Part shown: one piece after another, positions 1-64,000 of the stretch
Layout: each line of letters starts with the position of its first letter
Numbering within the stretch: position 1 is the stretch's first letter
From: Komagataeibacter intermedius TF2
GTDB taxonomy: Bacteria; Pseudomonadota; Alphaproteobacteria; Acetobacterales; Acetobacteraceae
Assembly (NCBI RefSeq): GCF_000964425.1
Contig: NZ_BANF01000010.1
Location: forward strand, 62,001 to 126,000
Length of the DNA stretch: 64,000 nt
Direction: 5' to 3'
Notes under the pieces: generated by a model
The model's database searches: none
Seen by the model: only the letters and a program-made list of their open reading frames with translations
What the model was told of the DNA's origin: nothing
Position numbers and translations under genes: made by a program

Positions 1-787
1 CCACAAGGCCGGGGAACAGGCGGTCGATGCACATGACAATCAGCCGTTCCAGCAGGATGAAGCGCGTCACCCCCGGCGGCGACAGGGCGGCGGGCAGACG
101 GATGAAGCGTTCGATCCGCGCAGGCAGCAGGATCAGCGCTTCCATCACGAACTGCCCGGTTTCGGCGTTCATCAGCCGCAATGCCTGCGCAATCCCCATG
201 TTGGGAATGAAGGGCAGCGGATGGGCCGGGTCGATGGCCAGCGGTGTCAGGACGGGAAAGACCCGTTCCATGAAGCAGGTTTCCAGCCATGCCTGCTCCT
301 CCGGCGTGAAGGAGATTTCATCGCGCACGACAATGCCCGCCTCCTCCAGCTCGCGCTGCAGGTCGCGCCAGATGCGCTGCTGTTCCTGCAGCAGGCGACC
401 CGTGCGCTCGCGCACGGCGGAAAGCTGCTGCTGTGGCGTCAGCCCGTCGGGGGATGTCTTGACCAGCCCCTCGCGCACCTGCCCCACCAGCCCGGCCACG
501 CGCACGGAATAGAACTCGTCAAGGTTACTGGCGCTGATCGACAGGAAGCGCACGCGTTCAAGCAGCGGATTGCGCGGATTGTCGGCTTCATCCACCACGC
601 GCTGGTTGAAATCGAGCCATGACAGTTCACGGTTGATGAAGCGCGCGGGCGATGTGGCGTCGGGTACGGGTTCGATCGGCGCACGTACCGCAACCTGCCG
701 CCCGGTCGCCGCCGACTTGCGGCTGCGCGCGCGTGGACGCGGCTTGCGCGGGGTATCTTCCGGGGCTTTGCGTGGCGATGTGGCCAA
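1..787 (-). CDS. ppk: Polyphosphate kinase 1, N-terminal part (cut by window start)
   Basis: Makes inorganic polyphosphate reversibly from the terminal phosphate of ATP. The first 262 codons are present; the catalytic C-terminal domains lie outside the window. The family's N-terminal signature is clear: FINRELSW at about residues 50-57, then SNLDEFY near residue 85 and a VRVAG segment. A basic, proline-rich stretch of about 48 residues precedes it and is probably disordered. No ATG fits. An in-frame TAA lies 12 codons upstream, so the start must be downstream of it. A TTG with a GGGAG ribosome binding site about 9 bases before it is the best choice. The gene lies 90 bases after hda on the same strand, an arrangement seen in other alphaproteobacteria. 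Identity is firm; the start is probable. Confidence 0.93.
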   Translation of the reverse strand, partial: MATSPRKAPEDTPRKPRPRARSRKSAATGRQVAVRAPIEPVPDATSPARFINRELSWLDFNQRVVDEADNPRNPLLERVRFLSISASNLDEFYSVRVAGLVGQVREGLVKTSPDGLTPQQQLSAVRERTGRLLQEQQRIWRDLQRELEEAGIVVRDEISFTPEEQAWLETCFMERVFPVLTPLAIDPAHPLPFIPNMGIAQALRLMNAETGQFVMEALILLPARIERFIRLPAALSPPGVTRFILLERLIVMCIDRLFPGLV

Positions 788-877
788 TGGATTCGGTCTC
801 CCGTTCGGGGGTGGTGTTCTTTATTGCATATGACCCTAGGCCAGCGACACGCCTGTTGGCCAGAGCAACCGCATGGT

Positions 878-1600
878 TCAGTCTCCGGGCGAACTGCCGG
901 CGGGCGACATTGTGTCCACCAGCATGTCCGCCAGCACGCGTGCGGCAAAGCCGCGGGTAATGGGCCGCGCACAGGCAAGGGCGGCATGATCCAGCCGGTC
1001 CACGGCGTCCTGCATCGCCCGCGCGGTCCGTGGCAGGCGCCGCAGCAGCCATTCCACGACCGGCTGCGACACGACAATCTGCCGTTCCGCCAGCAGGCGC
1101 AGCAGCAGCACGCGCAGCAGTCCGTCGCCCGGCTGCCGTATGGCCACCGCCATGGTCGCCCGCAGCCTGCTGGCCAGGTCGGGCAGCGCCACGGGCCAGC
1201 GCGCAGGTGGCGTCCGCCCGCCCAGAAGCAGGGCAATCCGCTGTTCGCGCGCGGTATTGAGCAGGTGCAGAAGCGCCCGTTCGTCCCTGCATTCATCGGC
1301 CTGGTCCACCGCCATGGCCATGACCGGAACCCCCGTGGCGCGCGCGGCGAACAGGGCGGTGACATGGGCATGGGACAGGCTGCCGCCATGCAGCAGCACC
1401 GCATCATGCACGCGCGCCCATATTTCCAGCATATGGGTCTTGCCCGTGCCTGCCGCCCCCCACAGCGCCAGCCTGCGCTCCGGCCATGGCGTGGGGCCAA
1501 GCACCCAGCTGCGCGCAGCCGCGTTGGAGGCGGAAAAGACAAAGTCCCCCACTGCAAAACGTGGCGTGTGGGCAAACGGCAACACCAGTTGCCCGATCAC
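878..1600 (-). CDS. hda: Hda-type DnaA-related ATPase (regulatory inactivation of DnaA)
   Basis: AAA+ protein related to DnaA. In this family it couples to the DNA polymerase sliding clamp and stimulates ATP hydrolysis by DnaA, limiting replication initiation. A P-loop GAAGTGKT is at about residues 48-55, and the length (240 aa) is normal for Hda. With the GTG start chosen here the protein begins MIGQLVLPF, which puts a clamp-binding QLxLP-type motif at the extreme N terminus, as in known Hda proteins. Upstream ATG starts (1726 and 1816) would add 42 or 72 residues of unconserved sequence, and the longest would overlap purM. No strong ribosome binding site decides between them. It is divergent from purMN and upstream of ppk. 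Confidence 0.85.
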   Translation of the reverse strand: MIGQLVLPFAHTPRFAVGDFVFSASNAAARSWVLGPTPWPERRLALWGAAGTGKTHMLEIWARVHDAVLLHGGSLSHAHVTALFAARATGVPVMAMAVDQADECRDERALLHLLNTAREQRIALLLGGRTPPARWPVALPDLASRLRATMAVAIRQPGDGLLRVLLLRLLAERQIVVSQPVVEWLLRRLPRTARAMQDAVDRLDHAALACARPITRGFAARVLADMLVDTMSPAGSSPGD

Positions 1601-1782
1601 CCCCGCAACCGCGTTTTCATCCGTTTTCAGCTTCGTGCCTTCAACCACCGCTTTGTGCGTTGCCCCGCCTTGACGTAAAGAAGGCCGGAAGTCCGTTCGA
1701 CCCCGGTCCCATACGACGGTTTTCATAGCCCGCGTGCGGGAGTCCGGGAAAGTGATAGTTTGATTACGAAAAAGGCCCCCGC

Positions 1783-2883
1783 ATGACGTCCGCCCCCTGC
1801 CCGCCCAATGCTTCATCCGATACAGCGCCCGGCGCCACCTACCGCGATGCCGGGGTGGACATTGCCGCCGGTGACGCCCTTGTCGAAGTCATCAAGCCCG
1901 CTGCAAAGGCAACGGACCGCCCCGGCACCATGGGCGGACTGGGCGGTTTCGGCGCGCTGTTTGACCTGAAGGCAGCCGGTTTTTCCGATCCCATCCTGGT
2001 GTCCTGCACCGATGGCGTGGGCACCAAGCTCATGATCGCCATTGAAAGCGGACTGCATGAGACGGTGGGCATCGACCTTGTCGCCATGTGCGTCAACGAT
2101 CTGGTGGTGCAGGGCGCGACACCGCTGTTCTTCCTGGATTATTTCGCGACCGGCAAACTATCGATCGAGGACGCGGCCAAGGTCGTGCGCGGCATCGCCA
2201 AAGGCTGCGCCGACTCCGGCTGCGCGCTGGTGGGGGGGGAGACGGCGGAAATGCCGGGCATGTACGCGCCCGGCCATTACGACCTTGCCGGATTCTCGGT
2301 CGGGGCTGCGGAACGCACGGCGCTGCTGCCCGGTGATATCCGGCCCGGCGATACGCTGATCGCCCTGCCCTCGGCTGGCGTGCATTCCAATGGCTTCTCG
2401 CTGGTGCGCGACATCGTCAGGCGCAGCGGACTGGCATGGGACGCACCATGCCCCTTCGCCGACGGCCAGACACTGGCGCAGGCATTGATGACGCCCACCA
2501 CCCTGTATGTCCGCCCGGTGCTGGACCTGCACCACGCGGGCCTGCTGGTGGGGGCGGCCCACATTACGGGCGGCGGCCTGCCGGGCAACCTGCCGCGCGT
2601 GCTGCCAAAGGGCATGCGGGCGGTGGTTGACGGCACGGCATGGCCGATCCCGCCAGTTTTCCCGTGGCTGGCCAGCATCGGCAATGTCACGACCGAGGAA
2701 ATGCTGCGCGTCTTCAACTGTGGCGTGGGCATGGTGCTGGTGGTGCGCGACAGCGACGCCGCCATGGCGCGTCTGACCGCGCGCGGGCAGCAGGCCTTTG
2801 TCATCGGCACGATCACGCACGGCGACAGCCCCGACAGCCCGGCTACGCTGAGCTTTGACGAACTGCCCGAACTGCGCGACTGA
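1783..2883 (+). CDS. purM: Phosphoribosylformylglycinamidine cyclo-ligase (AIR synthetase)
   Basis: Fifth step of de novo purine synthesis: ATP-dependent closure of formylglycinamidine ribonucleotide to aminoimidazole ribonucleotide, in the cytosol. Diagnostic stretches are DGVGTK at residues 77-82 and GGETAEMPG at 151-159, with a [11 protein letters not shown] segment later. The length (366 aa) is slightly more than the usual 340-350 because of about 18 extra N-terminal residues. It is followed 8 bases later by purN in the same direction, so the two are an operon. Its promoter must lie in the short region divergent from hda. Confidence 0.97.
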
Positions 2884-2891
2884 ACCGGGCC

Positions 2892-3515
2892 GTGACCTAT
2901 AAAACACCCATCGCGATCCTGATCAGCGGGCGCGGCAGCAACATGCGCGCGCTGATCGATTCGTGCGCCCGCCCCGACTACCCCGCCCGCATCGCCCTTG
3001 TGCTGAGCAACAATCCCGATGCGCCGGGGCTGGATGTGGCGCGCGCGGCAGGCCTTGCCACACAGGCCATCGACCATCGCGACTACCGCCGCGACCGCGC
3101 GGCGCATGAACGCGTGCTGGACGCGGCGCTGCGCGCGGCGGGCGTGGAATATGTCTGCCTTGCGGGCTACATGCGCCTGCTGACGCCGTTCCTGACCACT
3201 GCATGGGCGGGACGGATGCTGAATATCCACCCCAGCCTGCTGCCAGCCTTTCCCGGGCTGCATACGCATGAACGCGCGCTGGAAAATGGCGCGCGCATCC
3301 ATGGCTGCACCGTTCACTGGGTGACGGAGGGCATGGATGAAGGCCCGATCATCGGGCAGGCGGCGGTGCCCGTGCTGGACGGTGACACGCCCGATGTGCT
3401 GGGCGCGCGCGTACTGCAGCAGGAACATCGCCTGTATCCCGCCGCGCTGCGTCGCGTGCTGGTTCCCGATGCAGCGCCCGCCGCCACTGCGGCGGACTGC
3501 CTGCTATCGGTCTGA
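2892..3515 (+). CDS. purN: Phosphoribosylglycinamide formyltransferase
   Basis: Transfers a formyl group from 10-formyltetrahydrofolate to glycinamide ribonucleotide, the third step of purine synthesis. The phosphate-binding GRGSN motif is at residues 13-17. The catalytic triad known for PurN is visible as N111 and H113 (in NIHPSLLP) and D149 (in DEGPIIGQ). It uses a GTG start 8 bases after the purM stop, implying co-transcription and probably coupled translation. The length (207 aa) is normal. Confidence 0.97.
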   Translation: MTYKTPIAILISGRGSNMRALIDSCARPDYPARIALVLSNNPDAPGLDVARAAGLATQAIDHRDYRRDRAAHERVLDAALRAAGVEYVCLAGYMRLLTPFLTTAWAGRMLNIHPSLLPAFPGLHTHERALENGARIHGCTVHWVTEGMDEGPIIGQAAVPVLDGDTPDVLGARVLQQEHRLYPAALRRVLVPDAAPAATAADCLLSV

Positions 3516-3544
3516 TCGTTGATAAACAAAAAACAGATTTTTCA

Positions 3545-3572
3545 GGTGCCGCCTTTTTCAAAGGGCGGCACC
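3545..3572. repeat. Dispersed hairpin element, copy 1
   Basis: A perfect 9-base inverted repeat (GGTGCCGCC / GGCGGCACC) around a T-rich then A-rich centre, 29 bases after the purN stop. It is followed by a TTCTGAAGCG-TTTTT tail. The same design recurs at 6246-6273 and 46715-46743, so it looks like a dispersed element rather than a purN-specific terminator, though it could also slow transcription leaving purN. Confidence 0.7.
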
Positions 3573-3669
3573 TTCTGAAGCGTTTTTCGAAAAAATCTTC
3601 CCTAAAAAAACTGCCTTATAATCTGCATGATGACGCGAAGGCTGGCTTTTCAAGCAGTCTCCAGACATG

Positions 3670-3697
3670 AAAAAAGCCGGCCCGAGGGCCGGCTTTT
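3670..3697. terminator. Bidirectional intrinsic terminator between purN and ndk
   Basis: A 9-base GC-rich perfect stem (AGCCGGCCC / GGGCCGGCT) flanked by A6 on one side and T4 on the other. This makes a U-tract hairpin for the convergent ndk transcript and a weaker one for purMN. Confidence 0.85.
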
Positions 3698-3741
3698 CCA
3701 CTGACGGGGGCATGTGTCCCCATCACCATGACCCATAGGGA

Positions 3742-4164
3742 TCAGGGCAGGATTTCCGTGCCGGCGAAGAAGAAGGCAATTTCGTTCTTCGCGTTTTCAA
3801 GGCTGTCGGAACCGTGGACGGAGTTTGCTTCGATGCTTTCGGCAAACTGCGCGCGGATGGTGTGGGCTTCGGCCTTCTTCGGGTCGGTGGCGCCCATCAC
3901 TTCGCGGTTCTTCAGGACAGCGTTCTCACCCTCGAGAACCTGCACCACGACCGGGCCGGAGATCATGAAGGACACCAGGTCGTTATAGAACGGGCGTTCC
4001 TTGTGCACTTCATAGAACGCGCCAGCGGTCGCCTTCGTCAGCTGGATGCGCTTCTGGGCGACGATGCGCAGGCCATTGCCTTCGAACACGGCATTGATCT
4101 TGCCGGTCAGGTTGCGGCGGGTCGCATCGGGCTTGATGATCGAGAGGGTACGTTCGACTGCCAT
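3742..4164 (-). CDS. ndk: Nucleoside diphosphate kinase
   Basis: Balances nucleoside triphosphate pools by ping-pong phosphate transfer through a histidine. The active-site His is H117 in NSVHGSDS; the KPDA motif is at residues 11-14. The length of 140 aa is exactly typical. The ATG at 4164 was chosen because AAAGGAG lies just upstream and the protein then begins [14 protein letters not shown] as usual; a longer reading adds 15 unconserved residues. It is a single-gene unit ending in the hairpin at 3670-3697. Confidence 0.98.
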
Positions 4165-4324
4165 GGGACAGCTCCTTTCAAACGGGTTCTGAAATATACG
4201 AGGCGGCATTGGACATAAGCCGACATCACCTTACAAGCGCCATCTAGAGCATATCGCCGCAGACTGGTAGGTACAACCCGCACGAAACCAGCCATGTCCC
4301 CCATATTGCCGGAGTTTTCCGCCC

Positions 4325-6211
4325 GTGAGCCTGCTCGTCATATCCGACCTGACCCTGCGCATTGCAGGACGCACCCTGCTTGATGGTGCCAGCCTGAGCA
4401 TTGATCCGGGCCGCAAGATCGGTCTGGTCGGTCGCAACGGGGCAGGCAAATCGACCCTTCTGGCCGCGATCGCGGGCGATATCGCGCCCGATGGCGGCAC
4501 GATCCACATGTCATCGCGCGCGCGCATGGCGCGGATCAGGCAGGAAGCGCCCACGGGCTATGGCTCGCTGCTGGATACGGTGCTGGCGGGCGATACCGAA
4601 CGGACGGATCTGCTGCGCGAATCCGAAACCACGACCGATCCCGCCCGCATTGCCGACATCCATGAACGCCTGCTGGCGATTGACGCCCACAGCGCGCCGG
4701 CGCGGGCGGCGGCCATCCTGTCTGGTCTGGGGTTCAATGCAGAAGCACAGACACGCCCTGTATCGGACTTTTCCGGCGGGTGGCGCATGCGTGTCGCCCT
4801 CGCCACCGCGCTGTTCCTCAACCCCGATCTGCTGTTATTGGATGAGCCGACCAATCACCTGGACCTTGAGGCCACGATCTGGCTGGAAAACTGGCTGGCA
4901 CGGTTTTCGGGCGCGGCCCTGATCGTCAGCCACGACCGGGGGCTGCTGGACCGCGCGGTGGACGCCATCGCCCATCTAGACCGCGGCAAGCTGACGCTGA
5001 CGCCGGGCGGGTATGAGGAATTCGTGCGCATCCGCACCGAACAGGCGCTGCAGCAGGCCCGCATGGCCGAACGCATCAATGCCAAGCGCGCGCACATGCA
5101 GTCCTTCGTGGACCGCTTCCGCGCCAAGGCCACCAAGGCGAAACAGGCGCAGGCCCGCATCAAGGCGCTGGAGAAACTGCCGCAGATCGACAGCGTGGTG
5201 GAAGATACGCCCAGCCACTTTTCCTTCCCCGAACCCTCCGCCCTGCCGCCGCCAATGCTGACGATGGAGCGGGTTTCGGCCGGGTATGGCGACCATACCA
5301 TCCTGTCCAGCCTGTCGCTGCGCATCGACATGGAAGACCGGATCGCCCTGCTGGGTGCGAACGGCAACGGCAAATCCACCTTCGCCAAGCTGGTGGCGGG
5401 ACGACTGGAACCCCAATCGGGCACGATCCAGCACAGCCCGAAGCTGAAGGTCGGCTATTTCGCCCAGCATCAGGCCGAGGAACTGCGCCCCAACGAGACC
5501 CCGGTGGACCACATGGCCCGCGCCCTGCCCGATGCCACGCCGCCCGCCGTGCGCGCGCAGCTTGCCCGCTTCGGGCTGGATGCGGAGCGCGCGGAAACGC
5601 CCACGCGCGACCTGTCGGGGGGCGAGAAGGCCCGCCTGCTGCTGGCGCTGGCCACGCGCGATGCGCCGCACCTGCTTATTCTGGATGAACCGACCAACCA
5701 TCTTGACCTGGACGCACGCGACGCGCTGATCCGCGCATTGGCGGAGTTCGAGGGCGCGGTCCTGCTGATCAGCCATGACCCGCATCTGGTTGAACTGGTG
5801 GCCGACCGGCTGTGGCTGGTGGGCGACGGCACGGTGCGTCCGTTTGACGGCGACATGGCGGAATACCGTACGTGGCTGACCGAACGGGCGCGCGCGGTAT
5901 CAAACAACGACCCCGCCCGTCCTGCCGCAGCCCCAAAGCGCGACGATCGCCGCGAACGCGCCGAAGCCCGCAAGGCCACGGCCCCGCTGCGCAGGCGCAT
6001 CCGTGACGCGGAACAGCTCATGGCCCGACTGGTGGCCGAACGCACGAAGCTGGAAGCCCGCCTGGCGGACCCGAAGCTGTATGAAAGCGGCAAGGCGGAT
6101 GAAGTTACCGCGCTGAACACCCGTCTGGCCGCCATCGCGCGCGAACATGACCGCGCGGAAGAAGACTGGCTGGACGCGGAAACGGAACTGGAAGCCGCCA
6201 GCGCGGAATAA
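4325..6211 (+). CDS. ABC-F family ATPase (YheS/Uup-like)
   Basis: Soluble tandem ABC protein without membrane segments. ABC-F proteins bind the ribosomal E-site region and modulate translation. Two nucleotide-binding domains are seen: Walker A GRNGAGKST at residues 36-44 and GANGNGKST at 344-352, signatures SGGW and SGGEK, and two LDEPTNHLDL Walker B segments. Between them is the basic P-site-interaction linker (about residues 245-290), rich in Lys, Arg and Gln. A charged C-terminal coiled coil begins near residue 540. The start is GTG. Length and linker fit YheS or Uup; I cannot tell which paralogue it is. Confidence 0.92.
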   Translation: MSLLVISDLTLRIAGRTLLDGASLSIDPGRKIGLVGRNGAGKSTLLAAIAGDIAPDGGTIHMSSRARMARIRQEAPTGYGSLLDTVLAGDTERTDLLRESETTTDPARIADIHERLLAIDAHSAPARAAAILSGLGFNAEAQTRPVSDFSGGWRMRVALATALFLNPDLLLLDEPTNHLDLEATIWLENWLARFSGAALIVSHDRGLLDRAVDAIAHLDRGKLTLTPGGYEEFVRIRTEQALQQARMAERINAKRAHMQSFVDRFRAKATKAKQAQARIKALEKLPQIDSVVEDTPSHFSFPEPSALPPPMLTMERVSAGYGDHTILSSLSLRIDMEDRIALLGANGNGKSTFAKLVAGRLEPQSGTIQHSPKLKVGYFAQHQAEELRPNETPVDHMARALPDATPPAVRAQLARFGLDAERAETPTRDLSGGEKARLLLALATRDAPHLLILDEPTNHLDLDARDALIRALAEFEGAVLLISHDPHLVELVADRLWLVGDGTVRPFDGDMAEYRTWLTERARAVSNNDPARPAAAPKRDDRRERAEARKATAPLRRRIRDAEQLMARLVAERTKLEARLADPKLYESGKADEVTALNTRLAAIAREHDRAEEDWLDAETELEAASAE

Positions 6212-6245
6212 ACACCAGCCCACACGGCATGGAGACGCTTCGCGA

Positions 6246-6273
6246 CGTGCCGCCTTTTTCAAAAGGCGGCGCC
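6246..6273. repeat. Dispersed hairpin element, copy 2
   Basis: CGTGCCGCC and GGCGGCGCC arms around TTTTTCAAAA, 34 bases after the ABC-F stop, followed by CCCGAACGCCTTTT. It matches copy 1 in arms, centre and tail. It lies between convergent genes and may serve both as a terminator. Confidence 0.7.
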
Positions 6274-6300
6274 CGAACGCCTTTTGTGTCCTGTTATCAA

Positions 6301-7536
6301 TTACCTGAGTTGAGATAATTCCTGAGCCGAGTCAGGCACAGGACGTCCGTCCCCGCGCCGCACCAGCAGCCCGATCAGGAAAACCGCCAGTCCCGCCGCC
6401 GACAGCCCGGCACCGGCCCAGCCCACGTCCTGCGCGCCGTAGCCCGCCGCAATCACCACACCGCCCAGCCACGCACCAAATGCATTGGCCACGTTGACGG
6501 CGGAATGGTTCAGCGCCGCCACCAGTCCCTGCGCATCCCCGGCCACGTCCATAAGCCGTGTCTGCAGCGCAGGCAGCAGGGCGATGATGCCCCCCATCAG
6601 GCTGGTCACGATCAGCACCAGCACCATGTTGTGTGCGCACAGGGAAAACAGGCACAGCATGACCGTGCTGACCACCAGCGTCACCACCACCGCAAGGGCG
6701 GGGCTGATATCCACCAGCCGCGCGCCCGCCATGTTGCCCGCCACCATGCCCACGCCCCACAGCGACTGCGACAGCGGCACGACATAGGCGGGCACCCCGG
6801 TTACGCCCAGCAGCACCGCCGACAGGTAGGTGCCGACACAGAACATGCCGCCAAACCCGATCGCCCCCGTCGCCAGCGTAAACCACACCTGTGGCCGGCG
6901 CAGCGCGCCCACTTCGCGTAACAGTGACCCCTGCGGGTCGGGCATCATGGCGGGCACCGTGCACGTGATCATGACCAGAGCCAGAAGTTCCATGCCCGTA
7001 ATGAACCCGTAAACCGCGCGCCAGCCCAGCACCTGCCCCGCCCATGTCACCAGCGGCACCCCCACCACATGGGCGACCGTCAGCCCCACGAACACGCCAG
7101 CCACCGCCCGCCCCCGCCGCGCGGGATCGGCCATGTCCGCCGCGACCAGCGCCGCCACACCGTAAAAGGCCCCATGCGGCAGCCCGGTCAGGAACCGTAT
7201 GACCAGCAGCGCCCCATAACCCGGCGCCAGCGCCGACGCCGCATTGCCCACGACAAACATCGCCTGCAGCGCCAGCAGCAGCCTGCGCCGCGACAGGCGC
7301 GCGCCGACAAGGGCGACAAGCGGGGCGCCAATCACCACGCCCATGGCATAGGAACTGATGACATGCCCCGCCACCGGCACCGATATGTCCAGCGAACGGG
7401 CGACACCGGGCAGCATCGCCATCAATGCGAACTCCCCCGTGCCTATGGCAAAGGTTGCAACAGCCAGTGCCCACCCTGCCGCCCCAAGGCGCGCGGGCAT
7501 GGCCGGACGCGAAGACGAAATATCCGGAGTGCTCAC
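6301..7536 (-). CDS. MFS transporter, DHA1-like efflux family
   Basis: Major facilitator superfamily inner-membrane protein with about 12 hydrophobic segments in 411 aa. The N-terminal half has a family-type start (FAIGTGEFALMAMLPGVA), a loop-2 motif with GARLSRRRLLL, and the first-half signature region FLTGLPHGAFYG. This pattern resembles AraJ/YdhP-like proton-coupled exporters, which often carry sugars, arabinose derivatives or drugs. The substrate cannot be deduced. It is a single gene, divergent from the AI-2E family gene. Confidence 0.85.
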   Translation of the reverse strand: MSTPDISSSRPAMPARLGAAGWALAVATFAIGTGEFALMAMLPGVARSLDISVPVAGHVISSYAMGVVIGAPLVALVGARLSRRRLLLALQAMFVVGNAASALAPGYGALLVIRFLTGLPHGAFYGVAALVAADMADPARRGRAVAGVFVGLTVAHVVGVPLVTWAGQVLGWRAVYGFITGMELLALVMITCTVPAMMPDPQGSLLREVGALRRPQVWFTLATGAIGFGGMFCVGTYLSAVLLGVTGVPAYVVPLSQSLWGVGMVAGNMAGARLVDISPALAVVVTLVVSTVMLCLFSLCAHNMVLVLIVTSLMGGIIALLPALQTRLMDVAGDAQGLVAALNHSAVNVANAFGAWLGGVVIAAGYGAQDVGWAGAGLSAAGLAVFLIGLLVRRGDGRPVPDSAQELSQLR

Positions 7537-7752
7537 ATGTCTGCCCTTTTCCGACAGGAAATATTGGCTTACGCCTTAACCGATCACGCAGGGGTACGAC
7601 CGCCTGTATCCCACGCGCCCTGACCCGCCGTCAGTTAGCGGAATTTTAGGCAAGCGCAATCCATATCCCTTCGGGAACGTTAACCCGGCTGCGGCCGTGC
7701 TGGCGTTCACATTCCACGCAGCCCGTTTCATGCCCATCATACGGACATATAG

Positions 7753-8877
7753 ATGACAGCCTCCCCCCCGTCGGCCACCACCGGCCACCCGCCGGATTCC
7801 GGATCTTCCCAAAAAAAAGACGACACACCCGACCCGCGCGCACAGCAGCTTGCGCGCATCTATGCCCTGCTGCGGCTGACGCTGGTCATCACCATCGTGG
7901 TCATGCTGATCTGGGTGGTGGGCGATGTGCTGATGGTCATTTTCGCGGCAACCCTTGTCGCCGTGATCCTGCATAACCTCGCCGGGCTGCTGGAACGCCG
8001 CACGCGCATGCCCTACTGGCTGTCGCTTACGGCGGTAGTCGTGGTCATAATCGGCGCGCTGACCGGACTGATCTGGAGCAGCGGCCCCGAAATATCGGAA
8101 CAGGCCCTGAAACTGCGCACCGCACTGAGCGAGCAGGCCCACAACCTGCGCGACAGCATGGGCCATTCCTCCACCGGGCGGATGATCCTCGACAACCTGC
8201 CCACCACGCTGGGCGGGAACGAACAGGCCGCCAGCAGTGGCGGATTCGGGTCGCTGGCGGGATCCATGACGGGGTTCGTCTCCTCCGCGTTCGGGGCGGC
8301 GGGCACGCTGGCGGTCATCCTGATCGCGGGGCTGTATTTCGCCATCTCGCCCGAACTGTACGTCAACGGCATGCTGCGGCTGATCCCGCATGAATACCGC
8401 CACACATCGCGCGAACTGCTGCTGACGGCGGGCCGCACCCTGTGGGCGTGGACGGCGGGCCAGGCGCTGGACATGACCGTTGTGGGACTGCTGTCCTTCA
8501 TCGGGCTGTGGTGCATTGGCGTGCCGCTGGCGCTGGCGCTGGGGGTTGTGGCGGGCATGGCCAACTTCATTCCCTATATCGGCGCCTTTGTCGGTGCGGT
8601 GCCAGCCGTGCTGATCGGCCTGTCGCAGGGCACGCGCGAAGGGTTCATGGTGCTGGGACTGTATGCCGCCATCCAGTTTTTCGAAGGGAACGTCATGGCG
8701 CCGCTGATCCAGCGCCACGCGGTGCAGATGCCGCCGGGGCTGACCATCCTGTCCCAGACGATCTTTGGCACCATCCTTGGCATTCCGGGGCTTATCCTGG
8801 CCTCGCCGCTTACGGCTGCCCTGCTGGCGACCGCGGATCGCGCGACCCCGAAGCTGAAGGATGACGAACGGGTGTGA
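7753..8877 (+). CDS. AI-2E family transporter (PerM/YdiK-like permease)
   Basis: Inner-membrane protein of the AI-2 exporter superfamily: a 35-residue soluble N terminus, paired hydrophobic segments at about residues 36-100, an extracytoplasmic stretch (about 105-160), then several more membrane segments. The conserved C-terminal region has NFIPYIGAF and FFEGNVMAPLIQ. Members are mostly uncharacterised; some export AI-2 or act as Na+/H+ antiporters, so the name is only a family label. The length of 374 aa is normal. No partner genes adjoin it. Confidence 0.88.
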   Translation: MTASPPSATTGHPPDSGSSQKKDDTPDPRAQQLARIYALLRLTLVITIVVMLIWVVGDVLMVIFAATLVAVILHNLAGLLERRTRMPYWLSLTAVVVVIIGALTGLIWSSGPEISEQALKLRTALSEQAHNLRDSMGHSSTGRMILDNLPTTLGGNEQAASSGGFGSLAGSMTGFVSSAFGAAGTLAVILIAGLYFAISPELYVNGMLRLIPHEYRHTSRELLLTAGRTLWAWTAGQALDMTVVGLLSFIGLWCIGVPLALALGVVAGMANFIPYIGAFVGAVPAVLIGLSQGTREGFMVLGLYAAIQFFEGNVMAPLIQRHAVQMPPGLTILSQTIFGTILGIPGLILASPLTAALLATADRATPKLKDDERV

Positions 8878-8886
8878 ACGCAGAAA

Positions 8887-8914
8887 GGGGGCGGGAGATC
8901 ACGCTCCCGCCCCC
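8887..8914. terminator. Strong hairpin between convergent genes
   Basis: A perfect 11-base inverted repeat (GGGGGCGGGAG / CTCCCGCCCCC) with a 6-base loop, 10 bases after the AI-2E gene stop and 27 bases from the HAD gene stop. Neither side has a long T run, so terminator function is inferred from position and stem strength. Confidence 0.55.
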
Positions 8915-8941
8915 GTCCGCCATCCGTCCGCATGCCCTGTT

Positions 8942-9526
8942 TCAGGGCAGCAGCGTATTCACGTCCACATGCGTCATGCCCGCGCGGGTGGCCGCCAGCA
9001 TCCCTTCCCGACTGTCCTCGAACACAAGGCAGGATGCGGGCGACAGGTCCAGCCTGCCCGCCGCCAGCAGGAACATGTCCGGCGCGGGCTTCGGGTTCGT
9101 CACGTCATCTATGGTGATGATGACGTCAAACAGCCGTTCCAGCCCAAGATGGCGCAGGCAGGCGGAGACGATCTGCCGTGACCCGTTGGACGCCACCGCC
9201 ATGGGCAGGCGACCGTGGTACGCGCGGGCAATGTCCGCCACCACGGTAATTTCACGCAGCACATGCAGCTTGCGCAGCATGCTTTCGCGCGCCTGCGTAA
9301 TGATGCCGTCGCGATCCACGCGCTGGCCCAGCCGCGCCTCGACAATATCCAGCACCATGTGCTCGGACATGCCGCCATGGCCATGAAACCATTCGGGCGG
9401 CACCGCCTGCCTTATGGCATCCTCAAGGGCCGCCATCCAGCCTTCGCGGTACAGGGGCAGGCTGTCGACCAGCGTGCCGTCGCAGTCAAAGATCAGCCCT
9501 GCCGTATCCGCGCGCACCAGGGTCAT
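8942..9526 (-). CDS. HAD-superfamily hydrolase, subfamily IA
   Basis: Haloacid dehalogenase-type phosphatase. The nucleophile motif FDCDGTLVDS is at residues 14-23, a helical cap follows, then the KPAPDMF lysine motif and a FEDSREGM acidic motif. Overall it resembles the beta-phosphoglucomutase/fructose-1-phosphatase branch. Its start codon overlaps the stop of the upstream gene in an ATGA, so it is the last gene of the dehydratase-aminotransferase operon. A sugar phosphate substrate is therefore plausible but is inference. Confidence 0.88.
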   Translation of the reverse strand: MTLVRADTAGLIFDCDGTLVDSLPLYREGWMAALEDAIRQAVPPEWFHGHGGMSEHMVLDIVEARLGQRVDRDGIITQARESMLRKLHVLREITVVADIARAYHGRLPMAVASNGSRQIVSACLRHLGLERLFDVIITIDDVTNPKPAPDMFLLAAGRLDLSPASCLVFEDSREGMLAATRAGMTHVDVNTLLP

Positions 9527-10011
9527 GGGAAAGCGGACCGGGGATAGTCGTACTGGTTGACCAGGTCACGCAGGGCGTTGAAATCCTTGTCCTTGAAATG
9601 ATGGAAGCGGATGACCGCGCCGGGGCGTTCTTCCACAAACACGGTGTTGTTCCAGTCCGCGGCGCTGATCCCGGTCCACAACGTAATGCGGTAGGGCTGC
9701 GTCGCATCGCCCGCGGGCTGGTCGCCCTTGTGTTCGACCTGCATTTCCAGAACCGCGTCCCCGCTTGACGGCGGGGTCTGGCCCAGCGGGCCCCAGCCTG
9801 CGGTATGGGCCTGCAGCCAGTCATTGAGCGTATGGACCTGCGTTGCCGTCAGCGTGCGTTCCTTGCGCATGGGGCCTACGGCAATGGTGCCGGTTTCCAT
9901 GGTGGGAAAGCTGAGGGGCCGGAAATTGGGCAGGGCGATCAGCCACAACCCCGCTGCCGTACCGATCGTGATGACAAGGAACCCGATCAGTAGGGCTGTC
10001 TCGCGTCTCAT
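9523..10011 (-). CDS. Membrane-anchored protein of unknown function
   Basis: Not recognised. A 162-residue protein with one hydrophobic segment at about residues 6-28 (probable uncleaved anchor or signal), followed by a soluble, probably periplasmic domain rich in Thr, Trp and aromatic residues, with TLTATQVHTLNDWL and a FHHFKDKDFNALRDLV segment near the C terminus. It lies 15 bases after the aminotransferase gene and overlaps the HAD gene by 4 bases, so it is co-transcribed with nucleotide-sugar enzymes. The context suggests a surface-glycan role, but nothing in the sequence proves it. Confidence 0.75.
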   Translation of the reverse strand: MRRETALLIGFLVITIGTAAGLWLIALPNFRPLSFPTMETGTIAVGPMRKERTLTATQVHTLNDWLQAHTAGWGPLGQTPPSSGDAVLEMQVEHKGDQPAGDATQPYRITLWTGISAADWNNTVFVEERPGAVIRFHHFKDKDFNALRDLVNQYDYPRSAFP

Positions 10012-10026
10012 TTGCGTATGATCTCC

Positions 10027-11163
10027 TTATGCACGCACGGCCGCGATGACCCGGCCCACGTCATGATCCGACAGTTCCGCATGCAGCGGCAGCGCCATGA
10101 TCCGGCGCGACAGGTCTTCCGCCACCGGCAGCGCCGCACCATCATGTGCCGCGACATAGGCGGGCTGCTTATGCAGCGGAAGGGGATAATAGATGGCCGA
10201 CGCCACGCCATGGCTTTTCAGCCGGTGCTGCAGGGCGGCACGGTCTTCCTCCCCCTTCGTCAGGACGGAATAGATCGCCCATGAACCGTGGCTGTCCGGC
10301 ACGCGCGCCGGTGGGATCACATGGCCCGCAATGCCCGCATCATACGCGTCGGCAATGGCGCGCCTGCGCCCCAGTTCCATGTCGAACACATCCAGCTTGG
10401 CCAGCAGGATCGCGGCCTGGATGGTGTCCAGACGCGCATTCATGCCGGTGCGCAGGACTTCGTACCGGGTCTTGCCTTCCCCATGCGTGCGCAGCGAACG
10501 GTACAGTTCGGCCCGCCTGGGATCATCCGTCAGGATGCCACCCGCATCGCCGTAGGCGCCAAGCGGCTTGGAAGGGAAAAAGGACAGCGTGGTCGCAACG
10601 GCCTCGCGCCCCAGCCTGCGGCCCGACAGTGTCGCGCCAAACGCCTGCGCGCAGTCCGCCATCAGGAACAGATTTTCCTCCGCCGCGATCGCGCGCAGTT
10701 CGGACCATGGGGCAGGCTGGCCAAACAGGTCCACGCCGATCACCGCACGCGGCCGCAGCCTGCCTGCCTTGCGGACATCGGCAATGCGGCGGCGCAGGCT
10801 GGCGGGGTCGATCTGGAAGGTTGCGGGGTCCACATCCACAAAAACCGGGGTCGCCCCCAGCACCAGCGGCACCTCCGCCGTGGCGGTATAGGTGAAAGCG
10901 GGCAGGAACACGGCGTCGCCCGCGCCGATTCCCTCGGCCATCAGGACAATCTGGATGGCGTCCGTCCCGGACGAGACGCCCACACACTGCGCAGCGCCAC
11001 TGTAGCTGGCCAGCCGCCCCTCAAGTTCGGTGACTTCAGGCCCCATGACAAAGCGGCAGTGTTTCATGACCGCATCGACACGCTGCCTGATCTCATCTGC
11101 AATCAGGCTCTGCTGCTGGGGCAGGTTCAGAAAACCTATGGGTGCGTCCGCCGGAGCGTTCAT
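10027..11163 (-). CDS. DegT/DnrJ/EryC1/StrS family sugar aminotransferase
   Basis: PLP-dependent enzyme that aminates a keto group on a nucleotide-linked sugar. The PLP-binding lysine is K199 in FFPSKPLGAYGD; the cofactor-contacting D170 and Q173 lie in the MADCAQAFG motif; SSGTDAI at 64-70 is the phosphate-binding region. The length (378 aa) is typical. The start overlaps the stop of the upstream dehydratase by 4 bases (ATGA). With that neighbour the expected product is a 4-amino-4,6-dideoxyhexose nucleotide, as made by PglF plus PglE, but the exact sugar is inferred. Confidence 0.92.
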   Translation of the reverse strand: MNAPADAPIGFLNLPQQQSLIADEIRQRVDAVMKHCRFVMGPEVTELEGRLASYSGAAQCVGVSSGTDAIQIVLMAEGIGAGDAVFLPAFTYTATAEVPLVLGATPVFVDVDPATFQIDPASLRRRIADVRKAGRLRPRAVIGVDLFGQPAPWSELRAIAAEENLFLMADCAQAFGATLSGRRLGREAVATTLSFFPSKPLGAYGDAGGILTDDPRRAELYRSLRTHGEGKTRYEVLRTGMNARLDTIQAAILLAKLDVFDMELGRRRAIADAYDAGIAGHVIPPARVPDSHGSWAIYSVLTKGEEDRAALQHRLKSHGVASAIYYPLPLHKQPAYVAAHDGAALPVAEDLSRRIMALPLHAELSDHDVGRVIAAVRA

Positions 11164-13115
11164 GATGCATTCCTTTCCACATCGATCTGCCCCGCTGTGT
11201 CCGGAGTGGCCACGCCATGCGGGTTATGGGCAAATTCGGGGACAAGCCTGCGGACAAGCGCCAGCGCGCGCGCGCCATCACCATCCCGGCATGCCAGAGT
11301 AAGTGCATCCATGATATTGGCGACCTGCGCAAGGTCCACAGTACGCGGCGTTGCCATCCGCAGGCCGGGACAGTCGGTGGGCTGGAGGATTTCCTGCTTG
11401 TAAAACAGGTCTTCAGCCAGCTTTTCCCCCGGTCGCAGCCCGGTAAAACGGATCTGCACGTCACGGTCGGGCCGCAACCCCGCCAGGACGATCATCTGTC
11501 GCGCCAGATCGACAATGCGCACCGGCGTGCCCATGTCCAGCACGAACACCCCGCCACTGCGCAACAGCGCGGCCATGCCATCCGCCCGCGCGCCCACCCC
11601 GCGCGCGCTGGCCTGCAGCACCAGCCCCACCGCTTCGGATACCGTCATGAAATACCGCGTCATGCGCGGGTCCGTCACCGTCAGCGGGCCGCCGCATTCC
11701 AGCTGGTGACGGAACAGGGGAATGACCGACCCCGTCGACCCCATGACATTGCCAAACCGCACCGTCACGCACCGCATGGCGCTGCTGTCGTGACGGTTGC
11801 GCGCATCCACATCCAGCGCCTGACAGTACATTTCCGCAATGCGCTTGGATGCCCCCATGATGCTGGCGGGATTGACCGCCTTGTCCGTTGAAACCAGAAC
11901 CATGGCCATCACCCCATGCCGGGCTGCGGTATCGGCCACGATGCGGGTACCGGTCACGTTGGTCAGCAGCCCTTCGCACGGGTTTTCCTCCACCATGGGC
12001 ACGTGCTTCAGCGCGGCTGCATGAAAGACCAGTTCGGGACGGAACCGGGCGAAGATACGTTCCATCCGCCCGGCATCGCGTATATCGGCCAGGACAAGGT
12101 GCCGCGTGACATCCGGCGCCTTGTCCGCAAGGTCGATATCCACCTGCCATAGCGGGAATTCCCCCATGTCCAGCAGGATAAGCTGATCAGGACCGTGACC
12201 TGCGATCTGGCGGGCCAGTTCGCTGCCGATCGATCCCCCTGCCCCCGTAATCAGCACGCGCCGCCCCCGCAGCATGTCCGCGATCCCCTGCCCGTCCGGG
12301 GCGATGGCCGGACGGTTGAGCAGGTCGGACAACCGGACCGGATGCAGCGGCGCCGCAGCGCCGCGCGCGATTCCCGACAGGTCGGGCATGCAGCGGACCT
12401 GCGTGCCCGTTGCCTGCGCCATCCGCAGCACGGTGGACAGCCGCTCCCCCCGGAAGCGTGGGTCCGCCACCACCACCAGCAGGTCGTCTTCCGCACGGAA
12501 GGACGACAGGATGTCCGGCAGGTCCATCACCTGTCCCAGCACCGGCACGCCACGCAGCCGTCGGCCGGGGCGGCGCTGGCGTCCCTCGACCACCATACCC
12601 ACGACCAGCCCGCCCATATCCGGCATCAGGCTGAGGAAACGGCTGGCATCCTCCCCATCACCCAGCAGAATCACACGCCGGCGCGCGGTGTCCCGGCCAC
12701 CGCGATAATATCGCCACCGCTGATAGACCGCCCGAGTGCCTGCCATGATGACGAACGCCGCCATGGCGTACGCCACGCCAAACGCCACGGCATCCGGCCC
12801 CCACCACGGCGCAAGGCCGCCCATGACCAGGGTTCCCGCCAGCGCACACGCCCATCCCAGCCGCCAGAAATCGGACCGCCCCGCGAAACGCCAGTGCTGC
12901 TGGAATATGCGAAAAGGCCCCCCCGCGACAGCAATGGCCACCATGCCCAGGACAGGCAGGCCCCACCATGACCATGCCGTGCCGGGATAACGGCACAATC
13001 CCATCGCCACGACCGCCGCCTGCGCGCCCAGCAGCGTATCAAGGGCACTGTTGACCGCCAGCGTCCGTATCTTGCGCAGACACTCCGCCATGCCGCCTGA
13101 GGATTGCGTAACCAT
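11160..13115 (-). CDS. Membrane-bound nucleoside-diphosphate-sugar 4,6-dehydratase (WbpM/PglF/CapD-like)
   Basis: Large inner-membrane SDR enzyme that dehydrates UDP-GlcNAc-type sugars to 4-keto-6-deoxy products. The N-terminal 130 residues contain about four hydrophobic segments. A CoA-binding-like domain follows, with LGDGEDA near 151. The catalytic Rossmann domain begins with GAGGSIG at 291-297. The triad of this branch replaces the usual Tyr with Met: STDK at 409-412, M420 and K424. The length (651 aa) is normal. The start has GGGAGGG just before it. It is the first gene of a four-gene operon and is divergent from the WecA-like gene. Confidence 0.93.
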   Translation of the reverse strand: MVTQSSGGMAECLRKIRTLAVNSALDTLLGAQAAVVAMGLCRYPGTAWSWWGLPVLGMVAIAVAGGPFRIFQQHWRFAGRSDFWRLGWACALAGTLVMGGLAPWWGPDAVAFGVAYAMAAFVIMAGTRAVYQRWRYYRGGRDTARRRVILLGDGEDASRFLSLMPDMGGLVVGMVVEGRQRRPGRRLRGVPVLGQVMDLPDILSSFRAEDDLLVVVADPRFRGERLSTVLRMAQATGTQVRCMPDLSGIARGAAAPLHPVRLSDLLNRPAIAPDGQGIADMLRGRRVLITGAGGSIGSELARQIAGHGPDQLILLDMGEFPLWQVDIDLADKAPDVTRHLVLADIRDAGRMERIFARFRPELVFHAAALKHVPMVEENPCEGLLTNVTGTRIVADTAARHGVMAMVLVSTDKAVNPASIMGASKRIAEMYCQALDVDARNRHDSSAMRCVTVRFGNVMGSTGSVIPLFRHQLECGGPLTVTDPRMTRYFMTVSEAVGLVLQASARGVGARADGMAALLRSGGVFVLDMGTPVRIVDLARQMIVLAGLRPDRDVQIRFTGLRPGEKLAEDLFYKQEILQPTDCPGLRMATPRTVDLAQVANIMDALTLACRDGDGARALALVRRLVPEFAHNPHGVATPDTAGQIDVERNAS

Positions 13116-13162
13116 TACCCTCCCCCTATAGCCGAGCAGGTGCAGGGCAAGAAGGAGAGATC

Positions 13163-13186
13163 ATGCGTCCCCTCCCGCTTTCATGA
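13163..13186 (+). CDS. Possible 7-codon leader ORF overlapping the WecA-like start
   Basis: A very short ORF reading MRPLPLS, preceded by a near-perfect AAGGAGAG ribosome binding site. Its TGA overlaps the ATG of the next gene (ATGA). The next gene has no ribosome binding site of its own, so translation may be coupled through this leader. It may equally be chance; the peptide itself probably has no function. Confidence 0.4.
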   Translation: MRPLPLS

Positions 13187-14223
13187 CGATGACCCATTCA
13201 TTTTATGCCGAAACCGGCCTTTTCGGGCTGTTTCTGCTGGTTGTGGCCGTGATGTCGGCCATCCTGTCGCGTCGGGTCATCGCATTGCGCGTGCTGGATT
13301 ACCCGACCGGACGCAGCGCCCATGACACCCCGATACCCAAGGGCGGCGGGCTTGCGATTCTGATCGTGTTCGTGGTGGGCGTGCCGCTGGGGCAACTGCT
13401 GTTTCAGCATCATGCGGATACGACCGACGTGACGCTGCTGCTGGCCACGATATGGCTCGGGCTGTTTTCGTGGCGCGATGACATGCACCCCATGCCGCCC
13501 ACATGGAAACTGGGGGCGCAGATTGCTGCAGCCGTGCTGGTGGCATGGGGCGACATGGCGGGCGCGGCCGCCCATGTCGTGACGCTGGAGGGCATGGGCG
13601 TTCGGGTCGTGTGGCTGGTGGTCCTGTGCAACTGCCTGAATTTCATGGACGGGCTGAACGGACTGGCCAGCGGCTGCACGCTGCTTGCGGCACTGGTGAC
13701 GGCGGGGCTGTGCGCGGCCGTGGGCGGCGGGGTGGAAACGTGGGGAACCGCGCTGGTACTGGCGGCGGCCATCGCGGGGTTCCTGCCCTTCAACATCCCG
13801 CAGGCGCGACTGTTCATGGGCGATGTGGGCAGCCAGTGCTGCGGACTGGTGCTGGGCGCGCTGGGGCTGCGCATGGCGGGCATGGCGCAACTGGCCCATG
13901 GGGCGTGGCTCATGCCCCTCATGCTGTCGGGCCTGCTGCTGGATGTCATCATGACATTGCTGCGCCGGGCATACCATCGCCGTCCGCTCATGCAGGCGCA
14001 TCGGGAACATGTCTACCAGATGGCGCAGCGCAGCGGCATGCGGGCCATGGACGTCACCACCGTGGCATGGGCAGGCACCATATGCGGCGGCATGGGGGCC
14101 GTAGCCGTTGGTCTGGGATGGATCCCCCCCGTCCCGGCCCTGCTGGGCACGGTCCTGATCCAGTCTGTCTGGATCGGTGCGGTCATACGCCGGGTGGGAC
14201 GGACGCCCGACCTGTCATGGTAA
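13183..14223 (+). CDS. Glycosyltransferase family 4 / WecA-like polyprenyl-phosphate sugar-phosphate transferase
   Basis: Integral membrane enzyme of the MraY/WecA superfamily, which attaches a sugar 1-phosphate to undecaprenyl phosphate to start lipid-linked glycan synthesis. About ten hydrophobic segments span 346 aa. Family motifs are visible: the SWRDDMH acidic pair near residue 104, NFMDGLNGLASG with the catalytic Asp region near 153, FMGDVGSQ near 210, and a C-terminal basic loop with HREHVYQ. It stands back to back with the dehydratase operon and probably uses its product or provides the lipid carrier step. An alternative ATG lies two codons downstream. Confidence 0.9.
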   Translation: MTMTHSFYAETGLFGLFLLVVAVMSAILSRRVIALRVLDYPTGRSAHDTPIPKGGGLAILIVFVVGVPLGQLLFQHHADTTDVTLLLATIWLGLFSWRDDMHPMPPTWKLGAQIAAAVLVAWGDMAGAAAHVVTLEGMGVRVVWLVVLCNCLNFMDGLNGLASGCTLLAALVTAGLCAAVGGGVETWGTALVLAAAIAGFLPFNIPQARLFMGDVGSQCCGLVLGALGLRMAGMAQLAHGAWLMPLMLSGLLLDVIMTLLRRAYHRRPLMQAHREHVYQMAQRSGMRAMDVTTVAWAGTICGGMGAVAVGLGWIPPVPALLGTVLIQSVWIGAVIRRVGRTPDLSW

Positions 14224-14230
14224 CAACGAA

Positions 14231-14266
14231 AACAGGGGGAACCGCCCGCTGGCCGTTCCCCCTGTT
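14231..14266. terminator. Hairpin terminator between convergent genes
   Basis: A perfect 12-base stem (AACAGGGGGAAC / GTTCCCCCTGTT) with a 12-base loop, 8 bases after the WecA-like stop and 23 bases from the end of the opposing gene. No long T run is present, so a shared terminator role is inferred from position. Confidence 0.65.
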
Positions 14267-14288
14267 CCCTGTGACCTGACAGCAGATT

Positions 14289-14744
14289 TTATTTGGTCAG
14301 GGTAATCTTCATGCCCTGCGCCGCGGCAGCCAGACGGCCGCCGGAACTGGACGTATCAAGGCGGATGCGGACGCCAGCGGGATTGTTGAGCAGCACCGCA
14401 CCAATGCCGGTGCCTGCCGTGACATCACCATTGACGGCGGCATAGCTGCCTTCGAAATCCTTGACCTTCGTGAGGTTATAGACCTCCCCATGGCCGCTGA
14501 TCTTGGCAAAGCCCACGGCCGCCAGCGATCCGCCTTCGATCCTGAAGCGGTACGTGTGGTTCTGGAACACCAGCTTGCCAGTACCCCATGTGTGCCCCAC
14601 GCCCACATCAAGCGACTTGAACTTCATCGTAACCTGCCCGGAGGGCGTGCCCAGCGAGGATTCCGCGGCATGGGCAAGCACTGGTCCGCCTGCAATCGGC
14701 GCCATGATCATGGCAAGGGCAACCAGACGTCGTGAGATACGCAT
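14289..14744 (-). CDS. Secreted protein of unknown function
   Basis: A 151-residue protein with a clear Sec signal peptide (MRISRR followed by a hydrophobic core and VLAHAAES, cleavage near residue 25). The mature part is Gly-, Val- and Thr-rich with alternating hydrophobic residues (LDVGVGHTWGTGKLVF and a GEVYNLTKVKDFEGSYAAV stretch). This suggests a small beta-rich periplasmic domain; it recalls the EipA/DUF1134-type repeats but I cannot assign it. The ATG at 14744 was chosen because AGAAGG lies 10 bases upstream and the signal peptide begins there. It is downstream of a MarR gene and probably co-transcribed. Confidence 0.8.
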   Translation of the reverse strand: MRISRRLVALAMIMAPIAGGPVLAHAAESSLGTPSGQVTMKFKSLDVGVGHTWGTGKLVFQNHTYRFRIEGGSLAAVGFAKISGHGEVYNLTKVKDFEGSYAAVNGDVTAGTGIGAVLLNNPAGVRIRLDTSSSGGRLAAAAQGMKITLTK

Positions 14745-14794
14745 GGAACTGAAACCTTCTGTCCGTATCGGCATGAAGTGAACCCTCATGTAAC

Positions 14795-15211
14795 TCAGCC
14801 TGCGCGGCGGAGTTCCTCCGTCCGCCGGCCACGTGCGGGCTTGCGGGCAGGGGCTGCGGCCTTTTCCTGTGCCGCGGTCTCGGTCACGATGGCGCACAGG
14901 TCGCGCAGGTAGGCATTCCCCTTGAGCGTGCGCTTGATCAGCACGGAACGGCGGTCCATCGGGTCGGGCGTGCGACGGGCGAGGTCAAGCGCCTTCAGCC
15001 GGTCCAGCGCGCGGGTGATCGCGGGCTTGGACACGTTCAGGTCGGCGGCGAGGCCACGCACGGTGTGCGAATCGTCGCGGAGGTAGCAGGTCAGGAAAAC
15101 GGCCAGCTGCCGCGCGGACAGGTCGGGCCCGTCGCGGCGGACCATCGCGACAATGGTGTCGCGCAGGGAATTGATCATCTGATCCGTGTTTGCCTGTGAT
15201 GACTTGGCCAT
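14795..15211 (-). CDS. MarR-family transcriptional regulator
   Basis: A winged helix-turn-helix protein of 138 aa. The DNA-binding region spans about residues 50-110: an LAADLNVSKPAITRALDRL recognition helix, then a wing containing DPMDRRSVLI. The C-terminal tail is Ala-, Lys- and Arg-rich (KAAAPARKPARGRR) and may add nonspecific DNA contact. The ATG at 15211 has AGAGGA upstream. The likely target is its own promoter, where an inverted repeat occurs (15283-15340), and through it the secreted-protein gene downstream. Confidence 0.88.
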   Translation of the reverse strand: MAKSSQANTDQMINSLRDTIVAMVRRDGPDLSARQLAVFLTCYLRDDSHTVRGLAADLNVSKPAITRALDRLKALDLARRTPDPMDRRSVLIKRTLKGNAYLRDLCAIVTETAAQEKAAAPARKPARGRRTEELRRAG

Positions 15212-15282
15212 CGGTGAAAATCCTCTGTCAAAGGTCAGCCTGCACACCCGTGCGCCTGAATGCGGACTCGGGTGGGCTGGCG

Positions 15283-15340
15283 TGGTGCGATTTGGTTCTG
15301 CCTATATAATTGGCATTTACGGCATATATAAGTCGCACCA
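15283..15340. promoter_or_regulatory. Inverted repeat around AT-rich promoter region of the MarR gene
   Basis: Perfect 8-base arms TGGTGCGA (15283-15290) and TCGCACCA (15333-15340) enclose 42 bases containing two TATATA-type runs that could serve as -10 elements. It lies 72 bases upstream of the MarR start. MarR proteins usually bind palindromes within their own promoters, so this is a candidate operator. Confidence 0.5.
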
Positions 15341-15371
15341 TGCATTTTAGTTCGCATCCGGCATTGTTTCT

Positions 15372-16811
15372 TTAGTGATGCATTCTGTCCTCGATATTAA
15401 AAATTTTTAACATCGATTCGTAAGTTGCTCTTAAACCAAGACTTTCCCCACCCTCCGGTCGGCCGGGACGCGAAGAATCATTCCATCCGTATGTATCGAT
15501 ATGAACCCAGCGCACATCAGTTTTGACAAATTTCTCTAGAAAAAGCGCCGCCGTGATCGCCCCGGCCATGGGTTTGGATGAAATATTGTTCATATCCGCA
15601 ACCGGACTCCCCAGCCATCTGCGATAGCCCGGCCATAACGGCAGGCGCCACAGCGGGTCGCCACAGGCCATGCCGGATGCCACAAACGCCGCCGCCGTTC
15701 CGTCATGGTTGCTGAACAGCGCGGGCACATCCGGCCCCAGCGCCACGCGGGCCGCACCGGTCAGGGTCGCGGCATCCACCAGAAGGTCGGGCTGGCGCTC
15801 GCACGCCGCATGCAGCAGGTCACACAGGACCAGCCGGCCTTCGGCGTCGGTATTGCCGATTTCCACCGTCAGCCCCGCGCGCGTCTTCACCACGTCGGAC
15901 GGTCGCATGGCATGTCCCGACACGCTGTTTTCCACACAGCCCAGCCGCAGTTCCAGACGCACCGGCAGGTCACGCAGCATGATCAGCCGCGCAAGGGCCA
16001 GCATGATGGCAGCGCCCCCCATGTCTTTTTTCATGCGCAGCATGGATGAGGGCGGCTTGAGGTCGTACCCGCCCGTGTCGAAACACACCCCCTTGCCCAC
16101 CAGTGAGACCAGCGGGGCCGTATCGGTCGCGGTGCTGCCGTGCCAGCGGGCTTCCACCACGCATGGTGCACGGTTCGATCCCGCGCCGACATGCAGGACG
16201 GTAGGGAACTCCTGCGCCAGACGCGCGCCACGGATGATCGAGACCTCCGCCCCCAGCGGGGCCAGCGCCGCCTCCGCCGCACGGGCCAGGTCATCCGGCC
16301 CCATGAGATTGGGCGGCGTATTGATCAGCGAGCGGGCAAGGTTCATGCACCGCGCCATGCTGGCGGCCGCCTGCCCCTCAGCATCCACCACCAGTCGCGC
16401 ACATGGCGCGGCGGGCGCGCTGTCACGGCCAAAGGCGGGCATGCGATAGGCCCCGAGGCAGAAGCCCAGCGCGACATCGCCAGCGCGCACATCCACAGGC
16501 GCGCGTACCCGCCATGACCCGGCGGGAAGCGAGTCGGGCAATGCCCCGAATACGAACGGGTCGGCGCCGTCCGCTTCCTCCGCAATACCCAGCAGGGCCG
16601 TCGTAATGTCGCCATCCACGCCGGGCAGCAGCAGCACCTGGCCATAACGGGCGGCAAAACCGGCCTGACGGGCAAAGCGGACCGTGGCGTCGCCCACCAT
16701 CGTACCAAGTTCATCCAGCATGGAGGGACGGATGGCATACACCGTGCCCACGTTCCCATCCTGCACATCATCTGCCGAAACCAGGCAGTCCTGCGTGTCC
16801 AACACGTTCAT
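15372..16811 (-). CDS. M17 family leucyl aminopeptidase
   Basis: A cytosolic two-metal exopeptidase releasing N-terminal residues from peptides. The metal- and substrate-binding motifs are conserved: GKGVCFDTGGYDLKP (Lys and Asp ligands), KKDMGGAA, and the family signature NTDAEGRLVLCDLL. The C-terminal segment retains GAITAALFLEKFV. At 479 aa it is close to the usual 480-500. The ATG at 16811 was preferred over an upstream start because GGAAGGG lies just before it. It resembles the PepB-like branch as much as PepA. It is divergent from the SUV3-type helicase. Confidence 0.92.
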   Translation of the reverse strand: MNVLDTQDCLVSADDVQDGNVGTVYAIRPSMLDELGTMVGDATVRFARQAGFAARYGQVLLLPGVDGDITTALLGIAEEADGADPFVFGALPDSLPAGSWRVRAPVDVRAGDVALGFCLGAYRMPAFGRDSAPAAPCARLVVDAEGQAAASMARCMNLARSLINTPPNLMGPDDLARAAEAALAPLGAEVSIIRGARLAQEFPTVLHVGAGSNRAPCVVEARWHGSTATDTAPLVSLVGKGVCFDTGGYDLKPPSSMLRMKKDMGGAAIMLALARLIMLRDLPVRLELRLGCVENSVSGHAMRPSDVVKTRAGLTVEIGNTDAEGRLVLCDLLHAACERQPDLLVDAATLTGAARVALGPDVPALFSNHDGTAAAFVASGMACGDPLWRLPLWPGYRRWLGSPVADMNNISSKPMAGAITAALFLEKFVKTDVRWVHIDTYGWNDSSRPGRPEGGESLGLRATYESMLKIFNIEDRMHH

Positions 16812-16941
16812 CGCACGTCCCTTCCTGAATATGTTCCTGTTTCCGGCAGGGTGCGTCCCCCGTCCGGGCAACGCAACACCCCAACGCGATCAGCATGTGG
16901 TTTTGCTTGCATTTGCCGCCACTTGGCCAGAGCATGCATTC

Positions 16942-19554
16942 ATGACGGGTGTACCCAAGGGCACTGGTGGCCCCTATCGCGCAGCGGCCGGACACGGTTC
17001 CGGCCCCCATTCCGATATGCTGGTGCGGGCCGTGCTTGGCCCGACCAATACCGGCAAGACCCATCTGGCCATAGAAAGGCTGCTTTCACATTCCAGCGGC
17101 ATCATCGGTTTCCCCCTGCGGCTGCTGGCGCGTGAAAACTATGACCGCATGGTCGCGAAAAAGGGTGCCCATGCCGTCGCCCTGATCACGGGCGAGGAGA
17201 AGATCATCCCGCCAAAGGCACGCTGGTTTTCATGCACGGTCGAGGCCATGCCGCTGGACCGGCGCGTGGAATTCGTGGCGGTGGATGAAATACAGCTCTG
17301 CGCCGACCCTGACCGTGGCCATATCTTTACCGACCGCCTGCTGCATGCCCGCGGCCTGTCGGAAACCATGTTCCTGGGCGCGGACACCATCCGCAACCTG
17401 ATCCGCCGCCTGGTGCCGGGGATCGAGATCGAACATCGCCCCCGCCTGTCGCAACTGACGCATGCGGGGGCATGCAAGCTGACGCGCCTGCCGCCGCGGT
17501 CCGCCATTGTCGCCTTTTCCGCGGGCGAAGTTTACGCCATTGCCGAACTGCTGCGCCGCAGGCGCGGGGGCTGCGCCATTGTCATGGGCCAGCTTTCACC
17601 ACGCACCCGCAACGCGCAGGTGGCGCTGTATCAGGAAAAGGAAGTCGATTACCTGGTCGCGACCGATGCGATCGGCATGGGGCTGAACATGGACGTGAAC
17701 CATGTGGCCTTTGCCAGTCTGTCCAAATTCGACGGCACGCGCATCCGCCCGCTGACGGCGGGAGAAATCGCGCAGGTGGCGGGCCGGGCGGGGCGGGGCC
17801 TGCGTGACGGCACGTTCGGCACAACCGGCACCTGTCCACCCTTGTCCGAAGAACTGGCGGAAGCGGTGGAAGAACACCGTTTTGACCCGCTGACCCGTCT
17901 GGCGTGGCGCAACAGCGATCTGGATTTCGCCTCACCCGCCCACCTGCTGTCCAGCCTCAACCGCTCCTCCCCCCGTCCCGAACTGGTCGCGGGGCACGAA
18001 GCGAGTGACATGCTGGCCCTGTCCGCGCTTGCGGCCAGCGCCGACATCCGCCCGCTGGTGCATTCGCGCGCCGCCACGCGCCTGCTGTGGGAAAGCTGCC
18101 AGATCCCTGACTTCCGCAAACTGGGCGATGACAGCCATATCCGCCTGTGTGGCCGGATCTTTACCCACCTGATCCGCGATGGGCGCATTCCGTCGTCATG
18201 GATGGACAGCCAGATCACCCATTTCTTCCAGACGGCGGGCACCATAGATTCGCTGATGCAGCGTCTGGCGGGAATCCGCGTATGCAGCTACATCGCAGCC
18301 CGCCCCGGCTGGATCGCCAATGCCGAACACTGGCAGGCCCGCACGCGGGAAGCCGAGGACCGGCTGTCCGACGTGCTGCATGAACAGCTGACCGCCCGCT
18401 TTGTGGATCGTCGCGCCACCACCCTGATCCGCAGGCTCGATGAAGGCGGGCATGACAACCTGCTGTCCGCTGTAACGGCGCAGGGCAATGTGGTGGTGGA
18501 GGGGCATGAGGTCGGTCGCATTGCCGGGCTGGACCTGATCGCGGGCGAACATACCGATGCGGAGGACGGACGCCTGCTCATGCGTGCGGCACGGCGCGCG
18601 GTCCGCAGCGAAATCCCCCGCCGCGTCGCGCTGCTGGTGCGCGATGATGACCGGCAGTTCGCGTTCTCCGCCGATGGATCCCATATCCTGTGGCAGGACA
18701 TGCCCATTGCGCGGATGCTGCCGGGCGGTAACATACTGTCCCCCCGCCCGCAGGTTCTGGACAACCCGCTGCTGGATAATGCCCAGCGCGAACGCATCCG
18801 CAACCGCCTGCAGACATGGCTGGAACAGGTCGTGCGCGAACACCTCGCCCCCCTGTTTGCCGTGCAGGCCGCGGTGGCCAGCACGCCCGAACTGCGCGGC
18901 CTCATCCACCGGCTGATGGAAGGGGCCGGAATCGCCCCGCTGCATCGTGGCGAGCGGCTGGGACATGACATGATCCAGCGGCTACGGCGGCTGGGCGTAC
19001 GGGTCGGGCACTACAGTATCTTCATGCCCGCGATCCTGAAGGAACGCCCCATGCGGCTGCGGGCGTGGCTGGTGGCGATCAGCCTGAACATGCCCTGCCC
19101 GTCCCTGCCTGCCATGGGCCGCATTACATTACTGCCCGATGCGCTGCCTCCCGCCTTCATGGACCGGATGGGCTGGCTGGATGCCGGGCCGGTGCGGATC
19201 AGGCTGGATATTGCGGAGAAATTCATTCTTGAACTGGCCCGCATGACGCGCCGCGCGCCCGTGCCGCTGCCCCTTCACCTGGCGTCCCGGCTGGGCATCC
19301 GCCGGGAAATGCTGCCTGCGGTGATGAAGGGACTGAACATGCGCGTGCACCATCCACGGCCCATGGCGGCCACCCACTACGGACCGCCCGCGCCCCTCAT
19401 GATCCGCTTCCTGCCCGAAGGTGAAAAGGGCGGAAAGGCAAAAGCCGCACATGCCGCCACCCCGAAGGCTGGCAGGCAACCGGCGGCAACGCTGCGTCCC
19501 CGGCGGGCCGACAGTCCCTTTGCCGCCCTTGCTACCCTGCTCAACCGTCGTTGA
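16942..19554 (+). CDS. SUV3/MgpS-type ATP-dependent RNA helicase
   Basis: Superfamily 2 helicase related to mitochondrial Suv3, which unwinds RNA for the degradosome. The helicase core has Walker A GPTNTGKTH near residue 33, the DEIQ Walker B variant (VAVDEIQL) diagnostic of the Suv3 branch, and TDAIGMGLNMD plus AGRAGRG in the second RecA domain. A long C-terminal region (about residues 330-870) is also present, and the last 40 residues are basic and Pro/Ala-rich. The ATG at 16942 is preferred because an earlier reading would run into the divergent aminopeptidase gene; ATG 17017 is also possible. The gene ends touching an S4-domain gene. Confidence 0.88.
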   Translation: MTGVPKGTGGPYRAAAGHGSGPHSDMLVRAVLGPTNTGKTHLAIERLLSHSSGIIGFPLRLLARENYDRMVAKKGAHAVALITGEEKIIPPKARWFSCTVEAMPLDRRVEFVAVDEIQLCADPDRGHIFTDRLLHARGLSETMFLGADTIRNLIRRLVPGIEIEHRPRLSQLTHAGACKLTRLPPRSAIVAFSAGEVYAIAELLRRRRGGCAIVMGQLSPRTRNAQVALYQEKEVDYLVATDAIGMGLNMDVNHVAFASLSKFDGTRIRPLTAGEIAQVAGRAGRGLRDGTFGTTGTCPPLSEELAEAVEEHRFDPLTRLAWRNSDLDFASPAHLLSSLNRSSPRPELVAGHEASDMLALSALAASADIRPLVHSRAATRLLWESCQIPDFRKLGDDSHIRLCGRIFTHLIRDGRIPSSWMDSQITHFFQTAGTIDSLMQRLAGIRVCSYIAARPGWIANAEHWQARTREAEDRLSDVLHEQLTARFVDRRATTLIRRLDEGGHDNLLSAVTAQGNVVVEGHEVGRIAGLDLIAGEHTDAEDGRLLMRAARRAVRSEIPRRVALLVRDDDRQFAFSADGSHILWQDMPIARMLPGGNILSPRPQVLDNPLLDNAQRERIRNRLQTWLEQVVREHLAPLFAVQAAVASTPELRGLIHRLMEGAGIAPLHRGERLGHDMIQRLRRLGVRVGHYSIFMPAILKERPMRLRAWLVAISLNMPCPSLPAMGRITLLPDALPPAFMDRMGWLDAGPVRIRLDIAEKFILELARMTRRAPVPLPLHLASRLGIRREMLPAVMKGLNMRVHHPRPMAATHYGPPAPLMIRFLPEGEKGGKAKAAHAATPKAGRQPAATLRPRRADSPFAALATLLNRR

Positions 19555-19559
19555 ACGCC

Positions 19560-19853
19560 ATGACACAGATGCCTGACCCCATACTGAACCAGCGACTGGA
19601 CCTGTGGCTGCTCCATGCCCGTTTTGGGCGCAGCCGCAGCATATGCGCGAAAATTGCCTCCGGCGGGCAGGTGCGCATAAACCGGCAGCGCGTGACCAAG
19701 GCACATGCGCAGGTGCATGTGGGCGATATCCTGACCCTGCCGGCACCGGACCGGAAAACCGTCATGGTCATACGCGTCGTAGGCTGTGCCGAACGGCGGC
19801 AATCCGCCCCACTTGCACAACTTCTGTATGAAATTGTTCCGGAAACTGTCTGA
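19560..19853 (+). CDS. S4-domain RNA-binding protein (Hsp15-like)
   Basis: A small basic protein of 97 aa. Residues about 9-70 form an S4 RNA-binding fold: LDLWLLHARFGRSRS, then GGQVRINRQRV and HVGDILTLP. Hsp15 proteins bind stalled 50S subunits carrying nascent chains. The ATG lies 3 bases after the stop of the helicase gene; a TTG at 19551 overlapping that stop is an alternative. The arrangement implies co-expression with the helicase. Confidence 0.85.
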   Translation: MTQMPDPILNQRLDLWLLHARFGRSRSICAKIASGGQVRINRQRVTKAHAQVHVGDILTLPAPDRKTVMVIRVVGCAERRQSAPLAQLLYEIVPETV

Positions 19854-20042
19854 ATATTGTGTCGAACAGGCCAATACAGACCATGATTATGCATTACCCG
19901 CCGTCTTGGGCTTGCCACGGCCGGAAAACACTCTCATATCTTCCGCCATTCCCGATGAGGTCATGCCCTGCGCGGCGCCTCATCCCTTTCAATGGCCGGG
20001 CCTATTGCCGCAGGCCGAACAAATAATGATCGGAGATAGGCG

Positions 20043-20375
20043 ATGACCTATGTGGTCACCGAAAACTGCATTCGCTGCAAATTCACGGATTGTGTCGAAG
20101 TCTGCCCGGTTGACTGCTTCTATGCCGGTGAGAACTTTCTGGTAATCAACCCGGACGAATGCATCGACTGTGGCGTGTGCGAACCCGAATGCCCGGCTGA
20201 GGCCATCTTCCCCGATAGCGACGACCGCGCCACCCCCTGGGCCGAGCTGAACGCCAAATACGCCGCCGTGTGGCCCAACATCACGCGCAAGCTCGATGCC
20301 CCGGCCGATGCCGAGGAATGGAAAGACAAGCCCAACAAGAAAGAGCTGCTTTCCCCTGAGCCCCAGAAAGGCTGA
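20043..20375 (+). CDS. fdxA: Ferredoxin FdxA (7Fe-8S type)
   Basis: A small soluble electron carrier of 110 aa. The N-terminal cysteines (C9, C12, C17, C21 in the [17 protein letters not shown] region) and the [12 protein letters not shown] cluster (residues 40-51) give one [3Fe-4S] and one [4Fe-4S] centre, as in Azotobacter FdI-type ferredoxins. The C-terminal half is the usual extension. A GGAG lies upstream of the ATG. It is followed by a strong terminator and forms a single-gene unit. Confidence 0.95.
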
Positions 20376-20408
20376 TCCAGACCTTTCCATCGGGTTACAC
20401 CACAAAAT

Positions 20409-20444
20409 AAAGACCGGCACGATCACTCGTGCCGGTCTTTTTTT
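20409..20444. terminator. Intrinsic terminator of fdxA, probably bidirectional
   Basis: A perfect 14-base stem (AAAGACCGGCACGA / TCGTGCCGGTCTTT) with a 4-base loop, running into T7 on the plus strand. On the minus strand the same stem is followed by TTTATTTT, so it can also stop readthrough from the cyo operon. Confidence 0.93.
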
Positions 20445-20457
20445 ATGCCGTCCGGCC

Positions 20458-20479
20458 CGGGGGCAGTCACCTGCCCCCG
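20458..20479. terminator. Hairpin after cyoD
   Basis: A perfect 9-base stem (CGGGGGCAG / CTGCCCCCG) with a 4-base loop, 19 bases beyond the cyoD stop. There is no T run directly after it; together with the neighbouring fdxA hairpin it probably ends the cyo transcript. Confidence 0.55.
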
Positions 20480-20498
20480 CACCCTGACATGACGCCGC

Positions 20499-20828
20499 TT
20501 AGCGCGACATCATGTTGATGGCGGTGTCATGCATGATGAACATCGTGCCAGCCACAAGGACCAGGACCGAAAGCACCGTGAAGACAAAAGCCATGACGTT
20601 CCAGCGCTGTTCGGACGAACCGTTCATGTGCAGGAAGTAGATCAGGTGAACAACAATCTGCACCACTGCCAGCAGGGCAATCGCCCCGCCGGTGCCAGCC
20701 GGTGACATCGCATGCGACATCACCAGACCGAAGGATGCAACCGTCAGGATAACGGCAAGTACGAACCCGGTAAGGTAAGACCCTACACTCCCGTGGCTCT
20801 CTCCCGAGGAAGAAATATGGTCTCCCAT
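20499..20828 (-). CDS. cyoD: Cytochrome o ubiquinol oxidase subunit IV
   Basis: A small assembly subunit of the bo3-type quinol oxidase. Three hydrophobic segments in 109 aa follow the polar N terminus GDHISSSGESHGSVGSYLTGF, with HLIYFLHM typical of CyoD. It is the last gene of the cyoABCD operon; its ATG overlaps the cyoC stop (TGATG), so translation is coupled. Confidence 0.96.
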   Translation of the reverse strand: MGDHISSSGESHGSVGSYLTGFVLAVILTVASFGLVMSHAMSPAGTGGAIALLAVVQIVVHLIYFLHMNGSSEQRWNVMAFVFTVLSVLVLVAGTMFIMHDTAINMMSR

Positions 20829-21433
20829 CAGATCACACTCATCAGATAGACAAAGGTGAAGACACAGATCCAGACGATATCCAGAAAGTGCCAGAACAGG
20901 CTGAGGCAGGTCAGCTTACCGATCATGCGTTCGTTCAGCTCGGTCTTGCCAGCCGTCTGGAACAGCAGAACCGCCATCCACAGCAGGCCGCAGGTGACAT
21001 GCAGACCATGCGTGCCAACCAGCGTGAAGAAGGCGGACAGGAACGCGCTGCGATCCGGGCCATTGCCTTCGGCAATCATGTGAGAGAACTCACGGATTTC
21101 CATGAACAGGAAGCCCAGCCCCAGCAGGAATGTCACCCCAAGCCAGGTCCGCATGGTGCTGACCTTGTTCTCATGGGCGGCAATCATGCCGAAACCGTAG
21201 GTGATGGAGCTGAACAGCAGGATTGCCGTTTCAATGCCAACACCCGAAAGTTCGAACACTTCGTGGCCGGTCGGACCGCCGGCAAACTGGTCACGCAACA
21301 CCGCGAACACTGCGAACAGCGTACCGAAGATGATGCAGTCCGTCATCAGATACAGCCAGAACCCGAACACCACGGGAGATTCGTGGTGTTCATCATGGGC
21401 GTGGGCTGCATCAGCAGTCATGTTTTGCGCCAT
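20828..21433 (-). CDS. cyoC: Cytochrome o ubiquinol oxidase subunit III
   Basis: Subunit III of the quinol oxidase, with five hydrophobic segments in 201 aa. The histidine-rich N terminus (HAHDEHHESP) precedes the first membrane helix (FGFWLYLMTDCIIFG), and GTHGLHVTCGLLWM is conserved in the family. It overlaps cyoB by one base (TAATG) and cyoD by one base. Confidence 0.97.
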   Translation of the reverse strand: MAQNMTADAAHAHDEHHESPVVFGFWLYLMTDCIIFGTLFAVFAVLRDQFAGGPTGHEVFELSGVGIETAILLFSSITYGFGMIAAHENKVSTMRTWLGVTFLLGLGFLFMEIREFSHMIAEGNGPDRSAFLSAFFTLVGTHGLHVTCGLLWMAVLLFQTAGKTELNERMIGKLTCLSLFWHFLDIVWICVFTFVYLMSVI

Positions 21434-23427
21434 TATTCCGCTGCCTGTGCTGCCATGAGGTTATGGGTGTGCTCCTGCTCAATGCGGGCCACCTCGGACA
21501 CCGGCACGTAGTAGTCGACATCGTTGTCGGACGAACGGGCGATCACCGTAGCGATGACACCGATCAGACCAACAGCTGCCAGCCACCAGATGTACCAGAT
21601 CGCACCGAAGCCCATCACGAAGCTGAAGGCACCAATCAGGAAACCGCATGCCGTGTTCTTCGGCATATGGATCGGCTGATAGTTACCACCGGCCTGACGC
21701 GTATCGATACCGGCTTCCTTGTCATGGGCGAAGGCGTCCAGTTCGTGGACTTCCGGCAGGATGGCGAAGTTGTAGAACGGCGGCGGCGAAGACGTGGACC
21801 ATTCCAGCGTACGTGCGTTCCAGGGATCGCCCGTCAGGTCACGGTTTTCGGCCAGGTTACGATCACGGATCGAGACATACAGCTGGGTCAGCTGGCACAC
21901 GATACCGCATGCGATCAGAACCGCACCAACTTCAGCAATCAGCAGCCAGGGGTGCCATTCGGGGTTGTCATAGTGGTTCATACGACGGGTCATGCCTTCG
22001 AAACCGAGGACATAAAGCGGCATGAACGCAACATAGAAACCGACGAACCAGAACCAGAACGCGCGCTTGCCCCAGGCTTCGTTCAGCTTGAAGCCGAAAG
22101 CCTTCGGGAACCAGAAGTTCATTGCAGCGACGTAACCGAAATACACACCACCGATAATCACGTTATGGAAGTGGGCAATAACGAACAGGCTGTTGTGGAG
22201 AACGAAGTCAGAAGCCGGGATGGCCAGCATGACACCGGTCATACCACCGATGGAGAAGGTGATCATGAAGCCGATCACCCAGTACATGGTCGCGTGGAAG
22301 TCGATACGCCCCTTGTACATCGTGAACAGCCAGTTGAAGATTTTCACCCCGGTCGGAACCGCGATGATCATCGTCATGATACCGAAGAACGCGTTGACGT
22401 TCGGGCCGGCACCCATGGTGAAGAAGTGGTGAACCCAGACCACCAGCGACAGGACCATGATGGAAGCGGTCGCATAGACCATGGTCTTGTAGCCGAACAG
22501 CGGCTTGCGGGAGAAGGTCTGTGTGATTTCGGAGAACGCACCGAAGGCAGGCAGAACCAGGATGTACACTTCCGGATGGCCCCAGCCCCAGATCACGCTC
22601 AGATAGAGCATCTGGTTGCCGCCGCCATCATTGGTGAAGAAGTGCATGCCCAGGTAACGGTCCAGACCCAGCAGGCCCATGGCCACGGTCAGGATCGGGA
22701 AGGCCACCATGATCAGCACGGTCGTGCAGAAGATGGTCCAGGTGAACACCGGCATACGCATATAGGTCATGCCCGGCGCACGCATCTTCACGATGGTCGC
22801 GAAGAAGTTCACACCCGTCAGCAGCGTGCCAACACCAGACAGCTGAACCGCCCAGATATAGTAGTCAACACCGACACCGGGGCTGAACTGCTGTTCGGAC
22901 AGGGGCGGGTAAGCCAGCCAGCCGCACTGCGAGAACTCACCAATGAACAGCGAGACGTTGACCAGCAGGAAGCTGATGGTCGTCATCCAGAAGCTCAGTG
23001 TGTTCACGAACGGGAAGGCCACGTCACGCGCACCGATCTGCAGCGGCACCACGATGTTCATCAGACCCTGCATGAACGCCACGGCCATGAAGAAGATCAT
23101 GATCGTGCCGTGTGCGGAGAAGATCTGGTCATAGTGGTGCGGCGGCAGGTAGCCGGGGTTGCCGGCATAGGCCAGCGCAAGCTGGGAACGCATCATGATC
23201 GCGTCCGCGAAGCCACGGAACAGCGCCACGAGGGCGACGACGATATACATGACACCAATGCGCTTGTGGTCGACCGAGGTCAGCCATTCACGCCACAGGT
23301 AGCCCCATTTACCGTAATAGGTGATGAGACCGACAACGGCCAGGCCAGCAATGGCCGCACCGATGAACGTCCCAACAAGGATCGGCACATCATAAGGAAT
23401 GGCCGACAAAGTTAATTTGCCTAACAT
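21433..23427 (-). CDS. cyoB: Cytochrome o ubiquinol oxidase subunit I
   Basis: The catalytic haem-copper subunit: it reduces oxygen to water with electrons from ubiquinol and pumps protons. The low-spin haem ligand region ([10 protein letters not shown]), the copper/active-site motif [14 protein letters not shown] and the second haem region ([13 protein letters not shown]) are intact. The length of 664 aa is the usual size for CyoB and about 100 residues longer than cytochrome c oxidase subunit I. Together with adhAB it forms the main ethanol-to-oxygen chain of acetic acid bacteria. Whether haem o or haem a fills the site cannot be read from the sequence; no haem O or A synthase gene lies nearby. 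Confidence 0.98.
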
Positions 23428-23432
23428 CTGTC

Positions 23433-24359
23433 CTATTCCTTCATGTTCATGTCGGACATCGCGGACTGCTGCACATGCAGCATCTTGCCGGTGCTCTTAT
23501 CCATGACCATGCCGTTGTTGTACTTGGCAACGATGTCATCGAAGAGACCCGCATCGACATGCGAGAAGTATTCAACCGGGTTGGCCTCGCTCGGCGCGGC
23601 CAGCTTCGGATAGCTTGCGCTGTCCAGCTGCTCGGAAGAAGCCTTCACCTTCTCGACCCATGCGCTGTACTGGTCCGCCGGCATTGCCAGCGCACGGAAA
23701 CGCATGTCGGAGAAGCCACGGCCGCTGAAGTTGGAGGATTCACCCTGGAAATCACCAGCTTCATTCGCGATCAGGTGCAGCTGTGTCTGCATCCCGGCCA
23801 TGGCGTAGATCATCGTACCGAGCTGCGGGATGAAGAAAGAGTTCATCACGGAGTCAGAGGTGATCCGGAAATCAACCGGCGTATTCACCGGCATGGCCAT
23901 CTGGTTGACGGTTGCGATCCCTTCATCCGGATAGATAAAGAGCCACTTCCAGTCCAGCGCCACAACATCGACATGAATAGGCTTGACGTTGGCTTCAGCC
24001 TCAAGCGGCTTGTACGGGTCAAGCGAATGACATGTCTGATAGGTCAGAACCGCCAGGAACAGGATGATCAGGCTGGGAACGGCCCAGATGATCACCTCGA
24101 TCTTGTTGGAATGCGACCATTTCGGCAGGTATTCCGCCGCAGTGTTGGACTGACGGTACTGCCACGCAAACAGCAGCGTCAGGATGCAGACCGGTATGAC
24201 TACCAGCAGCATCGCGTAGGTCGAGGTCAGGATCAGGCTTTTTTCCTGAGCGCCGATCACGCCTTTGGGGTCAAGCGTATCCCACGAACAGCCTGCTAGC
24301 AGCGCTGCCGAAGATAGGCTCATCAGCTTCGTTAATCTTGGCAAGATTTTTTTCTTCAT
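23433..24359 (-). CDS. cyoA: Cytochrome o ubiquinol oxidase subunit II
   Basis: A quinol-binding lipoprotein subunit lacking the CuA cysteines, as expected for quinol oxidases. The lipobox LLAGC puts the lipidated Cys at residue 24. Two membrane helices follow (about 50-70 and 95-115), then a periplasmic cupredoxin-like domain with [15 protein letters not shown] and an [11 protein letters not shown] segment. The ATG at 24359 was chosen over two upstream starts because MKKK and the lipobox then make a normal signal peptide and GAGGCGTGAG lies upstream. It is the first gene of cyoABCD, with a long leader upstream. Confidence 0.95.
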
Positions 24360-24926
24360 CTCACGCCTCGTTGGTTTCGACATCACCCTGTTTTGCTCAC
24401 ATCCTCGCTTCATCCACGGGCTTAGACAACAACGGCCACGTTATACGCTTGGCAGGGAAAATGCATCCGGCTTTCCCCTGGCACCCAGCGACATCGCGCC
24501 TAAGTCGACTTCCGAAAGCGGCGCACGGCCTTTTTCGGTTTGCATCCGTCATGAGTTAGTTGCCGACCGGCTGACCATGATCTTGATCAATACGGCCCGC
24601 CAGACCTTACGTAATTATTACTGTCAGGGCAGATCGGACCATAAATCGCGACGCCGTCCTGTGTGCTGAAGCGCATGTTCTGTGCCGCATACCCTTTCAT
24701 ATAGTTTTTCTATTCAAGGGTTATCCGACCTGAATGGCCTCAGAGGCAAGCCTTCACATAATATTTCAGTAGATTTCATTGCCAAAAATTTATTTAAAAA
24801 AACATAGGTTTTACAAATGGTTGCCTGAGTGTCGTGAACCTCACACTCCTGTCATCTTATATTTTCTATATATGAATAAGTCTTATCTTTTTTGCCTGAC
24901 CACACAGCCGGGCCGGCTTCCCATGC
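24360..24926. other. Long non-coding region upstream of cyoA
   Basis: Sequence of 567 bases between cyoA and the terminator of the BAX inhibitor gene. I see no credible gene. The part near cyoA has average GC; the part from about 24690 to 24900 is clearly AT-rich. An FNR-like site occurs at 24577-24590. The region probably holds the cyo promoter and a long leader. Confidence 0.6.
24577..24590 (-). promoter_or_regulatory. FNR-like binding site upstream of cyoABCD
   Basis: On the minus strand TTGATCAAGATCAT matches 9 of the 10 defined bases of the FNR consensus TTGAT-N4-ATCAA. It is centred about 224 bases before the cyoA start. A weak -10-like TAACTC lies at a spacing compatible with a class II site (about 41 bases to a start near 24542). 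An oxygen-responsive FNR-type control of the terminal oxidase would make sense, but this is inferred from one site. Confidence 0.4.
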
Positions 24927-24955
24927 AAAAAGGGCCGCCACTTCCGTGACGACCC
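24927..24955 (-). terminator. Intrinsic terminator of the BAX inhibitor-1 gene
   Basis: On the minus strand a 10-base stem (GGGTCGTCAC / GTGGCGGCCC, allowing two G-U pairs) with a GGAA tetraloop runs into T5. It lies 54 bases after the gene's stop. Confidence 0.88.
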
Positions 24956-25009
24956 TTCCATATCCTCATACCAGACCAATATGGTTCTGGATTGGCAGGA
25001 CTCCTGCCG

Positions 25010-25786
25010 TCAGTTGTTGCTGTTGTTCCGCACACCCATGAACTGCAGCAGGAACTGGAACAGGTTGATGAAGTTCAGATAGAGGTTCAGCGCATCATAC
25101 ACCGAACGCTTGGCCGCCTGTTCCGGTCCCTCGTAATAGGCAAACTGCTGGTAGTTCGCCTTGATCTGCTGCGTATCGAACATGGTCAGGCCAACAAACA
25201 GCAGCACGCCGACGGCGCTATAAACAAAGTACAGGCCGGGGCTGTGCAGGAACATGTTCACCACGCCCGCGATGATCAGACCGAACAGCCCCATCATCAG
25301 GAACGAGCCAAAGCGGCTGAGATCGGTACGAGTCGTATATCCCCAGATCGACATGGTGCAGAACGTTGCGGCGGTGATGAAGAACACCCGCGTCACCGAT
25401 ACACCGGTAAAGACCATGAAGATATTGGACAGACTGGCGCCCATCACGCCACAGAACAGCCAGAACAGGGTCTGTACCGCCTGCGTGGACAACCGGTTCA
25501 CGCCAAACGACATGACCAGAACAAAGCCCAGCGGCGCGATCATGGCCAGCATGGACAGCCCGGTCGGCTTCAGTGCCATGCCCATGGGCGTCGGCACATG
25601 CTGGTAGAACAGGGCCTGCAGGCTGGTGTTGGCGATCAGATAGGCGACCAGGCCGGTCAGAACCAGTCCCGATGCCATCCAGTTATAGACTCGCAGCATA
25701 TAGGCGCGCAGGCCCATATCGACAGAACCTGCGGCACTATCAGCGGTGGGGCGGATGAAACTCCGCGAATCAGGGCCAAAAGCCAT
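25010..25786 (-). CDS. BAX inhibitor-1 / YccA family membrane protein
   Basis: A seven-helix inner-membrane protein of 258 aa of the BI-1 (TMBIM) family. Family features include YMLRVYNWMASGL at the first helix, SLSNIFMVFTG, and the C-terminal SVYDALNLYLNFINLF with its acidic residue. Bacterial members act as pH-sensitive Ca2+ leak channels or interact with FtsH, as YccA does. The ATG at 25786 is preferred for GGAGGAAGG upstream. The protein ends in a polar Asn-rich tail. Single-gene unit. Confidence 0.93.
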   Translation of the reverse strand: MAFGPDSRSFIRPTADSAAGSVDMGLRAYMLRVYNWMASGLVLTGLVAYLIANTSLQALFYQHVPTPMGMALKPTGLSMLAMIAPLGFVLVMSFGVNRLSTQAVQTLFWLFCGVMGASLSNIFMVFTGVSVTRVFFITAATFCTMSIWGYTTRTDLSRFGSFLMMGLFGLIIAGVVNMFLHSPGLYFVYSAVGVLLFVGLTMFDTQQIKANYQQFAYYEGPEQAAKRSVYDALNLYLNFINLFQFLLQFMGVRNNSNN

Positions 25787-25982
25787 TGTGTTTCCTTCCT
25801 CCACGTCGTTGACTGACGTGCCTCTCCCTGCATGTGGGAATATGTTAGAACACGTTCAAGAACAGGGGCGTGTCCAATACATTACAATACAGCAACGCAG
25901 CCCCCGGGCACATCTCCTTAATATACTGTACGTCCGGTTATGACGGCACATGCCGTTTCCCCTCTGCCGCAGGTGTTCCTTC

Positions 25983-26531
25983 ATGCGTCTTTTCGTTGGT
26001 CTCGAACTCCCGCCATCCCTGCTCCACGCGATTGCCGCGTTACGTGGCAGCCTGCCGGATGTGACCTGGCTGCCGCCCGAGTCCTATCATCTCACGCTAC
26101 ATTTCATTGGTGAGGTGACCCACGGCCATCTGCTGGAAGAAATTCATCACACCCTGTCCGCCATCCGCGCCGCCCCGCCAGTCGTGCAGCCCGGCGGGGC
26201 TGGCCTGTTCATGACCTCCCGGCCACATGGGGCCGATACGCTGTGGATCGGCTGCGCACCCGACACGGCGCTGCTGGCCCTGCGGGAGCGCATTCGCAAG
26301 GGACTCAACCGGACAGTCCCCCCTGGTGAGAAGAACAGCCGCCATTTCACACCGCACATCACCACAGGCCGCATGGACCATCCCGATCAGGCCCGGCGGC
26401 AGCGGTGGCTGGCCATGACCCTGCCCCCCGTCACGGCGCAGGCCATTGGCCATTTCACCCTGTTCCAGTCCATACGCCATGCGGATGGCCCGTTTTACGA
26501 GCCACTGGAACATTATCCATTACGGTTCTGA
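25983..26531 (+). CDS. thpR: RNA 2',3'-cyclic phosphodiesterase (2'-5' RNA ligase family)
   Basis: A 2H-phosphoesterase of 182 aa. Both catalytic motifs are present: HLTL with H36 and HITT with H125, separated by about 90 residues as usual. The N terminus MRLFVGLELP is the family hallmark and sets the ATG at 25983; an earlier in-frame start adds 11 unconserved residues. ThpR hydrolyses 2',3'-cyclic phosphate ends and can join 2'-5' linked RNA in vitro; its cellular role is uncertain. Confidence 0.93.
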   Translation: MRLFVGLELPPSLLHAIAALRGSLPDVTWLPPESYHLTLHFIGEVTHGHLLEEIHHTLSAIRAAPPVVQPGGAGLFMTSRPHGADTLWIGCAPDTALLALRERIRKGLNRTVPPGEKNSRHFTPHITTGRMDHPDQARRQRWLAMTLPPVTAQAIGHFTLFQSIRHADGPFYEPLEHYPLRF

Positions 26532-26993
26532 TTCTCTGCCACGCCCAACCGGGAGCGGGAGGGTTCAAACGCACCCCGTCACCAAAAATTTATTCAATTT
26601 ATGAATAATAAAAATATATTTCCTCTCAATTATTGTGAACCACCTGCATGTGGCCGGTAGACACACCTTGTAATTTCTCCTGAAATAATAAGAGATTTTA
26701 TAAAATTGTCCGGAATATGGAGATATCCGTTTCATTGCTTATGCGACAGCATATTCACGTTTTAGTGAGCGTGAACACTAAAATGTCAGAAGACGGGCGT
26801 GCTAGCCTCGGTATGTTCGGATGAAACGGACTACCTGCTTTATCTTCCCTGTCTGAAGCCGGTTTCCTGTCTGGCCGGAAAAAAAGCACCGTCACGCTTT
26901 TTTGCCGGATACATTCAGAAAGCCTGTCCGGATGGAAAGTTGCGGCGGCGGCGTCCTGAATTCGAAACCGTTAGTTTTCTGAGGACATCACAT
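26532..26993 (+). other. Non-coding region and probable long leader of adhAB
   Basis: Sequence of 462 bases without a credible gene. The first 170 bases are strongly AT-rich (26580-26700), suited to a promoter. A dyad follows at 26757-26786. The adhA frame is open back to 26799, but those residues look unlike secreted-protein sequence and lie before a typical signal peptide. Confidence 0.6.
26757..26786. promoter_or_regulatory. Inverted repeat upstream of adhA, possible operator
   Basis: Perfect 8-base arms TTTTAGTG and CACTAAAA separated by 8 bases, extendable to 11-base arms with one mismatch. It is about 208 bases before the adhA ATG, in the region where the promoter should be. The size and spacing suit a dimeric regulator; which one is unknown. 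Confidence 0.45.
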
Positions 26994-29213
26994 ATGATTT
27001 CTGCCGTTTTCGGAAAAAGACGTTCTCTGAGCAGAACGCTTACAGCCGGAACGATATGTGCGGCTCTCATCTCCGGCTATGCCACCATGGCATCCGCGGA
27101 TGACGGGCAGGGCGCCACAGGGGAAGCGATCATCCATGCCGATGATCATCCCGGTAACTGGATGACCTATGGCCGCACCTATTCTGAACAGCGCTACAGC
27201 CCGCTGGATCAGATCAACCGTTCCAATGTCGGTAACCTGAAGCTGGCCTGGTATCTGGATCTCGATACCAACCGTGGCCAGGAAGGCACGCCACTGGTTG
27301 TTGATGGTGTCATGTACGCCACCACCAACTGGAGCATGATGAAAGCCGTCGATGCCGCAACCGGCAAGCTGCTGTGGTCCTATGACCCGCGCGTGCCCGG
27401 CAACATTGCCGACAAGGGCTGCTGTGACACGGTCAACCGTGGAGCGGCATACTGGAATGGCAAGGTCTATTTCGGCACGTTCGACGGCCGCCTGATCGCG
27501 CTTGATGCCAAGACCGGCAAGCTGGTCTGGAGCGTCAACACCATTCCGCCCGAAGCGGAGCTGGGCAAGCAGCGTTCCTATACGGTTGATGGCGCACCGC
27601 GTATCGCCAAGGGCCGCGTGATCATCGGTAACGGCGGGTCCGAGTTCGGCGCACGTGGCTTCGTCTCCGCGTTCGATGCCGAAACCGGCAAGCTGGACTG
27701 GCGCTTCTTCACGGTTCCGAACCCCAAGAACGAACCGGACCATGCTGCATCCGACAGCGTGCTGATGAACAAGGCATACCAGACCTGGAGCCCGACCGGC
27801 GCCTGGACCCGTCAGGGTGGCGGCGGAACGGTGTGGGATTCCATCGTGTATGACCCCGTGAGCGATCTGGTCTATCTGGGCGTGGGCAACGGTTCCCCGT
27901 GGAACTACAAGTACCGTTCCGAAGGCAAGGGCGACAACCTGTTCCTGGGCAGCATCGTCGCACTGAAGCCGGAAACCGGCGAATACGTCTGGCATTTCCA
28001 GGAAACGCCGATGGACCAGTGGGACTTCACCTCGGTCCAGCAGATCATGACGCTTGACCTGCCGATCAACGGTGAAACCCGCCACGTCATCGTTCATGCG
28101 CCGAAGAACGGCTTCTTCTACATCATTGATGCGAAGACCGGTGAGTTCATCTCGGGCAAGAACTACGTCTATGTGAACTGGGCCAGCGGCCTTGATCCCA
28201 AGACCGGTCGTCCGATCTACAACCCCGATGCTCTCTACACCCTTACGGGCAAGGAATGGTACGGGATTCCGGGTGATCTTGGCGGCCATAACTTCGCAGC
28301 CATGGCGTTCAGCCCCAAGACCGGGCTGGTCTATATCCCGGCACAGCAGGTTCCGTTCCTGTACACCAACCAGGTCGGTGGCTTCACGCCGCATCCCGAC
28401 AGCTGGAACCTTGGTCTGGACATGAACAAGGTCGGTATTCCCGACTCACCGGAAGCCAAGCAGGCCTTCGTGAAGGACCTGAAGGGCTGGATCGTTGCAT
28501 GGGATCCGCAGAAGCAGGCTGAAGCATGGCGCGTGGACCACAAGGGTCCGTGGAACGGCGGCATCCTGGCAACTGGTGGCGACCTGCTGTTCCAGGGTCT
28601 GGCAAATGGCGAATTCCATGCCTATGACGCGACAAACGGGTCTGACCTGTTCCACTTCGCGGCAGACAGCGGCATCATTGCGCCGCCTGTGACCTACCTT
28701 GCCAATGGCAAGCAGTATGTTGCGGTTGAAGTGGGCTGGGGCGGCATCTATCCGTTCTTCCTTGGTGGCCTGGCCCGTACCAGCGGCTGGACTGTCAACC
28801 ATTCGCGCATCATTGCCTTCTCGCTTGACGGCAAGTCCGCTCCGCTGCCCAAGCAGAATGACCAGGGCTTCCTGCCCGTCAAGCCGCCGGCACAGTTCGA
28901 CAGCAAGCGTACCGATAACGGGTACTTCCAGTTCCAGACCTATTGCGCCGCCTGTCATGGCGATAACGCGGAAGGTGCTGGCGTGCTGCCTGACCTGCGC
29001 TGGTCCGGGTCCATCCGTCATGAGGACGCGTTCTACAATGTTGTCGGTCGCGGCGCGCTTACCGCCTACGGTATGGATCGCTTCGACGGTAACATGAACC
29101 CGACCGAGATTGAGGACATCCGCCAGTTCCTGATCAAGCGTGCGAACGAGACCTATCAGAGGGAAGTTGATGCCCGGAAGAACGCTGACGGTATCCCCGA
29201 GCAGCTGCCGTAA
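26994..29213 (+). CDS. adhA: PQQ-dependent alcohol dehydrogenase, dehydrogenase subunit
   Basis: The quinohaemoprotein subunit I of membrane alcohol dehydrogenase. It oxidises ethanol to acetaldehyde in the periplasm and passes electrons through its haem c to AdhB and ubiquinone. A signal peptide ends near ATMASA (residue 35). An eight-bladed PQQ propeller follows, with the vicinal disulfide Cys143-Cys144 and the likely catalytic Asp344 in DQWDF. A C-terminal cytochrome domain has CAACH at 651-655. The length of 739 aa matches Komagataeibacter enzymes. The ATG at 26994 starts the signal peptide. AdhB follows after 53 bases; the small AdhS subunit is not in this window. Confidence 0.98.
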   Translation: MISAVFGKRRSLSRTLTAGTICAALISGYATMASADDGQGATGEAIIHADDHPGNWMTYGRTYSEQRYSPLDQINRSNVGNLKLAWYLDLDTNRGQEGTPLVVDGVMYATTNWSMMKAVDAATGKLLWSYDPRVPGNIADKGCCDTVNRGAAYWNGKVYFGTFDGRLIALDAKTGKLVWSVNTIPPEAELGKQRSYTVDGAPRIAKGRVIIGNGGSEFGARGFVSAFDAETGKLDWRFFTVPNPKNEPDHAASDSVLMNKAYQTWSPTGAWTRQGGGGTVWDSIVYDPVSDLVYLGVGNGSPWNYKYRSEGKGDNLFLGSIVALKPETGEYVWHFQETPMDQWDFTSVQQIMTLDLPINGETRHVIVHAPKNGFFYIIDAKTGEFISGKNYVYVNWASGLDPKTGRPIYNPDALYTLTGKEWYGIPGDLGGHNFAAMAFSPKTGLVYIPAQQVPFLYTNQVGGFTPHPDSWNLGLDMNKVGIPDSPEAKQAFVKDLKGWIVAWDPQKQAEAWRVDHKGPWNGGILATGGDLLFQGLANGEFHAYDATNGSDLFHFAADSGIIAPPVTYLANGKQYVAVEVGWGGIYPFFLGGLARTSGWTVNHSRIIAFSLDGKSAPLPKQNDQGFLPVKPPAQFDSKRTDNGYFQFQTYCAACHGDNAEGAGVLPDLRWSGSIRHEDAFYNVVGRGALTAYGMDRFDGNMNPTEIEDIRQFLIKRANETYQREVDARKNADGIPEQLP

Positions 29214-29266
29214 TCTCCCGGTTTTGACAATTTTTCGCATCAACGCGACGCATGATGGTGAACATA

Positions 29267-30673
29267 ATGATCAACAGACTTAAGGTGACATTCAGCGCGG
29301 CAGCGTTTAGTCTGCTGGCAGGAACGGCACTGGCACAGACGCCAGATGCTGACTCCGCGCTGGTCCAGAAGGGGGCATATGTCGCGCGACTGGGTGACTG
29401 CGTAGCATGTCATACCGCTCTCCATGGACAGCCGTACGCAGGCGGGCTTGAAATCAAGAGCCCGATCGGTACGATCTACTCCACGAACATCTCGCCGGAT
29501 CCGACCTACGGTATCGGCCGCTACACCTTCGAAGAATTCGACGAAGCTGTGCGCCACGGTATCCGCAAGGATGGCTCCACGCTGTATCCGGCCATGCCTT
29601 ACCCCTCCTTCTCGCGCATGACGAAGGAAGACATGCAGGCGCTGTATGCGTACTTCATGCACGGGGTGAAGCCGGTCGCGCAGCCGAACAAGCAGCCGGA
29701 CATCTCCTGGCCCATGTCCATGCGCTGGCCGCTGGGCATCTGGCGCATGATGTTCTCGCCTTCGCCGAAGGACTTCACGCCGGCGCCGGGCACGGATCCT
29801 GAAGTCGCACGTGGCGATTACCTGGTCACCGGCCCCGGCCATTGCGGCGCGTGTCATACCCCGCGTGGCTTCGCCATGCAGGAGAAGGCGCTCGATGCGT
29901 CTGGTGGACCTGACTTCCTGTCCGGTGGCGCACCGATCGACAACTGGGTCGCGCCGAGCCTGCGCAACGATCCCGTCGTTGGTCTGGGCCGCTGGTCCGA
30001 GGATGACATCTACACCTTCCTGAAGTCCGGCCGTATCGATCATTCCGCCGTGTTCGGTGGCATGGGCGATGTGGTGGCATGGAGCACCCAGTACTTCACC
30101 GATGACGATCTGCACGCCATCGCGAAGTACCTGAAGAGCCTGCCGCCGGTGCCGCCGTCACAGGGCAACTACACCTACGATCCGTCCACCGCGAACATGC
30201 TGGCTTCGGGTAACACCTCCAGCGTTCCGGGTGCTGATACGTATGTGAAGGAATGCGCCATCTGTCACCGTAACGACGGTGGTGGCGTGGCCCGTATGTT
30301 CCCGCCGCTGGCTGGCAACCCGGTTGTCGTGACCGAGAACCCGACCTCGCTGGTGAACGTGATTGCACATGGTGGCGTGCTGCCGCCGAGCAACTGGGCA
30401 CCGTCCGCAGTGGCAATGCCGGGTTACAGCAAGTCGCTGTCCGCCCAGCAGATTGCTGATGTGGTCAACTTCATCCGCACCAGCTGGGGCAACAAGGCAC
30501 CCGGCACCGTCACGGCTGCGGATGTGACCAAGCTGCGCGATACGGGCGCCCCGGTTTCCAGCTCCGGCTGGAACAGCGTCAGCAGTGGCTGGTCGGTCTT
30601 CCTGCCGCAGCCTTATGGCTCGGGCTGGACGTTTGCTCCGCAGACGCATACCGGTCAGGATGCCGCACAGTAA
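29267..30673 (+). CDS. adhB: PQQ-dependent alcohol dehydrogenase, triheme cytochrome c subunit
   Basis: Membrane-attached subunit II that receives electrons from AdhA and reduces ubiquinone. The signal peptide ends at TALAQ (residue 24). Three haem c sites are present: CVACH at 45-49, CGACH at 193-197 and CAICH at 330-334. The length of 468 aa is typical. The start at 29267 (MINRLK) gives the normal signal peptide; two further ATG/GTG codons lie just upstream. Acetic acid bacteria depend on this complex for vinegar-type ethanol oxidation, so it should be highly expressed here. Confidence 0.98.
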   Translation: MINRLKVTFSAAAFSLLAGTALAQTPDADSALVQKGAYVARLGDCVACHTALHGQPYAGGLEIKSPIGTIYSTNISPDPTYGIGRYTFEEFDEAVRHGIRKDGSTLYPAMPYPSFSRMTKEDMQALYAYFMHGVKPVAQPNKQPDISWPMSMRWPLGIWRMMFSPSPKDFTPAPGTDPEVARGDYLVTGPGHCGACHTPRGFAMQEKALDASGGPDFLSGGAPIDNWVAPSLRNDPVVGLGRWSEDDIYTFLKSGRIDHSAVFGGMGDVVAWSTQYFTDDDLHAIAKYLKSLPPVPPSQGNYTYDPSTANMLASGNTSSVPGADTYVKECAICHRNDGGGVARMFPPLAGNPVVVTENPTSLVNVIAHGGVLPPSNWAPSAVAMPGYSKSLSAQQIADVVNFIRTSWGNKAPGTVTAADVTKLRDTGAPVSSSGWNSVSSGWSVFLPQPYGSGWTFAPQTHTGQDAAQ

Positions 30674-30681
30674 GGCGGATG

Positions 30682-30705
30682 GGTGGTCCCCCTGCGGGGA
30701 CCGCC
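30682..30705 (+). terminator. Hairpin directly after adhB
   Basis: A 10-base stem (GGTGGTCCCC / GGGGACCGCC, one G-U pair) with a 4-base loop, followed by TTCTCCTG. The T run is weak, so it may mainly protect the 3' end. Confidence 0.55.
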
Positions 30706-30726
30706 TTCTCCTGATATATGTTACCG

Positions 30727-30762
30727 AAAGCCGCCATGGACCCTGTCCGTGGCGGTTTTCTT
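30727..30762 (+). terminator. Intrinsic terminator of the adhAB operon
   Basis: A stem of 10-13 base pairs (AAAGCCGCCATGG pairing with CCGTGGCGGTTTT, two G-U pairs) with a 7-base loop ending in TTTTCTT, 54 bases after the adhB stop. Confidence 0.8.
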
Positions 30763-30812
30763 ATGTACGGCAGTCCCCCACGCTGGGGTCGAAACAATAG
30801 GGAGACACCGGC

Positions 30813-31517
30813 ATGCAACGCATCGTGGTTTTGACCGGGGCTGGCATAAGCCAGGAATCGGGATTGCAGACCTTCCGCGGGACGGATGGCCTGTGGAACC
30901 ATGAACGGATCGAGGATATCTGCACGCCACAGGGTTTCCGGCGCGACCCCATGCGCGTGGACCGCTTTTACAATGGCCTGCGCGCGCAATTGCCCGGCGT
31001 TCACCCCAATGCCGCCCATCTGGCGCTGGCCGATCTGGAACGGGCGGGACGGGAGGGCCGCTGGAACGGGCAGGTGACCGTCATCACCCAGAATATTGAC
31101 GACCTGCACGAACGCGCCGGCAGCCGGAACGTCATCCACATGCATGGCGAACTGCTGCGCCTGCGCTGCACAAGCTGCCACGCCACCCCGCAATGGCGGA
31201 CGGACTGTTTCCCCGATACCCCCTGCCCTGCCTGCGGTCAGCCGACGTTACGACCAGATATCGTCTGGTTTGGGGAAATGCCCTATCATATGGACAGCAT
31301 TGCCCGGTATCTGGCTGAATGTGACCTGTTCGTTGCCATCGGCACATCCGGCGTGGTCTATCCAGCCGCCGGGTTTGTGGACAGCGTGGCCGGACATGCG
31401 GATACGATGCTGTTCAACCTTGAAGTCCCACCCGGCCCCTCCGCCTTTGATCAGGCCATTGTCGGTCCCGCGACACGGACCGTCCCGGCATGGACACGCG
31501 ACCTGCTGGAAGCATAA
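30813..31517 (+). CDS. cobB: Sirtuin-type NAD-dependent protein deacylase
   Basis: Removes acyl groups from protein lysines using NAD. GAGISQESGLQTFRG at residues 8-22 is the NAD-binding signature, TQNIDDLHERAGS with the catalytic-loop Asn/Asp follows, and the catalytic His lies in VIHMHGEL. A zinc-binding module has the pairs CTSC and CPAC. At 234 aa it is a short class III (CobB-like) sirtuin. In an acetate-tolerant organism a role in acetyl-CoA synthetase deacetylation is plausible but inferred. A uracil-DNA-glycosylase-fold gene follows after 9 bases. Confidence 0.93.
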   Translation: MQRIVVLTGAGISQESGLQTFRGTDGLWNHERIEDICTPQGFRRDPMRVDRFYNGLRAQLPGVHPNAAHLALADLERAGREGRWNGQVTVITQNIDDLHERAGSRNVIHMHGELLRLRCTSCHATPQWRTDCFPDTPCPACGQPTLRPDIVWFGEMPYHMDSIARYLAECDLFVAIGTSGVVYPAAGFVDSVAGHADTMLFNLEVPPGPSAFDQAIVGPATRTVPAWTRDLLEA

Positions 31518-31526
31518 GGCTGGACC

Positions 31527-32156
31527 ATGGCCGAAACACTGGAAGAACTGCTGGACGCCATCCACGCGTGCCAGATCTGTACCGCTCACCTGCCGCTTGG
31601 CCCCCGGCCGGTGCTGCACGTCTCGCGCACGGCACGACTGCTGATCGCCAGCCAGGCCCCCGGCACCCGCGTGCATGAAACCGGGCAGTCCTTCAATGAT
31701 GCCTCTGGCGACAGGCTGCGTGGCTGGATGGGAATCGACCGTGCGACATTTTATGATTCCAGCCGCATTGCGCTGGTTCCCATGGGGCTGTGTTACCCCG
31801 GCAGGCTGCCACAGGGTGGCGACTGCCCACCCCGCCCCGAATGCGCACCGCAATGGCGCGCGCGCATCATGGCGCAGATGCCCGATATCAGGCTGACACT
31901 GGTGGTGGGCTCCTATGCCCAGCAGCATATCCTGGGCAAGGGACGCGTCAGCGAGCGATGCCTTGATTTCCGGCGATACCTGCCACGGTATTTTCCCCTG
32001 CCGCATCCGTCATGGCGCACGGGGGCATGGGAACGGCGCACGCCCCGGTTCGGCGCGGACGTGCTGCCCGCGCTACGGGCCTGCGTACGGGCCGTTCTGG
32101 CAGGTGAGGACCTGCCGGACATCCCGCCCTTATCCCCCGCCTTCAGTTCACCATAA
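31527..32156 (+). CDS. Uracil-DNA glycosylase superfamily protein
   Basis: A 209-aa protein with the UDG fold: motif A region IASQAPGTRVHETGQSF, and motif B region PLPHPSWRTG near residue 158. In motif A the usual GE/GQ-APG is SQAPG, and the catalytic residue of the well-known families is not evident. Cysteines occur at C15 and C18 and again in the CYPG-to-PEC segment; these might bind an iron-sulfur cluster as in family 4 enzymes, but the spacing is not decisive. Uracil excision is therefore unproven. It follows the sirtuin gene by 9 bases and overlaps the end of marC by 14 bases. Confidence 0.8.
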   Translation: MAETLEELLDAIHACQICTAHLPLGPRPVLHVSRTARLLIASQAPGTRVHETGQSFNDASGDRLRGWMGIDRATFYDSSRIALVPMGLCYPGRLPQGGDCPPRPECAPQWRARIMAQMPDIRLTLVVGSYAQQHILGKGRVSERCLDFRRYLPRYFPLPHPSWRTGAWERRTPRFGADVLPALRACVRAVLAGEDLPDIPPLSPAFSSP

Positions 32157-32880
32157 GCAGGACGGCCCGCGCACTGGACAGGATCACGCCCTGTATGCCG
32201 GTAATCAGGATCTGCACCCCGATCGACAGCAGGATCAGCGCGGCAAGGCGCGAGACAATGCGCGTGCCGGTCGTGCCCAGCAGGCACAGCAGCTGATCGG
32301 CATAGGTATAGGCCGCCCATACAATCGCAGCCACCAGCATGCCCGCCAGTGACAGCACACCATAAAAGACAAGGTGGTGCCCACCCGGTGGCCCCTCCGA
32401 CCCCAGCGCGATCGCGACCGCAATCGTACCGGGACCGACAGTAAAGGGCATGGTCAGGGGGAAAAACGCCTGCCCCATCATGTTGCTGCTGGCCTGTGCG
32501 GTGCTGCCCTGGCTGGCCTGCGCCTGTTTGCGGGCCTCTTCCGTTTCGGGGGCCTGCAGCAGGGCCCAGGCCCGCACTGCAACCACCAGTCCCCCCGCAA
32601 TGCGCAGGGCATCGATGGTGATGCCAAAAAATGACAGAACCAGCCCCCCGATCCAGATCGAGGTCAGCATCAGCATGGCGGAATAGAACGCGACCTTGCG
32701 TGCCAGCACCATGCAGGTCCGCCGGTCATGCCCCGCCGTGACCTGTGCAAAAATCAGCGCCGCACCCAGCGGATTGACAATGGAAAACAGCGCCGGGAAG
32801 GCCATAAGGAAGGCCCCGGACAGGCTGGGCAGTCCCACCACGGTGGAAAAATGGGTCAGCAGCCCCGCATGGCTGGTCAT
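32143..32880 (-). CDS. MarC family integral membrane protein
   Basis: A protein of 245 aa with six predicted helices and the family-typical stretches FSIVNPLGAALIF (helix 1), GGLVVAVRAWALLQ and PLTMPFTVGPGTIA. MarC proteins were first annotated as antibiotic-resistance or amino-acid transporters, but their function is unsettled. The ATG at 32880 has AAAGGGCGG upstream. It is the third gene of a lysK-mprF-marC unit, 36 bases after mprF; its 3' end overlaps the convergent UDG-fold gene. Confidence 0.88.
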   Translation of the reverse strand: MTSHAGLLTHFSTVVGLPSLSGAFLMAFPALFSIVNPLGAALIFAQVTAGHDRRTCMVLARKVAFYSAMLMLTSIWIGGLVLSFFGITIDALRIAGGLVVAVRAWALLQAPETEEARKQAQASQGSTAQASSNMMGQAFFPLTMPFTVGPGTIAVAIALGSEGPPGGHHLVFYGVLSLAGMLVAAIVWAAYTYADQLLCLLGTTGTRIVSRLAALILLSIGVQILITGIQGVILSSARAVLLMVN

Positions 32881-32916
32881 GGCCGCCCTTTCATGCTGCC
32901 GCGAAAGCACATGTCC

Positions 32917-35016
32917 TTATTCTTTCGCCTGTGCCGGGACATGGAACGAGGAACGCATCAGAGTGCGGACCATGGTCAGGTCATCCGCCGCCGCGCACAG
33001 GAATCCCGGATGGGTAGGATGTCCTTCTTCCGTCAGGGGCCACGGTGTCAGGCCCAGTTCGTTATACACAGGCAGCAGGCTGACCCCGACATGCCAGAAA
33101 ACCGGCTGGCAGCCCTCCTGCACCGCAAGGTCGCGCAGCCACCATATGGCGGATGTGCAGTCATCCGCCTTGCCCGCCGGATCACCCAGCCCGACCAGAT
33201 ACGGGCCCAGCCGCACAAACGGCAGTAACGCCTGCCTGCGCGCGCCGGGTATCAGCCCCACCGGCACCGGCGTCATCTGCCCCAGACCATCCAGCGAGTG
33301 GTCAAAGCTGTGATACAGGGCCTGCGTCTGCGCATTCCACGGCATCACCTGAATGCGGCCCGGCCGTACCAGCCGCACGATCGTGACCAGCGCCAGCATG
33401 ACCGCAAGCCCCAGCGTCCACTGGGCAATGCCCGGACGCGTGGCGAACAGCATGATTTCCCACCAGCTTCCACCCGCGGAATCATGCGGGCCCGCCATGA
33501 CCAGAATCACGATGGAACTGATCAGCAGCACCAGCGACACGATGGTGTGGGAGGACAGCGGTTCGCTCATGATCCGTGCATGGCGGTAATACGACCCACG
33601 GAAGGGGGCGATCAGCATGCACACCAGCATGAACAGCCCCGGCACGCCCACCGGCGACCCCCGCAGCAGCGTCAGCATGCACGCCGCCGCCAGAAGCACC
33701 ATTGTGGCCTTCCATGCCAGCGTCACGCGCTGCGACAGGCCAATGCCAAGCCCGATCAGCACCACCCCGATCAGCGACAGCAGGTAGTCCCCCAACGTCG
33801 CGAACAGGGGCTGCATGCGCCCCGCATTCAGCCAGTTTTCCGGGTCCAGCAACGTCAGCGCCAGCAGCAGGCCACCACATAGCGAGACTGCCCCCGTTGC
33901 CACCGCCACGGAAAAATCGGCCTCGCTTTCCCGTATGACCTGGCTGGGGCGGCCCATGCGCGGCCCCCGCACCGGACTGCGCGCACCCACCTTGCGCGAC
34001 AGGGCGGCATCTCCCCGCAGGAACAGTTCATGGGCGGCGAACATGATCCCGGCCACGAACAGGGGCACGATGTAATAGAACAGCCGGAAGATCAGGATGG
34101 CGGTCACGATGCGGGTCGCAGGCACATAGGGGCCAAGTGCGAACATCATCGCGCCATCAAAGACACCAAGGCCACCGGGCACGCTGGCCACAAGTCCTGC
34201 GGTGTAGGAAGCGATATAGATGGCAAGGAACGTGCCGTAATCCAGACCGGGGGCCACGGGCAGGAAAGTGTAGGCAATGGCCGCTGTCGCCGCGACTTCC
34301 AGTGTCGCGACAACCGTCTGCATGATCGCCATGCCCGAGGACGGGAATGTGATCTGCCAGCGCCATATCCGGACCTCGTTCACATAACGGCCCATGGTGA
34401 TATAGGCCAGAACCCCGCCCCACAGCACGATCCCCACCAGCCGCATGACGATGCCGGGCAACGTATGGCCAATGAATGGCACCGTACCGGGTTCCAGCAC
34501 CAGCACGCTACCGATCAGCACTGCCGCCCCCAGCAGGTAGGTGGCGGAACAGAAGGCGATGATCTGCGCGACCTGAAGTGGCTTCAGCCCCCAGTTGCCA
34601 TACAGCCTGAAGCGGACCGCCGCCCCGGAAATGGCGGAAAACCCGAGGTTGTGCGACAGCACATACGAACAGAACGCGGCAAACGCGGTGCGCCTGAAGC
34701 CAAGCGGGCAGCCCACCTGCCGCACCGCAAGCCAGTCATAGAAAGACAGGACCAGATAGGACAGCAGCGTAAACCCCGCCCCGGCCCATAATGTCCCCAT
34801 CGGAATGGCCGCCAGCGCGTGGCTTATGTCGCGCCAGTGCAGGTGGCGTACCTCGCGCTGCACCACCACCACGGCCCCGACCAGCAGCAGCAGGCCCAGC
34901 ATATGCGGCAGGTGCCGCAGCAGGGGATGCCGGGCGAGAGATGATGGCCTGGTCCCGGCCGCATCCCTGTCCTTATCCCGTGGGGAGGGGGGAGTGTGCA
35001 ACGGACGGTCGGCCAT
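32917..35016 (-). CDS. mprF: MprF-like phosphatidylglycerol lysyltransferase/flippase, shortened synthase domain
   Basis: MprF transfers Lys from Lys-tRNA to phosphatidylglycerol and flips the product outward, giving resistance to cationic peptides. The flippase half is complete: more than a dozen hydrophobic segments over about 545 residues, including PGGLGVFDGAMMFAL. The cytosolic synthase part (DUF2156-like) covers only about 150 residues, up to LPVYNELGLTPWP, then ends in an unconserved tail. Usual synthase domains have about 330 residues, so the second acyltransferase fold, which carries much of the catalytic site, is absent. The missing part is not found downstream, where marC starts 36 bases later. 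It may be flippase-only or inactive. It follows lysK by 10 bases. Confidence 0.85.
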   Translation of the reverse strand: MADRPLHTPPSPRDKDRDAAGTRPSSLARHPLLRHLPHMLGLLLLVGAVVVVQREVRHLHWRDISHALAAIPMGTLWAGAGFTLLSYLVLSFYDWLAVRQVGCPLGFRRTAFAAFCSYVLSHNLGFSAISGAAVRFRLYGNWGLKPLQVAQIIAFCSATYLLGAAVLIGSVLVLEPGTVPFIGHTLPGIVMRLVGIVLWGGVLAYITMGRYVNEVRIWRWQITFPSSGMAIMQTVVATLEVAATAAIAYTFLPVAPGLDYGTFLAIYIASYTAGLVASVPGGLGVFDGAMMFALGPYVPATRIVTAILIFRLFYYIVPLFVAGIMFAAHELFLRGDAALSRKVGARSPVRGPRMGRPSQVIRESEADFSVAVATGAVSLCGGLLLALTLLDPENWLNAGRMQPLFATLGDYLLSLIGVVLIGLGIGLSQRVTLAWKATMVLLAAACMLTLLRGSPVGVPGLFMLVCMLIAPFRGSYYRHARIMSEPLSSHTIVSLVLLISSIVILVMAGPHDSAGGSWWEIMLFATRPGIAQWTLGLAVMLALVTIVRLVRPGRIQVMPWNAQTQALYHSFDHSLDGLGQMTPVPVGLIPGARRQALLPFVRLGPYLVGLGDPAGKADDCTSAIWWLRDLAVQEGCQPVFWHVGVSLLPVYNELGLTPWPLTEEGHPTHPGFLCAAADDLTMVRTLMRSSFHVPAQAKE

Positions 35017-35026
35017 GGGCTGGCCC

Positions 35027-36640
35027 TTAGGCCACGGCCCCTTCGTTCCGGGTCAGCGCGGCCTCGATCAGGGCCACGGTTTCCGAAATCCCGTACAGCG
35101 CCACGAAAATCCCGAAACGCGGACCTTCCTTCTGCCCCAGCAGCACTTCATACAGGCAGCCGAACCAGGCCCGCAGCGGTTCGAATCCATGGGTCTTGCC
35201 GATTTCGAACACAAGGTTCTGGCAGGTATCGGGGGAAACATCCTCCCCTTCCAGTTCACGCAGCGCTTCGGCCAGATCAGCCAGCGCCTTGCGTTCATGC
35301 GCATCCGGCGCGCGGTAATGCTTCGTGGGGCGAACGAAATCGGCGTAATAGACGATGGCGTGATCCACCAGACGCGCCAGCATGGGGCAGCTTTCGGGCG
35401 TGGCCTTCGCGTCATAACGCTGGATGAACTTCCACAGCACATCCGGCGTCTCTGCATTGGCGACGGAGGCGAGGTTAAGCAGCATGCCAAACGTGATCGG
35501 GCTGCCCGCATCCGCCGGGATCGTGCCCTTGTGGATGAACCATGCCGGATTGGTCAGCAGGACGGGATCTTCCGCCGCCAGCGTCTTGGCCCTGGCCACA
35601 TGGGCCAGATATTCATCCGTCGCCTTGGGGATCACGTCAAAGAACAGGCGTTTGGCACGCTGCGGCGCATTGAACATGTACTGCCCCAGGCTTTCGGGCG
35701 GGGCATAGCGTAGCCATTCCTCGACCGAGATGCCATTGCCCTTCGACTTGGAAATCTTCTGCCCGTTCTGGTCCAGGAACAGCTCATACGTCAGACCCGC
35801 GGGCGGCTGGCCGCCAAGGATACGGCAGATCCTGCCCGACAGGCGCACGCTGTCGATCAGGTCCTTGCCCGACATTTCATAATCAACGCCCAGCGCATAC
35901 CAGCGCATGGCCCAGTCGGCCTTCCACTGCATCTTGGCATGGCCGCCGGTGACCGGGGTCTCGAACGTCTCGCCGTCCTCATCGGTCCAGCGCACCGTGC
36001 CTGCGACGGGATCGATGGCGTCCATCTTCACCTGCATGACCTGACCGGTGCGCGGGTGGATGGGCAGGACGGGGGAGTAGGTTGCGCGCCGTTCCTCGCC
36101 CAATGTCGGGGCAATCACGGCCACAATCTTGTCATGCACCTCCAGCACGCGTTTCAGGGCCGCATCAAAGCGGCCGCCTTCATAATACTGCGTGGAAGAT
36201 GCGAATTCGTAATCAAACCCGAACCCGTCAAGGAAAGCGCGCAGGCGGGCATTATTGTGGGCGGCGAAGGATTCGTGCATGCCAAACGGATCGGGCACGC
36301 GCGACAGCGGCCTGCCGATGAACTGGCGCAGCATGTCCTGGTTGGGCACGTTGTCCGGCACCTTGCGCAGGGCGTCCATGTCATCGGAAAACGCCAGCAG
36401 GCGCGTGGGCAGGCCGGTCAGCTTCGTGAACGCCTGACGCACCCATGACGTGCGCGCGACCTCGCCAAACGTGCCGATATGGGGCAGGCCCGACGGACCA
36501 TAGCCGGTTTCCAGCAGAACAGGGCGGTCAGCCGTCACCTCACGCGCGGTGTTACCGACATGCGCGGACAGTTTGGCGGCCTCCTCGAACGGCCAGGACT
36601 TCGGGAGGGGCGAAATAAGGGGACGATGCTGTTCTGACAT
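35027..36640 (-). CDS. lysK: Lysyl-tRNA synthetase, class I
   Basis: Charges tRNA-Lys. This is the class I form common in archaea and many alphaproteobacteria, not the class II LysS of E. coli. The class I signatures are visible: a HIGH-like PHIGTF at residues 54-59 and KISKS near residue 297 (QKISKSKGNG). The length of 537 aa is typical. It is the first gene of a unit with mprF (10 bases later) and marC; MprF uses the product of this enzyme, Lys-tRNA. Confidence 0.96.
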   Translation of the reverse strand: MSEQHRPLISPLPKSWPFEEAAKLSAHVGNTAREVTADRPVLLETGYGPSGLPHIGTFGEVARTSWVRQAFTKLTGLPTRLLAFSDDMDALRKVPDNVPNQDMLRQFIGRPLSRVPDPFGMHESFAAHNNARLRAFLDGFGFDYEFASSTQYYEGGRFDAALKRVLEVHDKIVAVIAPTLGEERRATYSPVLPIHPRTGQVMQVKMDAIDPVAGTVRWTDEDGETFETPVTGGHAKMQWKADWAMRWYALGVDYEMSGKDLIDSVRLSGRICRILGGQPPAGLTYELFLDQNGQKISKSKGNGISVEEWLRYAPPESLGQYMFNAPQRAKRLFFDVIPKATDEYLAHVARAKTLAAEDPVLLTNPAWFIHKGTIPADAGSPITFGMLLNLASVANAETPDVLWKFIQRYDAKATPESCPMLARLVDHAIVYYADFVRPTKHYRAPDAHERKALADLAEALRELEGEDVSPDTCQNLVFEIGKTHGFEPLRAWFGCLYEVLLGQKEGPRFGIFVALYGISETVALIEAALTRNEGAVA

Positions 36641-36772
36641 GGACCGGCAAGCTATGGACAGGAGGGGCGCGGGTCAATCCATCCTATTCCACACCCGGGG
36701 GTACAGCAATAATAATGACATGACACACGGCGGGCGACAGATGCCCGCAGGTGCCCTATATCATTTACAGAC

Positions 36773-39712
36773 ATGCCAGACACCCCGCCCCTGCCGGACA
36801 GTGCGCCGGCGATCATTCCCCGCAACGGCGCATGGTCGGTCCTGACCCCGGATGGGGAAATCCTGTCCATGTCGGCTGATGACATACGGCGTGAACTGCC
36901 ACAGTGGCCGGCGCCCATGGTCATCCATGCGCCTGCGACCGCGCGCAGGCTGGACCTGCCACCGCCACCGCGCCCCAGCCCGTGGCTTGACCTGCTGGAA
37001 CTGTTCGCCTTCGCCCTGCCTGCCCACGGCGTACCACCGACCGCGCGCGGGCTGGGAACGGCGCTGGGCATTGCCGAAAACCGGCTGGATGCGCCTGAGG
37101 CCGACCTGCTGCCCGATCTGGCGTTTGAACTGCTGCGCCGGATCGCGGCCATCCGCAACACACCCGAGGGCGGCATAAGGACCGCGCTGGCGTGGAGCAT
37201 GCGCAAGGCCGGATGGGCATGGGGTCCGTCGGTCTGCGCCGCACTGGGGCTACCGCCCGCGGGCGGCCTGCCTGCAGGCATGATCCAGCCCAACGAGGCG
37301 CTGAAAATCTGGACGCGTCTGCCAAAATGGGAAGAAACCGCACCCCGTCCGGCCCCTGCAGCCCACCCCGTCACGGGGGAGGAAACGCGCGCCCACCTGC
37401 GCACCATACTGGGTGAAGGAGCGGAACACCGCCCGGCGCAGGACGCCTTCAGCCACGTCGCCGCCCGCGCCTTCGCCCCCCGCACGGCACAGGGCGACCC
37501 GCATATGGTGCTGGCGGAAGCAGGCACCGGCACCGGCAAGACCCTTGGCTACGTCGCCCCCGCCAGCATCTGGGCCACCCGCAATGGCGGAACGGTCTGG
37601 ATCAGCACCTATACCCGCCACCTGCAGCGCCAGATCGAATCGGAACTGGCCCGCGTCTATCCCGATCCCGACATCCGGCGCAGCCATGTGGTGGTGCGCA
37701 AGGGACGCGAAAACTACCTGTGCCTGCTGAACATGGAAGAAAGCGTGAATATCGCGCTGTCACGTGGGCAGGCAGGCAACCATACCATCATCGGGCTGGC
37801 GCTTGTGGCGCTGTGGGCGGCGCATACGCGTGATGGCGACCTGTTTGGCGGCGACCTGCCGGGATGGTTTGCCGACCTGTTCGGGCGTGGCCTGCTGACC
37901 AGCATTGCCGACCGGCGCGGCGAATGCATCCATGGTGCCTGCCCGCATTACCAGCAGTGCATGGTCGAACATTCCATCCGCCGCGCCCGCACGGCCGACC
38001 TCGTGATCGCCAACCATGCGCTGGTCATGTCACAGGCGGCATGGCACGCCATGGATGGCGCGGACACCAATAACGAGGACAACACCCCCACCCGCTACAT
38101 CATGGACGAAGGGCACCATATCGCGGACGCCGCCGACAGCGCCTTCGCCCTGGAACTGTCCGGGCTGGAGGCCGCCGAACTGCGGCGGTGGCTGCTGGGG
38201 GCGGAGGGCGCACGGTCGCGCGCGCGGGGACTGCGGCGCAGGCTGGAAGACCTGATGGTGCATATTCCCCGGATCGAGACGCCACTGGACACGGCCCTCA
38301 TGGCCGCCCGCGCCCTGCCAGCACCCGGCTGGTCCGCCCGCCTTGCCGCCCTTGACCCCGGCAGCAGGACCGCACCCCCGGTCGATACGGCAGTGGAAAC
38401 CGGGGAGCCGGCCCTGTCCAACCCATCGGAAGTGCTGCTGCATGAACTGCGCCAGCAGGTGCTGGCCCGCACGCATGGCAGCCCCGAAGGGGGCGGTCGC
38501 CGCAGCGACAGCGAATGCGACCTGCACCCCATGCCTGACTCCCTGCATGCGGCGGCGCAGGGGCTGGAACGCGCGCTGCGCCGGCTGGCCGAACCGCTGC
38601 GCATCCTGATCGCGCGGCTGGATGAAGCGCTGGAAACCGAAGCCGACTGGCTGGATACCCCCATGCGCGAACGGATTGCCGCCGCCATCCGTTCAATCCG
38701 GCGGCGTGCGCTGTCGCGCGTGGATGGCTGGTGCGCCATGCTGGGCACCATGCAGGCGGGCGAGCCACCGCCCGATGGCGGCACACCGCAATATATCGAC
38801 TACATCCGCATGGACCGGCGCGAGGGGCAGAACCCCGGCGAGCGGGATGTGGGCCTGTACCGCCACTGGCTGGACCCGACCATTCCGTTTGCCAGCGTGC
38901 TGGCGGCCCCGGCGCATGGCGTGCTGGTCACGTCCGCAACACTGCGTGACGAAACGGGCGAGGACACGGCGAATGACAGCGCCGAACGCGCATGGGACGC
39001 GGCGGAAGCCCGGTCCGGCGCGATCCACCTGCCATCCCCCGCCATCCGGTCGTCATTTCCCAGCCCGTTCGATTACGCCCGACAGAGCCGCGCCTTCATC
39101 ATCACCGACGTGGCGCATGATGACCCCGCTGCCCTTGCCGGGGCTTACCGCACGCTGTTCATGGCGTCGAACGGCGGTGCGCTGGGACTGTTTACCGCCA
39201 TATCACGGCTGAGGGAGGTGTACAGGCGCATCCTGACCCCGCTGGAAGCAGCGGGCCTGCCGCTGTTCGCGCAGCATGTGGACCCGATGGACAATGCCAC
39301 GCTGGTGGACATCCTGCGCAGTGAGCGCAATGCCTGCCTGCTGGGCACGGATGCAATGCGTGATGGGGTGGATGTGCCGGGCAATGCGCTGCGGCTGGTG
39401 GCGTTCGAACGCGTGCCGTGGCCGCGTCCCGACATCCTGCACCGTGAACGGCGCATTCACCTGTCCGGTGGCGCACCGGGCCGTTATGATGACAGGATCG
39501 CCCGCCTGCGCCTGCGCCAGGCATTCGGGCGCCTGATCCGCAGCCGGCAGGACAGGGGTGTATTCGTCCTGCTGGACCGGCGCACCCCGTCACGCCTTCT
39601 GTCCGCCTTCCCCGAAGGGGTGGCGGTGCGCCGCCTTGGACTGAGCGCGGCAGCACGGGAGATCACGGCCTTCCTGCAGGCGCAGGACACCTCCGTGGAT
39701 CAGCTTTCCTGA
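36773..39712 (+). CDS. DinG-like ATP-dependent DNA helicase
   Basis: A superfamily 2 helicase of the XPD/DinG type. Walker A EAGTGTGKT is near residue 250, DEGH near 444, and a C-terminal RecA domain contains LLGTDAMRDGVDVPG and LRQAFGRLIRSRQDRG. Four cysteines between motifs Ia and II (one in YLCLLN, then CIHGACPHYQQC) form the iron-sulfur domain needed for unwinding. A 240-residue N-terminal extension and a long insert (about 480-660) make it longer (979 aa) than E. coli DinG. It starts 132 bases from the divergent lysK. Confidence 0.9.
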   Translation: MPDTPPLPDSAPAIIPRNGAWSVLTPDGEILSMSADDIRRELPQWPAPMVIHAPATARRLDLPPPPRPSPWLDLLELFAFALPAHGVPPTARGLGTALGIAENRLDAPEADLLPDLAFELLRRIAAIRNTPEGGIRTALAWSMRKAGWAWGPSVCAALGLPPAGGLPAGMIQPNEALKIWTRLPKWEETAPRPAPAAHPVTGEETRAHLRTILGEGAEHRPAQDAFSHVAARAFAPRTAQGDPHMVLAEAGTGTGKTLGYVAPASIWATRNGGTVWISTYTRHLQRQIESELARVYPDPDIRRSHVVVRKGRENYLCLLNMEESVNIALSRGQAGNHTIIGLALVALWAAHTRDGDLFGGDLPGWFADLFGRGLLTSIADRRGECIHGACPHYQQCMVEHSIRRARTADLVIANHALVMSQAAWHAMDGADTNNEDNTPTRYIMDEGHHIADAADSAFALELSGLEAAELRRWLLGAEGARSRARGLRRRLEDLMVHIPRIETPLDTALMAARALPAPGWSARLAALDPGSRTAPPVDTAVETGEPALSNPSEVLLHELRQQVLARTHGSPEGGGRRSDSECDLHPMPDSLHAAAQGLERALRRLAEPLRILIARLDEALETEADWLDTPMRERIAAAIRSIRRRALSRVDGWCAMLGTMQAGEPPPDGGTPQYIDYIRMDRREGQNPGERDVGLYRHWLDPTIPFASVLAAPAHGVLVTSATLRDETGEDTANDSAERAWDAAEARSGAIHLPSPAIRSSFPSPFDYARQSRAFIITDVAHDDPAALAGAYRTLFMASNGGALGLFTAISRLREVYRRILTPLEAAGLPLFAQHVDPMDNATLVDILRSERNACLLGTDAMRDGVDVPGNALRLVAFERVPWPRPDILHRERRIHLSGGAPGRYDDRIARLRLRQAFGRLIRSRQDRGVFVLLDRRTPSRLLSAFPEGVAVRRLGLSAAAREITAFLQAQDTSVDQLS

Positions 39713-39754
39713 TCGGTGCTCCCCAATGCTCCCCGCCCCGCCAGGGGCCGTGCG

Positions 39755-39958
39755 TCAGAGCGCCTTGAGGTTGGTCGCGGCGGCCTTGCCACGTTCCATG
39801 GCGATGTCGTAGCTGACGGCCTGATCCTCGTTCAGGCCACGCAGGCCGGCGGCCTGCACCGCGGTGATGTGCACAAACACGTCCTTGCCGCCATCATCAG
39901 GCATGATGAAGCCAAAACCCTTGGTTGCGTTGAACCATTTTACTTTTCCGGTAGCCAT
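39755..39958 (-). CDS. Cold shock protein (CspA family)
   Basis: A single-stranded RNA/DNA-binding OB-fold protein of 67 aa. RNP1 KGFGFI (residues 13-18) and RNP2 VFVHI (27-31) are intact. The ATG at 39958 gives MATGKVKWFN, the normal family start; a longer reading adds 16 unconserved residues. As in other csp genes the upstream leader is long, and control at the RNA level is likely. Confidence 0.96.
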   Translation of the reverse strand: MATGKVKWFNATKGFGFIMPDDGGKDVFVHITAVQAAGLRGLNEDQAVSYDIAMERGKAAATNLKAL

Positions 39959-40297
39959 AGCCAGTCTCTTCTCCAGCGCCATCCTTGCCGGTCCTAATAC
40001 CGGCAATCCGGGCGCGTGCCTTTACGGCCATGAAAAAAACGGGGCATCCGGAAAACACCCTGCAGCTTTCACGTCGTTCGTGCACCATAGGGGCAGCATG
40101 AAAAGGGCCGCCCTGTCAAATCATGAGATATGCCGCCCCCATGGATCGAGATATAATATATCAAAAAACAGTGATCTCCCTCGCAGCGGCGGACCCGTCC
40201 ATTTCCGGCATCCGGGCGTGCCGCATGCCACGGCCCGCAGGCAGGCGACAAGACAGCCCGGACATGCCACATCCCTTCCCCGCCGGACAGAGCGCCC
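39959..40297. other. Non-coding divergent region between csp and a methyltransferase gene
   Basis: Sequence of 339 bases without a credible gene. On the minus strand a TTGACA hexamer (40114-40119) could be the -35 of the csp promoter, which would give a leader of more than 100 bases. A 13-base AT palindrome (GATATAATATATC) lies at 40150-40162, on the methyltransferase side. Confidence 0.5.
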
Positions 40298-41038
40298 ATG
40301 AGCCAGAACATATATGACCAGCCTGATTTCTTTCATGGCTACAGCCAGTTGCCCCGTTCGCGCGACGGGCTGGACGCGGCGGCGGAATGGCCCGCGATGC
40401 AGGCCCTGCTCCCTCCGCCCGAGGGCGCGCGCATCGTTGATCCTGGCTGTGGATTTGGCTGGTTCTGCCGCTGGGCCAGCACGCGCCATGCCCGGTCCGT
40501 ACTGGGGATAGACCTGTCGGAAAACATGCTGGCCCGTGCCCGCAGCTTCGGTCACGACGCGGCCATTACCTATGTCCGGCGGGATCTGGAAACGCTGGAA
40601 CTGCCCCCGGCTGCGTTTGACCTGGCCTACAGTTCACTGGTGCTGCACTATGTCAGCAATCTGGGCGCGCTGCTGCGGACCATTCATGACAGCCTGTTGC
40701 CGGGCGGCCATTTCGTGTTTTCCACCGAACACCCGATCTACACCGCCCCGTCCCATCCCGACTGGGCGCAGGACGCGGCGGGCGCGCGTATCTGGCCCCT
40801 CAATGACTACCAGAAGGAAGGACCACGCAGCACGGACTGGCTGGCGCCCGGCGTCACCAAGCAGCACCGCACGCTGGGCACCCTGATCAACGCACTGATC
40901 GGCACGGGCTTTACCGTGACGCATGTGGAGGAATGGAGTCCGACCGACCGTGACCTGGCCGCCCATCCCGACTGGGCGCCCGAACGGGACCGACCGACCT
41001 TCCTGCTGATCGCCGCCCGCAAACAGGCAGCCCCATGA
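40298..41038 (+). CDS. Class I SAM-dependent methyltransferase
   Basis: A soluble 246-aa protein of the methyltransferase type 11/25 group. SAM motif I is VDPGCGFGWFC near residue 47, with GIDLSENML as motif II and a YSSLVLHYV post-motif region near residue 110. The substrate is unknown: the fold is used for small molecules, quinones and tRNA alike. It is a single gene followed by a strong terminator. Confidence 0.82.
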   Translation: MSQNIYDQPDFFHGYSQLPRSRDGLDAAAEWPAMQALLPPPEGARIVDPGCGFGWFCRWASTRHARSVLGIDLSENMLARARSFGHDAAITYVRRDLETLELPPAAFDLAYSSLVLHYVSNLGALLRTIHDSLLPGGHFVFSTEHPIYTAPSHPDWAQDAAGARIWPLNDYQKEGPRSTDWLAPGVTKQHRTLGTLINALIGTGFTVTHVEEWSPTDRDLAAHPDWAPERDRPTFLLIAARKQAAP

Positions 41039-41050
41039 TACCCGACCCAT

Positions 41051-41090
41051 GAAAAAAGCGGGCGTGACCGGAGTCACACCCGCTTTTTTC
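41051..41090. terminator. Bidirectional terminator between methyltransferase gene and groEL
   Basis: A stem of about 11 base pairs (GCGGGCGTGAC / GTCACACCCGC, one mismatch) flanked by A6 and T6, giving U-tract terminators in both directions for the two convergent units. Confidence 0.92.
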
Positions 41091-41163
41091 AACGGTCCGG
41101 ATGGGAAAGGGACGGCGGGCGGACCCGCCATCCCCGTCCCTCCGGGGGAGCTGGAGGCCGGAC

Positions 41164-42855
<1,692 letters not shown>

Positions 42856-42875
42856 TCAGGAAAGCACCGGGTGGG

Positions 42876-43166
42876 TCAGGCGACCACGCCCATGATGTCG
42901 CTTTCCTTCATGATCAGCAGTTCTTCACCGTTGATCGTCACTTCCGTGCCCGACCACTTGCCGAACAGGACGCGGTCACCCGCCTTCACGTCGAGGGGAA
43001 CAATCTGCCCCTGCTCGTTACGGGCACCTGCGCCCACCGAGATCACCTCGCCTTCCATCGGCTTTTCCTTGGCGGTCTCAGGGATGATGATACCACCTGC
43101 TGTTTTTTCCTCGCTCTTGAGGCGACGGACGACCACACGGTCATGCAGGGGACGAAATTTCGTCAT
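42876..43166 (-). CDS. groS: Co-chaperonin GroES
   Basis: The 10-kDa lid of the GroEL chamber (96 aa). [12 protein letters not shown] at the N terminus and the mobile loop with ETAKEKP are typical. The ATG at 43166 is set by homology and by GGAGCG just upstream. It is the first gene of the operon, controlled by the CIRCE element 83 bases upstream. Confidence 0.99.
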
Positions 43167-43248
43167 GGATCGCTCCAAATCTCTTAAAAGGTAACGCCCT
43201 TGAATCAAGCAACGCCACCGGTTGGCGCGCGCGCCAGGCCGCATCGCG

Positions 43249-43275
43249 TTAGCACTCCCCTCATGAGAGTGCTAA
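43249..43275 (-). promoter_or_regulatory. CIRCE operator (HrcA binding site)
   Basis: TTAGCACTC and GAGTGCTAA arms with exactly 9 bases between them: a perfect match to the CIRCE consensus bound by the heat-shock repressor HrcA. It overlaps the expected transcription start of groES-groEL. Confidence 0.98.
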
Positions 43276-43278
43276 GAA

Positions 43279-43309
43279 GCAGATAGGAAGCCCCCTTACA
43301 GGTGTCAAG
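43279..43309 (-). promoter_or_regulatory. groESL promoter, sigma70 and RpoH-like elements overlapping
   Basis: On the minus strand TTGACA, 17 bases, then TATCTG form a vegetative promoter just upstream of CIRCE. The same bases also read CTTG, 18 bases, CCTATCT, which fits the alphaproteobacterial heat-shock sigma consensus (CTTG-N17/18-CYTATNT). Dual control by HrcA and RpoH is therefore likely. Confidence 0.75.
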
Positions 43310-43940
43310 AAGGGGAATGGGGTTGAGGGCGCGGAATTCGTGCGCCCGGGGAAACCAAAGAACAGGGTCGCGTTTTTTAATTTAATATCAAATGGTTATT
43401 CTGGACTCTCTTTCCCTGCCAAAAGCGGAAGCCCAGCCTTTACCCCAACGCATGATGATGACGCACCGATTCCATCCATTAAGGCCGGAAGCAGCCACGC
43501 GCGCTTTTCCACTTCCTGTCAGTCGACGTGCCCATGATGCTGCCTCACGGGGGCTGGACTTCCGGTTGCTGCCGTCCGGCAGAGGATGATTATGCCCTGT
43601 ATCGATCCGGGGGATCAGTCCATCGGCGACAGGGCATTCATGTAACATGCCAGCCCGGACCGGCTGCCGCAGCGGTTCCTTAACATTCCTGTTCCCGTCA
43701 TGCCTTTCCACACACCATGAAAGGCCTGTGTGGAGCGGTATTTTTTTCATGCATCAGCTTTAGGAACTACACTGGTTACAGAGTGATTCCAGTCACCTAC
43801 AGACTGGTTTAGATATTCTTTTTTTATCATCCCCTGGCAAAACAATGATATTGAAATTTTATATCAACCGGTACAATATAACCATTATTTGAAAATTATG
43901 GATTTCAAACAGATCCAATTGCAAACAGGGGATTGCCAGA
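43310..43940. other. Non-coding region between groESL promoter and Hint-protein gene
   Basis: Sequence of 631 bases. Short open frames exist but none has recognisable protein character. The last 200 bases (about 43740-43940) are strongly AT-rich compared with the surroundings and probably hold the promoter of the Hint gene. Confidence 0.55.
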
Positions 43941-45500
43941 GTGACAGACAATAGTACTTACCACGTAAATACTCAGGAAACAGGCGCCACTTCGTCAGAT
44001 CCAAACCAGATACCCATCACCATTACCGATACCCAGATGCTTTATGGGGATGTTGAGAACAACACGTTCGAAACCTTTCCCATTTCAATGATGAATGACC
44101 CGTCTGCCGAACTGACAGCAGATAAGGGTTTTTCGGGAAGCGACACCATAACGCTGCAGGACATCACCAGCGGTGCTGATGCCGGAATGGTTGAGGCAAC
44201 AGCCGTGGGCGGCACTGGCGGCCATGAAACAGAGATACTGCAGACAACCCCGTATACAACGGCGGATGGAAGCGGCACCATCTACTATGCCCCCAGCCAG
44301 CCATCGGTCGATACGGTTAACGGGACCGCGATCAACACGGGCACAACAGACGCTACATATGTTGAATTCTCATCCAACACATATAGCGAGGCCAACGAAC
44401 CCGCCACTACCCAGGCCCTGACCAGCAATACTGTCGTCACCCCTACTTCCGACACTGCTCCGTGTTTTACCGCTGGCACGTTCATCCGTACGCCGTCGGG
44501 CGATGTCGTTGTCGAGCAGCTGAAGGCGGGAGACATGGTCGTGACCGCCAGCGGGCAGATCCGGCCGGTGCGCTGGATCGGCAACCTGCATGTCACCAAC
44601 CTGCCATCGCAGGACTGCGCACGGGCGCGGAACCTGTGGCCGGTACGCATTGCGGCGCATGCCTTCGCGGCCAACGTGCCCGATCGGGATCTGGTCGTCT
44701 CCCCCGGTCACGCCATTGCCGTAACGGTCATGGACGAAGTGTTCACGCAGGCCATCCGTCTGGTCAATGGCGCGACGATCCGCCAGGAACCGCGTGACAG
44801 CGTGACCTACTGGCACGTGGAACTGGACAGCCATGACGTGCTGCTGTCGAACAACCTGCCCAGCGAGAGCTATCTGGACGTAGGCAACCGTGCGGCACTC
44901 GGGCTGAATGTCCCTGCCCTGCGCCTGGCTGCGTCCGTGTCGGATTATGCCCGCCCGCTGGTTGAACACGGGCCGGTCATCGACGCCATCCGCGCACGTC
45001 TTGTCGCCCGGGCACGGGATCTGGGCTGGCAGGTTTCAACCCGTTCCAACATGCACCTGACTGTGGATGGCAGGCGGGTCGAGGCCATGATGAATGGCGA
45101 CCGGGCCAGCTTCATCTTCCCGGCTACAGCACAGAACGTGCATCTGCGCAGCCGTACGTTCCGTCCTGCCGAATGGGAAAGCTGTTCCGACACCCGTACG
45201 CTTGGCCTGTCCCTGTCCGGCCTGCACATTGCCGACGGGCTGGGTCATGAAGCGGACATTGCACTGGATCATGCAGGTCTCGCAAACCAGTTCCATGAAG
45301 GGGAAGCCGCCGACAGCGTGGCATGGCGCTGGACCCGCGGCGACCTGCACCTGCCCCAGGAATTGTGGGCGGACTGCAAGGGCCAGGTTACCCTGACGCT
45401 GACCCTGCAGCATGCGAACGGGCAGTACTGGGATCGGGCCGGGACAGGCAATGCCGCCCCCCTCGCAGGCGAAGCACATACGCCACGCATGCGGGCCTGA
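43941..45500 (+). CDS. Hint (hedgehog/intein) domain protein
   Basis: A 519-aa protein with three parts. Residues 1-170 are Thr-, Ser- and Asp-rich low-complexity sequence without a Sec signal. A Hint_2-type domain begins at C175 (CFTAGTFIRTPSG) and includes GDMVVTASG and VSPGHAI, with H257 in the position of the intein block B histidine. A C-terminal region of about 210 residues follows. Hint domains self-cleave at the leading Cys; here that would release the N-terminal part. The lack of a Sec signal with an acidic N terminus would suit type I secretion, which is inference. It uses a GTG start with AGGGGA upstream. The function is unknown. Confidence 0.82.
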   Translation: MTDNSTYHVNTQETGATSSDPNQIPITITDTQMLYGDVENNTFETFPISMMNDPSAELTADKGFSGSDTITLQDITSGADAGMVEATAVGGTGGHETEILQTTPYTTADGSGTIYYAPSQPSVDTVNGTAINTGTTDATYVEFSSNTYSEANEPATTQALTSNTVVTPTSDTAPCFTAGTFIRTPSGDVVVEQLKAGDMVVTASGQIRPVRWIGNLHVTNLPSQDCARARNLWPVRIAAHAFAANVPDRDLVVSPGHAIAVTVMDEVFTQAIRLVNGATIRQEPRDSVTYWHVELDSHDVLLSNNLPSESYLDVGNRAALGLNVPALRLAASVSDYARPLVEHGPVIDAIRARLVARARDLGWQVSTRSNMHLTVDGRRVEAMMNGDRASFIFPATAQNVHLRSRTFRPAEWESCSDTRTLGLSLSGLHIADGLGHEADIALDHAGLANQFHEGEAADSVAWRWTRGDLHLPQELWADCKGQVTLTLTLQHANGQYWDRAGTGNAAPLAGEAHTPRMRA

Positions 45501-45525
45501 TTCCGCCTGCGCCTCGCGCAGCCTG

Positions 45526-45566
45526 ACGAAAGGGGGAGGCATTCCGGGAATGCCTTCCCCTTTCGT
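45526..45566 (+). terminator. Long hairpin after the Hint gene
   Basis: About 18-20 paired bases (ACGAAAGGGGGAGGCATTCC against its near-perfect complement) with a very short loop, 26 bases beyond the stop. The stem itself ends in CCCCTTTCGT but no T run follows, so terminator function is likely but not certain. Confidence 0.65.
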
Positions 45567-45974
45567 GTATCAGCAGACAACCAGCAGCCATATCCCATTG
45601 ACCGGACAGGCCACCCGCGCCGAACCGGCGATCAATCGGGCGGGGCGCGTGTCCCATGCTTTTCGCCAGATGCCTGCACTGGCTCGCCCTGTATTGCACG
45701 TGGCAGCAATATTGCCGGGTCATGACCCCTGTTCTTCCCCGCCACGCAGGGTCCATCCATTCCGAAAGGGCCAGAGGCATGAATACACCCCCCGGCGCAT
45801 GGCCACCCGACAGCAGAACCACCAGCAGATCAGGCCATATGCGCACGGCCGCCCGAACGGCAGGATAGGGAAAAAATTCTTATAAACTGTCTCCTCACGC
45901 GGGTTTCATATTGACGCATGGGGTCCCCGCATCATTGTGTGACGGGCAACGAAGGAATGAATGGAGTAAAAGCC
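45567..45974. other. Non-coding region upstream of dienelactone hydrolase gene
   Basis: Sequence of 408 bases of ordinary GC content. Open frames on both strands lack any recognisable protein pattern. I see no RNA gene, repeat or clear promoter in it. Confidence 0.5.
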
Positions 45975-46637
45975 ATGGGCGCAGACATCACCGTTACAGC
46001 GGCGGACGGGCACACATTTTCCGCCTACCGGGCCGGTCGGCCAGATGCCGCGCGCTGCGTTGTGGTGGTTCAGGAAATCTTCGGGGTAACGCCCTATATC
46101 CGTTCCGTATGTGACTCATTTGCGGCGGAAGGGTATCAGGCCATTGCCCCTGCCCTGTTTGACCGTGTCAGGCGCGACACCATCCTGCCCTATGACAGCA
46201 CCGGCATGCACGAAGGCCTGACCCTGCGTAGCCAGATTGCGCAGGACGACACGCTGAAGGACCTTGCCGCGGCGGCGGACATGCTTCCGGCGGAGAAAAA
46301 AGGCATTGTCGGGTTCTGCTGGGGCGGCAAGCTGGCATGGGAAGCGGCATGCCATACCAAAGCGTTCGCGGCGGCGGTGGCATGGTATGGCGGAGGGATC
46401 GCCCAGACCCGCAACCAGATCCCCAACTGTCCCGTGCAGCTTCATTTCGGAGCAGAGGATGCGCATATCCCCGCCGATGAGGTCGACGCCATCCGGGCCG
46501 CGCATGAGGATATCGAGATTTTCACGTATGACGGCGCCGATCATGGCTTCGGCTGCACCGATCGCCCGTCCTATAACGAAGCCGCCGCCACGCTGGCCAT
46601 GCAGCGCACGCTGAGCTTTTTTGAACACTGGCTCTGA
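45975..46637 (+). CDS. Dienelactone hydrolase family protein
   Basis: An alpha/beta hydrolase of 220 aa with the dienelactone hydrolase triad: C115 in GFCWGG, D162 in GAEDAHIP and H190 in DHGFGC, plus E34 in the QEIFG motif that activates the Cys nucleophile. Members cleave lactones or carboxymethyl esters; no aromatic-degradation genes adjoin it, so the substrate is open. The ATG at 45975 has GGAG 8 bases upstream; two earlier in-frame starts are less well placed. Confidence 0.92.
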   Translation: MGADITVTAADGHTFSAYRAGRPDAARCVVVVQEIFGVTPYIRSVCDSFAAEGYQAIAPALFDRVRRDTILPYDSTGMHEGLTLRSQIAQDDTLKDLAAAADMLPAEKKGIVGFCWGGKLAWEAACHTKAFAAAVAWYGGGIAQTRNQIPNCPVQLHFGAEDAHIPADEVDAIRAAHEDIEIFTYDGADHGFGCTDRPSYNEAAATLAMQRTLSFFEHWL

Positions 46638-46650
46638 CACGCCGCGCATG

Positions 46651-46681
46651 AAAAAAACACCCATGCCGTGCCAGGCATGGG
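46651..46681 (-). terminator. Intrinsic terminator of the petC-mtnP unit
   Basis: On the minus strand an 8-base perfect stem (CCCATGCC / GGCATGGG), extendable with a mismatch, has a 6-base loop and runs into T7. Confidence 0.85.
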
Positions 46682-46714
46682 CGTCGCTTCCGATTTCAGA
46701 AAATTTCTGGGAAA

Positions 46715-46743
46715 ACGCCGCCTTTTAAAATAAAGGGCGGCGT
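46715..46743. repeat. Dispersed hairpin element, copy 3
   Basis: Arms ACGCCGCC and GGCGGCGT around a TTTTAAAATAAAG centre, followed by CCGAAGGCTTTC. It shares arm sequence, T/A centre and GAAGGCTTT-like tail with copies at 3545 and 6246. It lies between the mtnP stop and the mtnP terminator. Confidence 0.65.
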
Positions 46744-46802
46744 CCGAAGGCTTTCAGGACCTCCCCCGCCACCACTGGGTGGCGGGTGCAGGCAGGCGCC
46801 AT

Positions 46803-47708
46803 TCAGCCCCGGTTCAGCACGCGGCCCGCAACGGCGTCCAGCTTCTTCAGCAGGACGGGGTCACGCCTGTCGGGTGCGGTGATGATGGCGTGTTCCAGCG
46901 CGCGGTCGCAGCCCGCGTAACACGGGCCACGCTTCGCCCCCAGTTTCGGAATGACCGAACGGACAAGGGCGCGGGCACGGCTGGCGTTTTCCTGCATCAC
47001 CTTGACCACGGCATCCACCGTCACGCTGTCATGACCGTCATGCCAGCAGTCATAATCGGTCACCATGGCGACGGTGGCGTAACAGATCTCGGCTTCGCGG
47101 GCCAGCTTGGCTTCGGGCATGTTGGTCATGCCCACGACCGAGCAGCCCCAGGAACGGTACAGGTTGCTCTCCGCACGGGTGGAGAACTGCGGCCCTTCCA
47201 TGACCAGATACGTGCCCCCACGGGTGACATCCAACCCCAGTTCGCGGCACTGGCTTTCCAGCACGTCGCCAATGCGCGGGCACAGCGGATCAGCCATGCC
47301 GACATGCGCCACGCAGCCCGTGTCGAAAAAGCTTTTTTCGCGCGCGAACGACCGGTCGATAAACTGGTCGATAACCACGAAATGCCCCGGCGGCAGTTCT
47401 TCCTTCAGCGAACCGACGGCGGACAGCGACACGATGTCGGTAACACCCGAGCGTTTCAGCGCATCGATATTGGCACGATAGTTCAGGCGCGAGGGCGGCA
47501 GCGGGTGGCCACGACCATGGCGCGGCAGGAACACGCAGCGCACCCCGTCCAGCCTGCCGAACAGAAGCTGGTCGGACGGCTTGCCCCACGGGGTTTCAAC
47601 CGTGCGCCATTCCTTGTCTTCAAGGCCTTCGATATCATACAGGCCGGAACCGCCAATCAGGCCGATGACCGGCTCGATCTGCTCGCCGGCAGCAGGGTTA
47701 GTGGACAT
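46803..47708 (-). CDS. mtnP: S-methyl-5'-thioadenosine phosphorylase
   Basis: Phosphorolyses methylthioadenosine, a by-product of polyamine and homoserine-lactone synthesis, to adenine and methylthioribose 1-phosphate. Family motifs include GGSGLYDIEGLED at the N terminus, the phosphate-binding FLPRHGRGH, and MTNMPEAKLAREAEICYA. The length of 301 aa is typical. Its ATG lies inside the last codons of petC (11-base overlap), so translation is coupled to cytochrome c1. Confidence 0.95.
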   Translation of the reverse strand: MSTNPAAGEQIEPVIGLIGGSGLYDIEGLEDKEWRTVETPWGKPSDQLLFGRLDGVRCVFLPRHGRGHPLPPSRLNYRANIDALKRSGVTDIVSLSAVGSLKEELPPGHFVVIDQFIDRSFAREKSFFDTGCVAHVGMADPLCPRIGDVLESQCRELGLDVTRGGTYLVMEGPQFSTRAESNLYRSWGCSVVGMTNMPEAKLAREAEICYATVAMVTDYDCWHDGHDSVTVDAVVKVMQENASRARALVRSVIPKLGAKRGPCYAGCDRALEHAIITAPDRRDPVLLKKLDAVAGRVLNRG

Positions 47709-48519
47709 TGGACCACGTTCTCCGTTTCAGACAGATGGAAAGAATAAGCAGGATCAGAAGGAACACGACCGCCCCCACCCCCACGCGGTGCCGTTGCGTC
47801 AGGTGCGGACTGGCCACCCACGCCAGGAAGGTGGTGACATCGCGCGCCTGCTGCGCCACCGTCGCGGGCGTGCCGTCAGGATAGGCCACCCCGCCATCAT
47901 GCAGCGGCGGCGGCATGGCGGTCTGCCCGTTCGCGGCATAGGGGTTGTAGAACAGCCCCGGCGCCGCCGTCATGCCCGGCGGCGGGGTCTGCCCATAGCC
48001 GGTCAGGAAGGCATCGATACGGTCCACCCCGCCGGGATGCACAACCGCCAGCCGCGACTGGTCCGGAGGGGGGACGCCATGGTTGGCCGCCGCCGCCGTA
48101 TGCGCATCGGGATAGGGGGACAGCAGGTGATCGTCCACATTGGCCGGCCGGGTGACCGGGTGGCCGCTGCCATCCACCCCTGCCGGGACATGATGCGCCC
48201 CTGCAATGGCATTGACGTCCGCTTCCTTCAGCCCCAGTCCGGCAAGGTCGCCATAGGCAACCGATTTCATGCCATGACAGGCGGAACAGACCTGCGCGTA
48301 AACGGTATAGCCACGCTGGACCGAAGCCATATCGAAATGGCCCAGCGGTCCGCGGAAACTCCAGTCCTGCCGGGGCGGTTCACGGTAATCACGCGCCCAC
48401 GACACTGAAGCGCCACCCGCAAGACACGACGGGATGACAAGGCAGGACAGCAGCACGCCACGCCGCAACACGTTCCGCGCGAATGGCGTCCTGCCCTGCT
48501 GTTGGCTCCGTTCATGCAT
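47698..48519 (-). CDS. petC: Cytochrome c1, solitary
   Basis: The haem c subunit of the cytochrome bc1 complex. A signal peptide ends near SVSWA (residue 42). CSACH is at 78-82, the axial-Met region reads TAMPPPL, and one C-terminal membrane anchor (GVGAVVFLLILLILSICL) follows VASPHLTQRHR, as in other c1 proteins. The length of 273 aa is normal. Rieske and cytochrome b genes, usually directly upstream, are missing: the upstream neighbour is hemF on the other strand, 174 bases away. Either they are elsewhere or the complex is incomplete. Confidence 0.93.
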   Translation of the reverse strand: MHERSQQQGRTPFARNVLRRGVLLSCLVIPSCLAGGASVSWARDYREPPRQDWSFRGPLGHFDMASVQRGYTVYAQVCSACHGMKSVAYGDLAGLGLKEADVNAIAGAHHVPAGVDGSGHPVTRPANVDDHLLSPYPDAHTAAAANHGVPPPDQSRLAVVHPGGVDRIDAFLTGYGQTPPPGMTAAPGLFYNPYAANGQTAMPPPLHDGGVAYPDGTPATVAQQARDVTTFLAWVASPHLTQRHRVGVGAVVFLLILLILSICLKRRTWSNVH

Positions 48520-48693
48520 GTCCGCTACGTTCCCGCCGCAATTACGTGCTCCCTTCCGCGTTCCTGCCGGAAGTGCGACCCCTTCCTAGCGGGTGGGTAA
48601 CGGGTCTTGCAATCGCCCGTCTTGCAATAGGCGGGACAAACGGGCACCCGTAATATCATTGCGAACGACCAGAACGGGCAGAATGATACGACC

Positions 48694-49602
48694 ATGACAA
48701 CATCCCGCACCCCAGTTGCCCATGACGGACTGAAGGACACGGCCCGCGCCTGGTTTGAAAACCTGCGTGACCGGATATGTGACGCCTTCGAACGGATCGA
48801 GGATGACGCCGCGGCACAGGGTTCCCCCACCCTGCCGGGGAAGGAGGCCCCCGGCCGCTTTGAACGCACGCCATGGAACCGTACCAATGATGACGGCACC
48901 CCCGGCGGCGGCGGCGTGATCAGCCTCATGCGCGGGCGCGTGTTTGAAAAGGTGGGGGTCAATGTGTCCACCGTCAGCGGGGAATTCAGCCCCGGCTTTC
49001 GCGACTCGATCCCCGGCGCATCGGAAGACCCGCGCTTCTTCGCCACGGGCATAAGCCTTGTCGCCCACATGTGCAGCCCGCTGGTGCCTGCCGCCCACTT
49101 CAACACCCGCATGATCATCACGACGCAGGGGTGGTTTGGCGGTGGCGGCGACATTACCCCCATGTTCCCCGAAAGCGCCGAGGCCATAGCTGATGCCGCC
49201 CGGTTCCATGACGGGTTCCGGCAGGCATGCGAAAAGCATGATCCGCAATATTATCCGCGTTTCAAGGAATGGTGCGACAAGTACTTCTACCTGCCGCATC
49301 GCAATGAAGCGCGCGGCCTGGGCGGCATTTTCTATGACCGGCTCAATACCGGCGACATCGATGCCGACTTCGCCTTTACCCGCGACGTGGGGCTGGGTTT
49401 TCTGGAAACCTACCCTGATATCGTGCGCAGCCGGATGATGGAACCGTGGACCGATGAACAGCGCAAGGCGCAGCTTGTCCGTCGTGGCCGGTATGTGGAG
49501 TTCAACCTGCTGCATGACCGGGGCACCATTTTTGGCCTGAAAACCGGCGGAAATACCGAAGCCATCCTCATGAGCCTTCCCCCGGAAGTCCACTGGCCAT
49601 AA
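48694..49602 (+). CDS. hemF: Oxygen-dependent coproporphyrinogen III oxidase
   Basis: Oxidative decarboxylation of coproporphyrinogen III to protoporphyrinogen IX using O2, in the cytosol. The conserved core is present ([49 protein letters not shown]). The length of 302 aa is typical. The aerobic form fits a strict aerobe. It is divergent from petC. Confidence 0.97.
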
Positions 49603-49682
49603 GAATAGGCCATGTCCGCCCCATACCTGTCATTCCGTCCCGTCCTGAACGTCCGCATTTACCTGCGCGCGCAGGTGCAGCC

Positions 49683-50774
49683 ATGATCGGTCGGCGCGCG
49701 CTTCTGGCCCTGCTGGCCGGGGGGGCTGTCATGCCCCTGCGCCGGGGCGGGGCGTCCGAACTGCCGCGTGAACGCCTGCTCATGCCCACGGGGGCGTCTG
49801 GCGGGGCGACCCTGCTGGTGGCAGGCAACCACAGCGCCATGGCCGACCGATGGGTACCGGTCCTGCCCACGGCGCTGGCGCAGGGGCTGGACCTGCCCGC
49901 CCCCCTGCCGGTGCGTGATACCGTGGGGCAGGACGGGGTGACAGGGGCAAACCTGTTTGATTCGCAGTTTGCGTCCGATGGCATGGTGGCGCTGGCGGCG
50001 CCGGGTTCGGCGCTGGTGTCCTCCCTGTGCGGGGACCCGCGCGTGCATTTTGACTACAGCCGCTGGCTGCCGCTGCTGCTCAGCCTGACCATGCCGGTGG
50101 TTATCGGGCGGGCGCAGCTGCACCGCAGCCTTGGCAATTTCATGCGTGACCGGCCCGTGCGCATTGCCGTATCGACCCTGACGGGGATCGAACTGCCAAC
50201 CGTACTGGCCATGAGCCTGTTCGGGCTACGCCCCATTCCGGTCACGGGCCTTGCCACGCCAGAGGCCGCGGCATCCGCCCTGCGTGACAACCAGGTCGAT
50301 ACCATACAGATCACCGACCCGCTGGGCACGCCGGAAACCACAGCACTGATCGGCACGCTGGCGCAGGCGGGGTTTCCTGCCCTGTTCACCCTGGGCACGC
50401 AGGCTGATCCCCTCACCCTGCCCAACGACCAGCAGGTCATGAGCCTGCAGGCCCGCCTGCAGCAGGATGCGCATTCCGCCCTGCATGACCTGCTGTACGC
50501 CGCATGGAAACCACTGGCCGCGGCGGCGGGGGTGGACCTTGCCCTTGTGCTGCCCATGCTGACGCAACCCGCGACACTGGCGCGGTGGCGGGCGGGCACG
50601 ACACAGGCCATGCGTGACAGCACCATACAGTCCATGGCCCATCAGTCCGGCCGCACGCTCCTGACCGGCACGGATGCGACCGAGGCCCTGCGTCTGGCAT
50701 CGGGGGATACGTCCGCCATCATGACACTGCGCCGCTGGCTGGCGGCCCATCTGCCGACATGGCGTCTGGGCTGA
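49683..50774 (+). CDS. TctC/Bug-like periplasmic binding protein, probable
   Basis: A 363-aa exported protein with a short signal containing twin Arg (MIGRRALLALLAGGAV). The mature part has the layout of tripartite tricarboxylate transporter receptors: a GGATLLVAGNHSAMAD ligand-loop-like region near the N terminus, ARWRAGTTQAM near the C terminus, and many short hydrophobic strands. Similarity is weak and judged by eye, so the family call is tentative. No TctA or TctB membrane genes are nearby, so it would be an orphan receptor. It follows hemF after 80 bases. Confidence 0.5.
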   Translation: MIGRRALLALLAGGAVMPLRRGGASELPRERLLMPTGASGGATLLVAGNHSAMADRWVPVLPTALAQGLDLPAPLPVRDTVGQDGVTGANLFDSQFASDGMVALAAPGSALVSSLCGDPRVHFDYSRWLPLLLSLTMPVVIGRAQLHRSLGNFMRDRPVRIAVSTLTGIELPTVLAMSLFGLRPIPVTGLATPEAAASALRDNQVDTIQITDPLGTPETTALIGTLAQAGFPALFTLGTQADPLTLPNDQQVMSLQARLQQDAHSALHDLLYAAWKPLAAAAGVDLALVLPMLTQPATLARWRAGTTQAMRDSTIQSMAHQSGRTLLTGTDATEALRLASGDTSAIMTLRRWLAAHLPTWRLG

Positions 50775-50801
50775 GGCCCCACGCGGTCCGTCGCCGCCTT
50801 T

Positions 50802-51413
50802 TCAGAACCCGCTTCCACGCGCTGAACGGCGCAGCAGCACGCGCACCGCGCCCTGATTGGCGGCATGCGGATGCACGACCGCCAGAATCAATCGGCCCAG
50901 ATCGCCACGCCCCAGCCAGAACGGCAGTTCCCGGCGCAGGATGCCGCCATTATGGCCGCTGCCCAGCCCGGTTATGATCTCGACACAGCGCACATTGTCC
51001 GCATGTGCCTGAATGATGAAACCATGCAGGCGGTGGAACGCCGTCTGCGCCACCTGCCCATGCAGGTCCAGCCTGCGAGCAGGACGCAGCTTGCCACTGA
51101 CCAACCCACGCCAGCTTGTGTCATCCAGTCCCGGCCTGCGCACGCCAATTTCAAATGCGCCGCCCTTGCCCTTCTGCACGGTCAGGCTGTGGCTGGCGGT
51201 TCCATGCACCGCATGCACCCCGCCCGATGACAGCCGCTGCATGATGGCGGCACGGCTCATGCCCGGTTTTGCCGTGGTGGTGGGGGACGGAACCGGGGGA
51301 TCTGGCGGCGGGGTCGCGGGTTTTGCCTGCCGGGCGGTCCGCAATGGCGCGATTCCCTGCGCGAAGGCCGCCCATAGGGCCTGTTCCTCCTCGTTCAGTC
51401 TGCGCTGCCTCAC
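50802..51413 (-). CDS. Smr-domain protein (MutS2 C-terminal-like endonuclease fold)
   Basis: A protein of 203 aa: a Pro-rich N terminus (residues 30-50), then an Smr domain with LDLHG at 115-119, VEIITGLGSGHNGGIL and VRVLLRR at the end. Smr domains bind or nick structured nucleic acid, including collided-ribosome mRNA. The GTG start has AAGGA 8 bases upstream. In many alphaproteobacteria it directly follows mltA; here two extra genes separate them. Confidence 0.92.
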   Translation of the reverse strand: MRQRRLNEEEQALWAAFAQGIAPLRTARQAKPATPPPDPPVPSPTTTAKPGMSRAAIMQRLSSGGVHAVHGTASHSLTVQKGKGGAFEIGVRRPGLDDTSWRGLVSGKLRPARRLDLHGQVAQTAFHRLHGFIIQAHADNVRCVEIITGLGSGHNGGILRRELPFWLGRGDLGRLILAVVHPHAANQGAVRVLLRRSARGSGF

Positions 51414-51503
51414 GGTATGATTCCTTTCTCCGGGCCGGTGGCCTTGGCCATAGAATCATACCCCGCCCGGCAGGTCCATGTTTTCAGGCATGCCTCCATA
51501 CGC

Positions 51504-51530
51504 AAAAACCCTGCCGCATGTGCGGCAGGG
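51504..51530 (-). terminator. Intrinsic terminator of the peroxidase gene
   Basis: On the minus strand a perfect 10-base stem (CCCTGCCGCA / TGCGGCAGGG) with a 2-base loop runs into T5, 28 bases after the gene's stop. Confidence 0.92.
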
Positions 51531-51558
51531 CTAGCGTTCCCGGATGGGAAAAACCGTC

Positions 51559-52971
51559 TTACGGCGCGGTATTGCGCAGGGTTTCGCCCTGATAGCGCCC
51601 GGTCAGCGTGTTGAGGAACGCCACGATATCCGTCACATCCTGATCGGAAATGTTATGGTCGGGCGTCTGGTAACGCGCCATGTCGCGCACGGCGCCATCC
51701 AGCGTCGTGATGCTGCCATCATGGAAATAGGGGCCGGTCAGCGCGATGTTGCGCAGGTTGGGCACCTTGAAGCGTTCCATGTCGGCAGGATCATGGGTGA
51801 CTTCAAAACGTCCCTTGTCCGCATCCGTCAGCTTACCGCCACGGGCCGAGAAATAATTGCCTTCCAGTCCCAGCGGCTCGAACGCCTGCCCGCCCATGGA
51901 CGGCCCGGTGTGGCACCCGGAACAGCCAATCTGCTTGAACAGCGCGTAACCGTGCTTTTCCTGCGTGTTCAGCGCGGCGTCATCCCCCTTGAGGTACTGG
52001 TCAAAGCGGCTGTCGGGTGTCACCAGCGTCTTTTCATATTCCCCGATGGCATCGGTGATGGTGTTTTCATCAATCGTGTCGCTGCCATACGCAGCCTGGA
52101 AATCCGTGGCATAGCTCGGGTCTTCACGCAGGCGGTCCGCAACCGATGTCCAGTCATGCGATCCCATCTCGACTGGGTTCATGACCGGTCCCGCCGCCTG
52201 CTGCGCCAGTGTGCCCGCGCGGCCATTCCAGAACTGCCATTTGTTGAAAACCGCATCAAAGACGGTCGGCACATTGATCGGCCCCTTCTGCCCATGGATG
52301 CCGGTGGCGGTCACCAGGCCATCCACGCCGCCATGCTGCAGGCTGTGGCAGCTGGCGCAGTTCAGGGTACCATCACCCGACAGCTTGCGGTCAAAGAACA
52401 GCCGCTGGCCCAGCGCCACCTTGTGCGGGTCCACCGGCACGGATTCCGGCACGGGCTGCACCGGTTCGGCCGCGAATCGATCCGCAACACCCTGTGTCGC
52501 GTAATGCTGGCGCCGCACCTGCGCGATCCATGTCAGCATGCTTTCGCGCTGCGCGTCCGACAGGTGGGCATGCCAGTGCATGAGCAGGTACAGCGTGGGC
52601 GGCATGCGGTTCTGGTTGATGACTTCCTCGATCCGGGCCAGCGGTTCCTGATCGGGCACGCTGCCGTTCTGCAGGGCGCTTATGACCGGTTCCACCCGGA
52701 AATGCCGCAGCCCCTGATCGCGATCATGGCTCATCAGCGTATTGGCCACAGGCAGGCTGAAATAGAACGGCAGGTCCACCCTGGCCGCGTGGCAGTAGTC
52801 ACAGCGGGCTTCGCGCATGACATTCAGCGCCGCTGTCGAGACCGCATCCACCCCTGCCCCCGCAGGTGCGGGCGCGGTCGCATGATCGAAATGGGTGAGA
52901 TAGGCGACCGTCCCGCCATACGCCACGATACCTGCGGCGACCACCGCCGCCACTGCCTTCTTTACCGACAT
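51559..52971 (-). CDS. Triheme cytochrome c peroxidase (YhjA-like, quinol peroxidase candidate)
   Basis: Reduces H2O2 in the periplasm. The bacterial dihaem peroxidase core has CASCH at 205-209 and CSGCH near 355, plus GPYFHDGSITTL. An extra N-terminal haem domain has CDYCH at 57-61 and SVPLHWHAHLSDAQ-like histidines near 132-136. An N-terminal hydrophobic segment (about 7-25) is probably a retained anchor. This three-haem plan is that of E. coli YhjA, which takes electrons from quinol, and would suit an organism whose main terminal oxidase is a quinol oxidase. The ATG at 52971 has AAGGGGG upstream; a TTG two codons earlier is less likely. Confidence 0.9.
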   Translation of the reverse strand: MSVKKAVAAVVAAGIVAYGGTVAYLTHFDHATAPAPAGAGVDAVSTAALNVMREARCDYCHAARVDLPFYFSLPVANTLMSHDRDQGLRHFRVEPVISALQNGSVPDQEPLARIEEVINQNRMPPTLYLLMHWHAHLSDAQRESMLTWIAQVRRQHYATQGVADRFAAEPVQPVPESVPVDPHKVALGQRLFFDRKLSGDGTLNCASCHSLQHGGVDGLVTATGIHGQKGPINVPTVFDAVFNKWQFWNGRAGTLAQQAAGPVMNPVEMGSHDWTSVADRLREDPSYATDFQAAYGSDTIDENTITDAIGEYEKTLVTPDSRFDQYLKGDDAALNTQEKHGYALFKQIGCSGCHTGPSMGGQAFEPLGLEGNYFSARGGKLTDADKGRFEVTHDPADMERFKVPNLRNIALTGPYFHDGSITTLDGAVRDMARYQTPDHNISDQDVTDIVAFLNTLTGRYQGETLRNTAP

Positions 52972-53056
52972 TAACAAAACCCCCTTATCCCTTGCTTGAG
53001 TGGGTTTTGGCCGATTCAGGAATTATTTGTCAAAATAATCGTTTCAATGAAAACCA

Positions 53057-53947
53057 TCAAAAGTTTCGATCATCTGTCCCGGCCACGCCATCCACCTGCG
53101 CCTCCATGGCCTGCCGTACCCGCTGCCGCGCGACATTGACATAGATGGTATCAAGGTCGATTCCGATGCCCTGCCCCCCTTCGCGCACGGCCGCGACCAG
53201 CGTGGTGCCTGTCCCCATGAACGGGTCCAGCACCACGGGGGCCGCCTTGCCATGCAGGCGGATGCACATCTGCGGCAGCAGCACGGGAAACGTGCCGGGA
53301 TGATGGAACTTCTGCGCTTTCCCCTGCACGGTCTCATACGGGATGAACCATGTATCGCCCCGGCAGCGCCGGTCCTGCCGGTGGCCACGGCGCATGATAT
53401 TGGACTTGTCCATGTAGGGCACGCCGATATCGAGACGGTTAAGCCCGACATTGCCCGTGCGCGTCAGATGAAACAGGTGTTCATGATTGCGATTGAGGTA
53501 ACGGGGGCTGTTGACCGGCTTGAAATGCCCGTGCGTTTCCACACCTACCGAGATCGACTTGACCCATGAGATATGGTTCTGCAGCACGAACATCTCACGC
53601 AGCCGCACCATGAGTTCAAACGGCAGCCATGGCTGGGCCGAGGACCCCGCGACATTCAGGAAGAATGACCCGTCGGGCCGCATGACGCGCCGCACTTCGC
53701 GCGCGACCTCCACCATCCAGTCCAGATAACCATCTTCTTCCAGCCGGTCGCGGTACGTGCGGTATTTCAGGCCGATATTGTAGGGCGGCGAGGTGACGAC
53801 CACGTCAACGCTGTCAGGCTCCATGCGCCGCATGGCACGGATACAGTCGCCACGCACCAGCAGGTGCGGCCCCTCGGTATAACGGACAGTCCGCGGCAGG
53901 CGGGGTCTGGATGCGCAAGCCTGCCCCGCGCGGGGTCGCCCTGTCAT
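53057..53947 (-). CDS. Orphan DNA methyltransferase (N6-adenine/N4-cytosine, beta class)
   Basis: A 296-aa DNA methylase. The catalytic motif IV TSPPYN at 52-57 precedes the SAM motif DPFMGTGTT at 241-249, which defines the beta class. The SPPY form is more usual in N4-cytosine enzymes, but N6-adenine is possible. The GDCIRAMR segment at 33-40 lies just before the catalytic motif. The CcrM C-terminal domain is missing, and no restriction gene is adjacent. It lies between mltA and a peroxidase gene within an otherwise conserved envelope cluster. The start at 53947 (MTGRPRAG) avoids overlap with mltA. Confidence 0.88.
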   Translation of the reverse strand: MTGRPRAGQACASRPRLPRTVRYTEGPHLLVRGDCIRAMRRMEPDSVDVVVTSPPYNIGLKYRTYRDRLEEDGYLDWMVEVAREVRRVMRPDGSFFLNVAGSSAQPWLPFELMVRLREMFVLQNHISWVKSISVGVETHGHFKPVNSPRYLNRNHEHLFHLTRTGNVGLNRLDIGVPYMDKSNIMRRGHRQDRRCRGDTWFIPYETVQGKAQKFHHPGTFPVLLPQMCIRLHGKAAPVVLDPFMGTGTTLVAAVREGGQGIGIDLDTIYVNVARQRVRQAMEAQVDGVAGTDDRNF

Positions 53948-53982
53948 GATGCTACTACGCTCTTCACTCCGCCCATGCGGAT

Positions 53983-55203
53983 CTAGTGTTTCTTTTCCGC
54001 TTCGCCGCTGCGGGGCACCAGCACGATCATCTGTCCGGGCGACCGCAGGTTTCCAGCCGCCTGCGCCGCCTCCGGTCCCCAGCCCATATACAGGTCGGCA
54101 CGGTCCGGTCCCTTGATGTCGGTTCCCAGATCCTGTGCGAAATCCAGCCGCTGCCACGTTACGGGGTGCCCATCAACCGGCACCTGCGCCTGCACCCATA
54201 CCGGGCTTCCCAGCGGAATGAAATCCCGATCCACCGCCATGGACCGGCCCGGCGTCAGCGGCACGCCCAGCGCACCGGGCGCACCGGCCTGCGTATCGCC
54301 CGGGTCCAGTTCACGGAAAAAAACGTAATTCGGGTTCTGCTCCATCATGTCCATGGCTTTTTGCGGATTCGCTTCCAGCCAGTTCCTGATGGACGCCATG
54401 TTCACGTCATCGGGCTTCAGCAGCCCCTGCGCCACCATGACGCGGCCCAGCGGCACGTAAGGCTGACCATTCAGGCCGTCAAAGCCCAGACGGATCACCT
54501 TGTCATTGGGAAGACGCACCCGGCCCGCGCCCTGCAGCTGCAGGAAGAACAGGTCGACCGGGTCCGCCAGCCACAGCAGTTCAAGCTTCCTGTGGGCCAG
54601 CACGCCCTGGTCGATCTGCGCGCGGGTCCAGTAGGGCACGATCCGCCCATCCTCGCTGCGGCCCGTCACGACCTTGCCCTGCGCGTCACGCTCGCGCACC
54701 AGATCGGGCGGGCGGCGATAGACCGGGGTCTGGTAAATGCCGCCCCGACGCAGGGAACCACGGATTTCAGGTTCGTAATACCCGGTGAACAGCATGCCGT
54801 CCGCCCGCTTGCCCGCCGGCAGGCTGTAGGGCACGAACCACTGTTCAAAAAACGCCCGCGCGGCGGCACGGTCACCCGTGGGCACGGTACGTGCCGCATT
54901 GCATGCAGCCTGCCAGTCCCCCACCTGACGGCCGGGATGGCTGATGCCCTCGCCACCAAGGCTGCTGTCGGCCGGCAGGCTGGCAACCTTGTGACAGTCC
55001 TGCAGGAAAACCGGCAGCGCATCTTCCAGCGCATCATCCTGCCAGCCCGGCAGGCGATCGAAACTTATGGTATGGGCATGATGATGGGATTTATGGTGTT
55101 TCCCGCCGGCGGAAGGGGCGCCAAGATTGGGGCCTTCCCCGAAATGACATCCACACAGGGCAACAACGGCGCACAGCGGCGCGATACGCTTCATGACTTT
55201 CAT
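53983..55203 (-). CDS. mltA: Membrane-bound lytic murein transglycosylase A
   Basis: An outer-membrane lipoprotein that cleaves peptidoglycan to 1,6-anhydromuropeptides. The lipobox ends at CGC-HFGEG near residue 20. The MltA core has GYYEPEIRGS, the DLFFLQLQGAGRV segment and, in the 3D domain, DRADLYMGWG with the catalytic Asp. A His-rich stretch (KHHKSHHHAH) follows the lipidation site. The length is about 406 aa. Start choice among three nearby Met codons is uncertain. It lies 47 bases after tim44 in the secB-tim44-mltA-smr cluster. Confidence 0.93.
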   Translation of the reverse strand: MKVMKRIAPLCAVVALCGCHFGEGPNLGAPSAGGKHHKSHHHAHTISFDRLPGWQDDALEDALPVFLQDCHKVASLPADSSLGGEGISHPGRQVGDWQAACNAARTVPTGDRAAARAFFEQWFVPYSLPAGKRADGMLFTGYYEPEIRGSLRRGGIYQTPVYRRPPDLVRERDAQGKVVTGRSEDGRIVPYWTRAQIDQGVLAHRKLELLWLADPVDLFFLQLQGAGRVRLPNDKVIRLGFDGLNGQPYVPLGRVMVAQGLLKPDDVNMASIRNWLEANPQKAMDMMEQNPNYVFFRELDPGDTQAGAPGALGVPLTPGRSMAVDRDFIPLGSPVWVQAQVPVDGHPVTWQRLDFAQDLGTDIKGPDRADLYMGWGPEAAQAAGNLRSPGQMIVLVPRSGEAEKKH

Positions 55204-55250
55204 GCACACAGACTGATCATGGCTTTGTCAGGAAATTATGGCAATACGGC

Positions 55251-55937
55251 CTATGCGCTGCGGCTGGCCCCCAGACGCCACCCGGCCCCATCGGCACTGA
55301 CGCCCAGCAGGCGCTCGAACGTCCACAGGTCGGAAAACTCGGTCACGGCGTCCACGCCCGCCACGGGCTGGCCATTGCTGTCCACGGTCAGGCTGATCTG
55401 ATCGGATACGATACGCACCTCGATCCGGGCGACCGGGCTGGGGCCCGCCGTCTCATCGATATCGGCGCCAATGATGGCGATGTCGGTAATATCACGGATT
55501 TCACTGCGCAGGACTTCGCCCGCCTGCTGGCGGGACTGGATTGCGGCCTCGAACGCCGTGAATGTCGCAGCCGTCAGGCGCTGGCGCAGCACGTTCAGAT
55601 CCCCTGCCGCATACGCACCGACGATCTGACGGAAAGCGGCCTCCGTCCCCTTGGCGAATTCCTGCGGGGTGAAACCCGGCTGCAGGGCGGCGATGCGGGC
55701 CAGCACCTGCCCCACCCGGGTATCTGGCGTGGGAATGTCATATGTAATGGACGGCGGCGGAGGTTCGGGCTTCTGTTCCACGACATTCGCGACCATGGGC
55801 GGGGGAGCCATGGGGCGCGGCGCGGGTTCCGCGCCAACCCGACGGCCAAGAATGCTGCGCAGTCGCAGAACAAGGAATACAGCCACCAGCCCCAGAACAA
55901 TCAGATCCAGCGGAAAATGACCAAAAGAAAAATTCAT
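55251..55937 (-). CDS. Tim44/TimA-like domain protein
   Basis: An inner-membrane-anchored protein of 228 aa. It has an N-terminal helix (FPLDLIVLGLVAVFLVLRL), a Pro-rich linker (about 45-75) and a C-terminal Tim44-like domain (about 90-225) with VLARIAALQPGFTPQEFAKG and a FTAFEAAIQSRQ segment. Alphaproteobacterial relatives of the mitochondrial import component are thought to act in membrane protein handling. It is divergent from secB, as in the conserved cluster. Confidence 0.93.
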   Translation of the reverse strand: MNFSFGHFPLDLIVLGLVAVFLVLRLRSILGRRVGAEPAPRPMAPPPMVANVVEQKPEPPPPSITYDIPTPDTRVGQVLARIAALQPGFTPQEFAKGTEAAFRQIVGAYAAGDLNVLRQRLTAATFTAFEAAIQSRQQAGEVLRSEIRDITDIAIIGADIDETAGPSPVARIEVRIVSDQISLTVDSNGQPVAGVDAVTEFSDLWTFERLLGVSADGAGWRLGASRSA

Positions 55938-56138
55938 GCCGCGCGTCCATAACGACAGGCGGGTGGCCTGCCAAGATTACCCTTGGCACAACATAAGCAA
56001 CGGCCGGAGCCAGCACAATGCGCAAGGGCCGTTAAAATTCCGACAGCTGGTATGGCATCCCCCGCAGACCCATGCTACGGCCTGAGAATACGGTATTCAT
56101 TTCTTTTTTCCGCATATCTCTGGGGAATACAGACAAGC

Positions 56139-56660
56139 ATGTCCGACACGACTCAGCCGCCCACCCCTGAAAACGGCCAGAGCGCCCCCCCGGCGCTGCC
56201 GCTGGCGATCAATCTGCAGTATATCAAGGATCTTTCGTTTGAAGTGCCCGCCGGTGCGGAAATCTTCGCGACGCTGCGCACCAACCCGCAGATTTCGGTC
56301 AACATCGACGTGCAGGCCAACCGCCTGGAACAGGAACAGCCGGTTTTCGAAGTGGTCCTGACCGTAAAGGCCGAAGCCACCGAAGCCCCGCAGCAGGAAG
56401 GTGGCCCCGCCGGTCGCCCGGTGTTCATCGCCGAACTGTCCTATGCCGCGATCGCCACGCTGAACAACCCGCCCGCCGAACTGATCGAGCCGATCCTGCT
56501 GGTGGAAGTGCCGCGCCTGATCTTCCCGTATGTGCGCAATATCCTGAGTGAAGTCACGCGCGACGGCGGGTTCCCGCCCGTGGTGCTGCAGCCGATCGAC
56601 TTCGTGGCGCTGTGGCAGGCCAAGCGCAACTCGTTCGACCAGACGCCGGGCCACGCCTGA
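56139..56660 (+). CDS. secB: Protein-export chaperone SecB
   Basis: A cytosolic tetrameric chaperone that holds preproteins for SecA. It has 173 aa with the typical QYIKDLSFEVPAG, NAxRLEQ-like core and the C-terminal GGFPPVVLQPIDFVALW. The ATG at 56139 gives MSDTTQPPTP, an expected flexible N terminus; longer readings contain unrelated sequence. It ends with a clear terminator. Confidence 0.96.
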   Translation: MSDTTQPPTPENGQSAPPALPLAINLQYIKDLSFEVPAGAEIFATLRTNPQISVNIDVQANRLEQEQPVFEVVLTVKAEATEAPQQEGGPAGRPVFIAELSYAAIATLNNPPAELIEPILLVEVPRLIFPYVRNILSEVTRDGGFPPVVLQPIDFVALWQAKRNSFDQTPGHA

Positions 56661-56691
56661 TCCATACGGATCCACAGGTTACGGACGACAG

Positions 56692-56721
56692 GGCCGGGGG
56701 CACATGCTCCCGGCCTTTTTT
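56692..56721 (+). terminator. Intrinsic terminator of secB
   Basis: A 7-base stem (GGCCGGG / CCCGGCC) with a 10-base loop, running into T6, 31 bases after the secB stop. Confidence 0.9.
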
Positions 56722-56742
56722 CATGGCCGGGACATGTTGGCG

Positions 56743-57453
56743 TCAGTCCCCTCCGCCGGGCAGGCAGGCCAGCATGCAGTCCTGATCCGGTCGGGCGGCA
56801 ATGCGTATGCCACCCCAGCGCAGCCCCGCGCCAAGGACGGCGGCCACCCCATCGGACATGGCAATGGCCCCGACCCCCGCCAGTGCGGGCACAAGTGCTG
56901 CCGGCAGGGCGGCGACGAAGGCGTCCGCCGTGCGGCTGGAATAGAACATGACCGCCGCCACCTGTCCGGCGCGCAGGGCGGCAAGCGCATCGGGCGGCAG
57001 GCATGTCGCCGGGCGCACGGCATAAACGCAACGCCGCAACACCCGGTATCCCTGCCCGCGCAGGTCCGCCGCCATATCCTGTCCATATCCCTGCCCCACC
57101 GCCAGCAGCAGCCGGGCGGGGGGCTGCATGGCCGCGCGCAGCAGCGCCGTCAGGTCATCCGCCGTGCCGGATGCCGCAATGACATGGGCAAACCCCGTCG
57201 CACGGGCACGCCGCGCGGTGGCTGCCCCTACCACGTAACAGGGAATATGATGCAGATGCGGGTCGGTCAGGCTGCCCACGGCCTGCCCACTGGTCAGCAC
57301 GATGGCGTCGGGACGGAATGCGCCGATGGAAAGCGCGCGCTGGGTGACATGCAGCATGGGGGCGGCGATGGGATGCAGCCCCCGTTCCGCCACCGCCGCC
57401 AGTGTGGGGGCAAGCCCCGGCGGCGGTCGGGTCACGATCACCCCCCCGCCCAT
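56743..57453 (-). CDS. hemD: Uroporphyrinogen-III synthase
   Basis: Closes hydroxymethylbilane to uroporphyrinogen III with inversion of ring D. HemD sequences are poorly conserved; here VIVTRPPPG at the N terminus, the DAIVLTSGQAV segment and VMFYSSRTADAFV near residue 175 are recognisable. The length of 236 aa is normal. The start at 57453 follows the hemC stop by 19 bases, and this gene order supports the call. Confidence 0.88.
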   Translation of the reverse strand: MGGGVIVTRPPPGLAPTLAAVAERGLHPIAAPMLHVTQRALSIGAFRPDAIVLTSGQAVGSLTDPHLHHIPCYVVGAATARRARATGFAHVIAASGTADDLTALLRAAMQPPARLLLAVGQGYGQDMAADLRGQGYRVLRRCVYAVRPATCLPPDALAALRAGQVAAVMFYSSRTADAFVAALPAALVPALAGVGAIAMSDGVAAVLGAGLRWGGIRIAARPDQDCMLACLPGGGD

Positions 57454-57472
57454 GGCGGGGGATGAAGGCAGG

Positions 57473-58555
57473 TTACTTCTGTTCAACAAAAATGTCGGCG
57501 GGACTGTCGGCACGCAGGCTGCGGCCGAGGTCACGGCCCAGACGCGCCGCATCGGCGGGCGCGCCACTGATCGAGCGCCTGAGCAGGAAAGACCCGTCTT
57601 CACGCGCGACAAGGCCGGTCAGGTGCAGTTCCGGCGCGCCCCCCGCGACAACCGGGATCAGCCGGGCATACCCGCCGATGGGCGTGCGGCACGACCCGTC
57701 CAGTTCCGCCAGCAGCGCACGTTCCGCCGTAGCGACGGCGCGGGCTTCATAGTCCTCGATCGCGGACAGCAGTTCACGCAGTTCGACATCGCTTTCACGC
57801 ACCGTCACGCCGACAATGCCCTGCCCCGCCGCAGGCACCATGACCGTGGGATCAAGGATCACGTCGGCCCGGTCTTCCATGCCAAGGCGGCGCAGCCCGG
57901 CATAGGCCAGCAGCGTCGCGTCGCACTGCCGCGCCGCCAGCTTGTCCAGCCGCGTCTGCACATTGCCACGCAGCAGGCCGAATTTCAGGTCGGGCCGCAC
58001 ATGCAGCATCTGCGCCTGCCGCCGGACCGAGGCGCACCCCACCAGCGCCCCGTGCGGCAGGACCGCGTACGGATCCGCCGGATCAGGCTCCCCACAGCCG
58101 GGGCCGAGGATCAGCACGTCACGCGCATCCTCGCGCTTGAGGGTGCAGGCCAGCACCAGCCCCGGCGGCAGCGTGGTTTCAAGGTCCTTCAGGCTGTGGA
58201 CGGCGAAATCGATCCGGCCATCCAGCAGAGCTTCGTGAATTTCCTTGGCGAACAGGCCCTTGCCGCCAATATCCGCCAGCTTGCGGTTCAGCACCTGGTC
58301 GCCCGTGGTGCTGATCTGGTGTTCCTGGAATGCGCCCATGTCGCGCAGCACGGGGCAGAAACGGGTCAGCACCGTCAGGAACGCCCGTGTCTGCACCAGC
58401 GCCAGCGGGGAAGCGCGCGTGCCCACCTTCAGCGGCAGTTGCCGGCGGTGGGGTTCGGCATGTGTGGCTTCCTTTCGCTGGCGTGCAGCGGCCTCGGCCG
58501 CGACTTTCTGTAGCGCGGACGACGGAAACGGGGCTGATGGCTTTGCGGACTCCAT
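57473..58555 (-). CDS. hemC: Porphobilinogen deaminase (hydroxymethylbilane synthase)
   Basis: Polymerises four porphobilinogens on a dipyrromethane cofactor. VGTRASPLALVQT marks the real N terminus of the fold at about residue 44; the cofactor-binding Cys is in LDGSCRTPIGG near residue 288. At 360 aa it is about 45 residues longer than usual because of an N-terminal Ala-rich extension; a later start is possible. It is the first gene of a hemC-hemD unit, divergent from tsaD. Confidence 0.96.
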   Translation of the reverse strand: MESAKPSAPFPSSALQKVAAEAAARQRKEATHAEPHRRQLPLKVGTRASPLALVQTRAFLTVLTRFCPVLRDMGAFQEHQISTTGDQVLNRKLADIGGKGLFAKEIHEALLDGRIDFAVHSLKDLETTLPPGLVLACTLKREDARDVLILGPGCGEPDPADPYAVLPHGALVGCASVRRQAQMLHVRPDLKFGLLRGNVQTRLDKLAARQCDATLLAYAGLRRLGMEDRADVILDPTVMVPAAGQGIVGVTVRESDVELRELLSAIEDYEARAVATAERALLAELDGSCRTPIGGYARLIPVVAGGAPELHLTGLVAREDGSFLLRRSISGAPADAARLGRDLGRSLRADSPADIFVEQK

Positions 58556-58626
58556 ATCGCGTGTCTATTACCGCACCGCGATAAAGGAAAGATGACATTC
58601 GGCACATCCGGATTGTAAATTACGCC

Positions 58627-59742
58627 ATGCCCCATACCGAACCGACATGCCCCGATCTGCCAACTCCCGTTATGGCCATTGAATCTTCGTGCGATGACAC
58701 GGCCTGCGCCATCGTGTCGACAGATGGCAGGATCCTGGCAGAAGCGACATTATCGCAATCCGGCCATGTGCCATTCGGCGGGGTCGTGCCCGAAATCGCC
58801 GCCCGCGCCCACCTTGGCGCGCTGCCCGCGCTGGTGCGCGACACGCTGCGCACAGCCGGCATGCAGCCGCATGAACTGGGTGCGGTTGCCGCAAGCTGTG
58901 GTCCGGGGCTGATTGGCGGGCTGATCGTGGGCGCCGACATGGGCAAGGGCATGGCCATTGCGCTGGACCGGCCCTTCATTGCCGTAAACCATATCGAAGC
59001 CCACGCCCTGACCGCGCGCCTGCCCGGTGTGGCGGCCAACGGCGCGCCGTTTCCCTATCTCCTGCTGCTGGTATCGGGCGGACACTGCCAGTGCATCGCG
59101 GTGGAAGGGGTCGGTCATTACCGCAGGCTGGGCGGCACGATTGACGACGCGGCGGGCGAAGCATTCGACAAGGTGGCCAAGATGCTTGGCCTTGGCTGGC
59201 CCGGCGGGCCCGCGGTCGAACGTCTGGCGCGTGAGGGTGACCCGCACGCCGTACCCCTGCCGCGGCCGCTCATGGGACGGGCGGGGTGTGATTTTTCCTT
59301 CTCGGGGCTGAAGACCGCCGTGGCGCAGAAACTGCCAGCCGAGGTCCGCACCGCCCTGCCGCGCCAGCAGGCCGCCGATATCGCCGCCAGCTTCCAGCAG
59401 GCCGTAAGCGATATCATGATCGACCGCCTTGGCCATGCGCTGGACATGATGGAACGCCCCACCACGCTGGTCGTGGCGGGCGGGGTGGCCGCCAATGGCG
59501 TCCTGCGCGCGCGGTTGCACGAATTCGCCACCGCGCACGACCTGCCTTTCGCCGCCCCGCCGCTGCGGCTGTGCACCGATAACGCGGTGATGGTGGCATG
59601 GGCCGCAATCGAGACCATGCGCGCGCGCGCAGCCCTTGGCCTGCCCGTTCCCAATGACATTGCCATGCGCCCGCGCCCGCGCTGGCCGCTGTCGGACATG
59701 GCGCAGCGCATGACGGCCGATACGGACGGGGCCGCCGCCTGA
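58627..59742 (+). CDS. tsaD: tRNA N6-adenosine threonylcarbamoyltransferase
   Basis: Transfers threonylcarbamoyl to A37 of ANN-decoding tRNAs, with TsaB and TsaE. The metal-binding HIEAH motif is near residues 121-125. AIESSCDDT at the N terminus and GGVAANGVLR near residue 285 are conserved. The length of 371 aa is normal. It precedes gpsA, a pairing common in alphaproteobacteria. Confidence 0.97.
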   Translation: MPHTEPTCPDLPTPVMAIESSCDDTACAIVSTDGRILAEATLSQSGHVPFGGVVPEIAARAHLGALPALVRDTLRTAGMQPHELGAVAASCGPGLIGGLIVGADMGKGMAIALDRPFIAVNHIEAHALTARLPGVAANGAPFPYLLLLVSGGHCQCIAVEGVGHYRRLGGTIDDAAGEAFDKVAKMLGLGWPGGPAVERLAREGDPHAVPLPRPLMGRAGCDFSFSGLKTAVAQKLPAEVRTALPRQQAADIAASFQQAVSDIMIDRLGHALDMMERPTTLVVAGGVAANGVLRARLHEFATAHDLPFAAPPLRLCTDNAVMVAWAAIETMRARAALGLPVPNDIAMRPRPRWPLSDMAQRMTADTDGAAA

Positions 59743-59869
59743 TCCCCTGCCCTGTCCCGGGCAGGCATGCGGGCTTCCCGCCTTGCATGGCAACCGTAAC
59801 AGGCGCATTGCGGTTACAGGGACCAACAGAATGCCGGTTACGGCACATGTATCGTCAGGAAACGAACGG

Positions 59870-60841
59870 ATGACCCATTCCGCACGGATTGCCGTGATCG
59901 GCGCAGGCGCATGGGGGACGGCGCTCGCGTTGCAGGCCGCGCGCGCGGGGGCTGAAGTCAGCCTGTGGGCGCGTACTCCCGCCACCATGTCCGCAGGCCG
60001 TGTCATGCCCCGCCTGCCCGGCCATGCGCTGCCGCCCCGCATTACCGTAAGTGATGTCATGCCCCGGCAGGCCGACCTGATCCTGCTGGCCTGCCCCATG
60101 CAGCACCTGCGCACCATTGCCCGAAGCGTGCCGCCCTGCGCGCCGCTGATCGCGTGCTGCAAGGGCGTTGAGGAAGCAACCGGCCTGCTGCCCCTTCAGG
60201 TCCTGGGGGAGATGTTCCCCCACAGCGTGCTGGGCGTGCTGTCCGGCCCCAATTTCGCGCATGAAGTCGCGGCCGGCCTGCCCGCCGCCGCCGTGCTGGC
60301 CAGCGCGGACCGCACGCAGGCCCGCAGGCTGGCGGACCTGCTGACCACGCCAACCTTCCGGCTGTATGCCAGCGATGACCCGACGGGCGTGCAGGTAGGC
60401 GGGGCGGCCAAGAACGTGGTGGCCATCGCCGCAGGCGCCACGATCGGCGCGAAGCTGGGGGAAAATGCCCGCGCGGCCCTGATCACCCGCAGCATTGCCG
60501 AGCTGTCGCGCCTGTCGCACGCGCTGGGCGGACGGCCCGAGACACTGTCGGGCCTTGCGGGAATCGGGGATCTGCTGCTGACCTGCACGGGGGCGGCGTC
60601 GCGCAATTACCGTCTTGGCCTGGCGATTGGCCAGGGGACACCCGCGCAGCAGGCGGCGGACGCGCTGGAAGGTGTGGCCGAAGGCCGGGCGACAGCGCCC
60701 GCGCTGCTGCTGCTTGCGCGTCAGCATGGCGTCAGCACGCCGGTCATCGCCACCGTCGCCAGCCTGCTGGCGGGCACGATCGACATGGAGGACGCCAGCC
60801 AGCTGCTGCTGTCGCGTCCGGTCGGACATGAATTCGCCTGA
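59870..60841 (+). CDS. gpsA: Glycerol-3-phosphate dehydrogenase [NAD(P)+]
   Basis: Makes sn-glycerol 3-phosphate from dihydroxyacetone phosphate for phospholipid synthesis. The dinucleotide motif GAGAWGTALA is at residues 10-19; CKGVEEATG and GPNFAHEV are conserved, and the catalytic Lys is in GAAKNVVAIAAG. The length of 323 aa is normal. The ATG at 59870 has AGGAAACG upstream; an earlier frame start adds 29 unconserved residues. Confidence 0.96.
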   Translation: MTHSARIAVIGAGAWGTALALQAARAGAEVSLWARTPATMSAGRVMPRLPGHALPPRITVSDVMPRQADLILLACPMQHLRTIARSVPPCAPLIACCKGVEEATGLLPLQVLGEMFPHSVLGVLSGPNFAHEVAAGLPAAAVLASADRTQARRLADLLTTPTFRLYASDDPTGVQVGGAAKNVVAIAAGATIGAKLGENARAALITRSIAELSRLSHALGGRPETLSGLAGIGDLLLTCTGAASRNYRLGLAIGQGTPAQQAADALEGVAEGRATAPALLLLARQHGVSTPVIATVASLLAGTIDMEDASQLLLSRPVGHEFA

Positions 60842-60947
60842 ATGGACACCCACGTCACATTCCACATTTGCAAACAGGCGGCTTGACCCCCGCCATGCGA
60901 CCCGGCAATCCGGTTACTCCGGCGCGCTTACGAAACCGAGCATTTCA

Positions 60948-61433
60948 ATGACCACGATCTATGACTTTGTCCTGCCTGCCCTGAACGGCCCCGACATTGA
61001 CCTGTCAAAACTGCGGGGCAAGCCGATCCTGATCGCCAACACGGCATCCAAATGCGGTTTCACGCCGCAATATGAAGGATTGCAGAGCCTGTGGACCACA
61101 TGGCGCAGCCATGACCTGATGGTGATTGGCGTGCCGTCCAGCGACTTCGGCAACCAGGAACCGGGCACGCCCGACCAGATCGCCACCTTCTGCCAGCGCA
61201 ACTACAATGTCACCTTCCCCCTGACCGCCAAGAGTCACGTCAGGGGGGCGCAGGCGATTCCGCTGTTCCGCTGGCTGGCGCGTGAAGGCGGGTTCCTGTC
61301 GCTGCCACGGTGGAATTTCTACAAATACCTGATCGGGCGCGATGGTCAGCTGACCAACTGGTTCACCTGCGTCACGTCGCCAGAATCGCGCCGCGTGCGC
61401 ATGGCGGTCGAACGGGCGGTGATGGATCACTGA
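60948..61433 (+). CDS. Glutathione peroxidase family thiol peroxidase
   Basis: A thioredoxin-fold peroxidase of 161 aa. The peroxidatic Cys is C36 in NTASKCGFTPQY; Q70 in the GNQEPG motif and the Trp-Asn pair in RWNFYKYL complete the active-site tetrad. Such bacterial enzymes usually use thioredoxin rather than glutathione. No Sec signal, so cytosolic. It lies 106 bases after gpsA and 36 before murJ. Confidence 0.94.
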   Translation: MTTIYDFVLPALNGPDIDLSKLRGKPILIANTASKCGFTPQYEGLQSLWTTWRSHDLMVIGVPSSDFGNQEPGTPDQIATFCQRNYNVTFPLTAKSHVRGAQAIPLFRWLAREGGFLSLPRWNFYKYLIGRDGQLTNWFTCVTSPESRRVRMAVERAVMDH

Positions 61434-61469
61434 TGTCGCCATCATGTCCGCGCGCGTCATGCTGACCCG

Positions 61470-63032
61470 ATGCTGAAGGGGTTCCTGACCGTCAGCGGCT
61501 GGACCATGATCAGCCGCGTGCTGGGGCTGGTGCGCGACCAGCTGCTGGCCGCCCTGCTGGGCACGGGGGCAGCGCAGGACGCGTACCAGATCGCCTTCCG
61601 CCTGCCCAACATGTTCCGCCGGCTGTTTGGCGAGGGCGCGCTGAACGCCGCCTTCGTGCCGCTGTTCTCCTCCCTGCTGGAACGCGAGGGCAGGAATACC
61701 GCGCAGCGATTCGCCAGCGAGACGATGAGCGTCCTGCTGTCGTGGCTGCTTGTGCTGACGGTGCTGGGGGAAATCTTCATGCCCGGCGTGCTGCGCCTGA
61801 TCGCACCGGGGTTCACGCATGGCGACCTGCGGGACTCGCTGGCCATATCGCTCAGCCGCGTCACGTTCCCCTACCTGCTGATGATCTGCGGGGCTGCGCT
61901 GGTTTCGGGCGTGCTGAACGGCATGCACCATTTTGGCGTGGCGGCGGCAGCCTATGTCAGCTTCAACGTCATCGGCATTGCCGCCATCCTTGTCCTTCCC
62001 CCGTTCACGGGTGATGTCGCGCACGCCGCCGCATGGGGGGTCACCGCATCGGGCGTGGTGCAGTTCGGCATCCTGCTGTACGCCGCCCGCCATGCGGGCA
62101 TGCGCCTGCGCCTCATGACGCCGCGCCTTACGCCGCGCATCCGCACGCTGCTGGCGCGCATGGGCGTGGGGCTGGTGGGCAGCGGGATCACGCAGATCAA
62201 CTTCCTGGTCGATACCATCATCGCCACCCTGCTGCCCGCGGGCAGCGTATCGCTCATGTATTTTGCCGACCGGGTGAACCAGCTGCCGCTGGGGGTTCTG
62301 GGGGCGGCGGCGGGCACCACGCTGCTGCCCGTGCTGACGCGGCATCTGGCGGCGGGCGAGGTAAAGGCGGCCCACCACACCCAGAACCGCGCCATTTCCT
62401 ACGCGCTGATCCTGACGCTGCCGGCTGCGGCGGGGCTACTGGTTATCGCGGCCCCGGTCATGATGGCGCTGTTCGGGCATGGGCATTTTTCCGCGCATGA
62501 CGCGGTGCTGTCCGCGCAGTCGCTGCGGGCCTACGCGCTGGGGCTGCCGGCCTTCGTGCTGGTCAAGGTTCTCTCGCCGGGGTTCTTCGCACGCGGGGAT
62601 ACGCGCACGCCGGTGCTGGTGGGCATGGGCACGCTGGCGCTGAACTTCATCCTGAACATAAGCTTCATGCACTGGCTGGCCCATATCGGCCCGCCACTGG
62701 CCAGCAGCCTTGCAGCCATGGTCAATGCGGGCGTGCTGGCGTTCGTGCTGCGGCGACGCGGCGCGCTGGTTCCCGACCCGGCCCTTGTGCGGCAGCTGAT
62801 GGGCATGATGGTGTGCGCAGGCGTCATGGCGACGGGTCTGGTCGTGCTGGGCCATACCCCGCTGGGCCACGCGATGGAGGCCGGGCCGATCATGCGGATC
62901 GTGGATGTCGGGGCGCTGGTGACACTGGGCGTTGGCATCTACCTGCTGGCGCTGCAGCTGCTTGGGGTGGCGGACATGCGCCAGGCCATGGACGCAATCA
63001 ATCGCCGCCTGCGCCGCGGGCGCAGGGCATAG
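61470..63032 (+). CDS. murJ: Lipid II flippase MurJ
   Basis: An essential inner-membrane flippase for peptidoglycan precursor lipid II. It has about 14 membrane segments in 520 aa. The N-terminal SRVLGLVRDQLLAALLG and FRLPNMFRRLFGEGALNAAFVP stretch is the family signature with its functional Arg residues. The C terminus is basic (NRRLRRGRR). It is 60 bases before mutS in the same direction. Confidence 0.97.
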   Translation: MLKGFLTVSGWTMISRVLGLVRDQLLAALLGTGAAQDAYQIAFRLPNMFRRLFGEGALNAAFVPLFSSLLEREGRNTAQRFASETMSVLLSWLLVLTVLGEIFMPGVLRLIAPGFTHGDLRDSLAISLSRVTFPYLLMICGAALVSGVLNGMHHFGVAAAAYVSFNVIGIAAILVLPPFTGDVAHAAAWGVTASGVVQFGILLYAARHAGMRLRLMTPRLTPRIRTLLARMGVGLVGSGITQINFLVDTIIATLLPAGSVSLMYFADRVNQLPLGVLGAAAGTTLLPVLTRHLAAGEVKAAHHTQNRAISYALILTLPAAAGLLVIAAPVMMALFGHGHFSAHDAVLSAQSLRAYALGLPAFVLVKVLSPGFFARGDTRTPVLVGMGTLALNFILNISFMHWLAHIGPPLASSLAAMVNAGVLAFVLRRRGALVPDPALVRQLMGMMVCAGVMATGLVVLGHTPLGHAMEAGPIMRIVDVGALVTLGVGIYLLALQLLGVADMRQAMDAINRRLRRGRRA

Positions 63033-63092
63033 GGAACAGGAACCATGAAATCCGCACTGGCGAATCCCCTACCCCACCGCTAGACACCGGAC

Positions 63093-64000
63093 ATGACATT
63101 CCCATCGCCCGAGGGCGCTACACCCGCCATGGCGCAGTGGTTTGCGCTGAAAGCCGAACACCCCGACGCCCTGCTGTTTTTCAGGATGGGGGATTTCTAC
63201 GAACTGTTTTTCAATGATGCTGAAGCAGCGGCGGCGGCGCTGGACATTTCGCTGACCGCACGTGGCACCCACGGGGGCGAACCCATTGCCATGTGCGGGG
63301 TGCCGGTGCATGCGGCGCAGGCCTATCTGGCCCGCCTGATCCGGCGCGGGTTCCGTGTGTCGGTGGCCGAACAGACCGAACAGCCCCGCAAGGGACGTCC
63401 CGCTTCCAAGGGACCGCTGCGGCGCGAGGTCGTACGCCTGATCACGCCGGGCACGCTGACGGAAGATGAACTGCTGGAGGCAGGACGGCAGAACCTTCTG
63501 GCCGCCATCATCTGCTCTACCGGGCGCGACGCCAGCAACCCCGGCCTTGCATGGATCGATATTTCCACCGGCCTGTTTGAAACCGCCACTGTCCCCGCGC
63601 GTGACCTGAACGACCTGCTGGGCCGTCTGGACCCGGCGGAAATCCTGTGCGCCGATACCGTGGAACTGGGTGATTTCGCGGGCCGCCGCACCCCCATCGT
63701 CCCGCCCGCCAGCGCCGACGCCGCACGCCAGCGCATGGCCGAGGCCTTCGGCGTCGCCAGCCTTGATGCCTTTGGCACCTTCAGCGATGCGGAAGCCATG
63801 GCGGCCGCGGCGGCCATCGACTACATCCGCCGCAGCCAGGCGGGCCAGCTGCCCCGCCTGTCGCATCCACGTCCCAGCGACAGCAGCGACATCCTTGGCC
63901 TTGATCCCGCCACCCGCGCCAGTCTCGACCTGCTGCGCACGCGCGATGGCGAGACCGAACACACCCTGTTCGCCGCCGTATCGCGCACCGTGACCGCAGC
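63093..64000 (+). CDS. mutS: DNA mismatch repair protein MutS, N-terminal part (cut by window end)
   Basis: The mismatch-recognition ATPase. The first 302 codons are present. The mismatch-contacting F-x-E motif is in MGDFYELF at about residues 32-39, followed by GVPVHAAQAYLARLI and the connector domain beginning near residue 130. The ATPase domain lies beyond the window. The ATG at 63093 gives the usual short N terminus. It follows murJ by 60 bases. Confidence 0.97.
   Translation, partial: MTFPSPEGATPAMAQWFALKAEHPDALLFFRMGDFYELFFNDAEAAAAALDISLTARGTHGGEPIAMCGVPVHAAQAYLARLIRRGFRVSVAEQTEQPRKGRPASKGPLRREVVRLITPGTLTEDELLEAGRQNLLAAIICSTGRDASNPGLAWIDISTGLFETATVPARDLNDLLGRLDPAEILCADTVELGDFAGRRTPIVPPASADAARQRMAEAFGVASLDAFGTFSDAEAMAAAAAIDYIRRSQAGQLPRLSHPRPSDSSDILGLDPATRASLDLLRTRDGETEHTLFAAVSRTVTA

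Follow-up and report, generated by a model that had tools for sequence, protein, structure and literature searches.

A short MprF of Acetobacteraceae with the flippase region and GNAT fold 1, without GNAT fold 2, encoded beside a class I lysyl-tRNA synthetase gene

MprF has been studied as both a synthase and a flippase. The closest described relatives of the gene reported here are the bifunctional MprF/LpiA proteins (structures of RtMprF, 6lvf, and PaMprF, 9goe), with which its product shares two transmembrane (TM) subdomains, a headgroup acid, a gate pair, an Arg-x-x-Tyr motif, GNAT fold 1 and an Arg that contacts this fold. Unlike them, it has no GNAT fold 2, the essential lysines of fold 1 are replaced and three residues of the headgroup pocket (N117, Y303, S238) are H, F and T; in the loci read, the short gene stands beside lysS rather than VirJ. 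A second group of relatives, the unfused PF03706 flippases of the YbhN/UPF0104, GpgF and HexF type, is described as carrying the core without an active lipid-modifying enzyme, as here (PMC11980842, PMC12713373); in gpgSDF and hexSDF a predicted MprF-type flippase is paired with other synthases, and in that account flipping by gpgF is itself still a prediction (PMC12713373). The short form falls outside the YbhN/UPF0104 group, unlike which it retains TM9-14 and GNAT fold 1, and the sampled unfused proteins lie on the opposite side of the main branch of our tree. A third system, LysX, likewise has a lysyl-tRNA synthetase accompanying an MprF-type protein (PMC2922099), but there a class II LysRS is fused to an MprF-type synthase, whereas here a class I LysRS is encoded by a separate gene and no synthase is present. 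No description of the short form or of its pairing with lysS was found among the titles and abstracts listed by searches of the open literature.

The gene lies in the window, that is, the whole stretch of 64,000 nucleotides of Komagataeibacter intermedius TF2 DNA that was analysed, with the following parts and neighbors:

32917..35016, minus strand: short mprF-like gene, 699 aa, with two MprF-flippase TM subdomains (14 TM by homology) and GNAT fold 1 only
34012..34920, minus strand: residues ~33-335, PF03706 core, TM1-8 by homology, carrying H122, E240, T244, D287, F310, R311 and Y314 at headgroup and gate positions
33361..34011, minus strand: residues 336-552, second TM subdomain, TM9-14 by homology, containing R478
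32917..33360, minus strand: residues 553-699 and stop, GNAT fold 1 with its own ending, GNAT fold 2 absent
35027..36640, minus strand: lysS, class I lysyl-tRNA synthetase, 10 bases upstream (NF001968, 820.2 bits against 648; PF01921, 400.7 bits)
32143..32910, minus strand: marC-family gene, downstream, a neighbor in part of the Acetobacteraceae only (18 of 47 loci grouped)
30813-32156, plus strand: SIR2-family and uracil-DNA-glycosylase-superfamily genes, adjacent

The nearest named relative of the window protein is that of K. oboediens LMG 18849 (97% identical). The results of the profile searches bore out the preliminary description in that the flippase region is whole, since PF03706 matched at residues 40-321 with 53.4 bits, above its cut-off of 33.4, and the alignment with solved full MprFs runs from residue 19-56 to residue 662-665. 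The claim that the cytosolic domain ends after about 150 residues also held: PF09924 matched only at profile positions 42-101 of 298 with 19.9 bits, below its cut-off of 27.5, and NF033480, the model for bifunctional MprF, gave 331.1 bits over profile positions 4-630 of 841, against a cut-off of 600. The gap of 36 bases that had been given between the gene and marC is correct if marC starts at the ATG at 32880, but shrinks to 6 bases with the GTG at 32910 of the ORF list. A second GNAT fold hidden downstream was excluded, as only those 6 or 36 bases precede marC. In relatives, SIR2 and uracil-DNA-glycosylase-superfamily genes recur near marC (clusters c10 and c4).

The C-terminal part of the protein corresponds to the first of the two GNAT folds. 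In a profile-profile comparison its match to the full-length C-domain, which is 337 columns long, covered columns 1-118 (E 3.5e-17, probability 98.9%), and the sole other match had a probability of 0.5%. A Foldseek search with the modelled C-domain returned MprF/DUF2156 structures at ranks 1-17, and a VIA-align comparison, which covered about domain residues 2-98 only, gave 4v36_A as its top match (Z 8.4, 93 residues, 3.2 A) over chain residues 523-620, which are the first fold; the entries ranked under the MprFs were other GNATs at Z 5-6. The model of the C-domain had a mean pLDDT of 60.6, being fair over most of the first ~90 residues and below 50 for most of the rest, which leaves the closing strand and helix without a firm model; the full-length AlphaFold model had a mean pLDDT of 43.2 with a poorly modelled TM region. 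Together, the profile-profile, Foldseek and VIA-align results show that the window protein has GNAT fold 1 and lacks fold 2. All 51 short proteins aligned end before GNAT fold 2, and their C-terminal parts are 136-190 aa long versus 334-416 aa in 25 full-length proteins (16 left from 17 alphaproteobacterial loci tried, L143 having no BLAST match, and nine of the 19 full-length genes found within the family), which shows that the shortness is bimodal and not a matter of chance. The tail had been called unconserved in the preliminary description. This is true of the loop 662-671 and of the end 691-699 (mean commonest-residue frequency in the short proteins 0.25 and 0.21, respectively), but not of columns 672-690 between them, which are filled in the short proteins, moderately conserved (0.44, with no column at or above 0.9) and placed in a strand and a helix by the weak full-length model.

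For S. aureus MprF, Ernst et al. report K547, K621, E624, D731, R734 and K806 as essential (PMC2774229), and we assigned the corresponding alignment columns by motif and spacing. Lys is found at the K547 and K621 columns in all 25 full-length proteins, whereas among the 51 short ones it is found in none and in one, respectively; in the window protein V586 and P660 occupy these columns. Glu at the E624 column is present in 25 of 25 full-length and seven of 51 short proteins, the window protein among the seven, and the D731, R734 and K806 columns are gaps in 49, 50 and 51 of the 51 short proteins. The window protein therefore reads V, P, E, gap, gap, gap at the six columns, with one of six kept. 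A partner synthase encoded elsewhere, which had been put forward earlier, finds no support by homology, as the window gene itself is the sole PF09924 match (E <= 1) in its genome, although a non-homologous synthase may exist. Given that the essential lysines are replaced and that the genome shows no second synthase, synthesis of lysyl-phosphatidylglycerol (LysPG) has very probably been lost in the short MprF. Elsewhere in the family, a PF09924 match reaching profile position 282-298 occurs in only 19 of 299 genomes (loci L032-L050), and the next-best genome after these has a match at positions 26-101 only (E 4.1e-15). In the 19 genomes this full-length domain belongs to an extra gene, for all of them also match the window protein at E <= 3.5e-107, which we took as the short form. 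The full-length genes keep other company. A gene of the VirJ group, described as a LysPG hydrolase family, adjoins the synthase in the full-length loci L113 and L115 (that of L115 being PF06057), and among 19 hand-picked genomes examined VirJ was found in all four with a full-length domain (G143, G016, G236 and G055) and in none of the 15 lacking one. In light of these results it is very improbable that the short MprF still makes LysPG, for example through a pair of GNAT folds 1 in a dimer or together with a separate second half. The conservation of GNAT fold 1 and the dimer interface reported for RtMprF (PMC8131360) would suit such an arrangement, but the two lysines of this fold that are essential in S. 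aureus are gone, the positions of the second fold are gaps, no separate PF09924 half is encoded in the window's own genome, and VirJ is missing from the 15 examined genomes that have no full-length domain.

A homologue of the window protein was found in 276 of 299 sampled Acetobacteraceae genomes and 96 of 102 genera (counting in the still shorter form described below), and 23 genomes gave no match. A census with PF09924 matched 254 of the 299 genomes and none of the other 45; one of the latter, G281, encodes a short protein 83% identical to that of the window, and the profile thus undercounts the short form. Outside the family no short form was seen in a class search of 385 genomes or a phylum search of 299 genomes: near-complete hits (query residue <=62 to >=655; counted by eye from frame lengths, leaving out mid-protein partial hits such as G911:C28, query 381-658, frame 550) lay in open frames of 841-918 aa in 23 of 23 cases and of 852-1752 aa in 29 of 29, respectively, with two hits common to both searches. 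A tree of the flippase core with 92 rows placed 54 short proteins and five of the still shorter form on one side of a branch with 100/100 support and 33 full-length and unfused proteins on the opposite side. Some of the outer rows are long-branched, and the tree has no root; the short side would be a clade only with a root placed among the full-length and unfused proteins. The window gene was also compared with those of 12 named strains by the Nei-Gojobori method, giving dN/dS of 0.03-0.15 for the TM regions, 0.03-0.28 for GNAT fold 1 (both over 12 pairs) and 0.07-0.54 for the tail (11 pairs where computable). The short mprF is under purifying selection.

These data bear on the preliminary suggestion that the gene might be decaying or cut short by an indel. 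A frameshift or assembly error at the stop was excluded, since the nearest orthologues terminate alike and all 51 short proteins, a set that like the 55 loci holds several members per genus and at least one probable same-species pair (L076, L079), are encoded in closed frames. A form found across the family, in a single lineage of the tree and under purifying selection, is not one in decay. An insertion in one Komagataeibacter copy and diverged C-termini in two genera (g30, g66) would fit decay, but with 51 of 51 proteins ending before GNAT fold 2 in closed frames of their own, with the selection seen and with a homologue in 276 genomes, we regard decay or mis-sequencing as scarcely credible, and take decay as refuted for the Acetobacteraceae.

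Domain loss has gone further in genus g68, where the gene at the place of the short mprF measures 328-402 aa from stop to stop and comprises the flippase core only (five of six sampled genomes viewed; loci L149, L151-L154 and L161-L164). This mini form lies directly after lysS in five of five loci. It keeps H122, D240, D287, F310, R311 and Y314 in 5/5 and T244 in 2/5, and is of the size of unfused PF03706 flippases, yet it groups with the short proteins in the flippase-core tree. The one copy scanned (L149) gave 25.9 bits with PF03706, which is below the cut-off, and 148 bits with NF033480 on positions 2-300. The mini MprF represents a further round of domain loss within the lineage of the short form, and its features mark the flippase core beside lysS as the part retained longest. 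Neither this form nor the linkage to lysS appeared in the preliminary description. In the Komagataeibacter genome mentioned above (G135) the short mprF is broken by an IS21 transposase and IstB (L160:3628-5929), making this copy a natural knockout. This interruption shows that the short mprF can be lost and, together with the 23 genomes that gave no match, that its function is dispensable in places. Short MprFs with a strongly diverged GNAT fold 1 were also observed at L148, L150 and L122 (genera g30 and g66; genomes of ~2 Mb), those of L148 and L150 having GP for DP in the DPxG motif. Selection on the g30 and g66 copies is perhaps relaxed.

Residues with roles described for RtMprF (PMC8131360) were mapped through the alignment onto the 51 short proteins. 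Asp234, for which binding of the amino group of the lysyl residue is reported, corresponds to D in 34 and E in 17 short proteins, and the gate residue Glu280 corresponds to D in 47 and E in four, versus E in 8 of 8 unfused proteins. All 51 also retain the counterparts of Arg304, Tyr307 and Gly275, and the window protein has the headgroup acid, the gate acid-Arg pair and the Arg-x-x-Tyr motif as E240, D287, R311 and Y314. Three positions of the headgroup pocket are changed in every short protein, namely Asn117 to His, Tyr303 to Phe and Ser238 to Thr, and none of these residues is unique to the short form, as each also occurs there in some full-length or unfused proteins. Judged by these residues, flipping activity is probably kept in the short MprF. 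The PaMprF study doubts, in what it reports, that lipids pass through the gated core at all (PMC11980842), and hence the retained gate residues are no proof of transport. With regard to docking of the cytosolic part, R478 of the window protein is the counterpart of RtMprF Arg456, which contacts GNAT fold 1. This position is Arg in 51 of 51 short proteins, Glu611 is changed to Asp in 51 of 51 and Asp635 is acidic in 49 of 51, and the other RtMprF interface residues Asp604, Arg639, Arg136 and Thr145 are not kept; as the TM region is badly modelled, the docking is read from aligned residues alone.

We consider it reasonably probable that the short MprF is an MprF minus its lipid-aminoacylating half, retained to serve solely as a lipid flippase or scramblase. 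The aminoacylating half would have been lost in the ancestry of the Acetobacteraceae, presumably from a full-length ancestor. The TM subdomains would move lipid between the leaflets of the inner membrane as those of full-length MprF do, and GNAT fold 1 would persist as a cytosolic part, no longer an enzyme, docked on the second TM subdomain by a subset of the charged contacts of full-length MprF (R478 with D629 and E653). The cargo would probably be bulk phospholipid or else an amino lipid that other enzymes produce, with ornithine lipid as one candidate. Of the three readings in the preliminary description, the flipping of another lipid is thus the best supported, with the nature of that lipid at the level of candidates. 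A specific role in flipping the ornithine lipids that OlsB and its partner synthesize is quite unlikely. PF13444, which we take to be the OlsB-type family, matched in 285 of 299 family genomes including the window's own, and the acid of the headgroup site is kept; however, short mprF and PF13444 are both near universal and their co-occurrence says little, the listed genomes of genera g54 and g96 keep a PF13444 match without a short MprF, and no linkage was seen in the neighborhoods grouped. For the favored flippase or scramblase role there is precedent in P. aeruginosa MprF, which is reported to move many lipids without an energy source in a study that also names unfused MprF-type domains such as YbhN (PMC11980842). 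On the other hand, S. aureus MprF without its C-terminal domain is reported to confer no peptide resistance (PMC2774229), which counts against a resistance role of the short MprF by itself.

A general scramblase does not account for the linkage to lysS. In each of 55 loci, five of them with the mini form, the gene directly upstream and on the same strand is a class I lysS, identified by NF001968 over cut-off and a PF01921 match; the choice of these loci had rested on similarity to the short protein and took no account of lysS. Measured up to whichever start codon is closest to the lysS stop, a choice biased towards small gaps, the distance between the two genes is between -4 and +60 bases in 43 of the 55; for L122 it could not be set, and L095, L100 and L108 are well outside this range. 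Near full-length mprF, the 14 loci with wide flanks (L113-L115, L118, L169-L178) gave no lysS match. Class II LysRS (TIGR00499) was over cut-off in none of 10 hand-picked genomes, and the class I enzyme seems, from these searches, to be the only LysRS. On the far side of lysS a helicase gene (PF13307) is kept in 36 of 47 loci grouped; gene order around lysS is thus well conserved in general, and plain synteny may account for part of the lysS link. In five loci of genera g54, g96 and g24 that have no short gene (L180-L184; genomes G130, G053, G096, G023 and G153) lysS is kept and, by eye, is followed by other genes. If the short MprF is a dedicated flippase or scramblase, its link with lysS would be either inherited or regulatory.

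A functional tie to lysine or Lys-tRNA would make more of this pairing. The short MprF could flip a lysine lipid made by an unrelated enzyme that uses Lys-tRNA, or GNAT fold 1 could sense Lys-tRNA or LysRS and so gate the flippase. The invariable presence of class I lysS upstream, with no lysS match in the 14 full-length loci, the D or E in all 51 short proteins where RtMprF is reported to bind the lysyl amino group, and the known fusion of class II LysRS to MprF-type enzymes (PMC2922099) all point this way. We nevertheless hold such a tie to be unlikely: the window's own genome has no second PF09924 protein, the mini form has no GNAT fold 1, the helicase gene beyond lysS is kept as well, three genera examined retain lysS without the short gene, and, where lysS seems to be the only LysRS, the pairing may merely mean expression with a housekeeping gene. 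A slightly smaller chance is given to the stronger version in which the flippase is coupled to lysine charging, either moving a lysine or cationic lipid from an unrelated enzyme or reading Lys-tRNA or LysRS through GNAT fold 1. This version takes its start from the fixed pair with lysS, and it would explain the re-tuned pocket with H, F and T in all 51 short proteins.

Whichever cargo it may move, the short mprF is real, conserved and under selection, and scores below the cut-off of the model for bifunctional MprF. It may also have a phenotype, by analogy with insertion mutants in an Acetobacter fabarum gene, one of two of which is reported to have persisted significantly less in flies, the other being no different (PMC10269862); that gene, from the same family and compared here by annotation alone, is annotated mprF and read in that report as a LysPG flippase. 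An annotation as 'mprF, phosphatidylglycerol lysyltransferase' in Acetobacteraceae, for example in work on the fly microbiota, may not stand for LysPG. That the short mprF is paired with a class I lysyl-tRNA synthetase gene in all loci tested is a testable puzzle. With the synthase removed and the flippase kept across most of the Acetobacteraceae, the family offers a clean test of the MprF transport domain as a general scramblase, the role that has been proposed for P. aeruginosa MprF (PMC11980842).
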